Of a stretch of DNA of 64,000 nt, positions 1-64,000 are shown in pieces. A program made the position numbers and the translations under genes. The notes under the pieces are model-generated. The model ran no database searches. It was given only the letters and a program-made list of their open reading frames with translations, and had not been told where the DNA came from. Source of the stretch: Afipia sp. GAS231 (lineage in GTDB: Bacteria; Pseudomonadota; Alphaproteobacteria; Rhizobiales; Xanthobacteraceae); contig NZ_LT629703.1 in the NCBI RefSeq assembly GCF_900103365.1, positions 4,092,001-4,156,000 on the forward strand. The letters run 5' to 3'. Every line of letters starts with the position of its first letter. Position 1 is the stretch's first letter.

Positions 1-205
1 GGGTGAAATCCGCGACGGCAATGATTTGCTCTCGCGAGTCCGGCCCATAGGAGGCGGCGGACAGCCCGGCCAACTTGACGAAGTCAACCAGGTCGGGCGG
101 GACCGCCATTCGGACGTCATGGCCGCGGCGTTGCAGTTCCACACCGACCGCGGCACAGGGCTCGACGTCGCCGCGAGTCCCATGGGCTGCCAAAACGAAC
201 TTCAC
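1..205 (-). CDS. MGT-family glycosyltransferase, N-terminal part (runs off the window)
   Basis: The first 68 codons of a minus-strand gene that continues past base 1. It starts at a GTG at 205, with a purine-rich GGAAAG about 8 bases upstream. The N-terminus carries the segment [16 protein letters not shown] followed by [12 protein letters not shown], which is the signature of the GT1/MGT glycosyltransferases related to mycobacterial Rv1524/Rv1526c and to sterol or macrolide glycosyltransferases. These enzymes move a sugar from a nucleotide sugar onto a lipid or secondary metabolite at the cytoplasmic face. It lies on the same strand as, and 98 bp after, the PapA-like gene, so it may glycosylate the lipid made by that gene and the PKS. 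In M. tuberculosis Rv1526c lies beside pks5-papA4. The catalytic and sugar-binding C-terminal half is not visible, so donor and acceptor are unknown. Confidence 0.85.
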
Positions 206-260
206 CGGCGCAACTTTCCGCTGCCAGATACGTGGGCCAGTTTTTCGATGTGGGCCAAAT

Positions 261-306
261 CTTCGATGCCTACAAAACTTCGATGCCTACAAATCTTCGA
301 TGCCTA
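261..306. repeat. 17-bp tandem repeat, three units (last one partial)
   Basis: Two complete units (261-277 and 278-294) of CTTCGATGCCTACAAA plus A or T, followed by a 12-base partial unit at 295-306. The array lies between the start of the glycosyltransferase and the end of the PapA-like gene, and the last unit overlaps the PapA stop codon. An expanded or contracted copy number would change the distance between the two genes, not their reading frames. Confidence 0.8.
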
Positions 307-1749
307 ACTGGCTACGCGAACCGGCACCCCGGCCAAGCCGTCACCGACGGCACGGTGGAACACAGACATTAGCGCCTCCGTGTAGCGCCTGACGGATTCC
401 CGGGCAATCGGGTTTTTCGGATAGGAGACCATGATCGTGACCTCGTCGAACAGGCGGTAAACCGTAGAGTAGGCGAACGCCGGGTTTCTGCCGTCGGTGA
501 ACGCAGTCGCATTCACGCCCTTCATTGCGCTTGCGACGATGGCAGAAAGCGGAGGAAGTCCTGCGTCCATATAGTTCATCATGGTGAACTGAGGTCCAGG
601 TCTTCGCAGCCCGGGAGCCAATTCCAGCACCCGGTCGTACGGTACATTCGCCAGGTCGATATTTGCGTCGAACGACGCCTGGGCCACGCGGGCGGTTTCC
701 TCGAACGAGTTCGGGCGGATGGCAACGGTGAACGGTACCACGCCGGTAAACCATCCCATCGTCATGAAATCCGCCGGGTTCTTTCGTTTATCGATGGGAG
801 TGAGTCCGTAATACGTTTCCGCACCGGTTAACTCGTAATGCGTAAGGGCCACGCAGGCGAATAAACCGCCGCTGAACCTCACGCCGGTCTGCCGGCAAAT
901 GGCTTCGAACCGAGCCGTCTGCTCCGGACCCAATAGCCGCCTCACGTGGACTTCCCCGCCGTCTCGCATCGATTGCTCGCCGAGCGGCAGCGGGAAGTCC
1001 GGCAGCGTTCCGCCGTTGGCTTCCGCGAACTCGATCCACTTCCGCACCTCGGGCGATTCCAGCGTCACTCCCGATACATATTGGCTTTCCCGCAGGCAGA
1101 AATCGTCATAACTGGCTGCTGGTGGCAGCGTGACCGGTGCCTTGCCTTCCAGGAGGGCGTTGTAGTTCATCAAGATCTCTACATAAAAGCTGGCAATCAG
1201 CACCGGGTCGCAGTGGAGATGGTCGACCGACGCGTACAACGTAAAGCGGTCCTGGTACTGGATGACGCCGAACCTGAAGCAATCCCATTGCAGCGGGTCG
1301 GGCGTGGCCAACACGTGATCTCGCCACTCGAGCTGCGTCATCACGCCATACTCTTTAGCGACGAATTGAATATCGCGAGGATCCTGGATGGTGTGTCGGA
1401 CGATGTTCTGGGCGTCCTTGTATTCGAACCAGCTGCGGTACGTCGCGTGGCGCCGAAGGTGCGCGTTGAGGACGTAGGTGATGACGCGAATATCGCAGCG
1501 GCCGGGCACATCCCACGAGCCCATGACCGTGCGTGAATAATCGAGGCTTCGCTCCCGGAACTCGACATAGCCACGAAGATGGCCTGCCTGCATCGAGCTG
1601 GGAGGTACCGGGCTTATTGGCGCCAGCCGGGCGTTTTCAATGCTGCGGGGTGTTGGCCCCCAGGTAACGACTGAACCTGGTCCCGGATTCCAGTCGTAGG
1701 CGCTGCCTACTCGTAGCCCGTCGTGATCGGAGCCTCCACCTAAAAACAC
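304..1749 (-). CDS. PapA-type acyltransferase (PapA2/PapA3-like)
   Basis: A 481-residue condensation-domain-fold acyltransferase. The catalytic HxxxD motif is present as HLHCD at about residues 177-181, inside ASVDHLHCDP, the same context as HLCVDP of mycobacterial PapA2. Further PapA-like segments are PLQWDCFRFG, HLRRHATYRSWFE and MGWFTGVVP. Family members transfer a fatty or polyketide acyl group from a thioester onto trehalose or another polyol (PapA1/2 in sulfolipid, PapA3 in polyacyltrehalose). The start is a GTG preceded by AGGAAAGG. It lies 57 bp downstream of the PKS on the same strand, so it probably offloads the PKS product; the PKS has no thioesterase. Length is close to mycobacterial PapA2. 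Acceptor identity (trehalose) is inferred from the neighbouring otsA, not seen directly. Confidence 0.93.
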   Translation of the reverse strand: MFLGGGSDHDGLRVGSAYDWNPGPGSVVTWGPTPRSIENARLAPISPVPPSSMQAGHLRGYVEFRERSLDYSRTVMGSWDVPGRCDIRVITYVLNAHLRRHATYRSWFEYKDAQNIVRHTIQDPRDIQFVAKEYGVMTQLEWRDHVLATPDPLQWDCFRFGVIQYQDRFTLYASVDHLHCDPVLIASFYVEILMNYNALLEGKAPVTLPPAASYDDFCLRESQYVSGVTLESPEVRKWIEFAEANGGTLPDFPLPLGEQSMRDGGEVHVRRLLGPEQTARFEAICRQTGVRFSGGLFACVALTHYELTGAETYYGLTPIDKRKNPADFMTMGWFTGVVPFTVAIRPNSFEETARVAQASFDANIDLANVPYDRVLELAPGLRRPGPQFTMMNYMDAGLPPLSAIVASAMKGVNATAFTDGRNPAFAYSTVYRLFDEVTIMVSYPKNPIARESVRRYTEALMSVFHRAVGDGLAGVPVRVAS

Positions 1750-1806
1750 ATTTTCCCTTTCCTGATATCCTGAAGCAGTGCACCGTCCGTCGACGGAGGA
1801 TCTGCG

Positions 1807-4800
1807 TTACGCGGGCCTTGCGGGATTCTCTTCCTTGGGGGCCATCTTCTGGAACAGGTGATCCGCCAAGCCTCGAACGGTTGTGATGTCCGTAGAGGTG
1901 ATGCGAACCCCCGTCACGTTCTCGATTTGAATGCGCAGTTCGAGGTTGCCCAGCGAGTCGAGACCGTACTCGAAAAGCGGGTGGTCCGGGTTGACGCTGC
2001 GACGCAGGCTCAGACCGATCTGTTCCGAGAGCAGACGCCGCAGCCGGGCGGGCCACTCGTCGAGCGGCAGCTCGGCGAGTTCAGCGCGCAGTTTGCCCGA
2101 GCCTGAGTGCTTTTTCCCCGCGGCTTTGAACATCTCGAAGAACTTGCTGCGTTCCGCTATGGACGTGATCCACGGTGTTTTGATGAGCGGACTATAGCCA
2201 GTGTAGCTGCGGTTGTGGCGCAGCAGCTGCTCGAATGCATATGCGCCCTCGTCCGGAGTGATTGCGGCGCCGCTGTCTTCGGCAAACTTCGCCCCGCCGC
2301 CGATCTCTCCCCAGGCGCCCCAGGCAATTGCCGTGGCCGGCAGGCCCTGTGCGCGCCGCCAGTGGGCGAATGCATCCAGCCAGCTGTTGGCAGCCGCGTA
2401 GGCACCCTGACCCGGCGATCCCAGCAGCGCGGCCGCCGACGAGAACACGCAAAACCAGTCCAGCTCCGCGGCCGCGGTAGCCTCGTGCAGATTCCACGCG
2501 CCGTGCACCTTGGGCGCCCAGTCGCGGTCGATCAGTTCGTCGGTGATGTTCGTCAACGTGGCGTCCTCGACCACGGCGGCCGCGTGCAGCACGCCACGCA
2601 GCGGAAGTCCGGCTGCGGTCGCCGTCGCCAGCAAACGCTCCGCGGTATGAGCCTGAGCGATGTCACCGCGCTCCACCAACACATCGGACCCAATCGAACG
2701 GATGCGTTCGATTGTCTCGAGCACCTTTACCGTAGGCTCGGAACGAGAGTTGAGCACGATCCGGCGGGCGCCTGCGGCGGCCATCTTCTCGGCCAGGAAC
2801 AGTCCGAGGTCGCCCAAACCACCGGTGATAATGTAGGAGCCCTCCCGCCGGAAAGCCGCAACCTGCTCGGGCGGCCGCACCACGCTGCTGCGTCCGGCCC
2901 GCGGGATGTCGAGGACGAGCTTGCCGGTGTGTTCGGCCGCGCTCATCGCACGAACCGCCGTTACCGCATCGGCGAGCGGATAGTGCGTGCTCGCGGGCAT
3001 CGGCAGCACACCCTCGGCGATCAACCGGTACACGGTGCTCAGGATCCCGCTGACCTGCTGCGGATGGCTGGCCGACATCAGTCCCAGGTCAAGGCCCCAG
3101 AACGCGAGGTTGCGACGGAACGGGAAGAGTCCCAGTTTGGTGTCCCCGTAGATGTCGCGCTTGCCGATCTCGACGAACCGTCCGCCCGGCGCGAGCAGAT
3201 CGAGCCCTGCCAACTGCGCGGCGCCCGTCACCGAGTTGAGCACGACGTCCACGCCGTACCCATCGGTGTCGCGACGGATCTGATCGGCGAACTCGACGCT
3301 GCGCGAGTCGTAGACATGCGCGATTCCCATGTCGCACAATAGCTGTCGACGCTGCTCGCTGCCGGCGGTGGCAAAGATCTCGGCACCCGCCGCACGCGCG
3401 ATCGCGATCGCAGCCTGTCCCACGCCACCGGTTCCGGAGTGGATCAGTACCTTGTCGCCAGCCTTGATACGGGCAAGGCCGTCCAGGCCGTACCATGCGG
3501 TCGCGTGGGCCGTGGTTACCGCGGCGGCCTGGGCGTCGGTCATGCCCTCCGGCAGCTTGGTGGCCAGACGCGCATCACAGGTGACGAACGTGGCCCAGCA
3601 GCCGTCGGCCGACATGCCGCCGACGTGATCGCCGATCTTGTGGTTGGTGATGTCGGATCCGACGGCCGTCACCACGCCCGCGAAATCCGTGCCCAGCCGG
3701 GGCAAGGTCCCGTCGAGGCTCCGATAGAGCCCGAACGCGTTGAGAACATCGGCGAAGTTGATACTCGAGGCGGTGACCGCGACCTCGATCTGCCCGGGAC
3801 CCGGCGGGCTGCGGTCAAAAGCGGCGAATTCCATCGTTTGCAGGTCACCCGGAGTTCGGATGTGCATCCGCATGCCGTCGCGATCGTGTTCCGCGACGGT
3901 GGTTTGGCGCTCGTCGTGGTGCAGCGGAGCAGGGCACAGGCGCGCGGTGTACCACGCGTCGTTGCGCCACGCCGTTTCGTCTTCCCCCGGCGCCATCAGC
4001 AACAACTGGCGTACCACCTGATCGGTTCTGGTGCGCTCATCAACATCGATGTGAGTGGTCTGCAGGTGCGGGTGCTCGATGCCGATCACACGGAGCAGGC
4101 CGCGCAGTCCGCCCTGGTCCAGATTGGGAGTGTCGTCCGACAGCACCTTCTGAGCATTCCTGGTGATGACGTAAAGCCGAGGCGACGCGCCCTCGATGTC
4201 CAGCAGTTCGCGGGCGATGCGCACCACGTGGCGGACGTACTCACCGCCACGCGCGGCGCTTTCTCCGTCCGCATTTCCGTTCTTCGGCCCGGTGATCACG
4301 ACCACGCCGGCGTACCCGCCTTTTTCGATCTCTGCGCGCAGCCGCCCGGCCATCGCCCGATGGTCGGCCCGCCGGGGCCAGGACAGCGTGGTGCATTCCG
4401 CCTCGCGCGGCTTCATCGCATCGGTGAGCGCCGCCGCCAGGAGATCGGCGGCATCGGACGTGGTGACCAGAAGCCAGGCGCCAGTCCCGGTGGTGCCCAC
4501 CTCCGGCAGGTCGCGTTGCTGCCATTCCACGGTCAGCAACCGCTCGGCCATCACCCGGGCCTGCGTGGCGCCGGGCGAGATCCCTGTGCCCATTTGCAGT
4601 CCGCGCACCGTCAGCAGCACGTTGCCTTGCTTATCCAGGATGTCGAGGTCGGCCTCGATGGCGCCACCGGTCGCCGTCACCCTCGAGTAGCAGTAGCGGG
4701 CCGTGCTGAGGGGGCCGTGAACCCGCAGCTGCCGGACACCGAGCGGCAGCAGCAGGCCGCTGAGGCTGGCGTTCACAACACTGGGGTGGGCGGCGACCGA

Positions 4801-7800
4801 CTGAAAGCAGGCATCGAGCAGTGCCGGATGCACGCCGTAACTGCTCTGTTGTGTCCGGACCGCGCTGGGCAGACCGATCTCGGCCAACACCGTGGTGCTG
4901 TTTCCCTCAGCAGTGTGAGCGGCGGCAAGGCCGGCGAATGCCGGACCGTATTGAATGCCGCGGAGGTCCATCGCCTCCCGGAGGTTCGTACCTTCAACAC
5001 GGGTCGGGTGCGCGGCCAGCAACTCGTCGATGTCCTCGGCGGCGGGCCGCTCTTCATCGTCGGCCTTGTGCAACACTGCGGAAGCGCGCCGCGCTTGCAT
5101 CCCGTCCTCATTGGTCTCCACCACAAACGCGAAGGTGCCGGACACCTCTGCGGTTGCGCCAAGGCTGATTTGCCCGTGCTCGTCGAGGAGCAGCATCTGC
5201 TCGAAGCGGACACCGCTAACCCCGGATGCCTCGCCGAAGATGGTGCGGGCCGCGGTGAGCGCCATCTCGCAGTACGCCGCACCCGGCAGGGCGGCCTTGC
5301 CGTGGATCTGATGGTCACCCAGCCAGGGCAGCGTCGCGGTACCGATTTCGGCCTGCCAAACGTGGCGATCGGGTTGCTGGGGCAAGCGTACGTGCTGGCC
5401 CATCAACGGGTGAACCGCAACGCTCGAACGCAACGCGCTGGAGCTGTGACCCTCGCGGCTCAACAACAAGCTCCGGTGGGTCCAGGCCGGCAGTGGGGCA
5501 TCCATCAGATGTCCACCGGGATAGAGCAGGGAGAAGTCGACCATGGCACCGGTGGCGAAAAAGTCGCCCAACAACCCGCGCAGCCCGTGGGGTAGCGGCT
5601 GCTCCTTCCGCATCGCGGCAACTGCAGCTACGGTCATATCGAGGCTGCGGGCGGTTTGATCGATCGCATGGATCAGCAGCGGGTGGGGTGATAATTCACC
5701 GAAGACCCGGAAGCCGTCCTCCAGAGCCGCCTGCACCGCCGCCGAGAAACGCACCGTGTGGCGCAGGTTGTCGACCCAGTAGTTGGCGTCGCAGTAAGGC
5801 TCTTCGCGAGGGTCGAACGAGGTGGCGGAGTAGTACCGAACGTTCGGCGTCAACGGCTCGATCTCCGCCAGAACCTCGTAGAGTTCGTCGAGGATCGGAT
5901 CGACTTGCGGCGAATGCGATGCCACGTCGACCGCAACCTCGCGGGCCATCACATCGCGCTTCTCCCATGACGCGACCAACTTGCGGACTGTCTCGGTTGC
6001 GCCGCAAATAACCGTGGATTGCGGAGAGGCCACCACCGCCACCACGACGTCATCGACGCCGTGCGCCATGAGTTCCGAAAGTACTTGCTGGGCAGGCAGC
6101 TCTACCGACGCCATCGCGCCTGAACCGGCGATCTTGGTCATTAGTCGCGAGCGGCGGCAGATGATCCGCGCACCGTCTTCCAGCGACAGCGCTCCCGCGA
6201 CGACAGCGGCCGCGGACTCGCCCATCGAATGGCCGATGACCGCCCCAGGCCGGACTCCGTAGGATTTCATCGTGGCCGCCAGCCCGACCTGCATGGCGAA
6301 GATCGCTGGCTGGATCTGATCGATGCCGGTCACCTTCTCGGGTGAGGTCAGCGCGTCGGTTACCGAGAAGCCGGATTCGGCAGCGATCAGTGGCTCCATT
6401 TCGGCGATGGCCGCCGCGAATGCCGGCTCGTTCGCCAGCAGGTCCGCGCCCATTGCGGCCCACTGCGATCCATGGCCGGAGAACACCCAGACCGGACCGC
6501 GTTCGTCCTGCCCCACCACTTCCTGGTATATCGCATCACCTTCGGCGACCTTCCGCAGCGCCGCTACCAGCTCCGCGTTGGTGCTGGCAAGCACGGCTGT
6601 CCGCACTGAGCGGTGACCACGCCGGCGCGCAAGCGTGTAGGCCAGGTCCGGCGTCGCCAGGTCCGACGGTTGCGCCTCGACCCAGTCGGCTAGCCGCCCA
6701 GCGGCTTGCTGCAGTCCCACGGTCGACGAGGATGTCAGCGGGAACAGCAGGGGGCCGTCGCGGCCCGGTTTGATGGCCGCGCCGTTGCCGGAAAGCGGCT
6801 TGGGTGCCTCCTCGACGATCGCGTGCACATTCGTTCCGGAGATCCCGTACGCCGAGACCGCCGCACGTCGCGGCTGTCCGTCATCCAGCGGCCACGGCGT
6901 CGTCTCTTTCGGCACGAACAGCCCGGTGTCGATCCTGGCCAATGCATCAGGCAAGGCTTCGAAGTGCAGGTTCTTGGGGACGACGCCATGCCGGACGGAA
7001 AGCAGCGCTTTCATCATCCCCAGCGCACCGGCGGCCGCTTGAGTGTGCCCGAAATTGGTCTTCGAGGCGCCGAGGACGCAGGGGTTGTCGAGGCCGTAGA
7101 CCTCGGAAAGGCTAGTATACTCGATTGGGTCACCGACCGGAGTACCCGTGCCGTGCGCCTCGACCATGCCGACGGTGCCGGCGTCTACGCCTGCTGCGGC
7201 AAGAGCCGCGCGGTACACCGCGGTCTGCGCCTTGCCGGAGGGCATCGCGATGTTCGTGGTGTGGCCGTTATGGTTGGCCGCGGTGCTGCGGATCACACCG
7301 AGAATCCGGTCGCCATCCCGCTGCGCGTCCGGCAGGCGCTTGAGCAACAGGACGACGCAACCCTCGCCAGACACGAAGCCGTCTGCTTTGGCGTCGAACG
7401 CATGGCAATGCCCGGTGCCCGACAGCATGCCCCCCGCCGACGCCGATGCGGACCTGCGCGGCTCCATCATGACGTTGACGCCGCCCGCGAATGCAAGCTT
7501 GCTCTCTCCGTCGTTCAGGCTGCGGCATGCCTGATGGATCGCGAACAGGCCGGACGAGCATGCGGTGTCCACTGTGACCGCGGGCCCGCGCAGCCCGAGC
7601 GCATAAGCAATCCGCCCGGACGCCATGCAGGAAATGGTGCCTGTATTTCCATAAGGTCCGTCGAAGGCGTCGGTGGCGATGTGCACGAATTGGTAGTCGC
7701 CGTAGTTTAATCCGACGAAGACTCCTGTTTCAGCGGCGATCGTGCGCTTGGTGAGCCCGGCGTGTTCCATGGCTTCCCACGCGGTTTCCAACAGCAACCG

Positions 7801-8088
7801 ATGCTGAGGATCCATCGCCGTCGCTTCTTTTTCCGTGATGCCGAAGAAATCCGGGTCGAAGCCGCCGATGTCGTCCAGGAAAGAGCCCCACTTGCATATC
7901 GACCGGCCCGGCACCCCCGGCTCGGGGTCGTAGTAGTAGTCAGCGTCCCAGCGGTCGGCGGGAATCTCCGTGACGAGGTCGTCACCACGCAGCAGCGCTT
8001 CCCAACAGAGATCTGGGGAGTTGATGTCGCCCGGCAGCCGGCACGCCATCCCGATGACGGCGACCGCAGTCACACTTGCCTTGTCCAC
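1807..8088 (-). CDS. Mas/Pks2-type iterative reducing polyketide synthase
   Basis: A 2093-residue type I PKS with the full KS-AT-DH-ER-KR-ACP order of mycobacterial Mas, Pks2 and Pks5. Active sites look intact: KS Cys177 in DTACSS with His312 and His348; AT Ser621 in GHSMGES; DH HxxxGxxxxP at His926 and Asp1092; ER nucleotide site SGTGGVG near 1551-1557; KR GGLGDLG near 1756-1762 with Tyr1897; ACP Ser2045 in GLDSL. The AT carries VASH at 722-725, the variant found in methylmalonyl-using mycobacterial enzymes, so a methyl-branched fatty acid is expected. There is no thioesterase. The GTG at 8088 is chosen because AGGGAGAGG and GGGGGAG precede it; the frame also allows a GTG at 8139 (2110 residues). 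Long stretches read like Pks2/Mas, far closer than a generic PKS, suggesting transfer from an actinobacterium. No FadD/FAAL loading gene or MmpL exporter is visible nearby. Confidence 0.97.
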
Positions 8089-8247
8089 GCTCCCCCGCCT
8101 CTCCCTGCCTATTCCCAAGTTCCTATCACTGCTGCACACTCTTAGTCAGGGCTTTGATAAATATAACCGAATTTTTATGTGCGAGCTGGCAACCGTGTCC
8201 CACCATGGAGCTGCCGAATCAACGTTTTGCCGTCTCGGGAGGCTGTC
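8089..8247. promoter_or_regulatory. Divergent intergenic region between the PKS and otsA
   Basis: About 160 bp separates the chosen starts of the minus-strand PKS and the plus-strand otsA. Positions 8150-8180 are markedly AT-rich compared with the surroundings and contain TATATT on the minus strand and TATAAC on the plus strand, possible -10 elements for the two directions. No clear operator was found. Divergent arrangement suggests joint control, which is an inference. Confidence 0.35.
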
Positions 8248-9669
8248 GTGAGCGTGGTCGTCGTTTCCAATCGGGTGGCAGGAGCAAAAGCCGGTGAACC
8301 AATCTCGGGAGGATTGGAGGCAGCACTAATCCCGATGGTCAGCAGGCATGGTGCGACCTGGCTCGGTTTCGGCGGTGACGTGAGCAGCGCGTGTCGGGCG
8401 AGAAATTCCAGTGCAGATATCCGGGCCCTCGGCACTGGCGCGATCGTCGTCGTCGACCCGCCCATACAGCACTATATCAACTACTATGAGGGTTTCGCCA
8501 ATTCTGTTCTCTGGCCGGTACTACATTCGCGTGTCGATCTCATCCACGTTACGGCCGATCACTTCGGGTCCTATCGCGAAGTCAACGCCTTCATGGCGCG
8601 GGCGCTAATGCGCTTTGACAAGCCGGACTCCATTTTCTGGATCCACGATTATCATTTTCTCCCGCTTGGCGCCGAAATGCGCCGGCTTGGAATCGAGCGT
8701 CCGATCGGATTTTTTCTGCACACGCCGTGGCCGGACCGCCGCTGCATGGCGGCAGTGCCACATCATCGCGAGATGGTGCAGGAGATGCTGGCCTACGATC
8801 TCGTGGGCTTCCAGACGATCGAATTCCGCCAGAACTTCGAGGATTACCTGCGGTACGAACTGGGCGTAACCGTCAAGAATGACATGATCGCCAGCGCATG
8901 GGGCTGGACCAAGCTGGCGACCTTCCCGGTTGGTATCGACGTCGACGAATTCGCCGCGCGCGCGACCGTCGCCATCGAGCAACCGGACGTGTTGCGGTTG
9001 CGCGCGAGCCTGCAAAGCTCAAAGTTCGTGCTCGGTGTCGACCGGCTCGATTATTCGAAAGGCCTGGCTAGCCGTTTCCGCGCCTTCAGCCGGATGCTGG
9101 AGATCGAGCCGGGCCTGAAGCGCGTGGTGTCGTTTCTACAAGTCGCAGCCCCGTCGCGCGCCAATATTCGCGCCTATCGCGAACTGAAAGCCGATCTCGA
9201 CACTTTGGTGAGGGAGATCAACTGCCGGCATCGTCAGTCCGACTGGACGCCAATCCGCTATCTCAACCAGGAATTTTCACAGTCGACGCTGGCCGGGCTT
9301 TATCGGACCGCGGAGGTCGGCTTGGTGACGCCTTTTAGCGACGGCATGAACCTGGTGGCAAAGGAATTCATCGCCGCGCAAAACCCGGTCGATCCGGGCA
9401 TTCTGATATTGTCGACATTTGCCGGCGCAGCCAAAGAACTCGACGCAGCGCTTCTGGTCGATCCGCACGACGTCGACAGTATGGCGCTGCAGATTGCCAG
9501 GGCGCTCGCTATGACCATTGAAGAACGCCGCGAACGCTGGCAGCAAATGGTAACAAAATTGAAGCGCGGCTCGCTGCAAAACTGGTTCTCCGCGTTCCTG
9601 GATGCACTTTCGGAGGCCCGCCGCTCGCCGTCGGTGCCGGCAAACCCGCCGCGGATGATACTGCGTTGA
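8248..9669 (+). CDS. otsA: Trehalose-6-phosphate synthase (GT20)
   Basis: A 473-residue GT20 enzyme that joins UDP-glucose and glucose-6-phosphate to give trehalose-6-phosphate in the cytoplasm. The N-terminal VVVVSNRVA, the glycine pair in ISGGLEAAL, WIHDYHFLPLG, IGFFLHTPWP, VDRLDYSKGL and SDGMNLVAKEFIAAQ match the OtsA substrate-binding motifs. The start is placed at the GTG at 8248 because GGGAGG lies 5 bases upstream and the protein then begins where OtsA proteins begin; an in-frame upstream ATG at 8179 would add 23 residues unlike the family. No otsB phosphatase lies beside it. The sequence looks alphaproteobacterial, unlike the mycobacterial-looking PKS opposite. Its position suggests it supplies trehalose for acylation, while a general stress or desiccation role is equally possible. 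Confidence 0.95.
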   Translation: MSVVVVSNRVAGAKAGEPISGGLEAALIPMVSRHGATWLGFGGDVSSACRARNSSADIRALGTGAIVVVDPPIQHYINYYEGFANSVLWPVLHSRVDLIHVTADHFGSYREVNAFMARALMRFDKPDSIFWIHDYHFLPLGAEMRRLGIERPIGFFLHTPWPDRRCMAAVPHHREMVQEMLAYDLVGFQTIEFRQNFEDYLRYELGVTVKNDMIASAWGWTKLATFPVGIDVDEFAARATVAIEQPDVLRLRASLQSSKFVLGVDRLDYSKGLASRFRAFSRMLEIEPGLKRVVSFLQVAAPSRANIRAYRELKADLDTLVREINCRHRQSDWTPIRYLNQEFSQSTLAGLYRTAEVGLVTPFSDGMNLVAKEFIAAQNPVDPGILILSTFAGAAKELDAALLVDPHDVDSMALQIARALAMTIEERRERWQQMVTKLKRGSLQNWFSAFLDALSEARRSPSVPANPPRMILR

Positions 9670-9721
9670 CGCTGACAGCGAAGGCCATGCCGGCTATGAT
9701 GGATTGTTGCGGGACTAGACT

Positions 9722-10996
9722 ATGAGCGAGCCAGGCAAAAGTTTGCTATTTTCGTCGGCGGCGAAGCTCGCGGTATTGCTGGCATTCTCCTTTCTCGTCT
9801 GTGCAAGGCTTCCCGACGCGGTAATTCAGGGCCGCTTCTGGGCTGAGGAAGGCCGAATCTATTTCTGGGCGGCTGCGGAGCAGCATTGGTTCGTTGCTTT
9901 AACCACTGTTCACATGGGTTACCTGAATCTCAGCGCCACACTTGGCGCCCTTGCAGCATATTATCTCATGCCAATGGCATCTGCGCCCCACCTCACAATG
10001 CTGATCGCATTGTTGGTTCAATGCTTACCTGTGATCATTTTACTTAACAGCCGCGACGACTGGCTGCAAAACGGCCGATCCCTTGTTTTCGCCATCGTGG
10101 TTATCGCCTTTGCTCCCGCTGTGCTCGAAACGTGGCTTACGACGATCAGCAGTCAGCACCATCTCACGTTGGCTGCGGCTTTGATCCTGTCGCTTGAAGC
10201 GCAGGCGGGTGTCACGGTTGCAGTCTACGGGGGTATCCTATTTCTCGCGGCGCTCAGCGGCCCTGGGACGTGGATGCTGCTTCCGCTTTTTCTTGCCCGT
10301 GCCGTCATCGAACGCAATCGTGCGCGCATCTGTTTCCTGATCTGCATAGCAGCGGGAACAGCCATCGCGGCGCTGTTCTTCGTTCCATCGGACCGAAGCG
10401 TCGGGATGTCACCACTCCTGCTTGGGGCAATCACCTTTCAGAAGCATGTCGCCATCAGCCTGCTACCTCTCCCGCAGGCGAGCGCCATCGGGCGCTTGTT
10501 GACCGAACAGTTCGCAAGCGGAGAGCGTCCGCTGTGGCCGATGCTCCTCTCGATATGCGCATTCAGTCTTCTGTGTTCGGCCGCAATCCGTACGCGATCG
10601 GCCGCGGCGATTTGGCTGATCATGGCCGGTGCGACGTTGGCCGGCGGAAGCTATCTCGGAGCATTGAACGATAAGCTAGGGCTTCTCGACCCCGCGGACG
10701 GCGGAAGGTACGCATTCGCTCCCCAAGCGCTGTTCTCGATTGCGTGCGCGCAGATCGCTTATCGTAGTTCATCCAAGGCCAAGGCGTTCTGGACCGTATT
10801 CCTGGGCTACGTCGTGTTGATTCAGGTGGTCAACCTGCCGCGAGGCAGAGAATTCGACCGCGGGCCCAATTGGTCGGCTGAGGTATCTCGTTTTCAGAGT
10901 GGCGAAACCAACATCTTGAGGATATGGCCTCCCGGATGGGAGTTGGCGTTGTGTGACCGCCCGATGGAAAAACGGCCCAGCGGCTGCTGGCCCTAG
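9722..10996 (+). CDS. Polytopic membrane protein of unknown function
   Basis: A 424-residue protein with roughly nine to ten hydrophobic segments spread over its length, starting with a helix at about residues 12-30 and ending in a short soluble tail. Near the N-terminus GRFWAEEGRIYFWAA precedes a second helix; this layout recalls hydrophobic proteins of the GT-C or O-antigen-polymerase type, but no catalytic motif could be assigned. It begins 52 bp after otsA on the same strand and could be co-transcribed with it. If the otsA locus does make a glycolipid, a membrane-bound transferase or flippase would fit here, but the sequence gives no direct evidence. Confidence 0.75.
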   Translation: MSEPGKSLLFSSAAKLAVLLAFSFLVCARLPDAVIQGRFWAEEGRIYFWAAAEQHWFVALTTVHMGYLNLSATLGALAAYYLMPMASAPHLTMLIALLVQCLPVIILLNSRDDWLQNGRSLVFAIVVIAFAPAVLETWLTTISSQHHLTLAAALILSLEAQAGVTVAVYGGILFLAALSGPGTWMLLPLFLARAVIERNRARICFLICIAAGTAIAALFFVPSDRSVGMSPLLLGAITFQKHVAISLLPLPQASAIGRLLTEQFASGERPLWPMLLSICAFSLLCSAAIRTRSAAAIWLIMAGATLAGGSYLGALNDKLGLLDPADGGRYAFAPQALFSIACAQIAYRSSSKAKAFWTVFLGYVVLIQVVNLPRGREFDRGPNWSAEVSRFQSGETNILRIWPPGWELALCDRPMEKRPSGCWP

Positions 10997-11137
10997 GATC
11001 AGGGAATGTCTCAGCGCTCAATTTGGGGCGCCCCGGCCCGCGACGGCGGGCCGTACCGACCCTGCCTGGTCCAAACGAGCCTTAGACTTCGGTTGCAAGC
11101 CAAATTATGCTCGCCCCGATCTTGCTGGGGGCATGCC

Positions 11138-12394
11138 ATGAAATTCCGCGTTGTTGCCATCGTAGCGCTGTGGGTTGCGATGTTTGCCGGTTCGAATGCG
11201 GAGGCGGGCGGGCCTTACGGTTCGATCAATATTGGAAATTGGAAGGGCGGGGCTTACACCGACCAGACCGGCGCGTTTACGCACTGTGCGGCTGGCAGCC
11301 AGTACGCCAGCGGCATCTATTTCATGGTGATGATCGACAAAGGCGGGGGATGGAGCCTCGCGCTTGCTCACGACAAGTGGTCACTGAAGACGGGAGAAGC
11401 TTTTCCACTCACCCTTACCTTTGATGGCCAGCAGCCTTTCAACGTTCACGGCGTGCCGATTGCCGAAAAGCTGGTCCGTGTCCCGATGCCGATCACTTCG
11501 TCGCTGATCACCCAGTTTCGAAAGGCGAGGGCCATGACGGCCTATACGCAGGGGCAGCTTTTCCAGTTCAATCTCGATCAGACCGCGCAGTTGCTGCCGG
11601 CGGTGTTGAACTGCGTCGAGAAGACCAGGCGGGGCGGTATCGCCAATGTCGGCGATTTCGTCGTGCCCGCCGTCAAGCCGGTGGTCGCAAACACGACGGA
11701 GCCGTCGGGCGCTCAACCGGCGAAGCCCGACAAACTCTTTACCCAGACCGGCACCGGTTTCCTCGTCAGCACCAACGGGCATGTCGTGACCAACCAGCAT
11801 GTCGTCGACGGCTGCGTCGGGGATATTCAGGGCAATCTGACCGGTGAGGCGCCCGCCACGCTGCGTGTCGTTTCCACCGACGAGACCAATGACCTCGCGC
11901 TGCTTCAGGTGCCCGGCTCGTTCAAGGAGGTCGCCAAGATCAAGGACAAAGCGGTCCAGTCCGGCGATAGCGTCATTGCGATCGGTTTTCCGTTCCATGG
12001 ACTGCTCACTTCCGATTTCACGGTCACGACGGGCATCGTCAGCTCGCTCAGCGGCCTGCTGAACGACACGCGCTTCCTGCAGATCAGCGCCGCCGTTCAA
12101 CCCGGCAACAGCGGCGGGCCGCTGCTGGCGGCCAGCGGCGATGTGGTCGGCGTGGTGGCGGCAAAATTGAATGCACTGAAGGTCGTGAGAGCAACGGGCA
12201 GCATCCCGGAGAATATCAATTTCGCGATCAAGACGGGCGCGCTGCGGGATTTTCTCGATAACAGCGTGGTGCCGTACCAGATCTCCGACGCCAAAACCGA
12301 ACTGAAGACGACAGACATTGCTCGCAATGCAAGGGCATTTACCCTTTTGATTTCCTGCAAGGCAAAACCAAAGAACGAGACCGCCAAGAATTAG
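11138..12394 (+). CDS. Exported trypsin-like serine protease (HtrA/trypsin_2 fold)
   Basis: A 418-residue protein with a Sec signal peptide ending near AEA-GG at residue 23, so it is probably periplasmic. The C-terminal half has a complete triad: His221 in NQHVVDGC, Asp252 in TNDLALL and Ser325 in GNSGGP. The first 190 residues form an unassigned N-terminal domain, and there is no PDZ domain, so this is not classical DegP. The start at 11138 gives the signal peptide and is preceded by GGGGG about 6 bases upstream; earlier in-frame starts add a non-signal leader. The protease-domain coding region has a partial copy 1.5 kb downstream at 13244-13345. Confidence 0.88.
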   Translation: MKFRVVAIVALWVAMFAGSNAEAGGPYGSINIGNWKGGAYTDQTGAFTHCAAGSQYASGIYFMVMIDKGGGWSLALAHDKWSLKTGEAFPLTLTFDGQQPFNVHGVPIAEKLVRVPMPITSSLITQFRKARAMTAYTQGQLFQFNLDQTAQLLPAVLNCVEKTRRGGIANVGDFVVPAVKPVVANTTEPSGAQPAKPDKLFTQTGTGFLVSTNGHVVTNQHVVDGCVGDIQGNLTGEAPATLRVVSTDETNDLALLQVPGSFKEVAKIKDKAVQSGDSVIAIGFPFHGLLTSDFTVTTGIVSSLSGLLNDTRFLQISAAVQPGNSGGPLLAASGDVVGVVAAKLNALKVVRATGSIPENINFAIKTGALRDFLDNSVVPYQISDAKTELKTTDIARNARAFTLLISCKAKPKNETAKN

Positions 12395-12517
12395 GGGCGG
12401 AATACCGCTCCGCGTGTTTCCTCACTAGCCATCCCCCGATCTCCCGCGTAAGTAACCGGGATGAAAGCAAAACCTGATGCGTCGTGCACAGCGCCGCGCA
12501 TCTCGGAGAGATGATCC

Positions 12518-13270
12518 GTGGACCGGCACGATATCGGCGGACTCGACAAGCTGAAGGTCCGTATTCAGGCCTTGCGTGCCAAGACCATCGACAATGGTTG
12601 CACCGAGGACGAGGCGATGTCGGCGGCCGCCAAGGTCGCCGAGTTGCTCGATCGCTACGACCTGTCACTCACCGACGTCGAGCTGCGCGCGACGCCATGC
12701 GAGCGGCGTGTCTATGAGACCCATCGCAAGAAGCGAATTCCTCTCGACGACTGCATCGGCGCGATCGCTCATTTCTGTGATTGCCGGGTCTGGCGCGAGA
12801 AGGATGCGGCTGGCGAGAGCAGCTATGTTTTCTTTGGTCTGCGCCCGGATATCGAGGTCGCGCATTATCTGACCGAGCTGATCGACGCCGCGGTGCGCGC
12901 CGAGCTCGGTCGCTTCAAGACCTCGGCCGATTACGGCCAGTTGCGGCACCAGGAGCGGCATCTGGCCAACGCCTCGTTCGCGCTGGGGATGGTGGCTTCG
13001 ATTGCGGACAAGCTGATGGCGATGAAGGCCAGTCGCGATGATGTCAACCACAGCACGGGCCGCGGGCTGGTTGTCCTCAAGACCTCGGTGGTCGATGCCG
13101 AATTCGACAAGCTCAACATGAAGCTGCGGACACTGCGCAGCAATAGCCGGATGGTGTCGATGATGGCCTATGAAGCCGGCGGCGCCGCCGGCGTGTCGGT
13201 GGCCATCAATCCGGGCATCAACGAGGTGCCGCCAAGGGCCGCCGGGCGCACAGCCGGCAAAGCCCGATAA
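12518..13270 (+). CDS. DUF2786 domain protein
   Basis: A 250-residue cytoplasmic protein. The first 45 residues match the DUF2786 pattern (KLKVRIQALRAKTIDNGCTEDEA followed by AAKVAELLDRYDL), and the rest matches the DUF7168-like partner region of phage- and plasmid-associated proteins of unknown role. It starts at a GTG preceded by CGGAGAG seven bases upstream. The last dozen codons (PRAAGRTAGKAR) run into DNA that is a copy of the upstream protease gene, so the original C-terminus has probably been replaced by out-of-frame duplicate sequence. Function is unknown. Confidence 0.82.
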   Translation: MDRHDIGGLDKLKVRIQALRAKTIDNGCTEDEAMSAAAKVAELLDRYDLSLTDVELRATPCERRVYETHRKKRIPLDDCIGAIAHFCDCRVWREKDAAGESSYVFFGLRPDIEVAHYLTELIDAAVRAELGRFKTSADYGQLRHQERHLANASFALGMVASIADKLMAMKASRDDVNHSTGRGLVVLKTSVVDAEFDKLNMKLRTLRSNSRMVSMMAYEAGGAAGVSVAINPGINEVPPRAAGRTAGKAR

Positions 13271-13345
13271 ACTGTTTGACCAGACCGGCACCGGTTTCCT
13301 CGTCAACATGAACGGTACGCTGTCGCCAACCAGCCCCGGCCACGG
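13244..13345 (+). pseudogene. Fragment duplicated from the upstream serine protease gene
   Basis: Bases 13244 onward are nearly identical to 11707 onward, inside the protease gene: both read GGGCGC followed by near-matching sequence, including the shared 20-base block CAGACCGGCACCGGTTTCCT. In the right frame the fragment encodes AQPAKPDKLFDQTGTGFLV, matching AQPAKPDKLFTQTGTGFLV of the intact protein. It loses homology just before the catalytic histidine and has no start of its own. It overlaps the end of the DUF2786 gene in a different frame. Confidence 0.85.
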
Positions 13346-13389
13346 TGCGCGGCGACGTCGTTGACGACGGCGTCCGGCGCACGGGCCTT

Positions 13390-13441
13390 GCTTTGCAGCG
13401 CCGCCGATGAAGCCGTCGGCGCCGGTGAGGAAGGTGCGCAT
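13390..13441 (-). pseudogene. N-terminal remnant of an NAD-dependent epimerase/SDR gene
   Basis: A minus-strand ATG at 13441, preceded by AGAAGGTG, opens with the residues MRTFLTGADGFIGGA. This is the Rossmann GxxGFIG start of extended short-chain dehydrogenases. Homology is lost after about 16 residues and the frame continues into low-complexity arginine-rich sequence, so only the 5' end of the gene survives. It lies directly beyond the protease fragment, marking this 250 bp as a junction of rearranged pieces. Confidence 0.5.
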
Positions 13442-13628
13442 GGGTTCACCTTCTCGTCGTCGCAGAATCGAAGCCGCGCTGCATTGCGACTAGGCCGAAG
13501 GTTGCAACGGCCCCACCGGATTGCCATTGGCAAATGGAATCCGGAAGGGTTACGGTGGCGGGCATTGGCCAAAGGCATCCAAGAATGCCGGTTATCAAGG
13601 CACGTTCATATTGTCTGGGAGGACACGC

Positions 13629-14882
13629 ATGGAAAAGCCGCAACGGCCCCGGTCGGTCGATCGCAGGACTATTCTCAAGACCAGCGCCGCCATCGCGGCG
13701 GTGCAGGTTGTTTCGCCCTTCATCATCACTGCCCGCGGCGAAACGCCGGTGCGGATCGGCATGGTAGATCCCCTGACCGGCGTCTATGCCGCCATCGCGC
13801 AGGGCGAAGTGGTGGGCGCAAAATTCGCCGCCGAAGAAATCAACAAGAAAGGCGGCATCCTGGGCCGGCCGGTCGAACTCCTGATTGAGGACTCGGCCAA
13901 TGATGTCGGCACCGGAGTGCAGAAAACGCGCAAGCTGATCGAGCGCGACAATGTGAGCTTCATTATCGGCGACGTGAATTCCGGCATCGCGATCGCGATG
14001 GCGCAGGTCACCAGCGAAAAGAAGGTGCTCCATATCGTCTCCGGTGGACACACCGATCCGATAACGGGCACCAACTGCTCGTGGAATGTGTTCCGGGTCT
14101 GCAACTCCACCACCATGGACGCCAACGCCGTCGCCTCCACGCTGATGGAGAAGTTCGGCAAGAAATGGTACTTCCTGACACCCGACTATGCCTATGGCCA
14201 TTCAGTGCAAGCCGGCTTCGAAAAGCTGCTGAAAGCCGCCGGTGGCACCTCTTCCGGCGCGCTGGTGCCGCTGGGCACGGCGGATTACTCCGCCTATCTG
14301 ATCCAGGCGAAGGCCTTTGGCCCGCAGGTGCTGATCAACGTCATGGGCGGCGGCGACCAGGTCTCGAGCCTCAAGCAGTTCGTCCAGTTTGGCCTCGACA
14401 AGCAGATGGCGGTCGGCGGCACCCTGTTCGAGCTGGAAGGCATCCGCGCCGTGCCGGACGGTGCGCGGGTCGGATGGTGGACCATGGAATGGTGGTGGGA
14501 CCAGCCAGGCGTGCCGCATGTCGCGGAATTCAACGCCTCGATCAAGAAGATTACAGGCGTCGCGGCGACGGCGCGCAACTGGTTCGGTTATGCGTCGGTG
14601 CAGACGCTGGCGCTGATCGCGAACCAGGAAAAGACGCTTGATGCGCCAAAACTCGCGCATGCGCTTGAAGGGTTTAAGCTGCCGCCCGAGGTCGCTTTGC
14701 AACCGGGCGCGCCCGCGTTCCGTGCCGGCGACCATGAATTGATGAGCACGGTGTTCGTCGGCGAGGCGCATCCGCCGCAGGGCGACCCGGACAACATGTT
14801 CACGGTGAAAAACCCCATCCCCGGCGAAAAAGCCGCCGGACCGGTCGAAAACACCGGCTGCAAGATCCAGTGGCCGGCCTGA
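13629..14882 (+). CDS. ABC transporter substrate-binding protein, Tat-exported (first of a tandem pair)
   Basis: A 417-residue periplasmic binding protein of the leucine/amide/urea (peripla_BP_6) family. The N-terminus has a twin-arginine signal (DRRTILK followed by a hydrophobic stretch and ARGE), so it is probably folded before export. The mature start RIGMVDPLTGVYA and the segment EDSANDVGTGVQKTRKLIE are typical of the family. The start at 13629 is supported by GGGAGG six bases upstream. It lies ahead of a close paralogue and of livHMGF, with which it forms a plausible operon. The ligand cannot be read from the sequence; relatives bind amides, urea, short-chain amino acids or aromatic acids. 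Confidence 0.92.
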   Translation: MEKPQRPRSVDRRTILKTSAAIAAVQVVSPFIITARGETPVRIGMVDPLTGVYAAIAQGEVVGAKFAAEEINKKGGILGRPVELLIEDSANDVGTGVQKTRKLIERDNVSFIIGDVNSGIAIAMAQVTSEKKVLHIVSGGHTDPITGTNCSWNVFRVCNSTTMDANAVASTLMEKFGKKWYFLTPDYAYGHSVQAGFEKLLKAAGGTSSGALVPLGTADYSAYLIQAKAFGPQVLINVMGGGDQVSSLKQFVQFGLDKQMAVGGTLFELEGIRAVPDGARVGWWTMEWWWDQPGVPHVAEFNASIKKITGVAATARNWFGYASVQTLALIANQEKTLDAPKLAHALEGFKLPPEVALQPGAPAFRAGDHELMSTVFVGEAHPPQGDPDNMFTVKNPIPGEKAAGPVENTGCKIQWPA

Positions 14883-14983
14883 ATACCAACGGATGACGCC
14901 TGATGCCTGACCGCACCACGCGAAATGATTCTGCAACAGGAATAACGCCGCAACGAAGAACCGGCGTCCCAATGAGGAATCCC

Positions 14984-16240
14984 ATGACGACTTTCACCCC
15001 GAAATTCGACCGCCGCACGCTCATCACAGGCGCCGCCGCGCTCGGCGCATTCCAGGTAGCCTCCCCCTTCATCATCCAGGCCCGCGGTGAAACAGCGATC
15101 CGGATCGGCATGGTCGATCCTCTCACCGGCGTCTATGCCGCGCCCGCCGGCAACGAGGTGATGGGCGCCAAGCTTGCCGTCGAGCAGATGAACGCTAAGG
15201 GTGGCATTCTCGGGCGCCAGGTCGAATTGCTGGTGGAGGATTCCGCCAACGACGTCGGGACGGGCGTGCAGAAGGCGCGCAAGCTGATCGAGCGTGACCA
15301 GGTCAATTTCATGATCGGCGACGTCAACTCCGGCATCGCCGCCGCCATAGCCCAGGTTACCGCCGAAAAGAAGATCCTGCACATCGTCTCCGGCGGCCAT
15401 ACCGACTCGATCACCGGCAAGGACTGCAAGTGGAACGTGTTCCGCGTTTGCAACACCACGCGGATGGAAGCGAATTCAGTGTCGAGCGTGTTGTTCGGCA
15501 AGTATGGGAAGAAATGGCACTTCATCACGCCCGACTATGCGTTCGGCCACACACTGTATGAGGCCTGCACCGACGATTTGAAAAAGCTCGGCGGCACTGT
15601 CTCCGGCAATGAGCTCACGCCGCTCGGCACCACGGATTTCTCGGCCTACCTGATCAAGGCGCGCGCGGCCAATCCGGACGTGCTGATCCTGCTGGTGCAG
15701 GGTTCCGACATGATCAACTGCCTCAAGCAGGTTGTGCAGTTCGGGCTCAACAAGCAGATCCATGTCGCGGGAACGCAGCAGGAACTGGAATCGCTCGCCG
15801 CGCTGCCGCCGGAGGCGCGCATAGGTGTCTGGATGTTCGAATGGTACTGGAAACAGCCGGGCGTGGCGGGTGTCGATAAATTTGTTGCCGACGTTCGCAA
15901 AGTGAATAAGGGCAACGTGCCGACCGCGCGGCACTGGTTCGGCTACGCCTCGGCGATGTCCTTTGCCCTGGTGGCAAACCAGGAAAAGACGCTCGACGCG
16001 GTCAAGCTTGCGGCGGCGCTGGAGAATTTCGAGCTGCCGGACGACGTCAAGCTGCAGCCGAACAAGGTTTACTACCGCAAGGGCGATCATCAACTGATGA
16101 CATCCTCCTTCGTCGGCGAGGCGCAGTCGACAGGCAAGGACGACCCGGAAGACCTGTACCGTGTCGACGTCGTCGTGCCCGGCGACAAGACGGCGCCCGC
16201 CGTTGAAGAGACCGGTTGCAAAGTCCAGTGGCCGGCCTGA
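14984..16240 (+). CDS. ABC transporter substrate-binding protein, Tat-exported (second of a tandem pair)
   Basis: A 418-residue paralogue of the preceding gene: both share the twin-arginine leader, the ARGE cleavage region and the mature beginning IRIGMVDPLTGVYAA, and both end in CK(I/V)QWPA. A local duplication is the simplest explanation. The start at 14984 is chosen because a GAGGA lies six bases ahead; an ATG at 14972 is an alternative. The signal is DRRTLITGAAALG. The gene precedes livH by 73 bp. The two proteins probably present different or overlapping ligands to one membrane complex. Confidence 0.92.
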   Translation: MTTFTPKFDRRTLITGAAALGAFQVASPFIIQARGETAIRIGMVDPLTGVYAAPAGNEVMGAKLAVEQMNAKGGILGRQVELLVEDSANDVGTGVQKARKLIERDQVNFMIGDVNSGIAAAIAQVTAEKKILHIVSGGHTDSITGKDCKWNVFRVCNTTRMEANSVSSVLFGKYGKKWHFITPDYAFGHTLYEACTDDLKKLGGTVSGNELTPLGTTDFSAYLIKARAANPDVLILLVQGSDMINCLKQVVQFGLNKQIHVAGTQQELESLAALPPEARIGVWMFEWYWKQPGVAGVDKFVADVRKVNKGNVPTARHWFGYASAMSFALVANQEKTLDAVKLAAALENFELPDDVKLQPNKVYYRKGDHQLMTSSFVGEAQSTGKDDPEDLYRVDVVVPGDKTAPAVEETGCKVQWPA

Positions 16241-16313
16241 CCATGAAATTCGTCACGACAGCGATCCCGGGAGCGCTTCACGGGTCGTGTTCATTGTCCC
16301 CGTCCGGTGCTCC

Positions 16314-17183
16314 ATGACACTGCTGCTTCTGTTCAACATCACCAACGGGCTCATCGTCGGCGCGTTCTACGTGCTGATGGCGCTGGGCCTCTCGCTCATT
16401 CTCAACCTCAGCAACACGATCAATTTCGCCCATGGCGGATTTCTCGTCATTGGCGGCTACATCGCCTATGCGATCACGCCCTATGTCGGCTTCTGGGGTG
16501 CGCTGCTGATCGCGCCGCCTTTGACCGCCGTGATCGGACTTGCGGTCGAACGAGTGCTGATCCGACCGCTCTACGGACGCGATCCCCTGTACAGCCTGCT
16601 TTTGACCTTCGGCCTCGCCTTCATCATCGAGGATGGAACCCGCTTTATCTTCGGTCCGCAAGGCAAACCCGTCACCATTCCGGCATTCCTGGCGCAGCCC
16701 CTGAGCGGTGATTTTTTCTTCATCACCGGCTACCGCCTGTTCATGGTAGCTGTGGTATTCATCGCCGTCGCAGCGCTTTTTCTGCTGCTGCGCTATACAC
16801 GGCTGGGCATCCGCATCCGCGCCGGCACGCTCGATCTCGAGACCGTCGCGGCCCTCGGGATTAACGTCGGACTGCTGCGCTCCCTCAATTTCGCGGTTGG
16901 CATTTACCTGGCCGGTCTCAGCGGCGTTCTCGCCGCCGGGCAATTGGGGCTCGAGCCGACCATGGGGACCGGCCTTCTGATGCCGAGCTTCATTGCCATT
17001 ATCGTCGGCGGTATTGGCAGCTTGCCGGGGACGTTGCTCGGAGGCCTGTTGATCGGGCTGGCCTCGGGATTGACCGCGGTGTTCCTGCCCGCGGCCAGCG
17101 AAGCCGTCATTTATGTCATGATGGCGGTCGTCCTTCTGATACGTCCGCGCGGCTTGCTGGGCGAGGAAGGAATGATGTCTTGA
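16314..17183 (+). CDS. livH: Branched-chain amino acid-type ABC transporter permease LivH
   Basis: A 289-residue inner-membrane permease with about eight hydrophobic helices. The N-terminal GLIVGAFYVLMALGLSLIL and NTINFAHGGFLVIGG are the conserved start of LivH permeases, and the C-terminal LIRPRGLLGEEG is also typical. It pairs with LivM, translated from a start that overlaps its stop. An in-frame extension upstream to 16161 has no family similarity, so the ATG at 16314 is used. Confidence 0.93.
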   Translation: MTLLLLFNITNGLIVGAFYVLMALGLSLILNLSNTINFAHGGFLVIGGYIAYAITPYVGFWGALLIAPPLTAVIGLAVERVLIRPLYGRDPLYSLLLTFGLAFIIEDGTRFIFGPQGKPVTIPAFLAQPLSGDFFFITGYRLFMVAVVFIAVAALFLLLRYTRLGIRIRAGTLDLETVAALGINVGLLRSLNFAVGIYLAGLSGVLAAGQLGLEPTMGTGLLMPSFIAIIVGGIGSLPGTLLGGLLIGLASGLTAVFLPAASEAVIYVMMAVVLLIRPRGLLGEEGMMS

Positions 17184-18133
17184 CGTCGGAACAGACCCGC
17201 AAGCTGATCGTCCTCGCGGCGATCTGGGCAGCCTTGATCTTCGCCCCCTACTGGATGGTGCCGCTCGGCGGTTATACCGCTCTGGCCACCCGCGTGCTGG
17301 TGCTTGGCCTCGCGGCGATGTCGGTGAATTTTCTGCTTGGATTCACCGGCGTACTATCGTTCGGGCATGCCGCTTATTTCGGGCTCGGCGCCTACGGCGC
17401 CGGGCTGACGCTCAAATTCCTGGCGCCGAGCACGCCACTGGCGCTTCTGATGGGCATGCTGCTGGGAGGCCTTTGCGGTGCCATCCTCGGCACACTGATC
17501 GTGCGCCGCCGCGGCGTCTACTTCGCGATGGTGACGATCGCCTTTGGCCAGGTATTCTACTACATCGCTTTTCAGTGGAGTTCGGTAACGGGCGGCGATG
17601 ACGGCCTGCGCGGCTTCTCGCGTCAACCGCTCGACTTCGGTTTGTTCAAGTTCGACATCCTGTCGAATGCCAACAATTTCTATTTCTTCGTCCTGTTCTG
17701 TTTCGCGCTTGCGGTCGGTGCCATGGGGTTCATCCTGCGCTCGCCGTTCGGGCGCACCATGATTGCGATCCGCGAGAACGAGCGGCGTTCGCGCTTTCTG
17801 GGACTTCCCGTCGAGCGGCACATCTGGATCGCCTTTACCCTGTCATGCTTCTTCATGGGATTTGCCGGGGCTCTCTATGCACTGGTCAATAATTTTGCCG
17901 ATCCGAAAGGCCTGCATTACAGCCAATCCGGCGATTTCGTCATGATGGCGGTAATGGGCGGCATGCGCAGCTTCTGGGGACCGCTGCTCGGCGCAACCGT
18001 GTTCGTTGTGCTGCAGGATTATTTGTCCAGTGTTACCGTCAACTGGATGTCGTTCGTTGGACTGCTGTTCGTCCTTGTGGTGCTGTTCTTTCCGCGCGGC
18101 CTGCTCGGTTTCCTGCAACGGAGCAAGGCATGA
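17180..18133 (+). CDS. livM: Branched-chain amino acid-type ABC transporter permease LivM
   Basis: A 317-residue polytopic permease. NFLLGFTGVLSFGHAAYFGLGAYGAG and FGRTMIAIRENERRS are LivM family landmarks; the latter is the cytoplasmic loop that contacts the ATPases. The start is a TTG overlapping the livH stop by four bases, with GAGGAAGG about nine bases upstream, so translation is probably coupled. The C-terminus has the usual FPRGLLG. Confidence 0.93.
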   Translation: MTSEQTRKLIVLAAIWAALIFAPYWMVPLGGYTALATRVLVLGLAAMSVNFLLGFTGVLSFGHAAYFGLGAYGAGLTLKFLAPSTPLALLMGMLLGGLCGAILGTLIVRRRGVYFAMVTIAFGQVFYYIAFQWSSVTGGDDGLRGFSRQPLDFGLFKFDILSNANNFYFFVLFCFALAVGAMGFILRSPFGRTMIAIRENERRSRFLGLPVERHIWIAFTLSCFFMGFAGALYALVNNFADPKGLHYSQSGDFVMMAVMGGMRSFWGPLLGATVFVVLQDYLSSVTVNWMSFVGLLFVLVVLFFPRGLLGFLQRSKA

Positions 18134-18879
18134 ACGTTCTCGAAATCGCCAACGTCATCAAGCGCTTTGGCAACCTCGTGGCGGTGCGCGAGGTATCGCT
18201 GAATGTGGCCAAGGGCGAACTATGCGCCATCATAGGGCCGAACGGCGCGGGAAAGACCACTTTCTTCAACCTGATCTCGGGATTCTTTCCGCCCACCGCC
18301 GGCACCATCACCTTCGACGGCAGTGACATCACCAAACTGTCGACACATGAGCGCGTCACCCGCGGCATGGCGCGCACCTTCCAGATCACCGAGATTTTTC
18401 CCGAACTCACGGTGTTCGAAAACGTCCGCATCGCCGCCGAAGTCGCCAGCGGATATCGTTTGCGGCCGTGGATCAACCGCTCGGAACAGGCGCAGGTCTA
18501 TTCCCGCGTCGAAGAGACGCTCAAGCTGGTGTCACTGGAAACCAAGACCGACCGGCTGGTCGGTGAACTCGCCCACGGCGACCAGCGTGCTGCTGAGATC
18601 GCGATGGCGCTCGCGCTGAAACCGCATCTGCTGCTGCTCGACGAGCCAACCGCCGGCATGGGCGACCAGGAGACGTTCCAGATCACGCAATTGATCCGCC
18701 GCCTGCACCGCGACAGCAACTACACCATCGTGCTGATCGAACACGACATGCGCGTGGTGTTTCATCTTGCCGACCGTATCTGCGTGCTCGATCAGGGCAA
18801 GATGCTGGCGCAGGGCACGCCACAGGAAATCGCCGCCAACGAGACCGTTCAGGCGGCCTATCTGGGCACCGCCGCATGA
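18130..18879 (+). CDS. livG: ABC transporter ATPase LivG
   Basis: A 249-residue ATPase with Walker A GPNGAGKTT and Walker B LLLLDEPTAGM, which carries the glycine-methionine ending usual for LivG, and an EHDM switch histidine. The signature motif is unusual: VGELAHGDQRAAEIA in place of LSGGQ, a form seen in LivG proteins of this transporter subgroup. Its ATG overlaps the livM stop (ATGA). It powers import together with LivF. Confidence 0.93.
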   Translation: MNVLEIANVIKRFGNLVAVREVSLNVAKGELCAIIGPNGAGKTTFFNLISGFFPPTAGTITFDGSDITKLSTHERVTRGMARTFQITEIFPELTVFENVRIAAEVASGYRLRPWINRSEQAQVYSRVEETLKLVSLETKTDRLVGELAHGDQRAAEIAMALALKPHLLLLDEPTAGMGDQETFQITQLIRRLHRDSNYTIVLIEHDMRVVFHLADRICVLDQGKMLAQGTPQEIAANETVQAAYLGTAA

Positions 18880-19598
18880 CCGCCGCATTGACCGCCGAAG
18901 GCCTCCACACCTACTACGGCAAGAGCCACATCCTGCATGGCGTCAACCTCGAGGTTGCCGAGGGCAAGATCACCGCCCTGCTTGGCCGCAACGGCGCCGG
19001 CAAGACCACGACCTTGCGAAGCCTGATGGGGCTAACGCCCGCGCGCGAAGGCAAGGTCACGATCTTCGGAGCGGAGACCACGCGCTGGCCGACCTTTCGG
19101 ATCGCCGCGGCTGGCGTCGGCTATGTGCCCGAAGGCCGTCGCATCTTTGCCAATCTCAGCGTCGAGGAAAACCTCAAGGTCCCGCTCGAACGCGGCGGGC
19201 CGTGGACCATTGCGCGGATCTACCAGCTTTTTCCCCGGCTTGAAGAACGCAAGCTCAATCGTGGCCGTCAGCTTTCCGGCGGCGAGCAGGAAATGCTTTC
19301 GATCGCTCGTGCGCTGCTGCTCAATCCTCGCCTGCTCATTCTCGACGAGCCTTCGCAAGGCCTGGCGCCGCTGATTGTGCGCGAGGTGTTTCGTATCGTC
19401 CAGCAGATGAAAGCCGAGGGTATTTCCGTTCTGCTGGTCGAACAGAACGCGAGGATGAGCCTGGAAATCGCCGATGAAGCCTATGTGCTGGACGATGGCA
19501 TCGTGGTCTATTCCGGGCATGCACATGAACTTGCAGTAGACGAGGCGCGTGTCCGGGCGCTCGCCGGCGCGAGTGCCGAGGAATGGACCCTGACGTGA
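18876..19598 (+). CDS. livF: ABC transporter ATPase LivF
   Basis: A 240-residue ATPase with Walker A GRNGAGKTT, signature LSGGEQEML and Walker B LLILDEPSQGLAP, all LivF-like. Its ATG overlaps the livG stop by four bases. It is the last gene of the seven-kilobase importer operon. The 136 bp that follow contain no obvious terminator hairpin with a T-run. Confidence 0.93.
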   Translation: MTAALTAEGLHTYYGKSHILHGVNLEVAEGKITALLGRNGAGKTTTLRSLMGLTPAREGKVTIFGAETTRWPTFRIAAAGVGYVPEGRRIFANLSVEENLKVPLERGGPWTIARIYQLFPRLEERKLNRGRQLSGGEQEMLSIARALLLNPRLLILDEPSQGLAPLIVREVFRIVQQMKAEGISVLLVEQNARMSLEIADEAYVLDDGIVVYSGHAHELAVDEARVRALAGASAEEWTLT

Positions 19599-19734
19599 AG
19601 GGCCTTGGTGGCAGGAGCGTTGGCGCGGCTGTGGGACCCGGCGGTCTGAGCTGCCTGGCGGATGCTGTCGCTGCGTCCGCATTCACTGCGCCAACATGAC
19701 GATCGAGCAGTTGGAAACCCAGGCGTCCGGCGCC

Positions 19735-20043
19735 TTACCGTGAATTATTGCTGCGCGTGTGCGCGGCCTGCGCATTCCAGCTGCTCCAGCTCACACTGGC
19801 GAGGCTTTGCTGATCGGTCGTCAGCGGCCGCCGGGTCTGCCGTTCGTAGGCCGCGATGATCTGCAGCGACTGGCTGATCTTTCGCTGCAGGTCGGCAATG
19901 GTCTTCTGGGTCTTGCCGGTCTTCCGCGATTGGGCGGGCTCGCCGACCGTGAACCTGGTGGTCTCGATATGCTTCAGGGTCTCGCGCAGCTTCTTCAACT
20001 GGGCGCGGTGCCACGCGATGGTGCTGTCACTGTCTGCAGACAT
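19735..20043 (-). CDS. Small coiled-coil hypothetical protein
   Basis: A 102-residue protein, charged and largely helical, with heptad-like spacing around AWHRAQLKKLRETLKHIE and IADLQRKISQSLQIIAAYE. The ATG at 20043 is preceded by AGGAG, which makes it a better start than the in-frame position at 20139. It has no signal peptide or membrane segment. It resembles conserved hypothetical proteins of bradyrhizobia; no function can be assigned. Confidence 0.7.
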   Translation of the reverse strand: MSADSDSTIAWHRAQLKKLRETLKHIETTRFTVGEPAQSRKTGKTQKTIADLQRKISQSLQIIAAYERQTRRPLTTDQQSLASVSWSSWNAQAAHTRSNNSR

Positions 20044-20316
20044 GAAAATCTCCTGATTCGCGGCCGAGTCTATCACGCATGCGCCGATCCGGCCGATTTC
20101 GTCGCGCCGCATCTCTCCCGGCTGAAGCCCGGCGCCCACCCTCGGATCAAGTCCGAGGGCATGTCTCGCTTGAAACCGCGATTACGCCGCATTTTGCCAT
20201 CGAAGCGACCGGGCACGGGCCACGAAACACCAAACTTGCATGCGATCTGTGGCGGGCGCGGTTCCCACAAATGATCCTTGCGGCGTCGATGTCCGCGGGG
20301 GCCGATGGAGCGCGCG

Positions 20317-20493
20317 ATGAGTGAAATTGAGTTCGAGCGGGTGATGGAAGCAGTAAGGACGGCCATCGTGCTGCCGGTGGAGGACTCGATGGCGAGATCG
20401 CTGATGGCAGCCGAGCCGCCGAAAGCCACCAACGACAATGCCGGGCCGCCCTGGCCGATTATCCCGTTCCCCGAAGGCGCGTGCGTCTCGTGA
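20317..20493 (+). CDS. Small hypothetical protein
   Basis: A 58-residue ORF beginning MSEIEFERVMEAVRTAIVLP with GGAG about six bases before the ATG. It ends in a proline-rich stretch. Its stop codon overlaps the start of the next small gene (TGATG), so the two are probably translated together. No family recognised. Confidence 0.55.
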   Translation: MSEIEFERVMEAVRTAIVLPVEDSMARSLMAAEPPKATNDNAGPPWPIIPFPEGACVS

Positions 20494-20771
20494 TGGTGCG
20501 GTCGGTTTTCGAAATCGTGAAGGCGCCGCTGGGCTGGTCGGTGTTTGCCGACAACGTCAAGATCGCCGGCGTCTATGATTCCAGGAGTGCTGCGCTGGAA
20601 GCTGCCGCATTGGCCGCATCCTTTGCCGTCAGCGACGGCGTCGCCGTGCAGATCAATGTGCCGGGCGAGGATGAAGCAAGGCCGAGATGGGCGACAACGA
20701 TCCTGTCAAACCGGGAGCCGACGGCAGCGCCGTCGCCTTCGCAAGATGCGGACAGTAAATCGCCGGCTTGA
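20493..20771 (+). CDS. Small hypothetical protein
   Basis: A 92-residue ORF starting at the ATG that overlaps the previous stop. The first 60 residues (FEIVKAPLGWSVFADNVKIAG then a helix rich in alanine) look like a compact beta-beta-alpha domain comparable in size to DUF2188-type proteins; the tail is polar and probably disordered. Coupled with the 58-residue gene upstream. Function unknown. Confidence 0.55.
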   Translation: MVRSVFEIVKAPLGWSVFADNVKIAGVYDSRSAALEAAALAASFAVSDGVAVQINVPGEDEARPRWATTILSNREPTAAPSPSQDADSKSPA

Positions 20772-20794
20772 GGGAGCAGCGTTGGACCGTCCGA

Positions 20795-21343
20795 CTAGTC
20801 AAACGGCGATACCGCCGTGCTTCCGGTCCGCACCCGCTTGATGCGGCGCACCGACATCGGCTCGCCATCAGATTCGTACTTCAACTCGTATTTCTTGCCG
20901 TTCCTGTCGGTCGCGGTGCAGGACACCGAGGAAACCTCCATCGTCACGAAGTTTCCAACCTGCTTGCACATCCCGGCCGTCGATTCCACGGATGGCACCG
21001 GCAAGCCATCGGCCTTCGGCCTGTCCTTGGACTTCAGCATCATCCGGTCGATCGGCAGCTCGTACAGATTGGCTTCCGGCCTGCGGCCATTGTCGCCCGA
21101 GAACGTGATGATGTGGCTGTCGTCATTGGGATCATCGAGCGCCACCGTAAAATTGGCGCGGCCTTCCTCGGTCTGAAAGAACGCAACGGCCCTGCAGGCG
21201 AACGCGTGTCCCGCCACGTTCAGCATGCTGCACTTTCCGGGCATCATCGCGAAGATGATGGTATCCGGATCGTCGGCGGCAAACGACGGCGCCGCAAGGA
21301 GCGACGTCGCGACTGCGAAGGCCTGCCAGCACTGACGCATCAT
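20795..21343 (-). CDS. Exported hypothetical protein
   Basis: A 182-residue protein with a clear Sec signal peptide (hydrophobic segment AFAVATSLLAAPSFA, cleavage after AFA). The mature part contains four cysteines, consistent with disulphide bonds in the periplasm, and no catalytic motif that could be recognised. Two adjacent ATG codons (21343 and 21340) could serve as start. It stands alone between small plus-strand genes and the Lrp regulator. Confidence 0.75.
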   Translation of the reverse strand: MMRQCWQAFAVATSLLAAPSFAADDPDTIIFAMMPGKCSMLNVAGHAFACRAVAFFQTEEGRANFTVALDDPNDDSHIITFSGDNGRRPEANLYELPIDRMMLKSKDRPKADGLPVPSVESTAGMCKQVGNFVTMEVSSVSCTATDRNGKKYELKYESDGEPMSVRRIKRVRTGSTAVSPFD

Positions 21344-21478
21344 GATACCTGGCCGATGGGATAGGGCATGGGAAAGGCGCCGTGGAACATCGATCGAATC
21401 GCGGATGGGAACCGAGCATTAGCACTTAACGGCAAAATAGCGCCGGTTTTATGGTACGGCGGCCATGTCCGGGACCAG

Positions 21479-21943
21479 TCAAAAATCCAGCGGCGCGTTG
21501 TCGACCACCTCCTTCATGACAAAGAAGGTCCGGGTCTGGCGGACGCCTGGCAGCGCGATCAGTTGATCGCCGTGGATGCGGTTGAAATCTTCCATGTCGC
21601 CGACGCGGATTTTGAGAAAATAATCGAAATCGCCTGCCACCAAGTGGCAGTCGAGCACGAATTTCAGTTTCGCGATCGCCCGCTCGAAGGTCGCAAAGCT
21701 TTCCGGGGTGGAGCGGTCGAGCACGACGCCGACCATGACCAGCGCGCCCTTGCCGACCTTGCGCGGCGCCACCATCGCCCGGACCTCGGCGATGAAGCCC
21801 TCGTCGAACAGGCGTTGGGTGCGGCGGTGACAGGTCGCCGGGCTGACGCCGACCGTTTCGGCCAGCTCGGCATTGCTCAGCCGGCCGCTATTCTGCAGCA
21901 AACGCAATATCTTGAGGTCGATACGGTCGAGCGCGCCGGCCAT
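21479..21943 (-). CDS. Lrp/AsnC-family regulator, probably of acdS (AcdR-type)
   Basis: A 154-residue Lrp/AsnC protein. Residues 5-60 form the winged helix-turn-helix (LDRIDLKILRLLQNSGRLSN, then VGVSPATCHRRTQRL), and the rest is the AsnC ligand-binding domain (HLVAGDFDYFLKIRVGDM). It is transcribed divergently from acdS, the arrangement known for AcdR/AcdS in proteobacteria, where the regulator controls ACC deaminase expression. Regulation of acdS is therefore a well-founded inference from position and family, but the effector is not shown by the sequence. Confidence 0.9.
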   Translation of the reverse strand: MAGALDRIDLKILRLLQNSGRLSNAELAETVGVSPATCHRRTQRLFDEGFIAEVRAMVAPRKVGKGALVMVGVVLDRSTPESFATFERAIAKLKFVLDCHLVAGDFDYFLKIRVGDMEDFNRIHGDQLIALPGVRQTRTFFVMKEVVDNAPLDF

Positions 21944-22102
21944 GGAAGAATCTTTCGTGGTTCTCCGATATTGCGGAAGGAATACTAATATTTTCGGACC
22001 AACCCGCAGAATAGATAAAAGATTTCTAGAAACTTAGAGAGCACCTTTCCCTAGCTTGGTGATAGGGCATCTCCCCAGATCAGACCATCAACGGAGATGA
22101 CG
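21944..22102. promoter_or_regulatory. Divergent lrp-type regulator/acdS control region
   Basis: The 159 bp between the two divergent genes is AT-richer than its surroundings, with the near-palindrome AATACTAATATT at about 21981-21992 and runs of A and T around 22010-22035. Lrp-type regulators bind loosely conserved AT-rich inverted sites, so operators are likely here; no exact box could be fixed. Confidence 0.4.
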
Positions 22103-23116
22103 ATGCTGGAGAAATTCGAACGCTATCCGCTGACCTTCGGACCGACCCATATCGAGAGACTGGAGCGCTTGACGCAGCATCTCGGCGGCAAGGTCGAGCT
22201 CTACGCCAAGCGGGAGGACTGCAATTCGGGGCTCGCCTTCGGCGGCAACAAGTTGCGCAAGCTCGAATACATCATCCCCGACGCGATCGCCTCCAATGCC
22301 GATACGCTGGTTTCGATCGGCGGCGTGCAATCCAATCACACCCGCATGGTTGCGGCCGTGGCAGCGAAGATCGGCATGAAGTGCCGTCTGGTGCAGGAGA
22401 GCTGGGTGCCGCATGAGGACGCCGTTTATGACCGCGTCGGCAATATCCTGCTCAGCCGGGTCATGGGCGCCGACGTGCGGCTGGTCGACGAAGGTTTCGA
22501 CATCGGCATCCGGCAAAGCTGGGAGCAGGCGATCGCCGAGGTAAAGGCCGCGGGCGGCAAGCCCTATGCGATTCCGGCCGGCGCGTCCGTGCACAAGTTT
22601 GGTGGGCTCGGCTATGTCGGCTTCGCCGAGGAGGTTCGGGCGCAGGAGAAAGAACTCGGCTTCACCTTCGATTACATCGTGGTTTGCACGGTCACCGGTT
22701 CCACCCATGCCGGCATGCTGGTGGGATTTGCCAAGGACGGCCGCGCGCGCAAGGTGATCGGCATCGACGCGTCGTTCACCCCTGATCAGACCAAGGCCCA
22801 GGTGCTCGACATCGCCCGCAACACCGCCGCCCTCGTCGAACTCGGCCAGGAAATCGTCGCGGACGACGTGGTCCTGATCGAGGACTATGCCTATCCCGCC
22901 TACGGCGTTCCCTCAGAGGAGACCAAGGAAGCCATCCGGCTCAGCGCGCGGCTCGAAGGCATGATCACGGATCCGGTCTACGAGGGAAAATCCATGCAAG
23001 GCATGATTGACCTCGTCGACAAGGGCTATTTCCCTGCGGGATCGAAGGTGCTCTATGCGCATCTCGGCGGTGCGCCGGCGATCAACGGATACGCCTATAC
23101 GTTCCGCAACGGATAG
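22103..23116 (+). CDS. acdS: 1-aminocyclopropane-1-carboxylate (ACC) deaminase
   Basis: A 337-residue PLP enzyme that splits ACC, the plant ethylene precursor, into 2-oxobutyrate and ammonia, letting plant-associated bacteria lower host ethylene. [21 protein letters not shown] contains the PLP lysine (Lys50). The residues that separate true ACC deaminase from D-cysteine desulfhydrase are present: Tyr293-Glu294 in DPVYEGKSM and Leu321 in YAHLGG. The start at 22103 is preferred over 22097 because the GGAG ribosome site directly abuts the earlier ATG but lies six bases from the later one, which also gives the usual family length. It lies opposite an Lrp-type regulator and ends three bases before the convergent recQ stop. 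Confidence 0.96.
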
Positions 23117-23119
23117 CGC

Positions 23120-24982
<1,863 letters not shown>

Positions 24983-25142
24983 GGGGAATCAGGTCATCCG
25001 GCTGGAAATCCCTGATATCACTAACCGATCGTAAAATTCAGGAAAAGTTCTGTTCGCCGGGCTTTACGCGCCGTCCACGCGCGTGCGTTAGCCTGCGGCG
25101 CCCGCCGGCGTTCCGGGCCAATAACGAGGAAAGACCGCGCAC

Positions 25143-25496
25143 ATGAATGAAGCGCCCCTGTTCGACCCATCCGTCTTCCGCGGGCTTTGTTCCGAACTCG
25201 GAAATGAAGACGCTGCCGAGGTGTTGCAGGCATTCCTGGCCGATACGCCCTGCAAGATGGCCCTGATCATGTCGGCCACGACCGGTCGTCCGTCGATCAA
25301 GCGGGCAGCGCATTCGATCAAGAGTTCGGCGGCGACCTTCGGCTTTGTAAAATTGTCGGCGCTGGCGCGCGAGCTTGAATCCGGCATCGAGGGCATGAGC
25401 GCCCGGCGATTGGATGAATGCACGGGAGCCCTTCGCCAGTCATTCGAGCAAGCGGCGGAATTCGCCCGGACAAACTTGCTGCAACCGGCCTACTGA
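25143..25496 (+). CDS. HPt (histidine phosphotransfer) domain protein
   Basis: A 117-residue single-domain protein. His57 in AAHSIKSSAATFGF matches the HPt phospho-accepting motif HxxKGSSxxxG, with one glycine replaced. Such proteins pass phosphate between hybrid sensor kinases and response regulators. No kinase or receiver gene is nearby, so its partners are encoded elsewhere. Its stop overlaps the convergent VWA gene by seven bases. Confidence 0.85.
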   Translation: MNEAPLFDPSVFRGLCSELGNEDAAEVLQAFLADTPCKMALIMSATTGRPSIKRAAHSIKSSAATFGFVKLSALARELESGIEGMSARRLDECTGALRQSFEQAAEFARTNLLQPAY

Positions 25497-26866
25497 TAGC
25501 TCGCGACGATATCGGACACCGCGCGTTCGAGCTGCTGCGCGGTGGCGCATTGGCGGACCACGGTGCAGAACGTCGAATAGCGCGGCATTTCAGAATCGCC
25601 CCAGCCCCAGGCCATGCGGCCTTCGGGATTGAGCCACACCAGCCGCTTCGAGCGTTCGGCGATGCGACGCAGGATGTCGGCGCGCGGAACGAGGTTGTTG
25701 GTGCGGGCATCGCCGAGCACGATCACCGTGGTCCGCGGCGTCAGCGAGTTCATGAATTCGTTCTCGAAATCGGCGAATGAATTGCCGTAGTCGGACGAGC
25801 CGAATCCCACCTTTGACATGATCTCGGCCATCGCCTCTTCGGGCGATTTCTTCTCCAGGATATCGCTGACCTCGATCAGGTGGCCCGAAAACGCGAACGA
25901 GCGGACGTCGTCGACGACCTCGTGCAGGCTGTGGATCAGGAGCAGGAAGAAATCCGAAACCTTCGCCACCGAACCCGAGACGTCGCAGATGGCGACGATC
26001 TTCGGCTTGTCGCGGTGCCGGCGCTTCCAGGCGGTGAGGAACGGCACGCCGCCCCATGCCGCGTTGCGCCGGATCGTGCGGCGGACGTCGAGATGGCCGC
26101 GGCGCTGGCGCTTGCGCGGCTTGCTGTAGCGTTCGCGCAGGCGGCGCGCGATCTGGCGGATCAGATGCCGCATCTGCTCGACCTGCCGCGGCTCGATCCG
26201 GGACAGCGGCGCGTTGCGCAGGATCTCGTTGCGGAGGTTCTCGGCTTCCTCGCGCCCGTACAGCATCAGCGCCTGCGCGACGGTTTCGCGAACGGTGCCG
26301 CGCAAACCTTCCAGCGCATCCGTCAACCGCTCCGCCAGTGCGGGGTTGGTCGCCTGCAGGTCATCGAGATCATCGCGGAGACGCTGGATGCCCATCCGAT
26401 CGAGGATGCGGCCGGAGAAGATGCCGCGCTGGGTGAAGTAGCGGATGTCGGACAGCGAGGCGGCACTCGCCGCGTTGGCGATCGCCGCCGAAATCTCGTT
26501 GCGGTCCTGCGCCAGCAGCATCTGCGCCAATTGGCCCAGTCCTTCGGCCTGCTCGCCGCCACCGATGGCTTCGCTGGGTGAGCCGGCTGATGCGTTGGAT
26601 CCTTCGGTATCCTGCTCGTCTGCCTCGCCGTCCTCGGGCGGGGCTTGCGGCTCCGGCTGATCGAAGAACAGGTCGAAGCAGTCGCCGAGCGCCTTCTTCT
26701 CGTCCTGGCTCTTGGCGAGCGTCAGCAGAAACGTATCGCGCAGGATCGCGCGATCGGCGATGCCGACCTTGGCGACCGCGCGCATCGCATCGATGCTTTC
26801 GGCCGGCGAGAGCCGGACACCCGCGCCCCGCGCCGCACGAAAGAAGCGATGCAGGTTCTCTCGCAT
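25490..26866 (-). CDS. VWA domain protein, CoxE-like
   Basis: A 458-residue protein of the CoxE/VWA-containing family. The N-terminal region is followed by an acidic, low-complexity stretch (about residues 95-140) and a C-terminal von Willebrand A domain with an intact metal site (DVSGSVAKVSDF). The ATG at 26866 lies seven bases after the MoxR stop and gives the family-like start MRENLHRFFRAARGAGVRLS; a longer frame to 26953 is rejected because it overlaps moxR. MoxR/VWA pairs act as metal-insertion or protein-maturation chaperones; the client is not identifiable here. Confidence 0.9.
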   Translation of the reverse strand: MRENLHRFFRAARGAGVRLSPAESIDAMRAVAKVGIADRAILRDTFLLTLAKSQDEKKALGDCFDLFFDQPEPQAPPEDGEADEQDTEGSNASAGSPSEAIGGGEQAEGLGQLAQMLLAQDRNEISAAIANAASAASLSDIRYFTQRGIFSGRILDRMGIQRLRDDLDDLQATNPALAERLTDALEGLRGTVRETVAQALMLYGREEAENLRNEILRNAPLSRIEPRQVEQMRHLIRQIARRLRERYSKPRKRQRRGHLDVRRTIRRNAAWGGVPFLTAWKRRHRDKPKIVAICDVSGSVAKVSDFFLLLIHSLHEVVDDVRSFAFSGHLIEVSDILEKKSPEEAMAEIMSKVGFGSSDYGNSFADFENEFMNSLTPRTTVIVLGDARTNNLVPRADILRRIAERSKRLVWLNPEGRMAWGWGDSEMPRYSTFCTVVRQCATAQQLERAVSDIVASYQ

Positions 26867-26873
26867 TCGCCCG

Positions 26874-27821
26874 CTACCCGAAGACGTTCTGACGCGTGGC
26901 CTTGGCGATGAAGGTGGAGACCTGAGGCATCGTGGCCTCGATATCCGCCTCATATTTCAGCAGCACGTTCAGCGTGTCCTTGACGATCTCGTGGCCCAGC
27001 TCCGGCGCCTGCAGCAGCACCAGCACGCGCGCCCAGTCGATGGTCTCGCTCACCGACGGCAATTTCTTCAGGTCCAACGACCGGACTTCATGGATGAAGC
27101 CGACCATCTGCTTGCGCAGAGTCTGCGAAATGCCGGGCACGCGGCTTTCGACGATGCGCTCTTCCAGCCGCTGCTCGGGGAAGCCGATATGCAGATGCAG
27201 GCAGCGCCGCTTCAGCGCGTCGCCGAGATCGCGTTCGCTGTTGGAGGTCAGGATCACCGTCGGCGCCTTGACGGCAACGACTGTCCCGAGTTCCGGGATC
27301 GTGACCTGGAAATCGCTGAGGATTTCCAAGAGCAGCGATTCGAATTCGGCGTCGGACTTGTCGATTTCGTCGATCAGCAGCACGCAGCCGGCCGGCTGCT
27401 CCAGCGCCTGCAGCAGCGGCCGCGGCTCGACGAATTCCTTGGAGAAGAACACGTCGCCGAAATCATGCAACTGGTCCAGCGCGGCCTCGAGCGTCGGCGC
27501 GCCGCCGAGGACTTCGCCGAGCTTGTCCTTCAGGATCTGCGTGTACAGAAGCTGCTTGGCGTATTTCCACTCGTAGAGCGCCTTGGCTTCGTCGAGCCCT
27601 TCATAGCACTGCAGGCGGATCATCTTCAGGCCGCGCCACGCCGCGATCGCCTTCGCCAGCTCGGTTTTGCCGACGCCGGCGGGGCCTTCGACCAAGATGG
27701 GTTTTTCGATCTGCTGCGCCAGATAGACCGCGGTCGCGATCTGGCGGCTCGCAATATAGCCTTGCGCCGCAAGACCGCTTTCCACTGCCTCGATCGAGGC
27801 CGAAGGCCGATTGTCAGCCAC
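26874..27821 (-). CDS. MoxR-family AAA+ ATPase
   Basis: A 315-residue AAA+ ATPase with Walker A GPAGVGKTE, Walker B LLIDEIDKSD and sensor 1 LTSNSERDL. It is translationally coupled to the VWA gene. The GTG at 27821 is preferred: GGAG lies about nine bases upstream, whereas the in-frame TTG at 27830 abuts that site directly. MoxR proteins work with a VWA partner to remodel or activate target enzymes, often CO dehydrogenase-type or methanol dehydrogenase-type, none of which is in this window. Confidence 0.93.
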   Translation of the reverse strand: MADNRPSASIEAVESGLAAQGYIASRQIATAVYLAQQIEKPILVEGPAGVGKTELAKAIAAWRGLKMIRLQCYEGLDEAKALYEWKYAKQLLYTQILKDKLGEVLGGAPTLEAALDQLHDFGDVFFSKEFVEPRPLLQALEQPAGCVLLIDEIDKSDAEFESLLLEILSDFQVTIPELGTVVAVKAPTVILTSNSERDLGDALKRRCLHLHIGFPEQRLEERIVESRVPGISQTLRKQMVGFIHEVRSLDLKKLPSVSETIDWARVLVLLQAPELGHEIVKDTLNVLLKYEADIEATMPQVSTFIAKATRQNVFG

Positions 27822-27930
27822 GGGTTTCAACTCCGAATTCTCATGATTTCAGAGTGTTTTGCCTGCGTTCCCGGCAAAGGACAAGCACCGTTTCATCATG
27901 CCGAGGCCGCAAAATCTCGGGATTTTCCGT

Positions 27931-28566
27931 CTAGCGCAATGCGAGCCCGGTCGCCGCTTCCAGTTCCCCGATCGCCTGCGCCGCGTTGAGCACCTTGATC
28001 GTGGTCATGCCCATGTCGCGCGCCGGTTTCAGGTTGACGCCGAGGTCGTCGAGATAGACGCAATTTTTTGGGTTCACTTTCAGCGCCTCGACCATGATCT
28101 GGTAGATGCGCGGGTCGGGTTTTCTCAAGCCGAGTTTCGCGGATTCGATGACGTGGTCGAACAGCACCATGACTTCGGCGACATAGAGCGAGCGGCCGCT
28201 GTGGCTGCCGATGGCATTGGCCGGCAGATTGTTGGTGATGCAGCCGGTCTTGAACTTGGCCCTCACGCGCTTGAGCGCCTCGACCATTTCCGGCCGCAGA
28301 TCGCCCGACAGCAGTGGCAGCACGTCCTTGCCGCGAACCTCGGCGCCGAGCGCCCGCGATTCCGTTGCGAACAGTTCGTCGAAAGCGTCGATATCAACCT
28401 CGGCGCGCTCGAATTTCGCCCAGGCATTCTCCAGATGGTTGGCGGCGTTGGTGCGCCGGATGATGTCGGCGGGAAGCCCGCGCTCAGTCTCGTATCGCGC
28501 AAATGCCTCGAACGGCGAGGTGGTCAGCACCCCGCCGAAATCCCAGATTACGGCCTCGATCATCAT
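27931..28566 (-). CDS. HAD-superfamily hydrolase, subfamily IA
   Basis: A 211-residue HAD-like phosphatase. Motif I is WDFGGVL, with the nucleophile aspartate and the G-for-D change at the second acid position that is common in the epoxide-hydrolase-N/YihX-like branch; motif II is CITNN, the lysine is in LGLRKPDP and the acidic motif IV is YLDDLGVNLKPAR. Two adjacent ATG codons are possible starts. Substrate unknown. Monocistronic. Confidence 0.9.
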   Translation of the reverse strand: MMIEAVIWDFGGVLTTSPFEAFARYETERGLPADIIRRTNAANHLENAWAKFERAEVDIDAFDELFATESRALGAEVRGKDVLPLLSGDLRPEMVEALKRVRAKFKTGCITNNLPANAIGSHSGRSLYVAEVMVLFDHVIESAKLGLRKPDPRIYQIMVEALKVNPKNCVYLDDLGVNLKPARDMGMTTIKVLNAAQAIGELEAATGLALR

Positions 28567-28675
28567 TCCCTGCCCAACTGAATAGATGTTGCAGAGCGGC
28601 TAACACGGAATGGCCGATGGAACCAGCCCGAACGGCAGCTTGGCGACCGGCGTGGCGCGGGCTATTGCTGCGGCC

Positions 28676-29437
28676 ATGAAAATTTTGTCCCCCATGATCG
28701 CCGGCCTCGCGCTGCTGCTCTCGGTTCCTGCCCACGCCATCGTTGGTGGCGGCGTGCCGCAGACGGACGGCGTTGGCCGCTCGGTCGTCACCATCGTCGG
28801 CTCGCGCGGCAATTTCTGCACGGGCGCGCTGATCGCGCCAAAGCTGGTGCTGACCGTGGCGCATTGCGTGCAGCCCGGTGCCGACTACAAGATCGTCGAA
28901 TACGGCGCGGACAGACAGCCTTCGTTGCAGGACGTCAAGACGGTAGCTGTTCATCCTGGCTTCAACATGCAGACGATGCTGGCGCATCGGGCTACGGCGG
29001 ATGTCGCGTTGCTGCTGCTCGGCGCACCGGCCAAGGCGAAGGTGCCATCGGTACTCGGCATGCCCAACATTCCCATCGTCGTCGGCAGCCGCTTCACCAT
29101 CGCCGGCATCGGCGTCACCGTGCGCGGCGACGGCAAGAGCGGCGGCGCCATCCGCGTCGCCGGCCTGGTCGCGACCGGCAAACCCGGAACGCTGCAGATC
29201 AGGCTGGTCGATCCCGTCAACCAGGGCTCACGCGACGGGCTCGGCGCCTGCACCGGTGATTCCGGCGCACCGGTGTTCGAGGATCAGCAAGGCGGCCCTG
29301 CGATCATCGGCGTCGTCAGTTGGTCGACCGGCCCAAACGGCTCGGCGGGCTGCGGCGGTCTCACCGGCGTCACGCCGCTGACGTTGTATCGCGACTGGAT
29401 TTTGCAGACCGCGCGGCAGTGGGGCGCGGGGTTGTAA
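28676..29437 (+). CDS. Secreted trypsin-like serine protease (S1)
   Basis: A 253-residue chymotrypsin-fold protease with a Sec signal (LSPMIAGLALLLSVPAHA), followed directly by IVGGG, the typical mature N-terminus of S1 enzymes. The triad is complete: His63 in TVAHC, Asp109 in TADVALL and Ser196 in TGDSGAPV. Small size and lack of other domains indicate a free periplasmic or extracellular enzyme. The ATG at 28676 is used because it gives a proper signal peptide; an upstream ATG at 28610 adds a non-signal leader. Confidence 0.88.
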   Translation: MKILSPMIAGLALLLSVPAHAIVGGGVPQTDGVGRSVVTIVGSRGNFCTGALIAPKLVLTVAHCVQPGADYKIVEYGADRQPSLQDVKTVAVHPGFNMQTMLAHRATADVALLLLGAPAKAKVPSVLGMPNIPIVVGSRFTIAGIGVTVRGDGKSGGAIRVAGLVATGKPGTLQIRLVDPVNQGSRDGLGACTGDSGAPVFEDQQGGPAIIGVVSWSTGPNGSAGCGGLTGVTPLTLYRDWILQTARQWGAGL

Positions 29438-29450
29438 GTTCGCGGAAGCG

Positions 29451-29536
29451 TAGGGTGGGTTAGCGAAGCGTAACCCACCAACTTCGTGCGGCGCGGTTGG
29501 TCTGTGGTGGGTTACGGCTTCGCCTAACCCACCCTA
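29451..29536. repeat. Nested palindromic intergenic repeat
   Basis: Outer arms TAGGGTGGGTTAG (29451-29463) and CTAACCCACCCTA (29524-29536) are perfectly complementary. Inner arms GTAACCCACC (29470-29479) and GGTGGGTTAC (29506-29515) are also complementary, and each pairs with the neighbouring outer arm as well. It separates two convergent genes and can form a long hairpin in RNA from either side, so it may stop transcription in both directions. Confidence 0.88.
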
Positions 29537-29541
29537 CGAGC

Positions 29542-31764
29542 TTAGTGCCCCGCCGCCTTGTTCGCGGCAGCATTGTTCAGCACGATCAGTCCATCAACCG
29601 CCACGCCGACCTTGCTGTTGATCAAAAACGGATTGACATCAATCGACGCGATGCGGTTGCCGGCATCCGCCATCAGATTGGACAGACCGACCAGCGCCTT
29701 CACCGCACTCGCCTCGTGCAGTGCCGGCTTGCCGCGATAGCCCTTCATTTTCACGCCAGCCTTGGTCTTTGCGATCAATTGCTTCGCCTCGGCCTCATCC
29801 AGCGGTGCGCCGGCCAGCGCCACGTCCTTCATCAATTCGATGTCGACGCCGCCGGTGCCGAACAATACCACCGGGCCCATCTCGGCATCGAGGGAAGCAC
29901 CCACCACGAGCTCGAGGTCGGCCTTGACCTGCTGCGCAATCAGAATGCCTTCGAGCTTCGGCTTGCCCTTGAGCTTCCTCACCCGCGCAGTGATGTCGTT
30001 GAAGGCCTTCTTCACTTCGGCCGCGCTGTTGAGGTTCAGCACCACGCCGCCGATATCCGATTTATGCAGGATGTCGGCGCTGACGACTTTGGCCACCACC
30101 GGGAAGCCGATTTTCTTGGCGATCTTCACGGCTTCCGCCGCGGTCTGCGCGATCTCTTCCCTGGAGACCGGAATGCCATAGGCCTTGAGCAACTTCTTTG
30201 ACGCCACCTCGTCGAGCGCCGCGGCGCCGTTGGCGCTCTTGAGCATCTTTTCCAGCACCGCGCGGGCGGACGCCTTCGAACTCGACTTGATATCAGGCAC
30301 TTCCTTGCGCAACTGCGCATAGTCGATCAGCGACTTGATCGCGCCGACCGCGCGATCGAGACCCTGCATGACTGCAATGTTTGGCAGCGATTTGCGCAGG
30401 CCCTTGGTGAACTCGGTAAACCCGATCGACATCGCGCTGATGTAGACTACCGGCTTGGAGGCTCTGCCTGCCATATCATTGACGATACGCAGGTTACGTT
30501 CGCGCAGCTCGTGCGGCGCCTTCGGCAGTTCGGCGTCGATGATGACGATATCGGTATCGGGATCGTCGATCATGATCTGGATCGAACTCATGTAGACGGA
30601 GGGGTCGACGACCGCGGCGAAGCCGGCGTCGAGCGGATTGCCGACGATGCTGCCGGGGCCGAGCATTTTTGCCAATTGCGCGCTGGCGTTGGCACTGAGC
30701 GGCGCGAAATTCAGGCCGGCCGAATGGAAGGCGTCGATCAAGAGGCCGCGCTTGCCGCCGGACAGCGATACGGCGGCGAGGCGGTCGCGCTTCGGCGGCT
30801 CGGCATGCACGAAGCATTCGGTGGTCTCGATCAGCTCGTCGAGCCCGCGCACGCGGATCACGCCTTCGCGCGTCGAGATCGCGTCAAAGGTTTCGATCGA
30901 GCCGGCCAGCGCACCGGTGTGCGCCATCGCGGCGGCGCGGCCGCCTTCGGAGGCGCCGAGCTTGAGCGCGATCACGGGCTTGCCCGCCTTGCGCGCGGCC
31001 TTGCAGGCGTCACGGAACACCTTGGTGTTTCGCACGCCTTCGAGATAGACGACGATCACTCGGATCGAGGGATCGGCGGCGAAATAGGCCATCAGATCCG
31101 GTGTCTCGAGGCCTGTCTCGTTGCCGGTCGTCACCATATAGCCTACGCCGACGCCGCGATCTTCCAGTGCCTGGCGGATCGCCATCACGATCGCGCCGGA
31201 TTGCCCGGCAATCGCCACGGGGCCTGCTTCCATCGTGACGATGCGGTCATCGATATTGGTGAAGAGTTTCTCGCCCGCGCTCAGATTGCCGAGACAGTTC
31301 GGGCCGGTGACGGCTAGGCCGGTTTCCTTGACGGCCTGCTTCAGTTCCTCCGCCAGCCGCTGGCTTTCCGCGTCCTGCAACTCGCTGAAGCCCGAGGTGA
31401 CGATGGTGGCGGAGCGCGCGCCGGCCGCCGCCGCATCGCGGATCACCTGCACGGCGAAACGGGCTGGCACCAGCACCACGACATGGTCGGGCTTTTTGGG
31501 CAGGCTGGCGAAATCCTTGTAGCAGGGCACGCCCCAGATCGTTTCGCGCTTGGCGTTGACCGGGAACAGCCCGCCTTCGAACTGGTACTTGATCAGGTTG
31601 TTCCAGATGCGCTCGGCATAGTTGCCGGGCTTGTCGGTGGCGCCGACCAGGACAATATTACGCGGGTGCAGCATCGCATGGATGCTTTTGACGATGTCGC
31701 TGGCGTCAGGCGAGGGCGACCATTGTTCGGCTTGGTGCGATACGGTACGTGCCTGAGCTTCCAT
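29542..31764 (-). CDS. NDP-forming acyl-CoA synthetase (acetate-CoA ligase family)
   Basis: A 740-residue single-chain enzyme. The N-terminal third is a CoA-binding Rossmann domain (NIVLVGATDKPGNYAERIW), the middle is succinyl-CoA-ligase-like (SLSGGKRGLLIDAF; GNPLDAGFAAVVD), and the C-terminal 230 residues form an ATP-grasp domain (KAYGIPVSREEIAQTA; HKSDIGGVVLNL). Relatives activate acetate, pimelate, ferulate or other acids with ATP and CoA, forming ADP. It stands alone; no neighbouring gene points to the substrate. Confidence 0.92.
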   Translation of the reverse strand: MEAQARTVSHQAEQWSPSPDASDIVKSIHAMLHPRNIVLVGATDKPGNYAERIWNNLIKYQFEGGLFPVNAKRETIWGVPCYKDFASLPKKPDHVVVLVPARFAVQVIRDAAAAGARSATIVTSGFSELQDAESQRLAEELKQAVKETGLAVTGPNCLGNLSAGEKLFTNIDDRIVTMEAGPVAIAGQSGAIVMAIRQALEDRGVGVGYMVTTGNETGLETPDLMAYFAADPSIRVIVVYLEGVRNTKVFRDACKAARKAGKPVIALKLGASEGGRAAAMAHTGALAGSIETFDAISTREGVIRVRGLDELIETTECFVHAEPPKRDRLAAVSLSGGKRGLLIDAFHSAGLNFAPLSANASAQLAKMLGPGSIVGNPLDAGFAAVVDPSVYMSSIQIMIDDPDTDIVIIDAELPKAPHELRERNLRIVNDMAGRASKPVVYISAMSIGFTEFTKGLRKSLPNIAVMQGLDRAVGAIKSLIDYAQLRKEVPDIKSSSKASARAVLEKMLKSANGAAALDEVASKKLLKAYGIPVSREEIAQTAAEAVKIAKKIGFPVVAKVVSADILHKSDIGGVVLNLNSAAEVKKAFNDITARVRKLKGKPKLEGILIAQQVKADLELVVGASLDAEMGPVVLFGTGGVDIELMKDVALAGAPLDEAEAKQLIAKTKAGVKMKGYRGKPALHEASAVKALVGLSNLMADAGNRIASIDVNPFLINSKVGVAVDGLIVLNNAAANKAAGH

Positions 31765-31930
31765 GGACTTCCCTTACCCGTTGTTCCTTTGGCCGGGGCG
31801 ATCGAGGTGATCGCCGCGCCATGATTTTCATTTGTTGATGCCTTTTTATTGAGACTTGGCTGACGTGGCAACACGCGTTGGACGGGCAGCTCCATTCGCC
31901 CTGCGCACGATATTTCGGCTTGCGGAGAAT

Positions 31931-32497
31931 TCAGGAGCCGGGTTCGATCATGGTAGCATGCAGCAGATAGCGGTCGGGGCCCGGCGTCAACGCGTCGAAC
32001 GGCCAGCACGTTGACAACACCAGTTCATGCCCGCCTGCGAGAGGATCGATGCCGGAAGCGTCAAAACGCGCGACGGAAGTGGCATCTGCCCGATAGCGGA
32101 ACGTCCGGCCGTCATTTCTGACGATATCGATCTCGTCGCCGATGGCGACGTTCTTCAGGAAGGCGAAATGCGTATCGCGGTGCGCGGAATAGACGGCGAC
32201 GCCGCGCTCGCCGGCGTTCGGCGTCAGTTCGACATGGCCGGGGCCGAAGGCGAGTGCCTGGCCGCTGCTCCCGGACAGCACGATAGCGCGCGCATGAATT
32301 CGCTTCACCTCGATCCGCGCCACCGGCCAGGTATCCGCCCACGACCACGGCTTTGTTGGATGTCCGGTGGCGATGGTGGTGTCGAAGGCGCGCTCCAGTA
32401 AGACCTGGGCAAGCAGCGCCTTGGCGTGGATATAGGCGCCTTGGCCGAACAGGATGAGGCCGGCGAGGGCGAGGAGGAGAGGGAGGATGCGGGGCAT
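31931..32497 (-). CDS. Class GN sortase
   Basis: A 188-residue sortase of the proteobacterial GN class. It has an N-terminal membrane anchor (about residues 4-22), the catalytic His106 in YSAHRDTHF, Cys164 in LSTCWPF and Arg176 in PGPDRYLLH. Such enzymes cut a C-terminal LPxT-like signal and join the protein to an unknown acceptor in the Gram-negative envelope. Its substrate gene lies immediately upstream on the same strand, 142 bp away. Confidence 0.93.
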   Translation of the reverse strand: MPRILPLLLALAGLILFGQGAYIHAKALLAQVLLERAFDTTIATGHPTKPWSWADTWPVARIEVKRIHARAIVLSGSSGQALAFGPGHVELTPNAGERGVAVYSAHRDTHFAFLKNVAIGDEIDIVRNDGRTFRYRADATSVARFDASGIDPLAGGHELVLSTCWPFDALTPGPDRYLLHATMIEPGS

Positions 32498-32511
32498 GTC
32501 GTTGGCCCTTT

Positions 32512-32543
32512 CGTCATTGCTTCGCTTCGCTTGCCATGACGAT
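32512..32543. repeat. Partial copy of the GTCATTGC palindromic repeat
   Basis: Short element with ends CGTCATTGC and CCATGACG around the core TTCGCTTCGCTTG. It has the same outer sequence as the larger repeats at 39453, 53220 and 58564 but only about 32 bp remain. It sits between the sortase gene and its substrate gene. Confidence 0.6.
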
Positions 32544-32570
32544 GGTGGTGAATCTCACGCGCGCGGCCTT

Positions 32571-32580
32571 GGGGGGGGGG
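32571..32580. other. Ten-base homopolymeric G tract
   Basis: Ten consecutive G residues in the 142-bp gap between the sortase substrate gene and the sortase. Homopolymer tracts of this length are prone to slippage. Because it lies between genes, length changes could only affect RNA processing or translation start signals, not a reading frame. Confidence 0.85.
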
Positions 32581-32639
32581 CGGACAGGCCGCGCGCGCTT
32601 TTCAGGAAGCGGTTGGGGCGCCGCCTCCATCTCGTGACG

Positions 32640-34910
32640 TCAGCGCATGAACAGTTGACGCCGGTTGTAGACGAACAGCATCAGGCTGAGCATCAAGAGG
32701 ATCGCGCCCGCGATCAGCTTCAGCTCCGCATCCGTTGCCGTCTTTGGCAGCATGACGGTGGCGGGGGATTGCACGACCGGAGTCTGGGCGCGCTTCAGCG
32801 TCGCGACCTGAACCTTGGCGTCGCCCGTGTCGGCACGTCGCTCCGTCGGCGCGGCCGGAAGCTGCGGGCGTTCGCCGAACACTTTTGCGAAATCCCAGCC
32901 GGCAGGCAGGTTGATCGGCAGTTCCGATACCCTGAGCGGTTCGCCTTCCGGACGGCTCGGGGTCTTGTCGACCGCGACCAGGCTGGTCAGACGTGTCACC
33001 AGTTGGTGCTCCAATGCCAGCGCGAGGATGGCCTTGTCGGCGTCTTCGGGTTTTACCTGCTGCGTGGTGCGTGCCACTTCGGCATCCGCTATCTTGCGGC
33101 GGGCCCATAGCTTGGACAGGCCCTTGCCTTCGGCGGCATTCGCCAGCGGCAGCGTCACGACCCAGGGACGGTCGCCGATGCGGCCCTTGATCTCGACCGA
33201 GCCCGCGAGCTTGTCGAGCTTCGCCGCCAGCACCAGCGGCTCGTCGCGATAGACGTCGGGGATCGCTGTCGGTGTGATGTCGGCGGCGCTATCGGAAAAT
33301 TTCGCGGTGAGATTGGTCACCGCGGGATTTTCCAGTTTGGCGAACAGCCCGCGCATCCGCTCCTCGACCTGCTCGACCGAGCCGATATGGGTGAAGGTGC
33401 CGCGGCCGAGTTCGGCAGCGCGCGTCATCAGATAGGTGTTCGGCGCCGAACCGATGCCGACCATGAAGATACGCGAGCGGCCGCGCAGCGCGCTGATGAT
33501 TTCGAACAGTTGCTGCTCGTTGCCGATGGCGCCGTCGGTCAGGAACACGACCTGACGGACATAGTTGGCGTCACCGCTATTGTCGGACAGCGCCGCGCGC
33601 ATCGCAGGCACCATCTCGGTGCCGCCATTGGCCTGCAGCGCGCCGACGAATGAGGTGGCCTGGCCGAGATGAACAGCGTCGGCCGGCACCGGCGCCGGGA
33701 ACAGCACGTCCATGGTGTGATCGAAGCGGATCACGTTGAAGCGGTCGCCGGGCTGCAGGCGGCCGAGCGCGTAGATCAAACTGGCCTTGGCCTGGATGAT
33801 CGAGACGCCGCCCATCGAGCCGGAATTGTCGATCACGAAGATCACCTCGCGCGGCAGCGGCTTTTGCTGGGCCTGATCGACCGAGGGCGGCGTGACGAAG
33901 GCGAGCAGATAATCGGCGTTGCCGACATGTTCGCGGAACAGGCCGACCGACGGCGCTTTTTCGGCCGCGGGCTTCCAGCTCAGTTCGAAATCGCGATCTG
34001 CCGGCACCGGGCCTTCGGCGAGGCGGATGATGCTGGTGTTGGCGTCGGCTTTTTCAGTCTTGATTGGATGGAAATGGCTCTTGACCTCGCCGAGCGGAAA
34101 GCCGGCCTGCAGGTGAACGGTGATGGTCGTCGGGTTGACGGGCGCGTTGGTCGCGGGGTCGAGCACTTCAGGTGAAATGCGGTCGCGGTCCGGAACGGAA
34201 TCGGATTTCACCGCGCCCCAGCCGCCGCCGTCGGCCTTGAAGTCGACGCTCTGCACCACGGGTGCGGGATTGTAGCGCGGAGCGACCACCATCGGCACCC
34301 GCAGCGAGAATTCGTTGCCGGATTGCTGGACTGGTTCCTGATATTCGATCTGCACCAGCACGGTCTCGCCGGGGCCGATATTGGCGACGGAGTTGGTGAA
34401 GATGTTCGGCCGCTCCTGTTCGGTCAGCGCCGCCTTCTGGCCGTTCTGCTTGGCCTGTTCGTAAATCGCCTTGGCCTGCTGCCGCTCCTTGATGTCGCCG
34501 ACCACGACGCGGTCGCCGATCACCATCTTCAGCGTATCGACCGCGCCACCCGACGGCAGCGGATAGACGTAAACCGCCTCGACCCAGTTTTGCGTCGGGT
34601 TGCGAAAGATCTGCGTGACGCGGGCGCGAACCGTCGGCCCCGATACGGTGAGATCGACGTCGATGCCGAGCCGCGCCGCATCGTTGTAACCTTCGTCGGT
34701 CTTCAGCAGCAGCGAGCCGGAGCGGGCGTCTCCAGGCTTGATGAACGCGGCGGGCTGGGGTGCGGACCACACCGGCTCGAAGCTCAAAAATAATGCCGCG
34801 AATCCGACCAGGATCACGGCAAGTCCCTGCATCACCATGAACAGCACCAGCCTGACCAGTCCGGCCAGACCGGTGCGACTGTCGGTTTCAATCTCATCGC
34901 ATGTCGTCAT
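32640..34910 (-). CDS. VIT and VWA domain protein, sortase substrate (marine proteobacterial sortase target type)
   Basis: A 756-residue exported protein. After an N-terminal hydrophobic segment comes a VIT domain (DLTVSGPTVRARVTQIFRN, with AVYVYPLPSGGAV) and a VWA domain with an intact metal site (VIDNSGSMGG). The C-terminus is a cell-sorting signal: LPKTA at about 721-725, a hydrophobic helix and a basic end (NRRQ...R). The ATG at 34910 is preferred to the TTG at 34925 because GGGAG lies about ten bases ahead. It is the evident substrate of the downstream class GN sortase. Such proteins resemble inter-alpha-trypsin inhibitor heavy chains; their role in the envelope is unknown. Confidence 0.93.
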   Translation of the reverse strand: MTTCDEIETDSRTGLAGLVRLVLFMVMQGLAVILVGFAALFLSFEPVWSAPQPAAFIKPGDARSGSLLLKTDEGYNDAARLGIDVDLTVSGPTVRARVTQIFRNPTQNWVEAVYVYPLPSGGAVDTLKMVIGDRVVVGDIKERQQAKAIYEQAKQNGQKAALTEQERPNIFTNSVANIGPGETVLVQIEYQEPVQQSGNEFSLRVPMVVAPRYNPAPVVQSVDFKADGGGWGAVKSDSVPDRDRISPEVLDPATNAPVNPTTITVHLQAGFPLGEVKSHFHPIKTEKADANTSIIRLAEGPVPADRDFELSWKPAAEKAPSVGLFREHVGNADYLLAFVTPPSVDQAQQKPLPREVIFVIDNSGSMGGVSIIQAKASLIYALGRLQPGDRFNVIRFDHTMDVLFPAPVPADAVHLGQATSFVGALQANGGTEMVPAMRAALSDNSGDANYVRQVVFLTDGAIGNEQQLFEIISALRGRSRIFMVGIGSAPNTYLMTRAAELGRGTFTHIGSVEQVEERMRGLFAKLENPAVTNLTAKFSDSAADITPTAIPDVYRDEPLVLAAKLDKLAGSVEIKGRIGDRPWVVTLPLANAAEGKGLSKLWARRKIADAEVARTTQQVKPEDADKAILALALEHQLVTRLTSLVAVDKTPSRPEGEPLRVSELPINLPAGWDFAKVFGERPQLPAAPTERRADTGDAKVQVATLKRAQTPVVQSPATVMLPKTATDAELKLIAGAILLMLSLMLFVYNRRQLFMR

Positions 34911-35097
34911 GTCACTCGCTCCCAAATGGCGGTTTCGCCGCTTGGAAACGTGCGGAATGCCGCGCTTTGGCGCGAGCGGAATGATCGGCCTTGTTCAGCC
35001 GTGGGCCAGCGCGGCGCGCCTCGGACGCGGCCGGTTTGTGCGGGTTTGTGATGGATTGTGCGTCTGGTACACTGGCGCCAACCGAACAGGGGTGACG

Positions 35098-35862
35098 ATG
35101 CCGACGCCGGACAAGCAGCTTTCCGCCGAGCAAAGCCGGCAGATTGCCGACACCATTCGTGAGGAGATCGCCCGCCGCCGCATCTCGCGGCAGTCGCTGG
35201 CAGAGCTGGCGAAACTGAGCCTGTCGACGCTCGAGAAAGTGCTGGGCGGACGCCGTCCGTTCACGCTCGCGACCACGGTTCGGCTCGAACAGGCGCTCGG
35301 CGTCTCCCTGCGCACGACGGCGGAGGCGCCGGCACCGGCTCTCCCCGTCAACGGCGACGTCGCGGCGGATGGGCTCGGCGCCTATTCGCGTCGTGCGGTG
35401 GCCTGGATCGAAGGAACCTACATCACGATACGTCCGTCGTTCGGCGACAAGGACGCGATCTTCGCCTACCTCACCGAAATCAGCTGGGACGCCGCCGCAT
35501 CATGTCTGGTGTTTCACGAGAGCGAGCGGCAGGATGCGGCTTACACGCAGTATGGCGAGGTGGCGGTGCCGAACCAGTCCGGCCACATCTATCTCGTTAC
35601 CAACCGGCACGGCCAGCACCGCCTGATCACGGTGGCGCGGCTGCCGATCTCCGGCGAGATGTTCGGGATCATCACGACATTGCTGGCGGGACGCGGCTCG
35701 CTGCTGACGCCGATCGCGGCCCCGATTGCGTATTTGCCGGTCAAGATGATCCAAAACCCGGCATTTGGGCGGATTTCGCCCGAAAATGCCAATTATTCGG
35801 CCTATCGCACCCATTTGCGGCGGACGCTCGACGAGCCGTTTGCGATGTTTTTGCCGGGTTAG
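35098..35862 (+). CDS. XRE-type HTH transcriptional regulator
   Basis: A 254-residue protein. Residues 10-75 form a helix-turn-helix (SRQSLAELAKLSLSTLEKVL), and the C-terminal 150 residues form a beta-rich domain (ITIRPSFGDKDAIFAYLTEI; YLVTNRHGQHRLITVARLP), probably ligand-sensing, of unknown family. AGGGGTGACG precedes the ATG. It is divergent from the sortase/VIT-VWA operon across 187 bp, so it may control that operon, an inference from position only. Confidence 0.85.
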   Translation: MPTPDKQLSAEQSRQIADTIREEIARRRISRQSLAELAKLSLSTLEKVLGGRRPFTLATTVRLEQALGVSLRTTAEAPAPALPVNGDVAADGLGAYSRRAVAWIEGTYITIRPSFGDKDAIFAYLTEISWDAAASCLVFHESERQDAAYTQYGEVAVPNQSGHIYLVTNRHGQHRLITVARLPISGEMFGIITTLLAGRGSLLTPIAAPIAYLPVKMIQNPAFGRISPENANYSAYRTHLRRTLDEPFAMFLPG

Positions 35863-35983
35863 TGCCTCGAGCCTTGCTTTTCCGCTGAAATAGGCTATAT
35901 CACCGCCATTCGAATTACCGCTCTGCCTTGTTGACCGCGCCGAAACCGGCTCCATTCCCCAAGTCATCGTTGAAGTCGGATAA

Positions 35984-36006
35984 GCCCGCACGGAGGTCGT
36001 GCGGGC
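35984..36006 (+). promoter_or_regulatory. Hairpin in the cspA 5' untranslated region
   Basis: Perfect nine-base stem GCCCGCACG/CGTGCGGGC with a five-base loop, 34 bp ahead of the cold-shock gene start. There is no T-run after it, so it is not an ordinary terminator. Cold-shock mRNAs often have structured leaders that control translation by temperature; that role here is an inference. Confidence 0.55.
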
Positions 36007-36039
36007 CAAAAGCGCTTAGCGCATCTTGGAGATAGTGAC

Positions 36040-36246
36040 ATGGCTACCGGAACAGTTAAGTGGTTCAACGCAACCAAGGGCTTCGGATTCATCCAGCCCG
36101 ACGATGGCGGAACCGACGTTTTCGTCCACATCAGCGCCGTTGAGCGTGCTGGTCTGAGCTCGCTCAATGAAGGCCAAAAGCTTTCATATGAAGCGAAGGT
36201 CGACAGCAAGCGCGGCAAGACCAGCGCGGAAAACCTCCGCGTCTAG
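36040..36246 (+). CDS. cspA: Cold-shock domain protein (CspA family)
   Basis: A 68-residue single-domain OB-fold RNA chaperone. RNP1 is KGFGFIQP and RNP2 is VFVHIS, both intact, with the usual start [22 protein letters not shown] lies a few bases before the ATG. It has a long leader with a strong hairpin and is followed by a clear intrinsic terminator, so it is probably a single-gene unit. Several csp paralogues are usual in rhizobia, so the exact paralogue name is not certain. Confidence 0.95.
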
Positions 36247-36365
36247 TCTTAAGTTTTCGAAGCATTTCTTGCGTGAGACGGTACCCGCTTTCACGCGAAA
36301 CGCTTTGGTGATCGCTAACGGAGACCCACGGATGTACTGGGATCCTTCGATCGGCTTCTGAATAG

Positions 36366-36400
36366 AAAAGCCCGCTGGCGATATGCCGGCGGGCTTTTTG
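36366..36400. terminator. Intrinsic terminator, probably bidirectional
   Basis: Twelve-base stem AAGCCCGCTGGC/GCCGGCGGGCTT (one G-T wobble) with a GATAT loop at 36368-36396, followed by TTTTT. Seen from the other strand the hairpin is followed by TTTTC. It lies between cspA and the convergent binding-protein gene and can end both transcripts. Confidence 0.88.
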
Positions 36401-36417
36401 CTTTTCGACACTTGTGT

Positions 36418-36464
36418 GAGCATGATCTTTTCGGAACCGGTGCCCACTTTTCCGGATCATGCTC
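36418..36464. repeat. GAGCATGATC palindromic intergenic repeat
   Basis: Arms GAGCATGATC (36418-36427) and GATCATGCTC (36455-36464) are perfectly complementary, with GGAACCGGTGCCC and TTTTCCGG between. This is a repeat type widely dispersed in Rhizobiales intergenic DNA. It runs up to the stop codon of the binding-protein gene. Confidence 0.8.
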
Positions 36465-37687
36465 TAGCCACCCGTCTCGGCGCTGATGATATCGCCGAAC
36501 AGATCCCACTGGCCGCCCTTGAACCGCATGATCTTGAGCTGTTCGATCGGGGCGAAGTCGGTGGCCGAGGTGTTGACCTTGATGCCGGGGATCAGCGTAT
36601 CCGGTGCAAAATCCTTCAGGCTGGCGGCCTGCTTCATCACGTTCTCCCGGGTCAGGTTGTCGCCCGACTGCTTCAATACCTGCACCATGGTCTGCGCCGC
36701 GGCGTAGCCATAGACCAGGTTGGAATCGGAGATGTTGGCGCCCGGCATGTACGTGTCGATGAAGGCCATGAACTTCTTCATGCCCTCGTCGTCCTTCCAC
36801 TGCGGATCGGACGCATCCTTCAGATAGCTGGCCGACAGTACGCCTTCGGAAGCTTCAAGCCCGGCGGGCTTCATGACCGCGCCGATCGAGATCGACACGT
36901 CGGTCATCAGGTGCATCGGCTTCCATTCCAGCTCCGCCATCTTCTTGATCGCCTGTGCGGCGAACTTCGGTGTGGCGATGTTGACGAAGACGTCGGCGCC
37001 GGTGCCTTTCAGCTTGACGATGTGGGAGTCGATCGAGGGCTCGGTGGTCTCGTAGCTTTCCTCGGCGACGATGATGCTGGAAGCCTTGTCGCCGAACACG
37101 TCCTTCAATCCCGCGACATAGTCCTTGCCGAAATCGTCATTGGCATAGAACACAGCGACCTTGCCGTCGGGCTTGTTCTTCAGGATGTACTTCGCGAAGA
37201 TCCGCGCCTCGACGCGGTAGCTCGGCTGGAAGCCCATGGTCCAGGGAAAGTCCTTCGGGTCGTTCCACTTGCTGGCGCCGGTGGCGAGGAACAGCTGCGG
37301 GACCTTCTTGGAATTGTGATATTTCTGGACCGCGGTCTGGGTCGGCGTACCCAGCGCGTTGAACACCAGGAACACTTCGTCGCTCTCGATCAATTTTCGG
37401 ATCTGCTCCACCGTCTTTGGCGGGCTGTAGCCGTCGTCATAGGAGATCCAGTTGATCTTGCGGCCGTTGATGCCGCCCTGATCGTTGATCATCTTGAAAT
37501 AGGCTTCCTCGGTCTTGCCGATGACGCCGTAGGCGGAAGCCGGGCCGCTATAGGCCTCGACATTGCCGATCTTGATTTCGGTGTCGGAGGCGCCGGTGTC
37601 GTATTTCTTCTGCGCCAGTGCGCCCTGCGTTGACAGCAGCGACAGCACGGCTGCTGCGGTGAGCAAAGAAAGTTTCTTGTTCTTCAT
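36464..37687 (-). CDS. ABC transporter substrate-binding protein (orphan, Sec-exported)
   Basis: A 407-residue periplasmic binding protein of the leucine/amide family with a Sec signal (SLLTAAAVLSLLSTQGALA). Mature start SDTEIKIGNVEAYSGPASAYG and the segment YDDGYSPPKTVEQIRKLIE are family-typical. No permease or ATPase gene is adjacent; instead an acyl-CoA ligase lies 72 bp upstream on the same strand. The ligand may be a carboxylic acid that the ligase then activates, which is an inference. It probably uses a transporter encoded elsewhere. Confidence 0.92.
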   Translation of the reverse strand: MKNKKLSLLTAAAVLSLLSTQGALAQKKYDTGASDTEIKIGNVEAYSGPASAYGVIGKTEEAYFKMINDQGGINGRKINWISYDDGYSPPKTVEQIRKLIESDEVFLVFNALGTPTQTAVQKYHNSKKVPQLFLATGASKWNDPKDFPWTMGFQPSYRVEARIFAKYILKNKPDGKVAVFYANDDFGKDYVAGLKDVFGDKASSIIVAEESYETTEPSIDSHIVKLKGTGADVFVNIATPKFAAQAIKKMAELEWKPMHLMTDVSISIGAVMKPAGLEASEGVLSASYLKDASDPQWKDDEGMKKFMAFIDTYMPGANISDSNLVYGYAAAQTMVQVLKQSGDNLTRENVMKQAASLKDFAPDTLIPGIKVNTSATDFAPIEQLKIMRFKGGQWDLFGDIISAETGG

Positions 37688-37759
37688 AAAGTTTTCTTCC
37701 CTGGTTTCTTGTGTTGAGAGGCATTAACGAAAACGCGGCGGTACTCATTTAATTGGCAG

Positions 37760-39313
37760 TTACGAGGCGATCGCCTTCGCCGTATCGGTGGCTTTGGACA
37801 CGCCGAATTTACTTCGCAGCGTCGGCTTGTGGATCTTCCCGGTCGCGTTGCGCGGCAGGGCATCGACAAACTCGATCAGGCGCGGGCATTTGAACCGCGC
37901 CAGATTGGCGGCACAATGCGCATGAATCTCCTCGGCGGCAAGGGTATGGCCGGGCCTCACCGCCACGATCGCCATGCCGACCTCGCCCCACTGCTCGTTC
38001 GGGATGCCGATGACGGCGGCTTCGGCAACTGCCGCAATTTGATGCAGCACGCTTTCGACCTCGGCCGGATAGACGTTCTCGCCGCCCGAAATGTACATGT
38101 CCTTCCAGCGGTCGACGATGGTGTAGAAGCCCTCCGCGTCGACCCGCGTGGCGTCGCCGGTGTGCAGCCAGCCGTCGGTGAACGAAGACGCGTTGGCGTC
38201 GGGCCGGTTCCAGTAGCCGGGCGTGACGTTGGGGCCGCGGACCCAGAGTTCGCCGAGTTCGTCGACACCGGCGTCCGATCCGTCGGGGCGAACGATCCGT
38301 ACTTCGGTGTGCATCACCGGCTTGCCCGACGAGCCGGCCTTGCGCACAGCGTCCTCCCTGTCGAGCGTCAGCACCGCCGGGCTGGTCTCGGTCATGCCAT
38401 AACCTTGTTGGAGCGCGACGCCGCGCGCTTCCCACACCTTCAGCAGCGGCACCGGCATCGGCGCGCCGCCGACGCCGCCGATCACGAGCCTGGAGAAGTC
38501 AGCGGTCGCGAACGCCGGATGCTGTGCCATGAACTGGTAGATCGCGGGGACGCCGAAGAACTGATTGATGCCGACTGACACATCGCTGATCAGTTGCAGC
38601 GCCAGGCCTGGATCGAACGTGCGCATGATCAGCACGGTGCCGCCGGCATGCAGCACCGGATTGGTGTAGCAATTCAGTCCACCGGTGTGGAACAGCGGCA
38701 GCACGGTGAGCAGCACCGTCGACGGCGAGATGTAGGCGGGGCCGCCGAGGTTGACGCAATTCCAGAACGTCATGCCGTGGGTGATGATCGCGCCCTTGGG
38801 CTGGCCTGTCGTGCCCGAGGTGTACATGATGGTCGAGATGTCATCGAGCGTGACGACCTCGGGCGCATCGAGCGGCGTTGCCGTTGCGATCCCGGCTTCA
38901 TAGGAGCCGCCGGGGCCGTAGTGCAGCGCGGAGGCGACGTTGCAGAGCTTGGCGACGGTGAGTGCCGTCTCCGCAAGATCGCTATCGTGGATCATCACCG
39001 TGGGCGAGGCATCGCCGACGATGAATTGCAATTCCGGAACGGTGAGCCGGTTGTTCAGCGGCAGGAACACGGCGCCGATCCGGAAACAGGCGAACTGCAC
39101 CTCCAGCGTATCGGTCGAATTCAGCGCCAGCACCGCGACCCGGTCACCGCGTTTGACGCCGAGTTGGTCGCGCAGGTGAGAAGCAAGCCGCGCGATGCGG
39201 CGGTCGAACTCCGCATAGGAAATACGGCGCCCGCTCGCGAGGTCGACGACAGCGATCTTGTCCGGCGTGCGGCGGCCGAAATGGGCGATCCAGTCGTAGT
39301 AGCGAACGGACAA
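37760..39313 (-). CDS. AMP-forming acyl-CoA synthetase
   Basis: A 517-residue member of the ANL superfamily. The P-loop motif is MYTSGTTGQPKG, A5 is GYGMTETSP, A7/A8 are GWLHTGDATR and DRWKDMYISGGENVYP, and the catalytic lysine is in RNATGKIHK. These enzymes make acyl-CoA from a carboxylic acid, ATP and CoA. The start is a TTG at 39313, strongly supported by GGGAGG seven bases before it. It probably forms an operon with the downstream binding protein. Substrate unknown. Confidence 0.93.
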   Translation of the reverse strand: MSVRYYDWIAHFGRRTPDKIAVVDLASGRRISYAEFDRRIARLASHLRDQLGVKRGDRVAVLALNSTDTLEVQFACFRIGAVFLPLNNRLTVPELQFIVGDASPTVMIHDSDLAETALTVAKLCNVASALHYGPGGSYEAGIATATPLDAPEVVTLDDISTIMYTSGTTGQPKGAIITHGMTFWNCVNLGGPAYISPSTVLLTVLPLFHTGGLNCYTNPVLHAGGTVLIMRTFDPGLALQLISDVSVGINQFFGVPAIYQFMAQHPAFATADFSRLVIGGVGGAPMPVPLLKVWEARGVALQQGYGMTETSPAVLTLDREDAVRKAGSSGKPVMHTEVRIVRPDGSDAGVDELGELWVRGPNVTPGYWNRPDANASSFTDGWLHTGDATRVDAEGFYTIVDRWKDMYISGGENVYPAEVESVLHQIAAVAEAAVIGIPNEQWGEVGMAIVAVRPGHTLAAEEIHAHCAANLARFKCPRLIEFVDALPRNATGKIHKPTLRSKFGVSKATDTAKAIAS

Positions 39314-39452
39314 GATTTCCTCCCTGATTTCAGCGGTCTGACGCCGCCCGAGCCTTGGCTGATCCTATCCCAACCTGCCGGATGGAGCGGCCGAATTTGA
39401 AACCTGTCTTGCGTTGAGTGGTCGCGGAAGGACGCGGAGTGGCGGCAGCTTC

Positions 39453-39537
39453 CGTCATTGCGAGCGGAGCGAAGCAATCCAGTCTTTCTTTTTGCGGCCC
39501 GATGGATTGCCGCGTCGCTTCGCTCCTCGCAATGACG
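39453..39537. repeat. GTCATTGCGAGC palindromic repeat (REP-like)
   Basis: An 85-bp palindrome with ends CGTCATTGCGAGCGGAGCG and CGCTTCGCTCCTCGCAATGACG. Inner arms read AAGCAATCC and GGATTGC. The same element occurs at 53220-53306 and 58564-58690, and a remnant at 32512. It belongs to a dispersed non-coding family. Confidence 0.88.
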
Positions 39538-39563
39538 AAGGAGAGCGCGAAACGCTCCACTCT

Positions 39564-39665
39564 CGTCATCCCCCGCGCATGCGCGGGATCCAGTACGCCG
39601 CGCCTTATCGTTCCAATCACTGGCGCCTCTGGAATACTGGATCGCCCGCCTTCGCGGGCGATGAC
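39564..39665. repeat. GTCATCCCCCGC palindromic repeat
   Basis: About 102 bp with ends GTCATCCCCCGCGCATGCG and CCTTCGCGGGCGATGAC; inner arms GGATCCAGTA and TACTGGATC are complementary. A second repeat family, different in sequence from the adjacent GTCATTGC element. Confidence 0.82.
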
Positions 39666-40410
39666 AGCGGAAATCGTTCTCGCGGCATGACCTGCCCGAA
39701 GCTTTGCTAGAAAACCTCACCCTCCCAATCAGAGGGCGCAGGGAAGACCGGGTGCGCGCCGCACCCGCGGTCTCATGTGCGATATGCGCTAGTATAGGCT
39801 GCACATGAGCATACAGGTTTGGCGGAAGCCTCCGGCCTTCCCTGCGCAATGGCTTTACGGCTTATACGAGTTCGCCCTGGTGACCCTGCTTTTTGTGACA
39901 CCATCGCCCGCAAGAAGCGTTAGCCGCTTGCGAACTTGACACCTGCATCGGGGCGCCAGGCCCACACGACTTCGCCGTACGCAACAGCCACACTCGTCTT
40001 TGTGACGTCGCGTCCATCGCAATCCCATCCCGCGTTGTGACGATCGCGAAACGCCCTCCGAGTGGAACGGGACGGCGGATGTGTACGGCTGATTCCGGGT
40101 CGCGGTCAAGAAGAATTTCGGAAAATCAGAAATTGGAATCCTCTTCCAGACTGGCGGCGCGCCAGAGTGCGCTTGCGCCACAAGTGGACGTCCCCTTCAG
40201 ATCAGCTTGGCACGAACCGACACGGTCGGTCCGGCTAGCGATGTCCGGTCTCGGGTACAACAGAAGCGGCGGTTCGAACTCCGCAGGGCCGGTCTTGACC
40301 CTCTGTCCGACGCGGGCCGCTGACTGAACAACGGCGCGCCGCTGAGAATCGGCGGTTGTTGTCAGCAACATCCTATGACACCATCAAAGTCCCTGTTGTT
40401 GTGACTTTAG
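39666..40410. other. Non-coding stretch, probably degenerate dispersed repeat
   Basis: About 745 bp with no convincing gene. Short frames here lack ribosome sites and have arginine- and cysteine-rich compositions typical of chance ORFs. Segments such as the one around 39940-40060 look like dispersed intergenic sequences common in bradyrhizobia. No tRNA could be folded; GGTTCGAACT near 40272 resembles a T-loop but lacks a pairing stem. Together with the two palindromes before it, this is a repeat-rich junction. Confidence 0.45.
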
Positions 40411-41445
40411 ATGCCTATGCCGCGCCGGAAATATGCTTGGGAAAAGCTATCGGATGACCAGTTACTTCAGCAACGCCTCAGTAGTCTGAGGGTTGCGGTC
40501 GAAGGTACTTGGCTCGAAGATTGTATGAGCACTCTCTATGAAGAGCTCGAAGAGCGGGGCATCCGGCTTCGGCCACATACGTGGATATCGAGCGAATGGT
40601 TTAGTCCTGCAGCCATTCCCGGCATTGCCATCCCATTCTACCTTGCCCATCCCCGCCTGATGAAGCTCGAGAAGAAAATGATGCTCGACGTCGAGGGCGG
40701 TACCTGGTCCGAATGCATGGCCATCCTCCGCCATGAGGCGGGCCATGCGATCCAGCACGGCTATCAGCTGCAGCGCCGCCGGCTTTGGCAGCAGTTGTTC
40801 GGTCGGTCATCAAAACACTACCCGCGCTATTACCGGCCCAATCCGGCCAGCCGGCAATATGTCCAGCATCTTCGGCTCTGGTACGCACAGAGCCATCCGG
40901 ACGAGGATTTTGCTGAAACCTTCGCGGTGTGGCTTCGGCCGCGTTCGAACTGGCGGACGCGCTATGCCGGCTGGCCAGCGCTGAAGAAGCTCGAATATGT
41001 TAACGAACTGATGGAGGAAATCGCCGGAAAGCGGCCTCTGATCATGACGCGGGAGCGTGTTGATCCGCTGCGTGAACTCAGCCAGACACTTGGCGACCAC
41101 TATAAGAAGAAGCAGGAGTTCTACGCTTTCCGGGCACCGAAGACTTACGATCGCGACCTCTCCAGGATCTTTTCCGTCGATCCGCTGAATCGCCGGGGGC
41201 AACCGGCTTCTGCATTTATCCGGCGGCACCGCGCGCATTTGAGGCGGCTGGTTGCTCGGTGGACGGGCGAGAACCAACTTACGCTAGATGCTGTGCTTGA
41301 CGACATGATCTCCCGCTGTCGGGAGCTGAATCTGCGCGCTGTCGGCTCCGAGCGGAAGCTCGTGACCGACTTCACCGTCCTGTTGACTGCCAAGACCATG
41401 CACGCGCTGTTTGGTCCTTCGCGGCGAAAATGGATCGCGCTATGA
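40411..41445 (+). CDS. Putative zinc metallopeptidase (HExxH)
   Basis: A 344-residue cytoplasmic protein with the zinc motif HEAGH in ILRHEAGHAIQHGYQL (about residues 108-112) and a downstream acidic ligand in HPDEDFAETFAVWL, the arrangement of gluzincin-type peptidases. The N-terminal 90 residues and the C-terminal 130 residues are unassigned. No signal peptide. Its stop overlaps the start of the ATP-grasp gene by four bases (ATGA), so the two are translationally coupled and probably work together. The ATG at 40411 or the one at 40417 may be the start. Confidence 0.85.
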   Translation: MPMPRRKYAWEKLSDDQLLQQRLSSLRVAVEGTWLEDCMSTLYEELEERGIRLRPHTWISSEWFSPAAIPGIAIPFYLAHPRLMKLEKKMMLDVEGGTWSECMAILRHEAGHAIQHGYQLQRRRLWQQLFGRSSKHYPRYYRPNPASRQYVQHLRLWYAQSHPDEDFAETFAVWLRPRSNWRTRYAGWPALKKLEYVNELMEEIAGKRPLIMTRERVDPLRELSQTLGDHYKKKQEFYAFRAPKTYDRDLSRIFSVDPLNRRGQPASAFIRRHRAHLRRLVARWTGENQLTLDAVLDDMISRCRELNLRAVGSERKLVTDFTVLLTAKTMHALFGPSRRKWIAL

Positions 41446-42467
41446 AACGCCTGCGCGTTCTGGTGCTGATGCATCCGGACTTCGTGCCCCCGGACTCTAC
41501 CGACGGGTACACTGCGCGGCAAATCAACGAATGGAAAACAGAATACGACGTCGTCAGCACCTTGCGCGCAGCCGGTCATGATGTTCGCCCGCTCGGTGCG
41601 CAGGAAGAAATCAAGCCGGTGCGCGAGCAGATCGAAAATTTCAAGCCGCACGTGGTATTCACGTTGCTGGAGCAATTTCATAACGAGCCTACGTACGACC
41701 AGCACGTCGCAAGCTATCTCGAACTGATGCAGATCCCGTATACCGGGTGCAACCCGCGTGGTCTGATCTTGGCGCGCGGCAAGGATCTGTCCAAGACATT
41801 GGTGCACCATCGCCGGGTCGCGGTGCCGGCCTTCGCCGTATTCCCGATGCGCCGAAAGGTCAAACGCCCCGCGCGTCTTGCACTGCCGTTGATCGTCAAG
41901 AGCCTGAACGAAGATGGATCCCGAGGTATCTCGCAGGCATCCGTCGTCGATACCGACGAAAAGCTCGCGGCGCGCGTGGCGTTCGTTCACGAGCGGATCG
42001 GAACCGCCGCGATCGCCGAGCAATATATCGAGGGACGCGAGCTTTATGTCGGCGTGCTCGGCAACAATCGGTTGCGAGTGTTGCCAGTTTGGGAATTGAA
42101 ATTTGGAACCATGGGCGGCCAGGCCATAGCCACCGAGAAAGTCAAACACGATACCGGTTATCAGGAGCGCGTGGGAATTGTAGACGGGCCGGCCACGAAC
42201 ATTGCGCCGGAGGTACGAGCCCGCATTCAACGAACAGCGAAACGCATCTACCGAACACTAGGGCTTGATGGATACGCGCGCGTTGACTTTCGCCTCTCTG
42301 CCGACGGCACCCTGTATTTCATTGAAGCGAACCCCAATCCCGAAATCGCGAGGAGCCAGGAGTTCGCTACAGCCGCCCAGCATGACGGACTGGATTACCC
42401 TAGCCTCTTGCATCGCATTCTGGCGCTTGGAATAAGCCGGGCAAACGCCGGGGCATCCATAGGCTGA
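41442..42467 (+). CDS. ATP-grasp ligase (D-Ala-D-Ala ligase-like)
   Basis: A 341-residue ATP-grasp protein. IPYTGCNPRGLILARGKDLSK recalls the D-Ala-D-Ala ligase pre-ATP-grasp boundary; LPLIVKSLNEDGSRGIS is the nucleotide-binding lysine region, and the C-terminal DFRLSADGTLYFIEANPNPEI holds the metal-binding Asp, Glu and Asn. Such enzymes join a carboxylate to an amine via acyl phosphate. Coupling to a metallopeptidase suggests a make-and-trim peptide or amino-acid modification. The ATG at 41442, overlapping the upstream stop, is preferred to 41430. It is not the housekeeping ddl, as no cell-wall genes are near. Confidence 0.9.
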   Translation: MKRLRVLVLMHPDFVPPDSTDGYTARQINEWKTEYDVVSTLRAAGHDVRPLGAQEEIKPVREQIENFKPHVVFTLLEQFHNEPTYDQHVASYLELMQIPYTGCNPRGLILARGKDLSKTLVHHRRVAVPAFAVFPMRRKVKRPARLALPLIVKSLNEDGSRGISQASVVDTDEKLAARVAFVHERIGTAAIAEQYIEGRELYVGVLGNNRLRVLPVWELKFGTMGGQAIATEKVKHDTGYQERVGIVDGPATNIAPEVRARIQRTAKRIYRTLGLDGYARVDFRLSADGTLYFIEANPNPEIARSQEFATAAQHDGLDYPSLLHRILALGISRANAGASIG

Positions 42468-42492
42468 GACGGGTATCCGGAAGAGGGGCTCC

Positions 42493-42552
42493 ATGCCTGA
42501 TTCACCTGTGTCCGGCTGTTTTGGTCTGCTCGAAGCCCTCGCAACTCGCTAG
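42493..42552 (+). CDS. 19-codon ORF after the peptidase/ligase pair
   Basis: An ATG at 42493, preceded by AAGAGGGG four bases upstream, opens a 19-codon frame with one cysteine and a C-terminal arginine, ending at a TAG five bases before the convergent hydrolase stop. It starts 25 bp after the ATP-grasp gene on the same strand. It could be a small peptide acted on by the pair or the surviving 5' end of a deleted third gene. The ribosome site is the only direct support for translation. Confidence 0.35.
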   Translation: MPDSPVSGCFGLLEALATR

Positions 42553-42556
42553 GCGT

Positions 42557-43585
42557 TCACGACTTCGAAATCCCCGCGATCAGCGCCTTGTTGAAACCTT
42601 CGGGGTCCGTCATCTGCGGCGCGTGGCCGTAGTCGGGAAACTCGATGAGCCTGGCGCCGGCAATGGCCTTGGCAGCGGCCTTGCCCAGTTCGGGATAATT
42701 TCCGAGTTTCGGCCGGAGCTCCGGCGGCGCGAAGTCCTTGGCGATCGCGGTGGTGTCTTTCTGGCCGATCATCAGCAAGGTCGGCACGGAGATTTCCGGG
42801 AAACGATACAGCACGGGCTGGGTGATGATCATGTCGTAGATCAGCGCCGAGTCCCACGCGACGGCTTCCTTGCCCGGGCCGTTGTTGAGGCCGGCGAGCA
42901 TCTGCACCGCGCGTTCGTAGCGATCTTCCCACTTGCCGGCGTAGTAGGTCGATTTCTCGTAGGCGCGGATGCCGTCCGCATTTGTCTTCAGCTCGCGCGC
43001 GTACCATTGGTCGACCGAGATCGGCGGCACGCCCTTCGCGGACCAGTCCTCGAGCCCGACGGGATTGACGAGGACAAGGTGGCTGACGTCTTTTGGGTAG
43101 ATCAGCGAATAATGCGCCGCCAGCATGCCGCCGGTGGAATGACCGATCACCACGGCCTTGTCGATGCCGAGGCTCGCCAGCAGTTCGTGGGTGTTGCCGG
43201 CAAGCTGCTTGAAGGTGAACTGGTAGGCGGCAGGCTTGCTCGATTTGCAGAAGCCGATCTGGTCCGGCGCGATCACACGATAGCCGGCCGCGACCAGATC
43301 CTTGATGGTCGGCTCCCAGGTGGCGGCGCAGAAATTCTTTCCGTGCAGCAGCACCGCCGTCTGCCCGTTTGGGCGCTCCGGCCTGACGTCGAGATAGGCC
43401 ATCTGCAGCGACTGCCGCTGCGAGGTGAAAGCAAAGCGCTGAACCGGATAGGGATAGTCGAAGCCTTCCAGTTCCGGGCCGTAGGCCGGTGCCGCGTCGG
43501 TCGGCTGTTGGGCGGCCAGCGGCCCGGCGAAGACAGCCGCAGAAAGCGCTGCGCCGGCGAGGATCGTCCGTGTCCAGAGTTTCAT
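42557..43585 (-). CDS. Exported alpha/beta hydrolase
   Basis: A 342-residue hydrolase with a Sec signal (TILAGAALSAAVFAGPLAA) and a standard alpha/beta fold: oxyanion region VLLHGKNFCAATWEP, nucleophile elbow GHSTGG, and the terminal histidine in FPDYGHAPQMTDP. Periplasmic members of this group act as esterases, epoxide hydrolases or haloalkane dehalogenase-like enzymes; the substrate is not clear. It is convergent with the peptidase/ligase operon and not obviously co-transcribed with anything. Confidence 0.9.
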   Translation of the reverse strand: MKLWTRTILAGAALSAAVFAGPLAAQQPTDAAPAYGPELEGFDYPYPVQRFAFTSQRQSLQMAYLDVRPERPNGQTAVLLHGKNFCAATWEPTIKDLVAAGYRVIAPDQIGFCKSSKPAAYQFTFKQLAGNTHELLASLGIDKAVVIGHSTGGMLAAHYSLIYPKDVSHLVLVNPVGLEDWSAKGVPPISVDQWYARELKTNADGIRAYEKSTYYAGKWEDRYERAVQMLAGLNNGPGKEAVAWDSALIYDMIITQPVLYRFPEISVPTLLMIGQKDTTAIAKDFAPPELRPKLGNYPELGKAAAKAIAGARLIEFPDYGHAPQMTDPEGFNKALIAGISKS

Positions 43586-43740
43586 GGTTTCCCGCCGATA
43601 GTTGGGGTGAATTCTTTCCCTTGCTGACTATCTGCAAGCGGACTGTGCCGATAGTCAAAATCCCTTGATGCGTGTGATGGGCCGCGCCATGCTGAACGAC
43701 GTGCCTAAAGCCGTGCGCGGACACCAGAGGTTTTTCTCCA

Positions 43741-45327
43741 GTGGCAGGCCTCCCCTGGGATCCAACGTCTTCCAATGGGCCAACCGGTGCCGAATTGCTC
43801 GCGGCCATCGGCGGGCTGATGCGGCGCCTTGCTGCGCCGATCGTCGCTTACTGCCCGCCGTGGTGGGCATGGGTGGCCTTGACCATAGGTCTCGTCCCCG
43901 CTGGCTGCCTCGTCCGCCGGCGCAGCCTGCGTGCCCTCGAGGTTGCGCCACCCACCAACGCTGAACGAGCCCAGGCAGCGGCGGCAGGGCGGGCGATCGC
44001 CGCGAGCGGCCCGGTCGGCCTCGTGTTGGGTGGCGGCGGCGCGAAAGGTGCCTACCAGGTCGGTTGCTGGAAGGCGCTGCGCGACAGCGGCATCGTTCGT
44101 TTCGGCGCCATTGCCGGCACATCGGTCGGTGCACTGAATGCCGTGCTTGTGGCGCAGGACGAATTCGACCGCGCCGAGCGAATCTGGAACAACATGAGCT
44201 TCGGCCGCGTGTTGCAAATGCGTTGGTGGTCCTTGCTCGTCGCGGTTGCGATCCGCGTTGTGCTGATCGTGCCGTATCTGGGCAAGTTCAAGTTCCCGGC
44301 ACGGGCCATACCGGTCAGTCTCTATCGTGCCACCCACGAGTGGCAGCAAGCATGGCGCGCCGTCGAGCCGCTGCGAGCGATTGCAGCTGTGCTTCGCTGG
44401 TATTTTTCGCTCCTGAAACAGCCGCGCTCGAACGATTGGATCGCGCAGTTCACATTGGTGCTGATCGCGTTCTCCGGACTAGCGGGTTGGTGGTATCTCG
44501 CCTTGCCGCTGTTCGAGGTCGCAGTGGCCGTGATCGGCGCACCGTTTTTGGCGCTGTGCGTCGTGAACTATGCGTCCTGGCTCGCGACGGCTCTCGACTT
44601 GCTCGCCACCCGCCTCGTTCTGGCGTCCAACACCCGGCTCGCCGAGCTGATAAGCGAATGCGTAAATCCCGAGCAGCTGAAGGCACACCCGACGCCGGTA
44701 TTCGTGACGCTCGGCGCGCTGCGCGAAGTACAGCGCACCGTGGCCCCTCGGCTGCTTGCCCACGGCACGGCAACCGGTGGCCCGGCAGTCTCGGAGCGGT
44801 CGGGCATCATACCGACGCTGGATAGGGACTTCGGCGGTTTGGTCGATGGTGCGTCGCTGCCGACGACATCCTGGACGATGGAATACGTGCCGAACCACTT
44901 CAACGTTTGCACCGAGCCTCCGGGCCGGATGCGAGAACTCATCCTCCAGAGCGCCGGCTTGCCCGAAATTTTTCCAGCGCGTCAGTTCGATGGCGTCACA
45001 TACGTGGACGGCGGCATCGCTGACAACGAGCCGCTTGCCGCGCTGGTCGATCTGCCCGGTCATCGCACGATCATCGTGATGCCACTGAATAACCGAGGGG
45101 ACGAAGCAAGGATTCGCACAGACCTGAGCCGGGTGCTCGAGCGTCTTGGCCGGCCGCCGCCGGCGACACTTCCTGAGCTTCTGGTGCTGACGCCATCGCG
45201 CCCGCTTGGGAACATACTGGTTGGCACGATGGATTTTGCGGCAGAGCGAGCCCGCGCAATGATGCGCCTGGGTTATCGCGATACGATCGTCCGGCTCGCA
45301 GGCCGGGTGGCGGGTGAAGCCGCATAA
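43741..45327 (+). CDS. Patatin-like phospholipase with inserted membrane segments
   Basis: A 528-residue protein with the patatin Ser-Asp dyad: oxyanion loop GGGGAKGAY (from residue 97), Ser128 in GTSVG and Asp in VDGGIADNEP near 415. Unusually, about 280 residues separate the two, and this insert has hydrophobic stretches around 160-178 and 238-279; another helix lies at about 40-55, so the enzyme is probably membrane-bound. The GTG at 43741 is the longest start; a ribosome site is not obvious and an ATG at 43819 is possible. Patatins release fatty acids from phospholipids or neutral lipids. Confidence 0.87.
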   Translation: MAGLPWDPTSSNGPTGAELLAAIGGLMRRLAAPIVAYCPPWWAWVALTIGLVPAGCLVRRRSLRALEVAPPTNAERAQAAAAGRAIAASGPVGLVLGGGGAKGAYQVGCWKALRDSGIVRFGAIAGTSVGALNAVLVAQDEFDRAERIWNNMSFGRVLQMRWWSLLVAVAIRVVLIVPYLGKFKFPARAIPVSLYRATHEWQQAWRAVEPLRAIAAVLRWYFSLLKQPRSNDWIAQFTLVLIAFSGLAGWWYLALPLFEVAVAVIGAPFLALCVVNYASWLATALDLLATRLVLASNTRLAELISECVNPEQLKAHPTPVFVTLGALREVQRTVAPRLLAHGTATGGPAVSERSGIIPTLDRDFGGLVDGASLPTTSWTMEYVPNHFNVCTEPPGRMRELILQSAGLPEIFPARQFDGVTYVDGGIADNEPLAALVDLPGHRTIIVMPLNNRGDEARIRTDLSRVLERLGRPPPATLPELLVLTPSRPLGNILVGTMDFAAERARAMMRLGYRDTIVRLAGRVAGEAA

Positions 45328-45360
45328 CCAACGAAAATCGGACGACGGACCACCGACCTG

Positions 45361-45388
45361 GATGCCCGGGAGCAGCCCGGGCATGACG
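45361..45388. repeat. Half-size GATGCCCGGG palindrome
   Basis: Arms GATGCCCGGG and CCCGGGCATGAC around AGCAG. The sequence matches one arm pair of the larger repeat at 48013-48103. It lies between convergent genes. Confidence 0.65.
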
Positions 45389-45440
45389 AGCGGAGTGTGA
45401 AGTCGGATTATGTTGCTTTTGCTGCGCTACATTCTCGCGG

Positions 45441-46658
45441 TCACGAGCCGCCGCGCAGCAGTTCGCTGATCACGGCGAGCTGGCTGTCGCGAAACTCGAC
45501 CATGTAGCCGTCCTTGATCGGGCGGTAGTCGGTCGGCGAGGTGTTCAGCGTAATACCGGGCAGCAGCATCGACAGCGGCACGTTCTTCAAGTTGGCGGCC
45601 TGCGCCATAATGTTGGTACGGCTGAGGTCGTTCTTGCACTGCTCCAGCACCACGACCAGCGCCTGCGCGACCATGTAGCCGTAGCCGGCGGCGAAGTTGG
45701 CGGGGTCGACGTTGGGCAGCCGCGCCTTCATGAAGTCGCCATAGGCGATCAGCCCAGGGTCCTTGGAATCAGGCACGTAAGGTTTCAGCGACACCACCGA
45801 CATGATGCCGTGCGACGCTTCCAGCCCGGCCGGCACCATCACGGTGTCCTTGTTGGCGCAGCCCGAGGCAATGAAACGCATCGGCCGCCAGCCGGTTTCA
45901 TAGGCCTTGCGGATCGCCTGCGCACAGGCGCGCGGCGTCACGCTGTAGATCAGGAACACATCGGCCTTGGTGTTGGCGAGGGTGAGGATCTGCGAATCCA
46001 CCGTGGGATCGGCGACCTCGAAGCTCGACGCCATCGCGATCGCCTTGTCGGCCTCAGTGCCCAGCGCTTCCTTGACGCCGCGCAGATAATCCTTTCCGGC
46101 ATCGTCGTTCTGGTAAAGAATCGCAAACCGCGCCTTGGGATTTTTCGCGCGCGCGTAGCGCACCTCGATGCCGGCTTCCTCGACATAGTTGGGCGCCCAG
46201 GGCAGCGCCATCAGCCAGGGCTGCGTCGCCGGCTCGTTCCACTTCGAGGCGGATGAGATCAGGAACAGATGCGGCACCTTGGCGCCGTTGAGATATTTGG
46301 CGGTCGCCGAGCTCGGCGCGGTGCCCATGGTGCCGAACATGAAAGCGACGTTGTCGTTCTCGACCAGCCGCCGGGTGGCCTCGACCGTCTTCGGCGGCGA
46401 AAAACCGTCGTCGAGCGAGATCATGTTGAGCTTGCGCCCGTTGACGCCGCCCTTTTCGTTGATCATGTCGAAATAAGCGGCGAATACTTTTCCGGTGACG
46501 CTGAGCGCCGAGGCCGGGCCGCTATACGGCATGATGTTGCCGAACTTGATTTCGGTGTCGGTGATTCCCGGCTGTTGGGCGGAGGCCGCCGTCCAGGCGG
46601 ACAGCGACAGCACGACTGACAAAAGGGCTGCCGGGGCTGATAGCCTCGATCGGATCAT
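45441..46658 (-). CDS. ABC transporter substrate-binding protein (orphan, Sec-exported)
   Basis: A 405-residue periplasmic binding protein related to the one at 36464, with a Sec signal (LLSVVLSLSAWTAASA). Mature start ITDTEIKFGNIMPYSGPASA and LDDGFSPPKTVEATRRLVE match that paralogue. No permease or ATPase genes adjoin it. It is divergent from the acyl-CoA dehydrogenase cluster at 46845, so it may bind the compound that cluster degrades, an inference from position. Confidence 0.92.
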   Translation of the reverse strand: MIRSRLSAPAALLSVVLSLSAWTAASAQQPGITDTEIKFGNIMPYSGPASALSVTGKVFAAYFDMINEKGGVNGRKLNMISLDDGFSPPKTVEATRRLVENDNVAFMFGTMGTAPSSATAKYLNGAKVPHLFLISSASKWNEPATQPWLMALPWAPNYVEEAGIEVRYARAKNPKARFAILYQNDDAGKDYLRGVKEALGTEADKAIAMASSFEVADPTVDSQILTLANTKADVFLIYSVTPRACAQAIRKAYETGWRPMRFIASGCANKDTVMVPAGLEASHGIMSVVSLKPYVPDSKDPGLIAYGDFMKARLPNVDPANFAAGYGYMVAQALVVVLEQCKNDLSRTNIMAQAANLKNVPLSMLLPGITLNTSPTDYRPIKDGYMVEFRDSQLAVISELLRGGS

Positions 46659-46844
46659 GCTTCATCCTCCCGGCCAATGGCCGTATGTGCTATCTGCTTT
46701 TTACCAAAGGCTAGGGCCCGCCCACGCCGCCGGTCTTGCGTTGAGTTGCTGTCCAGCCGCTGGACGCAAGTTTGCGCGGGCCAAATCAGGGCAACGTTGC
46801 CTTCATGCTGGAGCATGACCTCGGATCATGCTCGGGAGGACGCT

Positions 46845-47999
46845 ATGCTGGAACGCACGCGGGTGCAAAACCCATTTTACACGCCGGAGCACGAGGCGTT
46901 TCGCGACGTGATGCGCCGCTTTGTCGCGCGCGAGATCGAGCCCTATGCCCATGAATGGGACGAGGCCGGCGAGTTTCCGCGCGAGCTCTATGTCAAGGCG
47001 TCCGAGATCGGGCTGTTGGGACTCGGCTTCCCGGAAGAGTTCGGCGGCGTACCCGCCGACCAGTTCATGAAGATCGTGGCCTCGCAGGAGCTGGCACGCG
47101 CTGGCGCCGGCGGCGTCAGTTCGAGCTTGATGAGCCACACCATCGGCTCACCGCCGATCGCGCGCGCGGCCCGGCCGGAGGTGAAGGCGCGGGTGCTGCC
47201 GGATGTGTTGGCGGGCAGGAAAATCTCGGCGCTGGCGATCACCGAGCCGAGCGGCGGCTCCGACGTCGCCAACCTGCGTACCAAGGCGCGGCGCGACGGC
47301 GACCATTACGTCGTCAGCGGCGAGAAAACTTTTATTACGTCGGGCATGCGCGCCGATTATCTGACGGTGGCCGTGCGCACCGGCGGCGAGGGCCCCGGCG
47401 GGGTCAGCATGCTCCTGATCGAGGGCAATACGCCGGGGCTGTCGCGCACCAAGCTCAAGAAGATGGGCTGGTGGGCGTCGGACACCGCGACATTGCATTT
47501 TGACGAATGCCGGGTGCCGGTCGAGAACCTGATCGGCGAGGAAGGCCAAGGCTTCAAGATCATCATGCATAATTTCAACAGCGAGCGCATGGGCATGGCG
47601 GCGAGCTGCACCGCCTATGCGCGGGTCTGCGTCGAGGACGCGATCGCCTACGCCAAAGAGCGCAAGACGTTTGGAAAACCGATTTCGCAGCATCAGGTGA
47701 TCCGTCACAAGCTGGTCGACATGGCGCAGAAGGTGGCAGCGTCGCAGGCGATGCTGGAAATGCTGGCGTGGCGGCTCGGGCAGGGCGAGAGCCCGGTCGC
47801 CGAGATCTGCATGATGAAGAACCAGGCGACCCAGACCATGGCGTTCTGCGCCTCCGAGGCGGTGCAGATCTTCGGCGGCGCCGGCTTCATGCGCGGCATC
47901 AAGGTCGAGCGCATCTACCGCGAGGTCAAGGTCAACGCCATCGGCGGCGGCACCGAGGAGATCATGAAGGATCTGGCGAGCCGGCAGATGGGGTTGTGA
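46845..47999 (+). CDS. Acyl-CoA dehydrogenase (first of three)
   Basis: A 384-residue flavoenzyme introducing an alpha-beta double bond into an acyl-CoA. ITEPSGGSDVANLRTKA is the FAD/substrate motif, ERMGMAASC and FGKPISQHQVIRHKLVDM are typical of short/branched-chain enzymes, and QIFGGAGFMRGIKVERIYREV is the second signature. CGGGAGGA four bases before the ATG fixes the start at 46845. It opens the catabolic cluster and is followed by a palindromic repeat. Confidence 0.94.
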   Translation: MLERTRVQNPFYTPEHEAFRDVMRRFVAREIEPYAHEWDEAGEFPRELYVKASEIGLLGLGFPEEFGGVPADQFMKIVASQELARAGAGGVSSSLMSHTIGSPPIARAARPEVKARVLPDVLAGRKISALAITEPSGGSDVANLRTKARRDGDHYVVSGEKTFITSGMRADYLTVAVRTGGEGPGGVSMLLIEGNTPGLSRTKLKKMGWWASDTATLHFDECRVPVENLIGEEGQGFKIIMHNFNSERMGMAASCTAYARVCVEDAIAYAKERKTFGKPISQHQVIRHKLVDMAQKVAASQAMLEMLAWRLGQGESPVAEICMMKNQATQTMAFCASEAVQIFGGAGFMRGIKVERIYREVKVNAIGGGTEEIMKDLASRQMGL

Positions 48000-48012
48000 C
48001 GTTCTCTCTCTC

Positions 48013-48103
48013 CGTCATGCCCGGGCTTGACCCGGGCATCCACGTCTTTCTTTCTACTGGCGGCCAAAGACGTGGATGGCCGGGACAAGCCCGGCCATGA
48101 CGG
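48013..48103. repeat. GTCATGCCCGGGC palindromic repeat
   Basis: A 91-bp element with ends CCGTCATGCCCGGGCTTG and CCCGGCCATGACGG; inner arms ATCCACGTCTTT and AAAGACGTGGAT are perfectly complementary. It lies between the first and second acyl-CoA dehydrogenase genes and would form a strong hairpin in their shared transcript, possibly stabilising or separating the messages. Confidence 0.88.
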
Positions 48104-48135
48104 CGGGCTAACTAATAAGGCTCTGGATCACAAAA

Positions 48136-49293
<1,158 letters not shown>

Positions 49294-49302
49294 GGGCGGA
49301 TC

Positions 49303-50514
49303 ATGTTCTATGCGCAGAGTGAGAAAGTCAGCGAGCTGAAGCACCGCCTCGAAGCGTTCATGGACCGATACGTCTATCCGAACGAGGAGCGGTTCTATAA
49401 GGAGGCCGAGGATCTCGGCCCGTGGAAGGTCTATCCGGTCGTCGAGGAACTGAAGCCGAAGGCGCGCGAAGCCGGCCTGTGGAATCTGTTCCTGCCTGAA
49501 AGCGAACATGGCGCGGGGCTCACTAATCTCGAATACGCGCCGCTGTGCGAAGTGATGGGCAGGACGCATCTGGCGCCCGAGGTGTTCAACTGCTCGGCGC
49601 CCGACACCGGGAACATGGAAGTGCTGGCGCGCTACGGCACGCGAGAGCATCAGGAAAAATGGCTCAAGCCGCTGCTGGCAGGCGAAATCCGATCATGTTT
49701 CGCCATGACCGAACCGGCGGTCGCTTCCAGCGACGCCACCAACATCGAGAGCTCGATCGTCCGCGACGGCGACGACTACGTCATCAACGGCCGCAAGTGG
49801 TACACCACCAACGCCACCGACCCGCGCTGCAAGATCTGCATCTTCATGGGCAAGACCGATCCCAACAATCCGGATCGCCATCGCCAGCAGTCGATGATCC
49901 TGGTGGCGATGGATACGCCAGGCGTCAAAGTGCTGCGGCCGATCCCGGTGTTCGGATTCTACGGCGTACCGGATCGCGCCTCCGAAGTCGTTTTCGACAA
50001 TGTCCGCGTTCCCGCGACCAACATGCTGCTCGGCGAGGGCCGCGGCTTCGAGATCGCGCAGGGGCGTCTCGGCCCCGGCCGCATTCATCACTGCATGCGG
50101 CTGATTGGCCTCGCCGAGCGGACGCTGGAGAAGATGTGCGTACGCACCAGAAGCCGCGTCGCTTTCGGCAAGGCGGTTTCGGAGCAGACCGTGACGCAGG
50201 AAAGAATCGCGGAATCGCGCATCATGATCGAGCAGTCGCGGCTGCTGACGCTGCATGCGGCGCACATGATGGATACCGTCGGCAACCGAACGGCGAGGGC
50301 TGAAATCGCGATGATCAAGGTCGCGGTGCCGAACATGGCCTGCCAGGTGATCGACTGGGCGATCCAGGCCCATGGCGGCGCCGGCACCGGCAACGATTTC
50401 GGACTCGCCGCGGCTTATGCGACGGCGCGCCTGCTTCGTCTCGCCGACGGCCCGGATGAAGTCCATCGCAATCAGATTGCGCGGCTCGAATTGAAAAAGC
50501 ACAGCAACGGCTGA
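49303..50514 (+). CDS. Acyl-CoA dehydrogenase, ACAD10/11-like (third of three)
   Basis: A 403-residue acyl-CoA dehydrogenase. [18 protein letters not shown] and the C-terminal [17 protein letters not shown] are characteristic of the ACAD10/11-like branch. Human ACAD10/11 act on longer or branched, including 4-hydroxy, acyl-CoAs; the role of the bacterial members is less clear. GGGGCGGA precedes the ATG. It is tightly linked to the preceding dehydrogenase, so the two are surely co-transcribed. Confidence 0.93.
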
Positions 50515-50583
50515 CACGCGCTCCATGGCGCCCAGGCCATGCTTGCCTTAAACTCGCTTGAACAAAATCAGGGGAAACGCTCG

Positions 50584-51240
50584 ATGATCACGCTCTATCA
50601 CTGCGACGGCGCACGCTCGTTTCGTCCGCTCTGGATGCTGGAAGAGCAGGGGCTGCCCTACGAGCTCAAGATGCTGCCGTTCCCGCCGCGGGTGTTTGCC
50701 AAGGAATACATGGCGATCAACCCGCTCGGCACCATTCCCTTCATGGTCGACGGCGAAACCAAAATGACGGAGTCCTCCGGCATCTGTCATTACCTCGGCA
50801 CAAGGCACGGGCCGACGCCGCTGGTGGTCGGGGTCGACGAGCCGGCCTACGGCGCGTTCCTGAACTGGATGTATTTCAGCGACGCCACGCTGACCTTTCC
50901 GCAAACGCTGGTGCTGAGATACAGTCAGCTCGAGCCGGAAGAGCGCCGGAACCCGCAGGTCTCCGGCGATTATGCCAAGTGGTTCCTCGGCCGGCTGCGG
51001 GCGGTCGAAGCCGCCACGGCCAATTCGGAGTTCCTCTGCGCCGGCCGGTTCACCGCCGCCGATATCGCCAACGGCTATGCCTTGCGGTTGGCCGGCAATA
51101 TTGGCCTCGACAAGGACTTTGGGCCGAATGTCAGGGCCTATTGGGAGCGGTTGCAGCAGCGCGACGGTTACCAGCGCGCGGTGGCGGCGGAACAGAAGGC
51201 CGGGGTGGAACAGGGCGTGAAGGCGAGGGTGCGGCCCTAG
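50584..51240 (+). CDS. Glutathione S-transferase family protein
   Basis: A 218-residue GST. The N-terminal thioredoxin fold starts ITLYHCDGARSFRPLWMLEE, with the cis-proline in GTIPFM and the TESSGICHYL glutathione-binding loop; the C-terminal helical domain contains FTAADIANGYAL. It is placed inside the acyl-CoA catabolic cluster, 69 bp after the third dehydrogenase, and may detoxify or isomerise an intermediate. Confidence 0.92.
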   Translation: MITLYHCDGARSFRPLWMLEEQGLPYELKMLPFPPRVFAKEYMAINPLGTIPFMVDGETKMTESSGICHYLGTRHGPTPLVVGVDEPAYGAFLNWMYFSDATLTFPQTLVLRYSQLEPEERRNPQVSGDYAKWFLGRLRAVEAATANSEFLCAGRFTAADIANGYALRLAGNIGLDKDFGPNVRAYWERLQQRDGYQRAVAAEQKAGVEQGVKARVRP

Positions 51241-51250
51241 TTAGAGCGCC

Positions 51251-51350
51251 GTCATTCCGGGGCGATGCGAAGCATCGAACCCGGAATCTCGAGATTCCCC
51301 GGGGTGCAATTGCACCCCTGAGGTTCGTCCTTCGGGCGCCCCGGAATGAC
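51251..51350. repeat. GTCATTCCGGGGC palindromic repeat
   Basis: A 100-bp element with ends GTCATTCCGGGGCG and CGCCCCGGAATGAC, and nested arms GGGGTGCAATTGCACCCC and AATCTCGAGATT. It lies between the GST and the AraC regulator. Confidence 0.85.
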
Positions 51351-51438
51351 CCTTTTGTTCGTCGGTGACAGACCCCCATTTTGCGCTATGGTTGCCTCCT
51401 GTCGCAGCGGCCTTAGAGCCGCGCGAGGAGGAACTGCC

Positions 51439-52281
51439 ATGAACGACATCGGTCACGAGAGCGGCCACAAATCCGGCCACCTGATGCTGATCACCCCGGA
51501 GCGCGTGTTTTACGCCGGCCTGCTCGGCCGCCCGCGGGCGCGCTGCTCCGGCGCGCTCAATGTCTATGTCGCGATCGAGGGCGGGCTGTGCCTCACCGCC
51601 GATGGCCGCGAGACCCTCTGCGAGCTCGCCGCCGTGCTGCCGAATATCATGCACACCATCGCCAGCGACTACCGCTCGGTGCTCAGCCTCGTGATCGAGC
51701 CGGAAAGCGTTCCGCCAGGCGTGTTCGAGGATCTCGTCAAGCGCCTCTCGGGCCCCGAAAGCGCAAACTTCGCCAACCGGATTCGTGACGCCTATGTCGA
51801 ATTGCGCGAGCGCCAAGGTAATGAGGAGGGTGGCAACGATATTTCGAACGCCGAATTCGATCTGCTGTGTCTTGGCGAAGTCCTGGCACCGCGTGCGCTC
51901 GATCCGCGGGTGATACGCTCGATCGTGCAGATCGGAAAGTTCTGCGGCGAACCGGTGACGGCGGCAAGCTGCGCCACGGAGGCGGCGCTGTCGCCGTCGC
52001 GCTTCCTGCATCTGTTCAAGGAAGAGACCGGAATCTCGTTCCGTTCGTTCCGCGCCTGGAAGCGTGCGCGGCATCTGCTGCACTTCGCCAACCAGGACAT
52101 CAACCTCGCGCATCTCGCGCAGGATATCGGCTATCCCGACTCGACGCATTTCAGCCATTCGATCCGCCGCTTCTACGGGCTGAAGCCGCGCGCGATCTTT
52201 TCCGGCTCGCGCGACCTCGCGATCTATACCAGCGGTCGCATCGAGGCCGACAATAGCGCATGGACGCAAGAAGCCAGTTGA
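51439..52281 (+). CDS. AraC-family transcriptional regulator
   Basis: A 280-residue regulator. The first 160 residues form an unassigned sensing domain rich in hydrophobic beta segments (RARCSGALNVYVAIEGGLCL); the C-terminal 100 residues carry two helix-turn-helix motifs (AASCATEAALSPSRFLHLFK and LAHLAQDIGYPDSTHFSHSI). GAGGAGGAACTGCC precedes the ATG. Located in the middle of the catabolic cluster, it is the likely activator of these genes. Confidence 0.92.
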   Translation: MNDIGHESGHKSGHLMLITPERVFYAGLLGRPRARCSGALNVYVAIEGGLCLTADGRETLCELAAVLPNIMHTIASDYRSVLSLVIEPESVPPGVFEDLVKRLSGPESANFANRIRDAYVELRERQGNEEGGNDISNAEFDLLCLGEVLAPRALDPRVIRSIVQIGKFCGEPVTAASCATEAALSPSRFLHLFKEETGISFRSFRAWKRARHLLHFANQDINLAHLAQDIGYPDSTHFSHSIRRFYGLKPRAIFSGSRDLAIYTSGRIEADNSAWTQEAS

Positions 52282-52335
52282 TCCCGGCCGCATGATCGCG
52301 AGAGCAATAGCTTCCGGGAATCAAAGGGCTGATCC

Positions 52336-53202
52336 ATGGGCGACAAGGCCGTCATTACCTGCTCGCTGAACGGCGTGCTGACCGATCCGAAACAGCACAA
52401 CGTGCCTGTGACGCCGGAGCAGATGGCGCGCGAGGCCAAGGCTGCGTTTAACGCCGGTGCCAGCATCATGCATATGCATCTGCGCCAGCAGGAGCCGAAC
52501 GAGGGCCACCTGCCGTCCTGGGAAGTCAGCGTCTCCAAGGAAATCCAGCAGGCGATCCGCGAGGCCTGCCCAGGCGTGATCATCAACCACACTACCGGCA
52601 CCTCGGGGCCGCATTACCAGGGCGCGCTCGACTGCGTGCGCGAGACCAAGCCCGAGATCGCGGCCTGCAACGCCGGCTCGCTGAACTATCTCAAGGTCAA
52701 GTCCGACAACACCTGGGCCTGGCCGCCGATGATGTTCGATAACGCGGTCGAGAAAGTGCAGGACTATCTCGACGTCATGAAAACGGCCGGGACGATTCCG
52801 GAATTCGAATGCTTCGACGTCGGCATCGTGCGTTGCGTCAACATGTACCGGCAGACCGGGATGTATGCGGGCCCGCTGGAGTACAATTTCGTGATGGGCG
52901 TGGCCTCCGGCATGCCGGCCGATCCGGAACTGCTGCCGATCCTGCTGAAGCTGAAAGAGCCGGACGCACATTGGCAAGTCACCGCGATCGGCCGCGGCGA
53001 AATCTGGCCGCTGCACCAGCGCTGCGCTGATTTGGGCGGACACCTGCGCACCGGGCTTGAGGACACGTTCTATCTCGCCGACGGCAAGAAGGTGACCTCG
53101 AACGGGCAGTTGATCGAAGCTATCGCCGCCTGTGCCCGGCGTGCCGGCCGCGAGATCGCGAGCCCCGCCGAAGCGCGGCAGATTTTCGGGACCAGGCATT
53201 AG
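52336..53202 (+). CDS. BKACE-family enzyme (3-keto-5-aminohexanoate cleavage enzyme-like, DUF849)
   Basis: A 288-residue zinc-dependent enzyme that condenses a beta-keto acid with acetyl-CoA to give acetoacetate and a new acyl-CoA. The zinc ligands His46 and His48 lie in IMHMHLR, with the N-terminal VITCSLNGVLTD typical of the family. BKACE members differ in substrate; which beta-keto acid is used here is unknown. Its place among acyl-CoA genes fits a late step of a degradation route. Confidence 0.92.
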   Translation: MGDKAVITCSLNGVLTDPKQHNVPVTPEQMAREAKAAFNAGASIMHMHLRQQEPNEGHLPSWEVSVSKEIQQAIREACPGVIINHTTGTSGPHYQGALDCVRETKPEIAACNAGSLNYLKVKSDNTWAWPPMMFDNAVEKVQDYLDVMKTAGTIPEFECFDVGIVRCVNMYRQTGMYAGPLEYNFVMGVASGMPADPELLPILLKLKEPDAHWQVTAIGRGEIWPLHQRCADLGGHLRTGLEDTFYLADGKKVTSNGQLIEAIAACARRAGREIASPAEARQIFGTRH

Positions 53203-53219
53203 CGTCGGGACACACTCAG

Positions 53220-53306
53220 CCGTCATTGCGAGCGAAGCGAAGCAATCCATCTTGCCGCGAAAAGAAAGACTGGATTGCCACGTCGCTTCGCTCCTCGCAA
53301 TGACGG
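53220..53306. repeat. GTCATTGCGAGC palindromic repeat (REP-like)
   Basis: A second copy of the family seen at 39453: ends CCGTCATTGCGAGCGAAGCG and CGCTCCTCGCAATGACGG with inner CAATCCA and TGGATTG arms. It sits between the BKACE and ligase genes. Confidence 0.88.
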
Positions 53307-53352
53307 AGGGTGGGGTGAGCGTCTTGGATTACGTTCACGGGGAGTGGAACAG

Positions 53353-54954
53353 ATGACCAACCTCACCGCAACCGGCGGCGTGCCCGGGCCGGGCCGGATC
53401 GGCCGCGTCGCGATCGGTGATCTCTTGAAGCGGGCGGCGGCGCGGTTTCCGGATCGGGTGGCGCTGACCGATGGCGCGCGCCGCGTGACGTTTACCGAGA
53501 TCGAGCGCGACGCCAACCGTTTTGCCAACTATCTGGTTAGCCGCGGGCTGAAGCCGGGCGACAAGATTTCGACGATCTGCAACAACTCGGTCGAATTCGT
53601 CAAAGCGCTGTTCGGCATTCATCGCGCCGGACTGGTCTGGGTCCCCATCAACACCATGCTCGGCCCGGCGGACATGGATTATATCCTCGACCATGCCGAA
53701 GTTCGCTTCGCTGTCATCGACGACATGCTGCATGCGCAGCCTGACCGCCGCGCCGCGCTGGAGAAGCGCGGCATGCAGATGATCGCGATCGACCTCGCCG
53801 GTAAGGTCGCAGCGTCAGGGCTGGAGAATTTCGCCGACCTGATCAAAGACCGGCCCGACGTCGAGCCCGAGATCGATTTCGACGAGCGCGATCTGGCGAT
53901 GATCATCTACACGTCGGGCACAACGTCGCGGCCCAAGGGCGCGATGCATTGCCATCTCGCCGTTGTGATGGCCGTGATGAGCAATTGCATCGAGATGAAG
54001 CTCGGCCGCGACGACGGGATCACCGGGCAGTTTCCATTGTTCCATTGCGCCGGTCATGTGCTGCTGTTGAGCTATCTGTCGGTCGGCGGCCGCATGGCGC
54101 TGATGCGCGGCTTCGATCCCATCGTCTGCATGGAAGCCATCGTCCGCGACAAGCTCACCGTGTTTGTCGGCCTCTCGCTGATGTACCAGGCGATCCTCGA
54201 TCATCCGCGCCGCAGGGAGTTCGACCTGTCGGGCCTCAAGACCTGCATCTACACCATGGCGCCGATGGGCCGGCCGCTGCTGGAACGCGCGATAGCAGAC
54301 ATGTGCCCGAACTTCGTGCTCTCGTCAGGCCAGACCGAAATGTATCCGGCCACCACGATGTCGCAGCCGGACCGCCAGCTCGAACGCTTCGGCAATTACT
54401 GGGGCGAATCGCTGATCGTGAATGAAACGGCTGTTATGGACGACAACGGCAACCTGTTGCCGCGCGGCGAGGCCGGCGAGCTCGTGCATCGCGGCCCGAA
54501 TGTGATGCTGGGCTATTACAAGGATCCGAAGGCGACCGAAGAGGCGCGCAAGTTCGGCTGGCATCACACCGGCGATCTCGCGCTGATCGATGAGCACGGC
54601 GAGGTGCTGTTCCTCGACCGCAAGAAGGACATGATCAAGTCCGGCGGCGAGAACGTCGCTTCGGTCAAGATCGAGGAGACGCTGCTGGCGCATCCGGCGG
54701 TGCAGAACGCTGCCGTCGTCGGCCTGCCGCACCCGCAATGGGGCGAGGCGGTGTCGGCGTTCGTCAAGCTGAAGCCGGGTGCCCAAGCCGACGAAGCCGC
54801 GATCGCCGAGCATTGCCGCAAACACCTCGGCGGCTTCCAGGTGCCGAAATTCATTCGTATCCTCGACGAAATGCCGATGACCGCGACCGGGAAATTGCGC
54901 AAGGTCGAATTGCGTCAGACGTACAGCGAACATTTTACCGGGAAGAGCGCGTGA
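53353..54954 (+). CDS. AMP-forming acyl-CoA synthetase
   Basis: A 533-residue ANL-superfamily ligase. The phosphate loop is IIYTSGTTSRPKG, A5-like SGQTEMYPATT, A7/A8 GWHHTGDLALI and DRKKDMIKSGGENVAS, and the catalytic lysine is in MTATGKLRK. The start at 53353 follows GGGGAGTGGAACAG. It is the probable entry enzyme of the cluster, activating the acid before dehydrogenation and carboxylation. The carboxyltransferase gene follows after 16 bp. Confidence 0.94.
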   Translation: MTNLTATGGVPGPGRIGRVAIGDLLKRAAARFPDRVALTDGARRVTFTEIERDANRFANYLVSRGLKPGDKISTICNNSVEFVKALFGIHRAGLVWVPINTMLGPADMDYILDHAEVRFAVIDDMLHAQPDRRAALEKRGMQMIAIDLAGKVAASGLENFADLIKDRPDVEPEIDFDERDLAMIIYTSGTTSRPKGAMHCHLAVVMAVMSNCIEMKLGRDDGITGQFPLFHCAGHVLLLSYLSVGGRMALMRGFDPIVCMEAIVRDKLTVFVGLSLMYQAILDHPRRREFDLSGLKTCIYTMAPMGRPLLERAIADMCPNFVLSSGQTEMYPATTMSQPDRQLERFGNYWGESLIVNETAVMDDNGNLLPRGEAGELVHRGPNVMLGYYKDPKATEEARKFGWHHTGDLALIDEHGEVLFLDRKKDMIKSGGENVASVKIEETLLAHPAVQNAAVVGLPHPQWGEAVSAFVKLKPGAQADEAAIAEHCRKHLGGFQVPKFIRILDEMPMTATGKLRKVELRQTYSEHFTGKSA

Positions 54955-54970
54955 GGATGACGGAGTAAAC

Positions 54971-56587
54971 ATGGCCATCCTCGAATCCACCGTCGCCACC
55001 GGCGGCGCCGCCTACAAGGCCAACCGCGACGGCATGCTGGCGCTGATCGCGCGGATGCGGATGCTGGAGGAGCGGACGCGCGCTGCCTCCGCCGGCGCCA
55101 AGGATCGCTTCCACAAGCGCGGGCAGTTGCTGCCGCGCGAGCGGGTGGCGCTGGTGCTCGATCCCGGCACGCCCTTTATCGAACTGTCGACGCTCGCCGG
55201 TTACATGTTCGATGTGCCGGATGCGGACAAGAGCGTGCCCGGCGGCGGGCTGATCGCCGGCATCGGCTTTGTTGCCGGCATCCGCTGCATGGTCAGCGCC
55301 AACGATTCCGGCATCGATGCCGGCGCGCTGCAGCCTTACGGGCTCGACAAGACGCTCCGGGTGCAGGAACTGGCGCTGGAGAACAAGCTGCCTTATGTGC
55401 AGCTGGTCGAAAGCGCCGGCGCCAACCTGCTGCGCTACCGCGTCGAGGATTTTATTCGCGGCGGCAACATTTTTCGAAATTTGGCGCGGCTGTCGGCGGC
55501 CGGTCTGCCCGTGGTGACGGTAACGCACGGCTCCTCGACCGCGGGCGGCGCCTACCAGACCGGGCTGTCCGATTACATCGTGATGGTGCGCGGCCGTACC
55601 CGTGCGTTCCTGGCCGGGCCGCCTCTCTTGAAAGCTGCTACCGGCGAGATCGCGACCGAGGAGGAACTCGGCGGCGCCGAGATGCACACCTCGATCTCCG
55701 GGCTCGGCGATTATCTCGCCGAGGACGACCGCGACGCGCTGCGGATCGCGCGCGATATCATGACCAATCTGGAATGGGACCGGTCGAAGCCGGCCGAGAC
55801 GTCGTGGCGCCCGCCGCGTTACGAGCAGGAAGAGTTGCTCGGCATCATGGCGATGGACCACAAGCGTCCGGTCGACATGCGCCAGGTGATTGCGCGGATC
55901 ATCGACGATTCCGACTTCACCGAGTTCGGCGCCAATTACGGTCCTGCGACCGTGTGCGGTCACGCCCGCATCGAGGGGCAGGCGATCGGGATCATCACCA
56001 ACAACGGCCCGCTCGATGTGCCCGGCGCCAACAAGGCCACGCATTTCATCCAGGCCTGCTGCCAGTCGCGCACGCCGCTGCTCTATCTCAACAACACCAC
56101 CGGCTACATGGTGGGCAAGGCCTATGAGGAAGCCGGCATGATCAAGCACGGCTCCAAGATGATCCAGGCCGTGACGTCGGCCACGGTGCCGCAGATCACG
56201 ATTTACTGCGGCGCGTCGTTCGGCGCCGGCAATTACGGCATGTGCGGGCGCGGCTTCCATCCGCGCTTCTGCTTCTCCTGGCCCAATGCCAAAACAGCGG
56301 TCATGGGCGGCGAGCAGGCCGCCGAAACCATGGCGATCGTGACCGAGGCGGCCGCCGCGCGGCGCGGCAAGCCGGTCGAGAAGGAAAAGCTCGATGCGAT
56401 GAAGGCGCAGATCATCGGCGTGTTCGACGGCCAGATGGACGTATTCTCGACCAGCGCGCGCGTGCTCGACGATGGCGTGATCGACCCGCGCGATACCCGC
56501 AGCGTGCTGTCCGAGGTGCTGGCGATCTGCCGCGAGGCCGAGGCGCGCATCCCCCAGCGCATGCAATTCTCGGTCGCCCGGCCATGA
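54971..56587 (+). CDS. Acyl-CoA carboxylase, carboxyltransferase (beta) subunit
   Basis: A 538-residue biotin-dependent carboxyltransferase with two crotonase-like halves. GAGALQPYGLDKTLRVQELA, THGSSTAGGAYQTGLSDY and MCGRGFHPRFCFSWPNAKTA are typical of the methylcrotonyl/geranyl-CoA carboxylase branch; the 538-residue length equals that of Pseudomonas AtuC as I recall it. It carboxylates the gamma carbon of a 3-methyl-branched enoyl-CoA using the biotin of its partner. Geranyl versus methylcrotonyl specificity cannot be settled by eye. Coupled to the alpha subunit by an ATGA overlap. Confidence 0.94.
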   Translation: MAILESTVATGGAAYKANRDGMLALIARMRMLEERTRAASAGAKDRFHKRGQLLPRERVALVLDPGTPFIELSTLAGYMFDVPDADKSVPGGGLIAGIGFVAGIRCMVSANDSGIDAGALQPYGLDKTLRVQELALENKLPYVQLVESAGANLLRYRVEDFIRGGNIFRNLARLSAAGLPVVTVTHGSSTAGGAYQTGLSDYIVMVRGRTRAFLAGPPLLKAATGEIATEEELGGAEMHTSISGLGDYLAEDDRDALRIARDIMTNLEWDRSKPAETSWRPPRYEQEELLGIMAMDHKRPVDMRQVIARIIDDSDFTEFGANYGPATVCGHARIEGQAIGIITNNGPLDVPGANKATHFIQACCQSRTPLLYLNNTTGYMVGKAYEEAGMIKHGSKMIQAVTSATVPQITIYCGASFGAGNYGMCGRGFHPRFCFSWPNAKTAVMGGEQAAETMAIVTEAAAARRGKPVEKEKLDAMKAQIIGVFDGQMDVFSTSARVLDDGVIDPRDTRSVLSEVLAICREAEARIPQRMQFSVARP

Positions 56588-58554
56588 GCATGATGAAGCA
56601 AACGCCGTTCTTCAAGATCCTGATCGCCAATCGCGGCGAGATCGCGCTGCGGATCATGCGCACCGCGCGCCGCCTCGGCTATGGCGTGGTTGCGGTTTAT
56701 TCCGACGCCGACCGCGATGCGCTGCATGTCCGCGAGGCGGATCAGGCGGTGCGGATCGGCGAGGCATTGCCGTCGCAGTCCTATTTGCGGATCGATGCCA
56801 TCATTGCGGCGGCGAAAGCCTCGGGCGCCGGCGCAGTGCATCCCGGCTATGGCTTTCTCGCCGAGAACGAAGATTTCGCGCAGGCCTGCCGCGACGCGGG
56901 GGTGGTGTTCATCGGGCCGTCGCCGAAATCGATCCGGGCGATGGGCAACAAGGCCGGCGCCAAGGACATCATGCTGAAGGCCGGCGTGCCCTGCGTGCCC
57001 GGCTATCAGGGGGCGGACCAGAGTGACGCCGTGATGCTGAAGGAGGCCAAGAAGATCGGCTTCCCGGTCATGATCAAGGCCGTCGCCGGCGGCGGCGGGC
57101 GCGGCATGCGGCTGGTGGCGGATGCCGCCGCGTTTCCGGACGCACTGCGCAGCGCGCGATCCGAGGCGCAGGGCGCGTTCGGCGACGCAAGCGTGATTCT
57201 GGAGCGCGCGATCGTCAATCCCCGGCATATTGAAGTGCAGGTGTTCGGCGACCGCTACGGCAACGCCATTCATCTCGGCGAACGCGATTGCTCGGTGCAA
57301 CGCCGGCACCAGAAATTGATCGAGGAGGCGCCGTCGCCGGCGGTGACGCCGCGGCTGCGGGCGCGGATGGGCCAGGTCGCCGTCGATGCAGTGAGGTCGC
57401 TGCGCTATGAGGGCGCCGGCACGCTGGAATTCCTGCTCGATGCGAGCGGCGAATTCTATTTCATGGAAATGAATACGCGGCTGCAGGTCGAACACCCCGT
57501 CACCGAGGCGATCACAGGCCTTGATCTGGTCGGACTGCAACTGCGCGTCGCCAGCGGCGAGCCGCTCGGACTGGTGCAGGAGGACATCAAGTTCTCCGGC
57601 CACGCGATCGAGGTGCGGCTGTGTTCCGAAGACGCCGATCATGATTTCATGCCGCAATCCGGCAGGATGGCGCTGTGGCAGATGCCGGATGGCATTCGCG
57701 TCGAGCATGCGCTGCAATCAGGTTTCGAGATTCCGCCGTTCTACGATTCGATGATCGCCAAGATCATCAGCCATGGTACGGATCGCAACGAGGCGCGCGG
57801 CAAGCTGATCTGCGGCCTCGAGCAGACCGCGGCATTTGGTGTCACCACCAATCAGGGATTCCTGATCTCGTGCCTGCGCCATCCCGCTTTTGCGAAGGGC
57901 GAAGCGACCACGGCCTTTATCGGCAATCATCGTGGCGAACTGCTGCTGCCGCGCGCCGATGACAAGGCGGAGGCCGCGCTGGCGGCGTTGCTGCTCTATG
58001 CGACGCATCCGCAGGCGCCGGCCTGGCGCCGCGGGCGGTCTTTGGCGGCGGCGTTTCCGCTGACGACGCGGATCGATCTCGGCCAGGGCGTGCACGAGGT
58101 CGACATCGTGCGCGAACGCGACGGCGGCTATCGGGCGTCCTTCGAAGGTGGCGAGCAGCGTTTCGAGATCGACGAACTCGGCCGCGACGCCATTCGCTTC
58201 CGCGCCAACGGGACAATGGAATCCGCACGGTTCCTGCGCGATGGCGACCGCCTCTATGTCCTGCATCGCGGCGTCACGATTGCGATCCGCGACCTGACGC
58301 TGGCAGCCCCGGTCTCGGCCGCGGCCAGCGGCGGCGACGGCAAGGTGCGCGCGGCGATGAACGGCCGCGTCGTCGCGGTGCTGGTCAAGCCGGGCGACAA
58401 GGTCGCTGCGGGGCAACCCGTGATGACGTTGGAAGCGATGAAGATGGAGCACGTGCATACGGCCGGTGTGGCCGGCACGGTTTCGGCGATTGATGTGGCC
58501 GAGGGCGAGCAGGTGACGACGGGGAAGATCGTGGTGGAGATCGCGGCGGTTTAG
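56584..58554 (+). CDS. Acyl-CoA carboxylase, biotin carboxylase/BCCP (alpha) subunit
   Basis: A 656-residue alpha subunit. The N-terminal biotin carboxylase starts FKILIANRGEIALRIMRTA, with the ATP-grasp glycine loop AVAGGGGRGMRLV and MNTRLQVEHPVTEA; the C-terminal 75 residues are a biotinyl domain with the lysine in LEAMKMEHVH. ATP and bicarbonate carboxylate the biotin for use by the beta subunit. The ATG overlaps the upstream stop by four bases. A longer frame extends upstream to 56242 but only as out-of-frame sequence of the beta subunit gene. Confidence 0.95.
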   Translation: MSMMKQTPFFKILIANRGEIALRIMRTARRLGYGVVAVYSDADRDALHVREADQAVRIGEALPSQSYLRIDAIIAAAKASGAGAVHPGYGFLAENEDFAQACRDAGVVFIGPSPKSIRAMGNKAGAKDIMLKAGVPCVPGYQGADQSDAVMLKEAKKIGFPVMIKAVAGGGGRGMRLVADAAAFPDALRSARSEAQGAFGDASVILERAIVNPRHIEVQVFGDRYGNAIHLGERDCSVQRRHQKLIEEAPSPAVTPRLRARMGQVAVDAVRSLRYEGAGTLEFLLDASGEFYFMEMNTRLQVEHPVTEAITGLDLVGLQLRVASGEPLGLVQEDIKFSGHAIEVRLCSEDADHDFMPQSGRMALWQMPDGIRVEHALQSGFEIPPFYDSMIAKIISHGTDRNEARGKLICGLEQTAAFGVTTNQGFLISCLRHPAFAKGEATTAFIGNHRGELLLPRADDKAEAALAALLLYATHPQAPAWRRGRSLAAAFPLTTRIDLGQGVHEVDIVRERDGGYRASFEGGEQRFEIDELGRDAIRFRANGTMESARFLRDGDRLYVLHRGVTIAIRDLTLAAPVSAAASGGDGKVRAAMNGRVVAVLVKPGDKVAAGQPVMTLEAMKMEHVHTAGVAGTVSAIDVAEGEQVTTGKIVVEIAAV

Positions 58555-58563
58555 CTGCCGCAA

Positions 58564-58690
58564 CCGTCATTGCGAGGAGCGGAAGCGACGAAGCAATCCA
58601 TTCGTCGTTTGCGACGCAAAGCAAGATGGATTGCTTCGCGGAGCCTGTCATCGGGCGCGCATGCGCGCGACCCGTTGGCTCGCAATGACG
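58564..58690. repeat. GTCATTGCGAGG palindromic repeat (longer variant)
   Basis: Third copy of the GTCATTGC family, about 127 bp, with ends CCGTCATTGCGAGGAGCG and GGCTCGCAATGACG; inner arms AAGCAATCCAT and ATGGATTGCTT are complementary. It contains an extra CGGGCGCGCATGCGCGCGACCCG palindromic insert near 58651-58673. It follows the carboxylase operon and may act as its terminator. Confidence 0.85.
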
Positions 58691-58732
58691 ACGGCTTAAC
58701 CACCCGTCGTCCCGGCCTTGAGCCGGCAACTG

Positions 58733-59677
58733 TTATGAAGGCCGTGGTGCGAGGTAGGCTTTCCGGTCTCGCACCATGGCGTTGAGGGTCGTGAGGAGTT
58801 TTCGGGCTACGGCGATCAGGGCAAGTTTGGCGGGTTTACCGGCGGTGCGGAGCTTTTGGTAAAAAGCTTTAACCGAACCATCGCGGCGTACGGCGTTGAG
58901 AGCGGCCATGTAGAGAGCGTCGCGGACCCGCTTGCGGCCGCCACCGATGGCTCGTTTGCCGCGATATAGGCCGCTATCGACGTTAAGCGGAGCCAGACCA
59001 GCCAACGCAGCCACCTGCTTAGGCCCGACGCGACCGAGTTCGGGCATCTGGGCGATGAGCTGCATACAGGCGACAGGCCCGACGCCTGGTGCCGATCGTA
59101 TCAGACGCGCGTCGTCGGATATCGTCGGCTCGGCCTTGATGAGGGTTTTGATCCTGGCCTCGATCGCCTTGACCTCGCCGTTGAGGAAGTCGATGAGGCG
59201 CGCAATGCTTTCGATCATGGCGGGATCACGCGTCTCGCTGCGCCGGTTCTTCTCCTGAGCCCGCATGTGGACCAGTTGATCGCGGCGTTTTGCGAGGAGT
59301 GACAGGGCGTTCCGGGCTGGATCTGGCGCCTGTTCGGAAGCCGGCGCCATCGTCCGCGCAAAGCCGGCGAGCATGTGGGCGTCAATCGCATCGGTTTTAG
59401 CCAGCCGTCCTCGCGCGCGGGCAAAGTCGCGAGCGCGGGCGGGATTGATGCGGGCAAACCGGATCCTGGCCCGATGCAACGCTTCGGCAAGTTCTCGGTC
59501 GTAGACGCCTGTGGCTTCGAATACGACAAAGACATTGCCGCATCGCCAACGCGCCACCTGCTCCGTGATGGCCTGTAGCGCGTTGGCGATGCGCTCGGGT
59601 TTGCCGACGGCATCATCAAAAATGTCGAGCGTATGCTTGGAGACGTCGATTCCGACGCAGCGAAGGGATAAGATCAT
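58733..59677 (-). CDS. IS110-family transposase (DEDD recombinase)
   Basis: A 314-residue recombinase. The N-terminal RuvC-like domain shows the DEDD acids: Asp in VGIDVSKHTLD, Glu in FEATGVYDRELAEAL and the Asp pair in KTDAIDAHML. The C-terminal transposase_20 domain has IRSAPGVGPVACMQLIAQ and the catalytic serine in NVDSGLYRGKRAIGGG. The frame is intact, so the element may be active. Its stop codon lies within the terminal ATAACAGTTG of the element. It belongs to the IS110 group proper, with the long non-coding part upstream of the gene, not to the IS1111 group. Confidence 0.94.
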   Translation of the reverse strand: MILSLRCVGIDVSKHTLDIFDDAVGKPERIANALQAITEQVARWRCGNVFVVFEATGVYDRELAEALHRARIRFARINPARARDFARARGRLAKTDAIDAHMLAGFARTMAPASEQAPDPARNALSLLAKRRDQLVHMRAQEKNRRSETRDPAMIESIARLIDFLNGEVKAIEARIKTLIKAEPTISDDARLIRSAPGVGPVACMQLIAQMPELGRVGPKQVAALAGLAPLNVDSGLYRGKRAIGGGRKRVRDALYMAALNAVRRDGSVKAFYQKLRTAGKPAKLALIAVARKLLTTLNAMVRDRKAYLAPRPS

Positions 59678-59689
59678 GGGGCCTGTCCC

Positions 59690-59836
59690 TGTGATGCGAG
59701 GTCTGTTGGCGCAGCCTCGTGCAACTGTTCAGGTTAATGGTCGAAACGGGCGGGAGACCGAGCCGGCTTACGGCGTCATGCGCCAGGGACCCAACGGCTT
59801 CCCGCCCACCCCATCATGACAGACCCTGCACACACA
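59690..59836 (-). ncRNA. Candidate bridge RNA in the left end of the IS110 element
   Basis: Read on the minus strand, the non-coding left end shows two hairpin loops in the order known for IS110 bridge RNAs. Target loop: outer stem GGGCGGGA (59800-59807) with TCCCGCCC (59748-59755), inner stem AGCCG/CGGCT, terminal hairpin GGCG-CATGA-CGCC. Its 5' side TGGGTCCCTG equals the left flank of the insertion (59835-59844 on the other strand), and its 3' side TAAGCCGG matches TGAGCCGG of the right flank at seven of eight bases. Donor loop: outer CCTG/CAGG, inner ACGAGG/CCTCG(C), with the 5' side AACAGTTGC identical to the element's own right end. Exact RNA ends are guessed. Confidence 0.65.
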
Positions 59837-59935
59837 GGGACCCATACGCCGCGGCGGTCGTTGTGCGCACGGTCTCAGCCACCGCATACCATCGATGGAT
59901 CACGCGGTATGGGTCCCTGCGTTCGCAGGGACGAC
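59837..59935. repeat. Palindromic repeat interrupted by the IS110 element
   Basis: The larger part of a repeat whose other end is at 58705-58726. GGGACCCATAC (59837-59847) pairs with GTATGGGTCCC (59907-59917), and GGGACGAC at 59928-59935 pairs with GTCGTCCC at 58706-58713 beyond the IS. The intact repeat would be about 120 bp. It is the insertion target of the IS. Confidence 0.82.
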
Positions 59936-59939
59936 AAGC

Positions 59940-60929
59940 CTACCCCGGTCGCCCCGTCCCGTCATTCAGCCAGCACGCCACCTCGTGCTTCGCGCCCGCT
60001 GCCACCAGCACCGGCCGCTCGACCTTGCAGCGGTCCATCGCATAGCGGCAGCGGGTGTGGAAGGCGCAGCCGGGTGGCGGGTTGATTGGGCTCGGCACGT
60101 CGCCATCGATCATGGGTGCGAGTTTCTTTGCCTTGGGATCGGCGACCGGCACCGACGCCAGCAACGCCTGGGTATAGGGATGGCGCGGGTTGGCGAACAG
60201 TTCTTTCTTGTCGGCGATTTCGACGATGCGGCCGAGATACATCACCGCCACACGATGACTGATATGGGCGACGACGGCGAGGTCATGCGCGATGAACAGA
60301 TAGGAGAAGCCGTGCTTGCGCTGCAGGTCGATCAGGAGGTTGATCACCTGTGCCTGGATCGAGACGTCGAGCGCCGATACCGGCTCGTCGCAGACGATCA
60401 GGCTCGGCCCGAGCGACAGCGCGCGCGCAATGCAGATGCGCTGCCGCTGCCCGCCGGAGAACTGATGCGGATAGTTCTTCATCTGGTCGGGCCGCAAGCC
60501 CACCTGCGCGAACAATTCGGCGACCCGCGCCTGCTTCTCGCGACCGGTCGCGAGCCCATGCACGCTGAGCGGTTCGCCGACGATATCGCCCGCGGTCATG
60601 CGCGGATTGAGCGAAGCGAACGGGTCCTGGAACACGATCTGCATCGAGCGCCGATGCGGCCGCATCTCTGATTTGCTGAGGCCGGTGATGTCGGTGCCGT
60701 CAAGCTTGATGGCGCCGCTGGAAGGTTCGACCAGCCGCATCACGGTACGCGCCACCGTCGACTTGCCGCAGCCGGATTCGCCGACGAGACCGAGCGTTTC
60801 GCCGCGGCCGACCGAGAAGCTGACGCCGTCGACGGCATGCACGGTGCCGATCCGCCGGCGCAGCACGCCGCCGCGCACCGCATAATGTTTGACGAGGTCG
60901 GTGACTTCGAGCAGGGGTGTGTCGGTCAT
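59940..60929 (-). CDS. Dipeptide/oligopeptide ABC transporter ATPase (DppF/OppF-like)
   Basis: A 329-residue ATPase. Walker [10 protein letters not shown], signature FSGGQRQRI and Walker [13 protein letters not shown] are intact, and the C-terminal [17 protein letters not shown] is the cysteine-containing oligopeptide/dipeptide extension. The start at 60929 overlaps the upstream ATPase stop. It is the last gene of the operon, ending just after the IS-disrupted repeat. Confidence 0.94.
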
Positions 60930-61939
60930 GGCGCGGCCACCGTTTCCGCCGCGCGCCAGCACGCCGCCCAATGATTGCCGCCAAATTCCTGCAGCGGCGG
61001 ATATTCGGCGCGGCAGCGGTCGATCGCCAGGCTGCAGCGCGGCGCGAAGGCGCAGCCGGCGGGCAGGTTGGTCAGCGACGGCACCATGCCGGGAATTTCA
61101 GTCAGCCGCGCGTCGGCCTTGGCCTCCAGCGAAATCACTGCCGGCATCGAGGCCATCAGGCCCCGGGTGTAGGGATGCAGCGGGTTCTCGAACAGATCCT
61201 CGACGGTGGCCTCCTCGACCTTCTTGCCGGCATACATCACGATGACGCGCTGCGCGGTCTGCGCCACGACGCCGAGATCATGCGTGATCAGCACGAGGCC
61301 AGTACCGAGCGTCTTCTGCAGGTCGACGATCAGCGCCAGGATCTGCGCCTGGATAGTGACGTCGAGCGCGGTGGTCGGCTCGTCCGCGATCAACAGCGCC
61401 GGCCGGCACGCCAGCGCCATCGCGATCATGGCGCGCTGGCGCATGCCGCCGGATAACTGGTGCGGATATTCCAGCGCCCGCCGCTCCGGTTCGGGAATCC
61501 GGACCAGGCGCAGCATCTCGACCGCCTTGGCCCAGGCCTGCTTGTTGGTCATGGTCTGGTGCAGTTGCACCACTTCGGTGATCTGGTCGCCGATCCGCAT
61601 GACCGGATTGAGCGAGGTCATCGGTTCCTGGAAAATCATCGAGATCCGGTTGCCCCGGATCTTGCGCATCTCGGCCTCGTCGAGGTCGAGCAGATTGGTG
61701 CCTTCCAGCGTCACCGAACCGCCGACGATGCGGCCGGGCGGGTCAGGCACCAGCCGCATGATCGACAGCGCGCTGACGCTCTTGCCGCAGCCGGATTCAC
61801 CGACGATTGCCAGCGTTTCGCCGCGGCAGACATGGAACGAGACGTCGTCGACCGCCCGGAACAGTCCGGAGTTGGTGAAGAACACCGTCTGCAGGTTCTT
61901 GACGTCAAGAACCGTTTCTTCCGCTCTTGCCCCGGTCAT
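60926..61939 (-). CDS. Dipeptide/oligopeptide ABC transporter ATPase (DppD/OppD-like)
   Basis: A 337-residue ATPase with Walker [12 protein letters not shown], signature [13 protein letters not shown] and Walker [13 protein letters not shown], and the C-terminal [17 protein letters not shown] region of peptide importers. ATGA overlaps join it to both neighbours. With the DppF-like protein it forms the ATPase pair of a peptide- or opine-type importer. Confidence 0.94.
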
Positions 61940-62832
61940 CAGCCGCGTTGCCTCGGGTCGAGGATATCGCGCAGCGCATCACCGAACAGGTTGGTGCCGA
62001 ACACCGCGAGGCTGATGGCGATGCCCGGGAAGATCACCAGCCACGGCGCGGTGCGGACATATTCCGCCGCCGATTCCGACAGCATGCGGCCCCAGGAAGG
62101 ATAGGGCTCGGGGATGCCGAGGCCGAGGAACGATAATGACGCTTCAGTGAGGATGGTGGAGCCGAGCTGTGCGGTCGCCAGCACGATCAGCGGCGCCAGC
62201 GTATTCGGCAGCACGTGACGCAGCGCGATGCGGGTTTCGCTCATGCCGATCGATTTGGCGGCCTCGACGAACGGCAGTTCGCGCAGCGCCAGCGTATTGG
62301 CGCGGATCACGCGGGCCACGGTGGGGATCAGCGGGATCGCAATCGCGATGATCACGTTCGGCAGCGACGGGCCGAGTGCTGCCGTCATCACCAGCGCCAG
62401 CACCAAGAGCGGCAACGCCTGCAGGATATCGGTGACGCGCTGGAACACCAGGTCGACCCAGCCCGACAGATAGCCGGAGGCGAGGCCGACCATGACGCCG
62501 ATCGACGATCCCAGGAAGGTCGAACCGATGCCGACCGCCAGCGAAATGCGCGCGCCGTGGATGATCCGGCTCCAGACGTCGCGGCCGAACGAATCGGTTC
62601 CCATCCAGTGCAGCCAGTCGGGCGACGCGAGGCGATGCGTGGAATCGACGCTGAGCGGATCGTAACGGCTGATCAGGTTGGCCGAGATCGCCACCCAGAC
62701 GAACAGCAGCATGATGAACAGGCCGAAGGTGCCGAGCACGTAGCGTTGCGCGAGAAATAGCAGCCGGCGCCAGCCATGCGTCGAATGGGCGCCGGCGCGT
62801 TTCAGCTCGCTGTCGTAGTTGATCGAAGTCAA
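61939..62832 (-). CDS. Dipeptide/oligopeptide ABC transporter permease (DppC/OppC-like)
   Basis: A 297-residue permease. It has an N-terminal cytoplasmic stretch, a first helix ([19 protein letters not shown]), then [21 protein letters not shown] and the EAA loop [21 protein letters not shown]. The start is a TTG at 62832, preferred because TAGGAG lies seven bases upstream and it directly follows the permease stop; a start at 62880 would overlap the previous gene by 38 bases. Confidence 0.92.
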
Positions 62833-62842
62833 GCGGCGGCTC

Positions 62843-63790
62843 CTAATCCCCAAACCGGATGCGCGGATCGATCGCGGCATACAGCATGTCGACGGTGAAG
62901 TTGGCGAACACCACGACCACGGCGATCAGCATCACGAGGTTCTGCACGATCGGGTAGTCGCGCCAGCGCAGCGCTTCCACCAGGAAGCGGGCGACGCCGG
63001 GAATGTTGAACACGGTCTCGGTCACGATCAGGCCGCCGATCAGGAAGGCGGCCTCGATGCCGATCACGGTGATGACGGGCAGGATGGCATTCTTCAGCGC
63101 GTGGCGGTAGTTGACCGAAGCTTCGGAAGCGCCCTTGGCGCGTGCGGTGCGGATGTAGTCCTGCCGCAGAATCTCGAGCATCGAGGAGCGGGTGATGCGC
63201 ATGGTCAGCGCGGCGCTGCGAAAGCCGACCGCCATCGCCGGTACGCAATAGATCGCAATTGCCTCGGTCCAGGTTTTCGGATTCGGGTTGTAGATCGGCA
63301 TGCTGCCGAACAGCGAGACCGACGCCATCAGGATCAAGAGGCCGAGCCAGAACGAGGGCAGCGACAGCCCGCTCAGGCTGACAATGCGCAAGGCGTAATC
63401 CAGCCGCGAGCCCTGATGCACCGCGCTGATGACGCCCAAGGGAATGCCGATCGAGGCGGAGAACAATAGCGCGAGGCCGGCGAGCCGCGCGGTGATCGGA
63501 ATCCGCGGCAGGATCTCCTGCAACGCCGGCTTTTCCGAGACGTAGGAATAGCCGAGGTCGCCGTGCAGCAACCCGCCGATCCAGTGCAAATACTGTACGT
63601 AGAGCGGCAGGTTGAGGCCGAGTTCCTTTTCCAGATTGGCCTTGTCGGCGGGGTCGACGAAGCCAGCCGCGTCGAACAGGATGTCGACGATATTGCCGGG
63701 GACGACGCGCAGCAGCACGAAGATGATGATCGAGATCCCGATCAGGGTCACGAGCATCAAAGCGAGGCGTCGCACGATATAAGCAAACAC
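62843..63790 (-). CDS. Dipeptide/oligopeptide ABC transporter permease (DppB/OppB-like)
   Basis: A 315-residue permease with six hydrophobic helices, starting FAYIVRRLALMLVTLIGISI and containing the GASEASVNYRHALKNAILP cytoplasmic loop and IFVLLRVVPGN typical of DppB. It is the first visible gene of the minus-strand operon; the substrate-binding protein that normally precedes it would lie beyond 64000. Confidence 0.94.
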   Translation of the reverse strand: MFAYIVRRLALMLVTLIGISIIIFVLLRVVPGNIVDILFDAAGFVDPADKANLEKELGLNLPLYVQYLHWIGGLLHGDLGYSYVSEKPALQEILPRIPITARLAGLALLFSASIGIPLGVISAVHQGSRLDYALRIVSLSGLSLPSFWLGLLILMASVSLFGSMPIYNPNPKTWTEAIAIYCVPAMAVGFRSAALTMRITRSSMLEILRQDYIRTARAKGASEASVNYRHALKNAILPVITVIGIEAAFLIGGLIVTETVFNIPGVARFLVEALRWRDYPIVQNLVMLIAVVVVFANFTVDMLYAAIDPRIRFGD

Positions 63791-64000
63791 CTGACGTTCC
63801 CCTTTGGCGTTCCTTTGGTATTCCTTGGAGCCGTTCCGGTCCTGATCAAATCAGAACCGGGCTCCGCTCTTTGTTTTGACGCGTTTCCTACCGCAGATAA
63901 GTCTACGCAATCTGCGTAAACTTGATTGCGGCGCGAACCGGCGTCCACTTCGCTCGTATACGCTTTGGAGCGTCCGGTTACCGGCCGACGAAGTTACTTG
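63791..64000. promoter_or_regulatory. Upstream region of the peptide transporter with a small inverted repeat
   Basis: About 210 bp without a supported gene. TACGCA-ATC-TGCGTA at 63904-63918 is a perfect six-base inverted repeat and could be an operator. The flanking TTTTGACGCGTTTCC and GCGAACCGGCGTCCACTTCGC resemble another dispersed rhizobial intergenic repeat. Minus-strand bases at 63994-63999 could be the stop of the preceding gene, but this is too little to call. Confidence 0.35.

Follow-up and report, generated by a model that had tools for sequence, protein, structure and literature searches.

A mycobacterial-type locus for a putative branched-chain sugar lipid in the Bradyrhizobium lineage

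The genome of Afipia sp. GAS231 carries a biosynthetic locus that is mycobacterial in kinship and nested within Mycobacterium. It is likely that a Bradyrhizobium lineage took this lipooligosaccharide (LOS)/acyltrehalose-type locus from a slow-growing Mycobacterium, kept its biosynthetic genes and replaced its envelope-specific parts. The locus probably directs the synthesis of a cell-surface sugar lipid whose fatty chains are branched. In the window (the whole stretch of 64,000 nucleotides analysed, positions 4,092,001 to 4,156,000 of contig NZ_LT629703.1), mycobacterial-type DNA occupies positions 1-8193 and comprises a polyketide synthase (PKS) gene, a papA gene and the start of a glycosyltransferase gene, GT1. 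The locus extends approximately 11 kb leftward of window base 1, where genes for a fatty-acyl-AMP ligase (FAAL), a second acyltransferase of the condensation fold (AT2) and a second glycosyltransferase (GT2) are found, each with mycobacterial relatives. Thus, the pks-papA-GT1-FAAL content of a LOS locus is present together in this genome. Counting a 2.9-kb rhizobial insert, the transferred pathway spans about 16 kb, and a continuous stretch of 9,240 bp matches the DNA of Mycobacterium sp. UM_CSW at 81.5% identity (blastn), well above anything that chance would produce.

The same locus is found in a second genome of the genus, also a single contig, with 90% DNA identity over 10.8 kb. These two genomes, hereafter G000 (containing the window) and G041, are the carriers among 265 Bradyrhizobium genomes (G-numbers), and they were compared with 67 fetched loci (L-numbers). 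In searches of open-licence papers, we found no account of this kind of pathway for rhizobia or other Alphaproteobacteria. A search for NodA matched none of four genomes and likewise none of 14 controls.

The PKS gene, on the reverse strand (window 1807-8139; 2110 codons as called, with a likelier start at GTG 8088), encodes a Mas/Pks2/Pks5-type iterative type I enzyme. As the first-pass annotation had recognized, all domains are present: the reading frame lacks internal stops and encodes a single polypeptide of roughly 2,100 residues with the six Pfam domains in the order KS-AT-DH-ER-KR-ACP and without a thioesterase. The protein scores 3793 bits against NF041183, whose family cut-off is 2400, and 2877 bits against the MAS structure 9d2y. 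Domain motifs begin at protein positions 191, 327 and 362 (KS), 636 (AT, GHSMG), 739 (AT, VASH), 943 (DH), 1569 (ER), 1773 and 1914 (KR) and 2061 (ACP), and both AT motifs are identical to those of Mycobacterium locus L005. Amino acid identity to Mycobacterium is 84% over about 2,106 residues in the top rows among the 67 loci. Methylmalonyl-CoA is the putative extender unit, which would give a multimethyl-branched acid, and a methylmalonyl-CoA mutase family member is found in both G000 and G041.

The PapA-type acyltransferase (window 304-1749, reverse strand; 481 aa; PF00668) is 81% identical to its Mycobacterium counterpart. It had been called PapA2/PapA3-like, and PapA2 is indeed its best solved relative (structure 6aef, 481 bits). 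Residues H177, D181 and Y196 of the PapA motif HX3DX14Y are invariant in all eight rows aligned. Several source names for its relatives read trehalose acyltransferase, and trehalose or a trehalose derivative is its putative substrate. AT2 is 63% identical to Mycobacterium and 68% to a protein of M. heidelbergense. A sequence search of the PDB at E <= 1 found no relative of AT2, but its predicted model resembles members of the condensation/PapA/WS-DGAT superfamily. In an alignment of 21 rows, S131-H132 and D136 are invariant throughout. An overlapping reading frame, orf172 (genome 4085094-4085612), was rejected as a gene because it is an antisense shadow of AT2.

FAAL is 72% identical to Mycobacterium and scores 935.9 bits on NF004509 (cut-off 775), which is a broader assignment than FadD28 or FadD21, for which its scores of 892 and 852 bits fall below cut-offs of 1100. 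The nearest solved structure is FadD23 (778 bits). GT1 is a UGT/GT28-type glycosyltransferase of 431 aa (PF06722/PF03033) on the reverse strand at genome C1:4090910-4092205, or window -1090 to 205, such that the window edge leaves only its first 68 codons at window 1-205. It is 81% identical to Mycobacterium L052 and 87% to G041. GT1 had initially been described as Rv1524/Rv1526c-like, and its likeness to Rv1526c is presumptive. GT2 is 67% identical to Mycobacterium.

In the pathway that we propose, FAAL would activate a fatty acid as acyl-AMP and load it onto the PKS, which would extend it iteratively with methylmalonyl-CoA, with full reduction at each step, to form a methyl-branched acid. 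PapA and AT2 may put the acyl chains on trehalose, supplied in part by a local OtsA, and GT1, GT2 and perhaps RgpF may attach further sugars. In place of MmpL, export would fall to a lone LptF/LptG-family permease, which might work with the LptB of the cell, or to another envelope exporter. The G000 copy may represent a reduced pathway, because the part of G000 that was read shows no counterpart of the mycobacterial methyltransferase that G041 keeps.

The otsA gene, encoding trehalose-6-phosphate synthase, is located on the forward strand (window 8179-9669 as called, with a likely start at GTG 8248), divergent from pks. It scores 330 bits with PF00982 and 500 bits with TIGR02400, under the cut-off of 565 for the latter. 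Its place beside the set was correctly noted at first pass, but it is not part of the transferred mycobacterial DNA. Mycobacterial-type DNA upstream of pks covers window 8089-8193 (blastn), and homology to mycobacteria ends at window 8175-8193, between pks and otsA, in seven of eight mycobacterial loci; the remaining one, L064, breaks off within pks. Homology to G041 runs past this end point up to window 9711 (blastn). The gene is also placed outside the mycobacterial DNA because none of the 67 fetched loci gave a tblastn match to it at E <= 1e-10. The relative in G041 is 87% identical (947 bits), and the other matches listed for the 265 genomes reach at most 621 bits. In the genome searches, this one included, no more than 4 to 6 candidates were scored in each genome. 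Among the matches listed, the locus-type otsA occurs in two of 265 genomes, both with the locus and in the same divergent place. This gene is therefore a locus-specific rhizobial partner, and trehalose, which we infer from sequence as the acceptor in the same way as the product, gains support from it.

There is a smaller but real chance that the same transferred locus serves an acceptor other than trehalose, with the PKS acid placed on another sugar, for example a glycan made by the O-antigen-like region next to the locus, and with otsA serving in stress or present by coincidence. The neighbourhood in G000, which includes RgpF, Wzm/Wzt-type ABC genes and rmlC/rmlD-type genes, fits such an acceptor, as do the RgpF, HprK-related and NTP_transf_5 genes, which G041 also has but in another arrangement. 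However, the confinement of the locus-type otsA to the two genomes with the locus speaks for trehalose, as does the best-matching solved acyltransferase, which is a trehalose-2-sulfate acyltransferase.

The absence of MmpL is the most informative difference from the mycobacterial loci. Of the 67 loci, 23 mycobacterial ones were taken for this comparison and six proved too short; in all of the other 17, an MmpL gene lies between GT1 and FAAL. In contrast, the G000 and G041 genomes give only partial matches of 23-25% to an MmpL12-type exporter, and none of these is in the locus. We therefore file the locus as derived from, rather than a member of, the LOS locus. Inspection of the left flank, which had been recommended at first pass to look for FadD/FAAL, MmpL or further glycosyltransferase genes, thus yielded FAAL and GT2 and no MmpL. 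Instead, both genomes have a gene for an LptF/LptG-family permease beside GT2. Its product scores 84 bits (G000) and 92 bits (G041) with PF03739, for which the cut-off is 27.9, and 92 bits with the LptF equivalog TIGR04407, for which the cut-off is 230. By these scores it is a paralogue and not LptF itself, and in G000 it is the third copy besides a stronger-scoring pair. Export might proceed through this permease, which may alternatively serve another lipid.

A deeper, second type of locus is found in 13 of the 265 genomes, for example in B. amphicarpaeae. It contains genes for a Pks2-type PKS (2566 bits in G007), PapA and three AT2-like proteins, with a UGT-type GT1 in G252. No otsA is present in the stretches read, and where these reach far enough, genes for a MacA/HlyD adaptor, an ABC ATPase and two MacB/FtsX permeases adjoin. 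A bolder reading, which we find plausible but would not call probable, is that a methyl-branched acyltrehalose glycolipid resides in a Gram-negative outer membrane, the export half having been swapped from MmpL to an LptF/LptG-type permease and an otsA of its own having been added at the edge of the foreign DNA, and that the second type solved export separately via a MacAB/DevBCA-like pump.

It is improbable that the locus is a relic or silent, with carrier-protein activation or export missing. Such a state would agree with the lack of MmpL, with the lack of a Sap-type gene and the methyltransferase in the stretch of G000 read, and with the AcpS-like enzyme as the only phosphopantetheinyl transferase found in G000 (a single ACPS-family match, by eye AcpS, beside pdxJ; G041 has a second match). 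However, all six genes have uninterrupted reading frames in G000 and G041, the PKS motifs that were checked are intact, and dN/dS between the two copies is 0.21-0.30 for the six genes. These ratios indicate purifying selection and argue against decay, whose drift would go towards 1.

The suggestion that this is a transferred mycobacterial gene set was borne out by phylogeny. The PKS, PapA and GT1 trees nest the Bradyrhizobium genes inside Mycobacterium, and AU tests reject a Mycobacterium clade without the Bradyrhizobium copies (p 7.9e-5, 1.3e-5 and 0.0013, respectively; nominal values, since the groups were named after database matches were known). All are quick trees without bootstrap and with rows chosen by hand: 34 rows from 73 loci with a match, plus our own, for PKS; 29 of 43 plus our own for the PapA test and 102 in a wider PapA tree; and 28 of 30 plus our own for GT1. 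An ordinary proteobacterial PKS or condensation-family origin was rejected on these three trees. The nearest sampled mycobacteria belong to the M. interjectum/paraense/alsense group. In the 102-row tree, both Bradyrhizobium copies fall together with 15 PapA proteins whose hosts are unknown, and so the nearest donor is unsampled. Although these proteins, and an AT2 tree that leaves the direction open, would allow mycobacteria to have been the recipients, with Bradyrhizobium or an unsampled soil bacterium as donor, the other three trees make this very unlikely. No PapA relative was found at E <= 1e-30 in 72,556 plasmid records, and hence no transfer vehicle is seen. High identity to Mycobacterium resembles contamination, and GC3 of the same genes in mycobacterial L064 and L020 (0.72-0.81) is like that of the locus, but contamination or a chimeric assembly is very unlikely in view of the second single-contig genome with the same locus and junction at 90%, with G000 itself a single contig (99.99% complete, 0.04% contaminated), PKS identity of at most 84% to any of the 67 loci (a set from which close records could be missing) and, as a weak argument, GC3 of 0.72-0.80 versus 0.90-0.92 in L005 and L052, which are near relatives.

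The mycobacterial envelope is generally considered to be characterized by methyl-branched acyltrehaloses. The locus is also a good example of how an envelope pathway of large size has crossed between phyla. If our interpretation is correct, it would show a role for such a lipid outside the mycomembrane in a plant- and soil-associated genus, allow Pks/PapA/FAAL chemistry to be studied in a non-pathogen, and test the uncoupling of lipid synthesis from export and its re-coupling to Lpt-like or DevBCA-like machines.

We take the fetched mycobacterial loci to be LOS loci (pks5/papA/mmpL12) of slow growers from their gene content and a presumed synteny with the pks5 region of H37Rv. The Bradyrhizobium locus shares with them the relative order and strand of pks-papA-GT1 and FAAL-AT2, and across 9.2 kb of the first of these blocks the DNA is 81% identical. 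It differs in its Gram-negative host, the lack of a detected MmpL, the position of GT2 (elsewhere in L052 and L064, the mycobacterial loci that have it), the added otsA and LptF/LptG-family genes and, in G000, the separation of FAAL from GT1 by HprK-related and NTP_transf_5 genes. LOS loci are described with pks, FadD, Pap and glycosyltransferase genes and with two pks genes, pks5 and pks5.1 (PMC11361433). In contrast, G000 has one, with no second ORF of more than 800 codons in genome 4060001-4120000; several of the fetched mycobacterial stretches also show a single pks. Sulfolipid-1 is made by Pks2-PapA1/PapA2-FadD23, and diacyl- and polyacyltrehaloses by Pks3/4-PapA3. The locus has the same Pks2-type PKS, with PapA2 and FadD23 as nearest solved relatives, but no sulfotransferase or MmpL was detected among the locus genes scanned. 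The second-type loci share the Pks2-type PKS, PapA and AT2-like genes and differ in their sequences (PKS about 50% and PapA 40% identical to the first type) and their adjoining transport genes. The putative permease passes the threshold for the LptF/LptG family, but its gene is single, without a partner beside it. The putative transport genes of the second type resemble those of the DevBCA exporter, which with HgdD transports heterocyst glycolipids (PMC6161253).

The locus lies in a single-contig genome of 7.58 Mb that is 99.99% complete (Afipia sp. GAS231, treated here as Bradyrhizobium), and the window covers bases 4,092,001-4,156,000 of it. On the reverse strand, the window carries the start (68 codons) of a glycosyltransferase gene (GT1, UGT/GT28-type; 1-205), a PapA-type acyltransferase gene (304-1749), and a polyketide synthase (PKS) gene (1807-8139), with otsA (8179-9669) divergent from pks. 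The PKS has KS-AT-DH-ER-KR-ACP domains, retains every catalytic motif checked, and scores 3793 bits against the curated Pks2-family profile NF041183 (cut-off 2400). The nearest solved structure to PapA is the trehalose-2-sulfate acyltransferase PapA2 (481 bits). The PapA motif HX3DX14Y corresponds to H177, D181, and Y196 and is unchanged in all eight aligned rows. Elsewhere in the window, two proteins of solute-binding type that resemble each other (453 and 445 aa; 13521-16240) stand in tandem and are followed by permease- and ATPase-type genes (16161-19598), as judged by eye.

A PKS scan of species genomes yielded 67 loci, 65 of them with mycobacterial titles, and the best rows are from Mycobacterium with 84% identity across the entire protein. 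One locus is from Nocardiopsis (PKS 35%). A MAG contig titled Bifidobacterium breve carries a mycobacterial-type PKS at 60% identity, and is probably mis-binned or mislabelled. At the DNA level, window positions -1034 to 8193 form a single 9,240 bp alignment with Mycobacterium sp. UM_CSW at 81.5% identity. The best mycobacterial tblastn matches are 81% for GT1 and PapA, 72% for the fatty-acyl-AMP ligase (FAAL), and 67% for a second glycosyltransferase (GT2), and the best mycobacterial match of a second condensation-fold acyltransferase (AT2) is 63%. The GC3 of the locus is 0.72-0.80 and that of loci L005 and L052 is 0.90-0.92, but this proves little as to origin because the same genes in two other Mycobacterium loci (L064 and L020) reach 0.72-0.81.

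Phylogenetic analysis places the genes of this genome and of a second Bradyrhizobium genome with the same locus (G041) together within Mycobacterium in the PKS, PapA, and GT1 trees, which were rooted with genes from more distant, second-type Bradyrhizobium pks-papA loci. The AU test rejects a Mycobacterium clade excluding this pair for PKS (34 rows, p 7.9e-5), PapA (29 rows, 1.3e-5), and GT1 (28 rows, 0.0013), with p-values that are only nominal because the database matches were known before testing. In the FAAL tree (37 rows, without an outgroup), the pair lies near M. bohemicum and M. asiaticum, and the AT2 tree (57 rows) leaves the direction of transfer undecided. In a PapA tree of 102 rows, 15 proteins of unrecorded host join both Bradyrhizobium copies. 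These are drawn from P0121-P0132, P0142, P0146, P0154, and P0158, and one has 95% identity.

Mycobacterial homology stops at 8175-8193. The likely starts of pks (8088) and otsA (8248, preceded by GGGAGG) flank this point, so that a trehalose synthase gene directly borders the foreign segment. This otsA is a paralogue whose G041 relative scores 947 bits (87%), while all other matches listed from 265 Bradyrhizobium genomes score at most 621 bits. An otsA match at E <= 1e-150 is present in 255 of the 265.

PapA-like matches at E <= 1e-20 occur in 35 of these 265 genomes: the genome under study itself, G041 (84%), 13 second-type representatives at 40-41%, and 20 at 26-32%. In wider samples at E <= 1e-60, matches were found in 10/391 genomes for the family, 1/385 for the class, and 2/398 for the phylum, every one inside Bradyrhizobium. 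G041 (9.1 Mb, one contig) has the gene order LptF/G-like, GT2, AT2, FAAL, methyltransferase, GT1, PapA, PKS, otsA, and shares 90% DNA identity with the GAS231 locus across 10.8 kb. Its methyltransferase is 72-85% identical to mycobacterial counterparts, and the GAS231 stretch searched yielded no such gene. HprK-related and NTP_transf_5 genes lie between FAAL and GT1 in GAS231 (genome C1:4088619-4090936, left of the window), and instead beyond otsA in G041, where an RgpF gene is also in the vicinity. Between the two copies, dN/dS is 0.26 for PKS, 0.21 for PapA, 0.22 for GT1, 0.27 for FAAL, 0.30 for AT2, 0.21 for GT2, and 0.42 for OtsA. Uneven dS values (0.16 for PKS and OtsA; 0.28-0.40 for FAAL, GT1, GT2, PapA, and AT2) hint at a mosaic history. 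Adjoining the locus is an O-antigen-like region with rmlC/rmlD-type and Wzm/Wzt-type ABC genes (genome C1:4074073-4081180); a transposase with an rve domain lies at 4074073-4075245.

The neighbouring genes were searched in 23 of the 67 loci, six of which were too short; all 17 with enough DNA have MmpL placed between the GT1 and FAAL genes, and a Sap-type gene occurs in three of the 23. Lipooligosaccharide (LOS) transport in M. marinum requires MmpL12 (PMC12507525). Whole-genome searches of both Bradyrhizobium genomes with mycobacterial MmpL returned only partial matches at 23-25%. Both carry a divergent LptF/LptG-family gene beside GT2 (80% identity between them). Elsewhere, GAS231 has an adjacent, stronger-scoring LptF/LptG-family pair, presumably the housekeeping lptF/lptG, and we infer that the extra copy may export the lipid.

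The second-type neighbourhood was read in seven of the 13 genomes (G252, G007, G059, G058, G084, G103, and G119). In the first five the PKS is full-length and about 50% identical to that of GAS231; in G103 a remnant of some 100 residues is left, and none was seen in the G119 neighbourhood read. The single second-type PKS scanned (G007, whose PapA is identical to that of B. amphicarpaeae) scores 2566 bits against NF041183. Three AT2-like genes follow. In G252 (C1:5453047-5470808), these adjoin a GT1 gene (53%) and a MacAB/DevBCA-like exporter comprising an HlyD/MacA-type adaptor, an ABC ATPase, and a pair of MacB/FtsX permeases. G007, G103, G058, and G084 likewise have the ATPase and the two permeases; G119 has part of one permease, and the stretch read in G059 stops short of the pump genes. 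A natural reading is that these genes would form a glycolipid pump, because the MacB-like DevBCA exports heterocyst glycolipids (PMC6161253).

In the proposed working of the GAS231 and G041 locus, FAAL would load a fatty acid onto the PKS, which would add methylmalonyl units; PapA and AT2 would acylate trehalose, GT1, GT2, and perhaps RgpF would attach sugars, and a Gram-negative permease would export the product. Methylmalonyl-CoA mutase family genes are present. A weak point is the count of ACPS-family proteins, with a single match in GAS231 that was judged by eye to be AcpS beside pdxJ.

Literature searches at the level of listings and abstract openings turned up no pathway of this kind for rhizobia or for Alphaproteobacteria. 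A 2009 study of transfers into M. tuberculosis (PMC3087520) lists other LOS-region genes (Rv1500-Rv1508c and Rv1525). PMC11361433 describes LOS loci as having two pks genes, whereas one was seen in the GAS231 locus. A second pks and MmpL are two features of the mycobacterial LOS/acyltrehalose type that the locus does not show, and we file it as derived from that type, with new partners.
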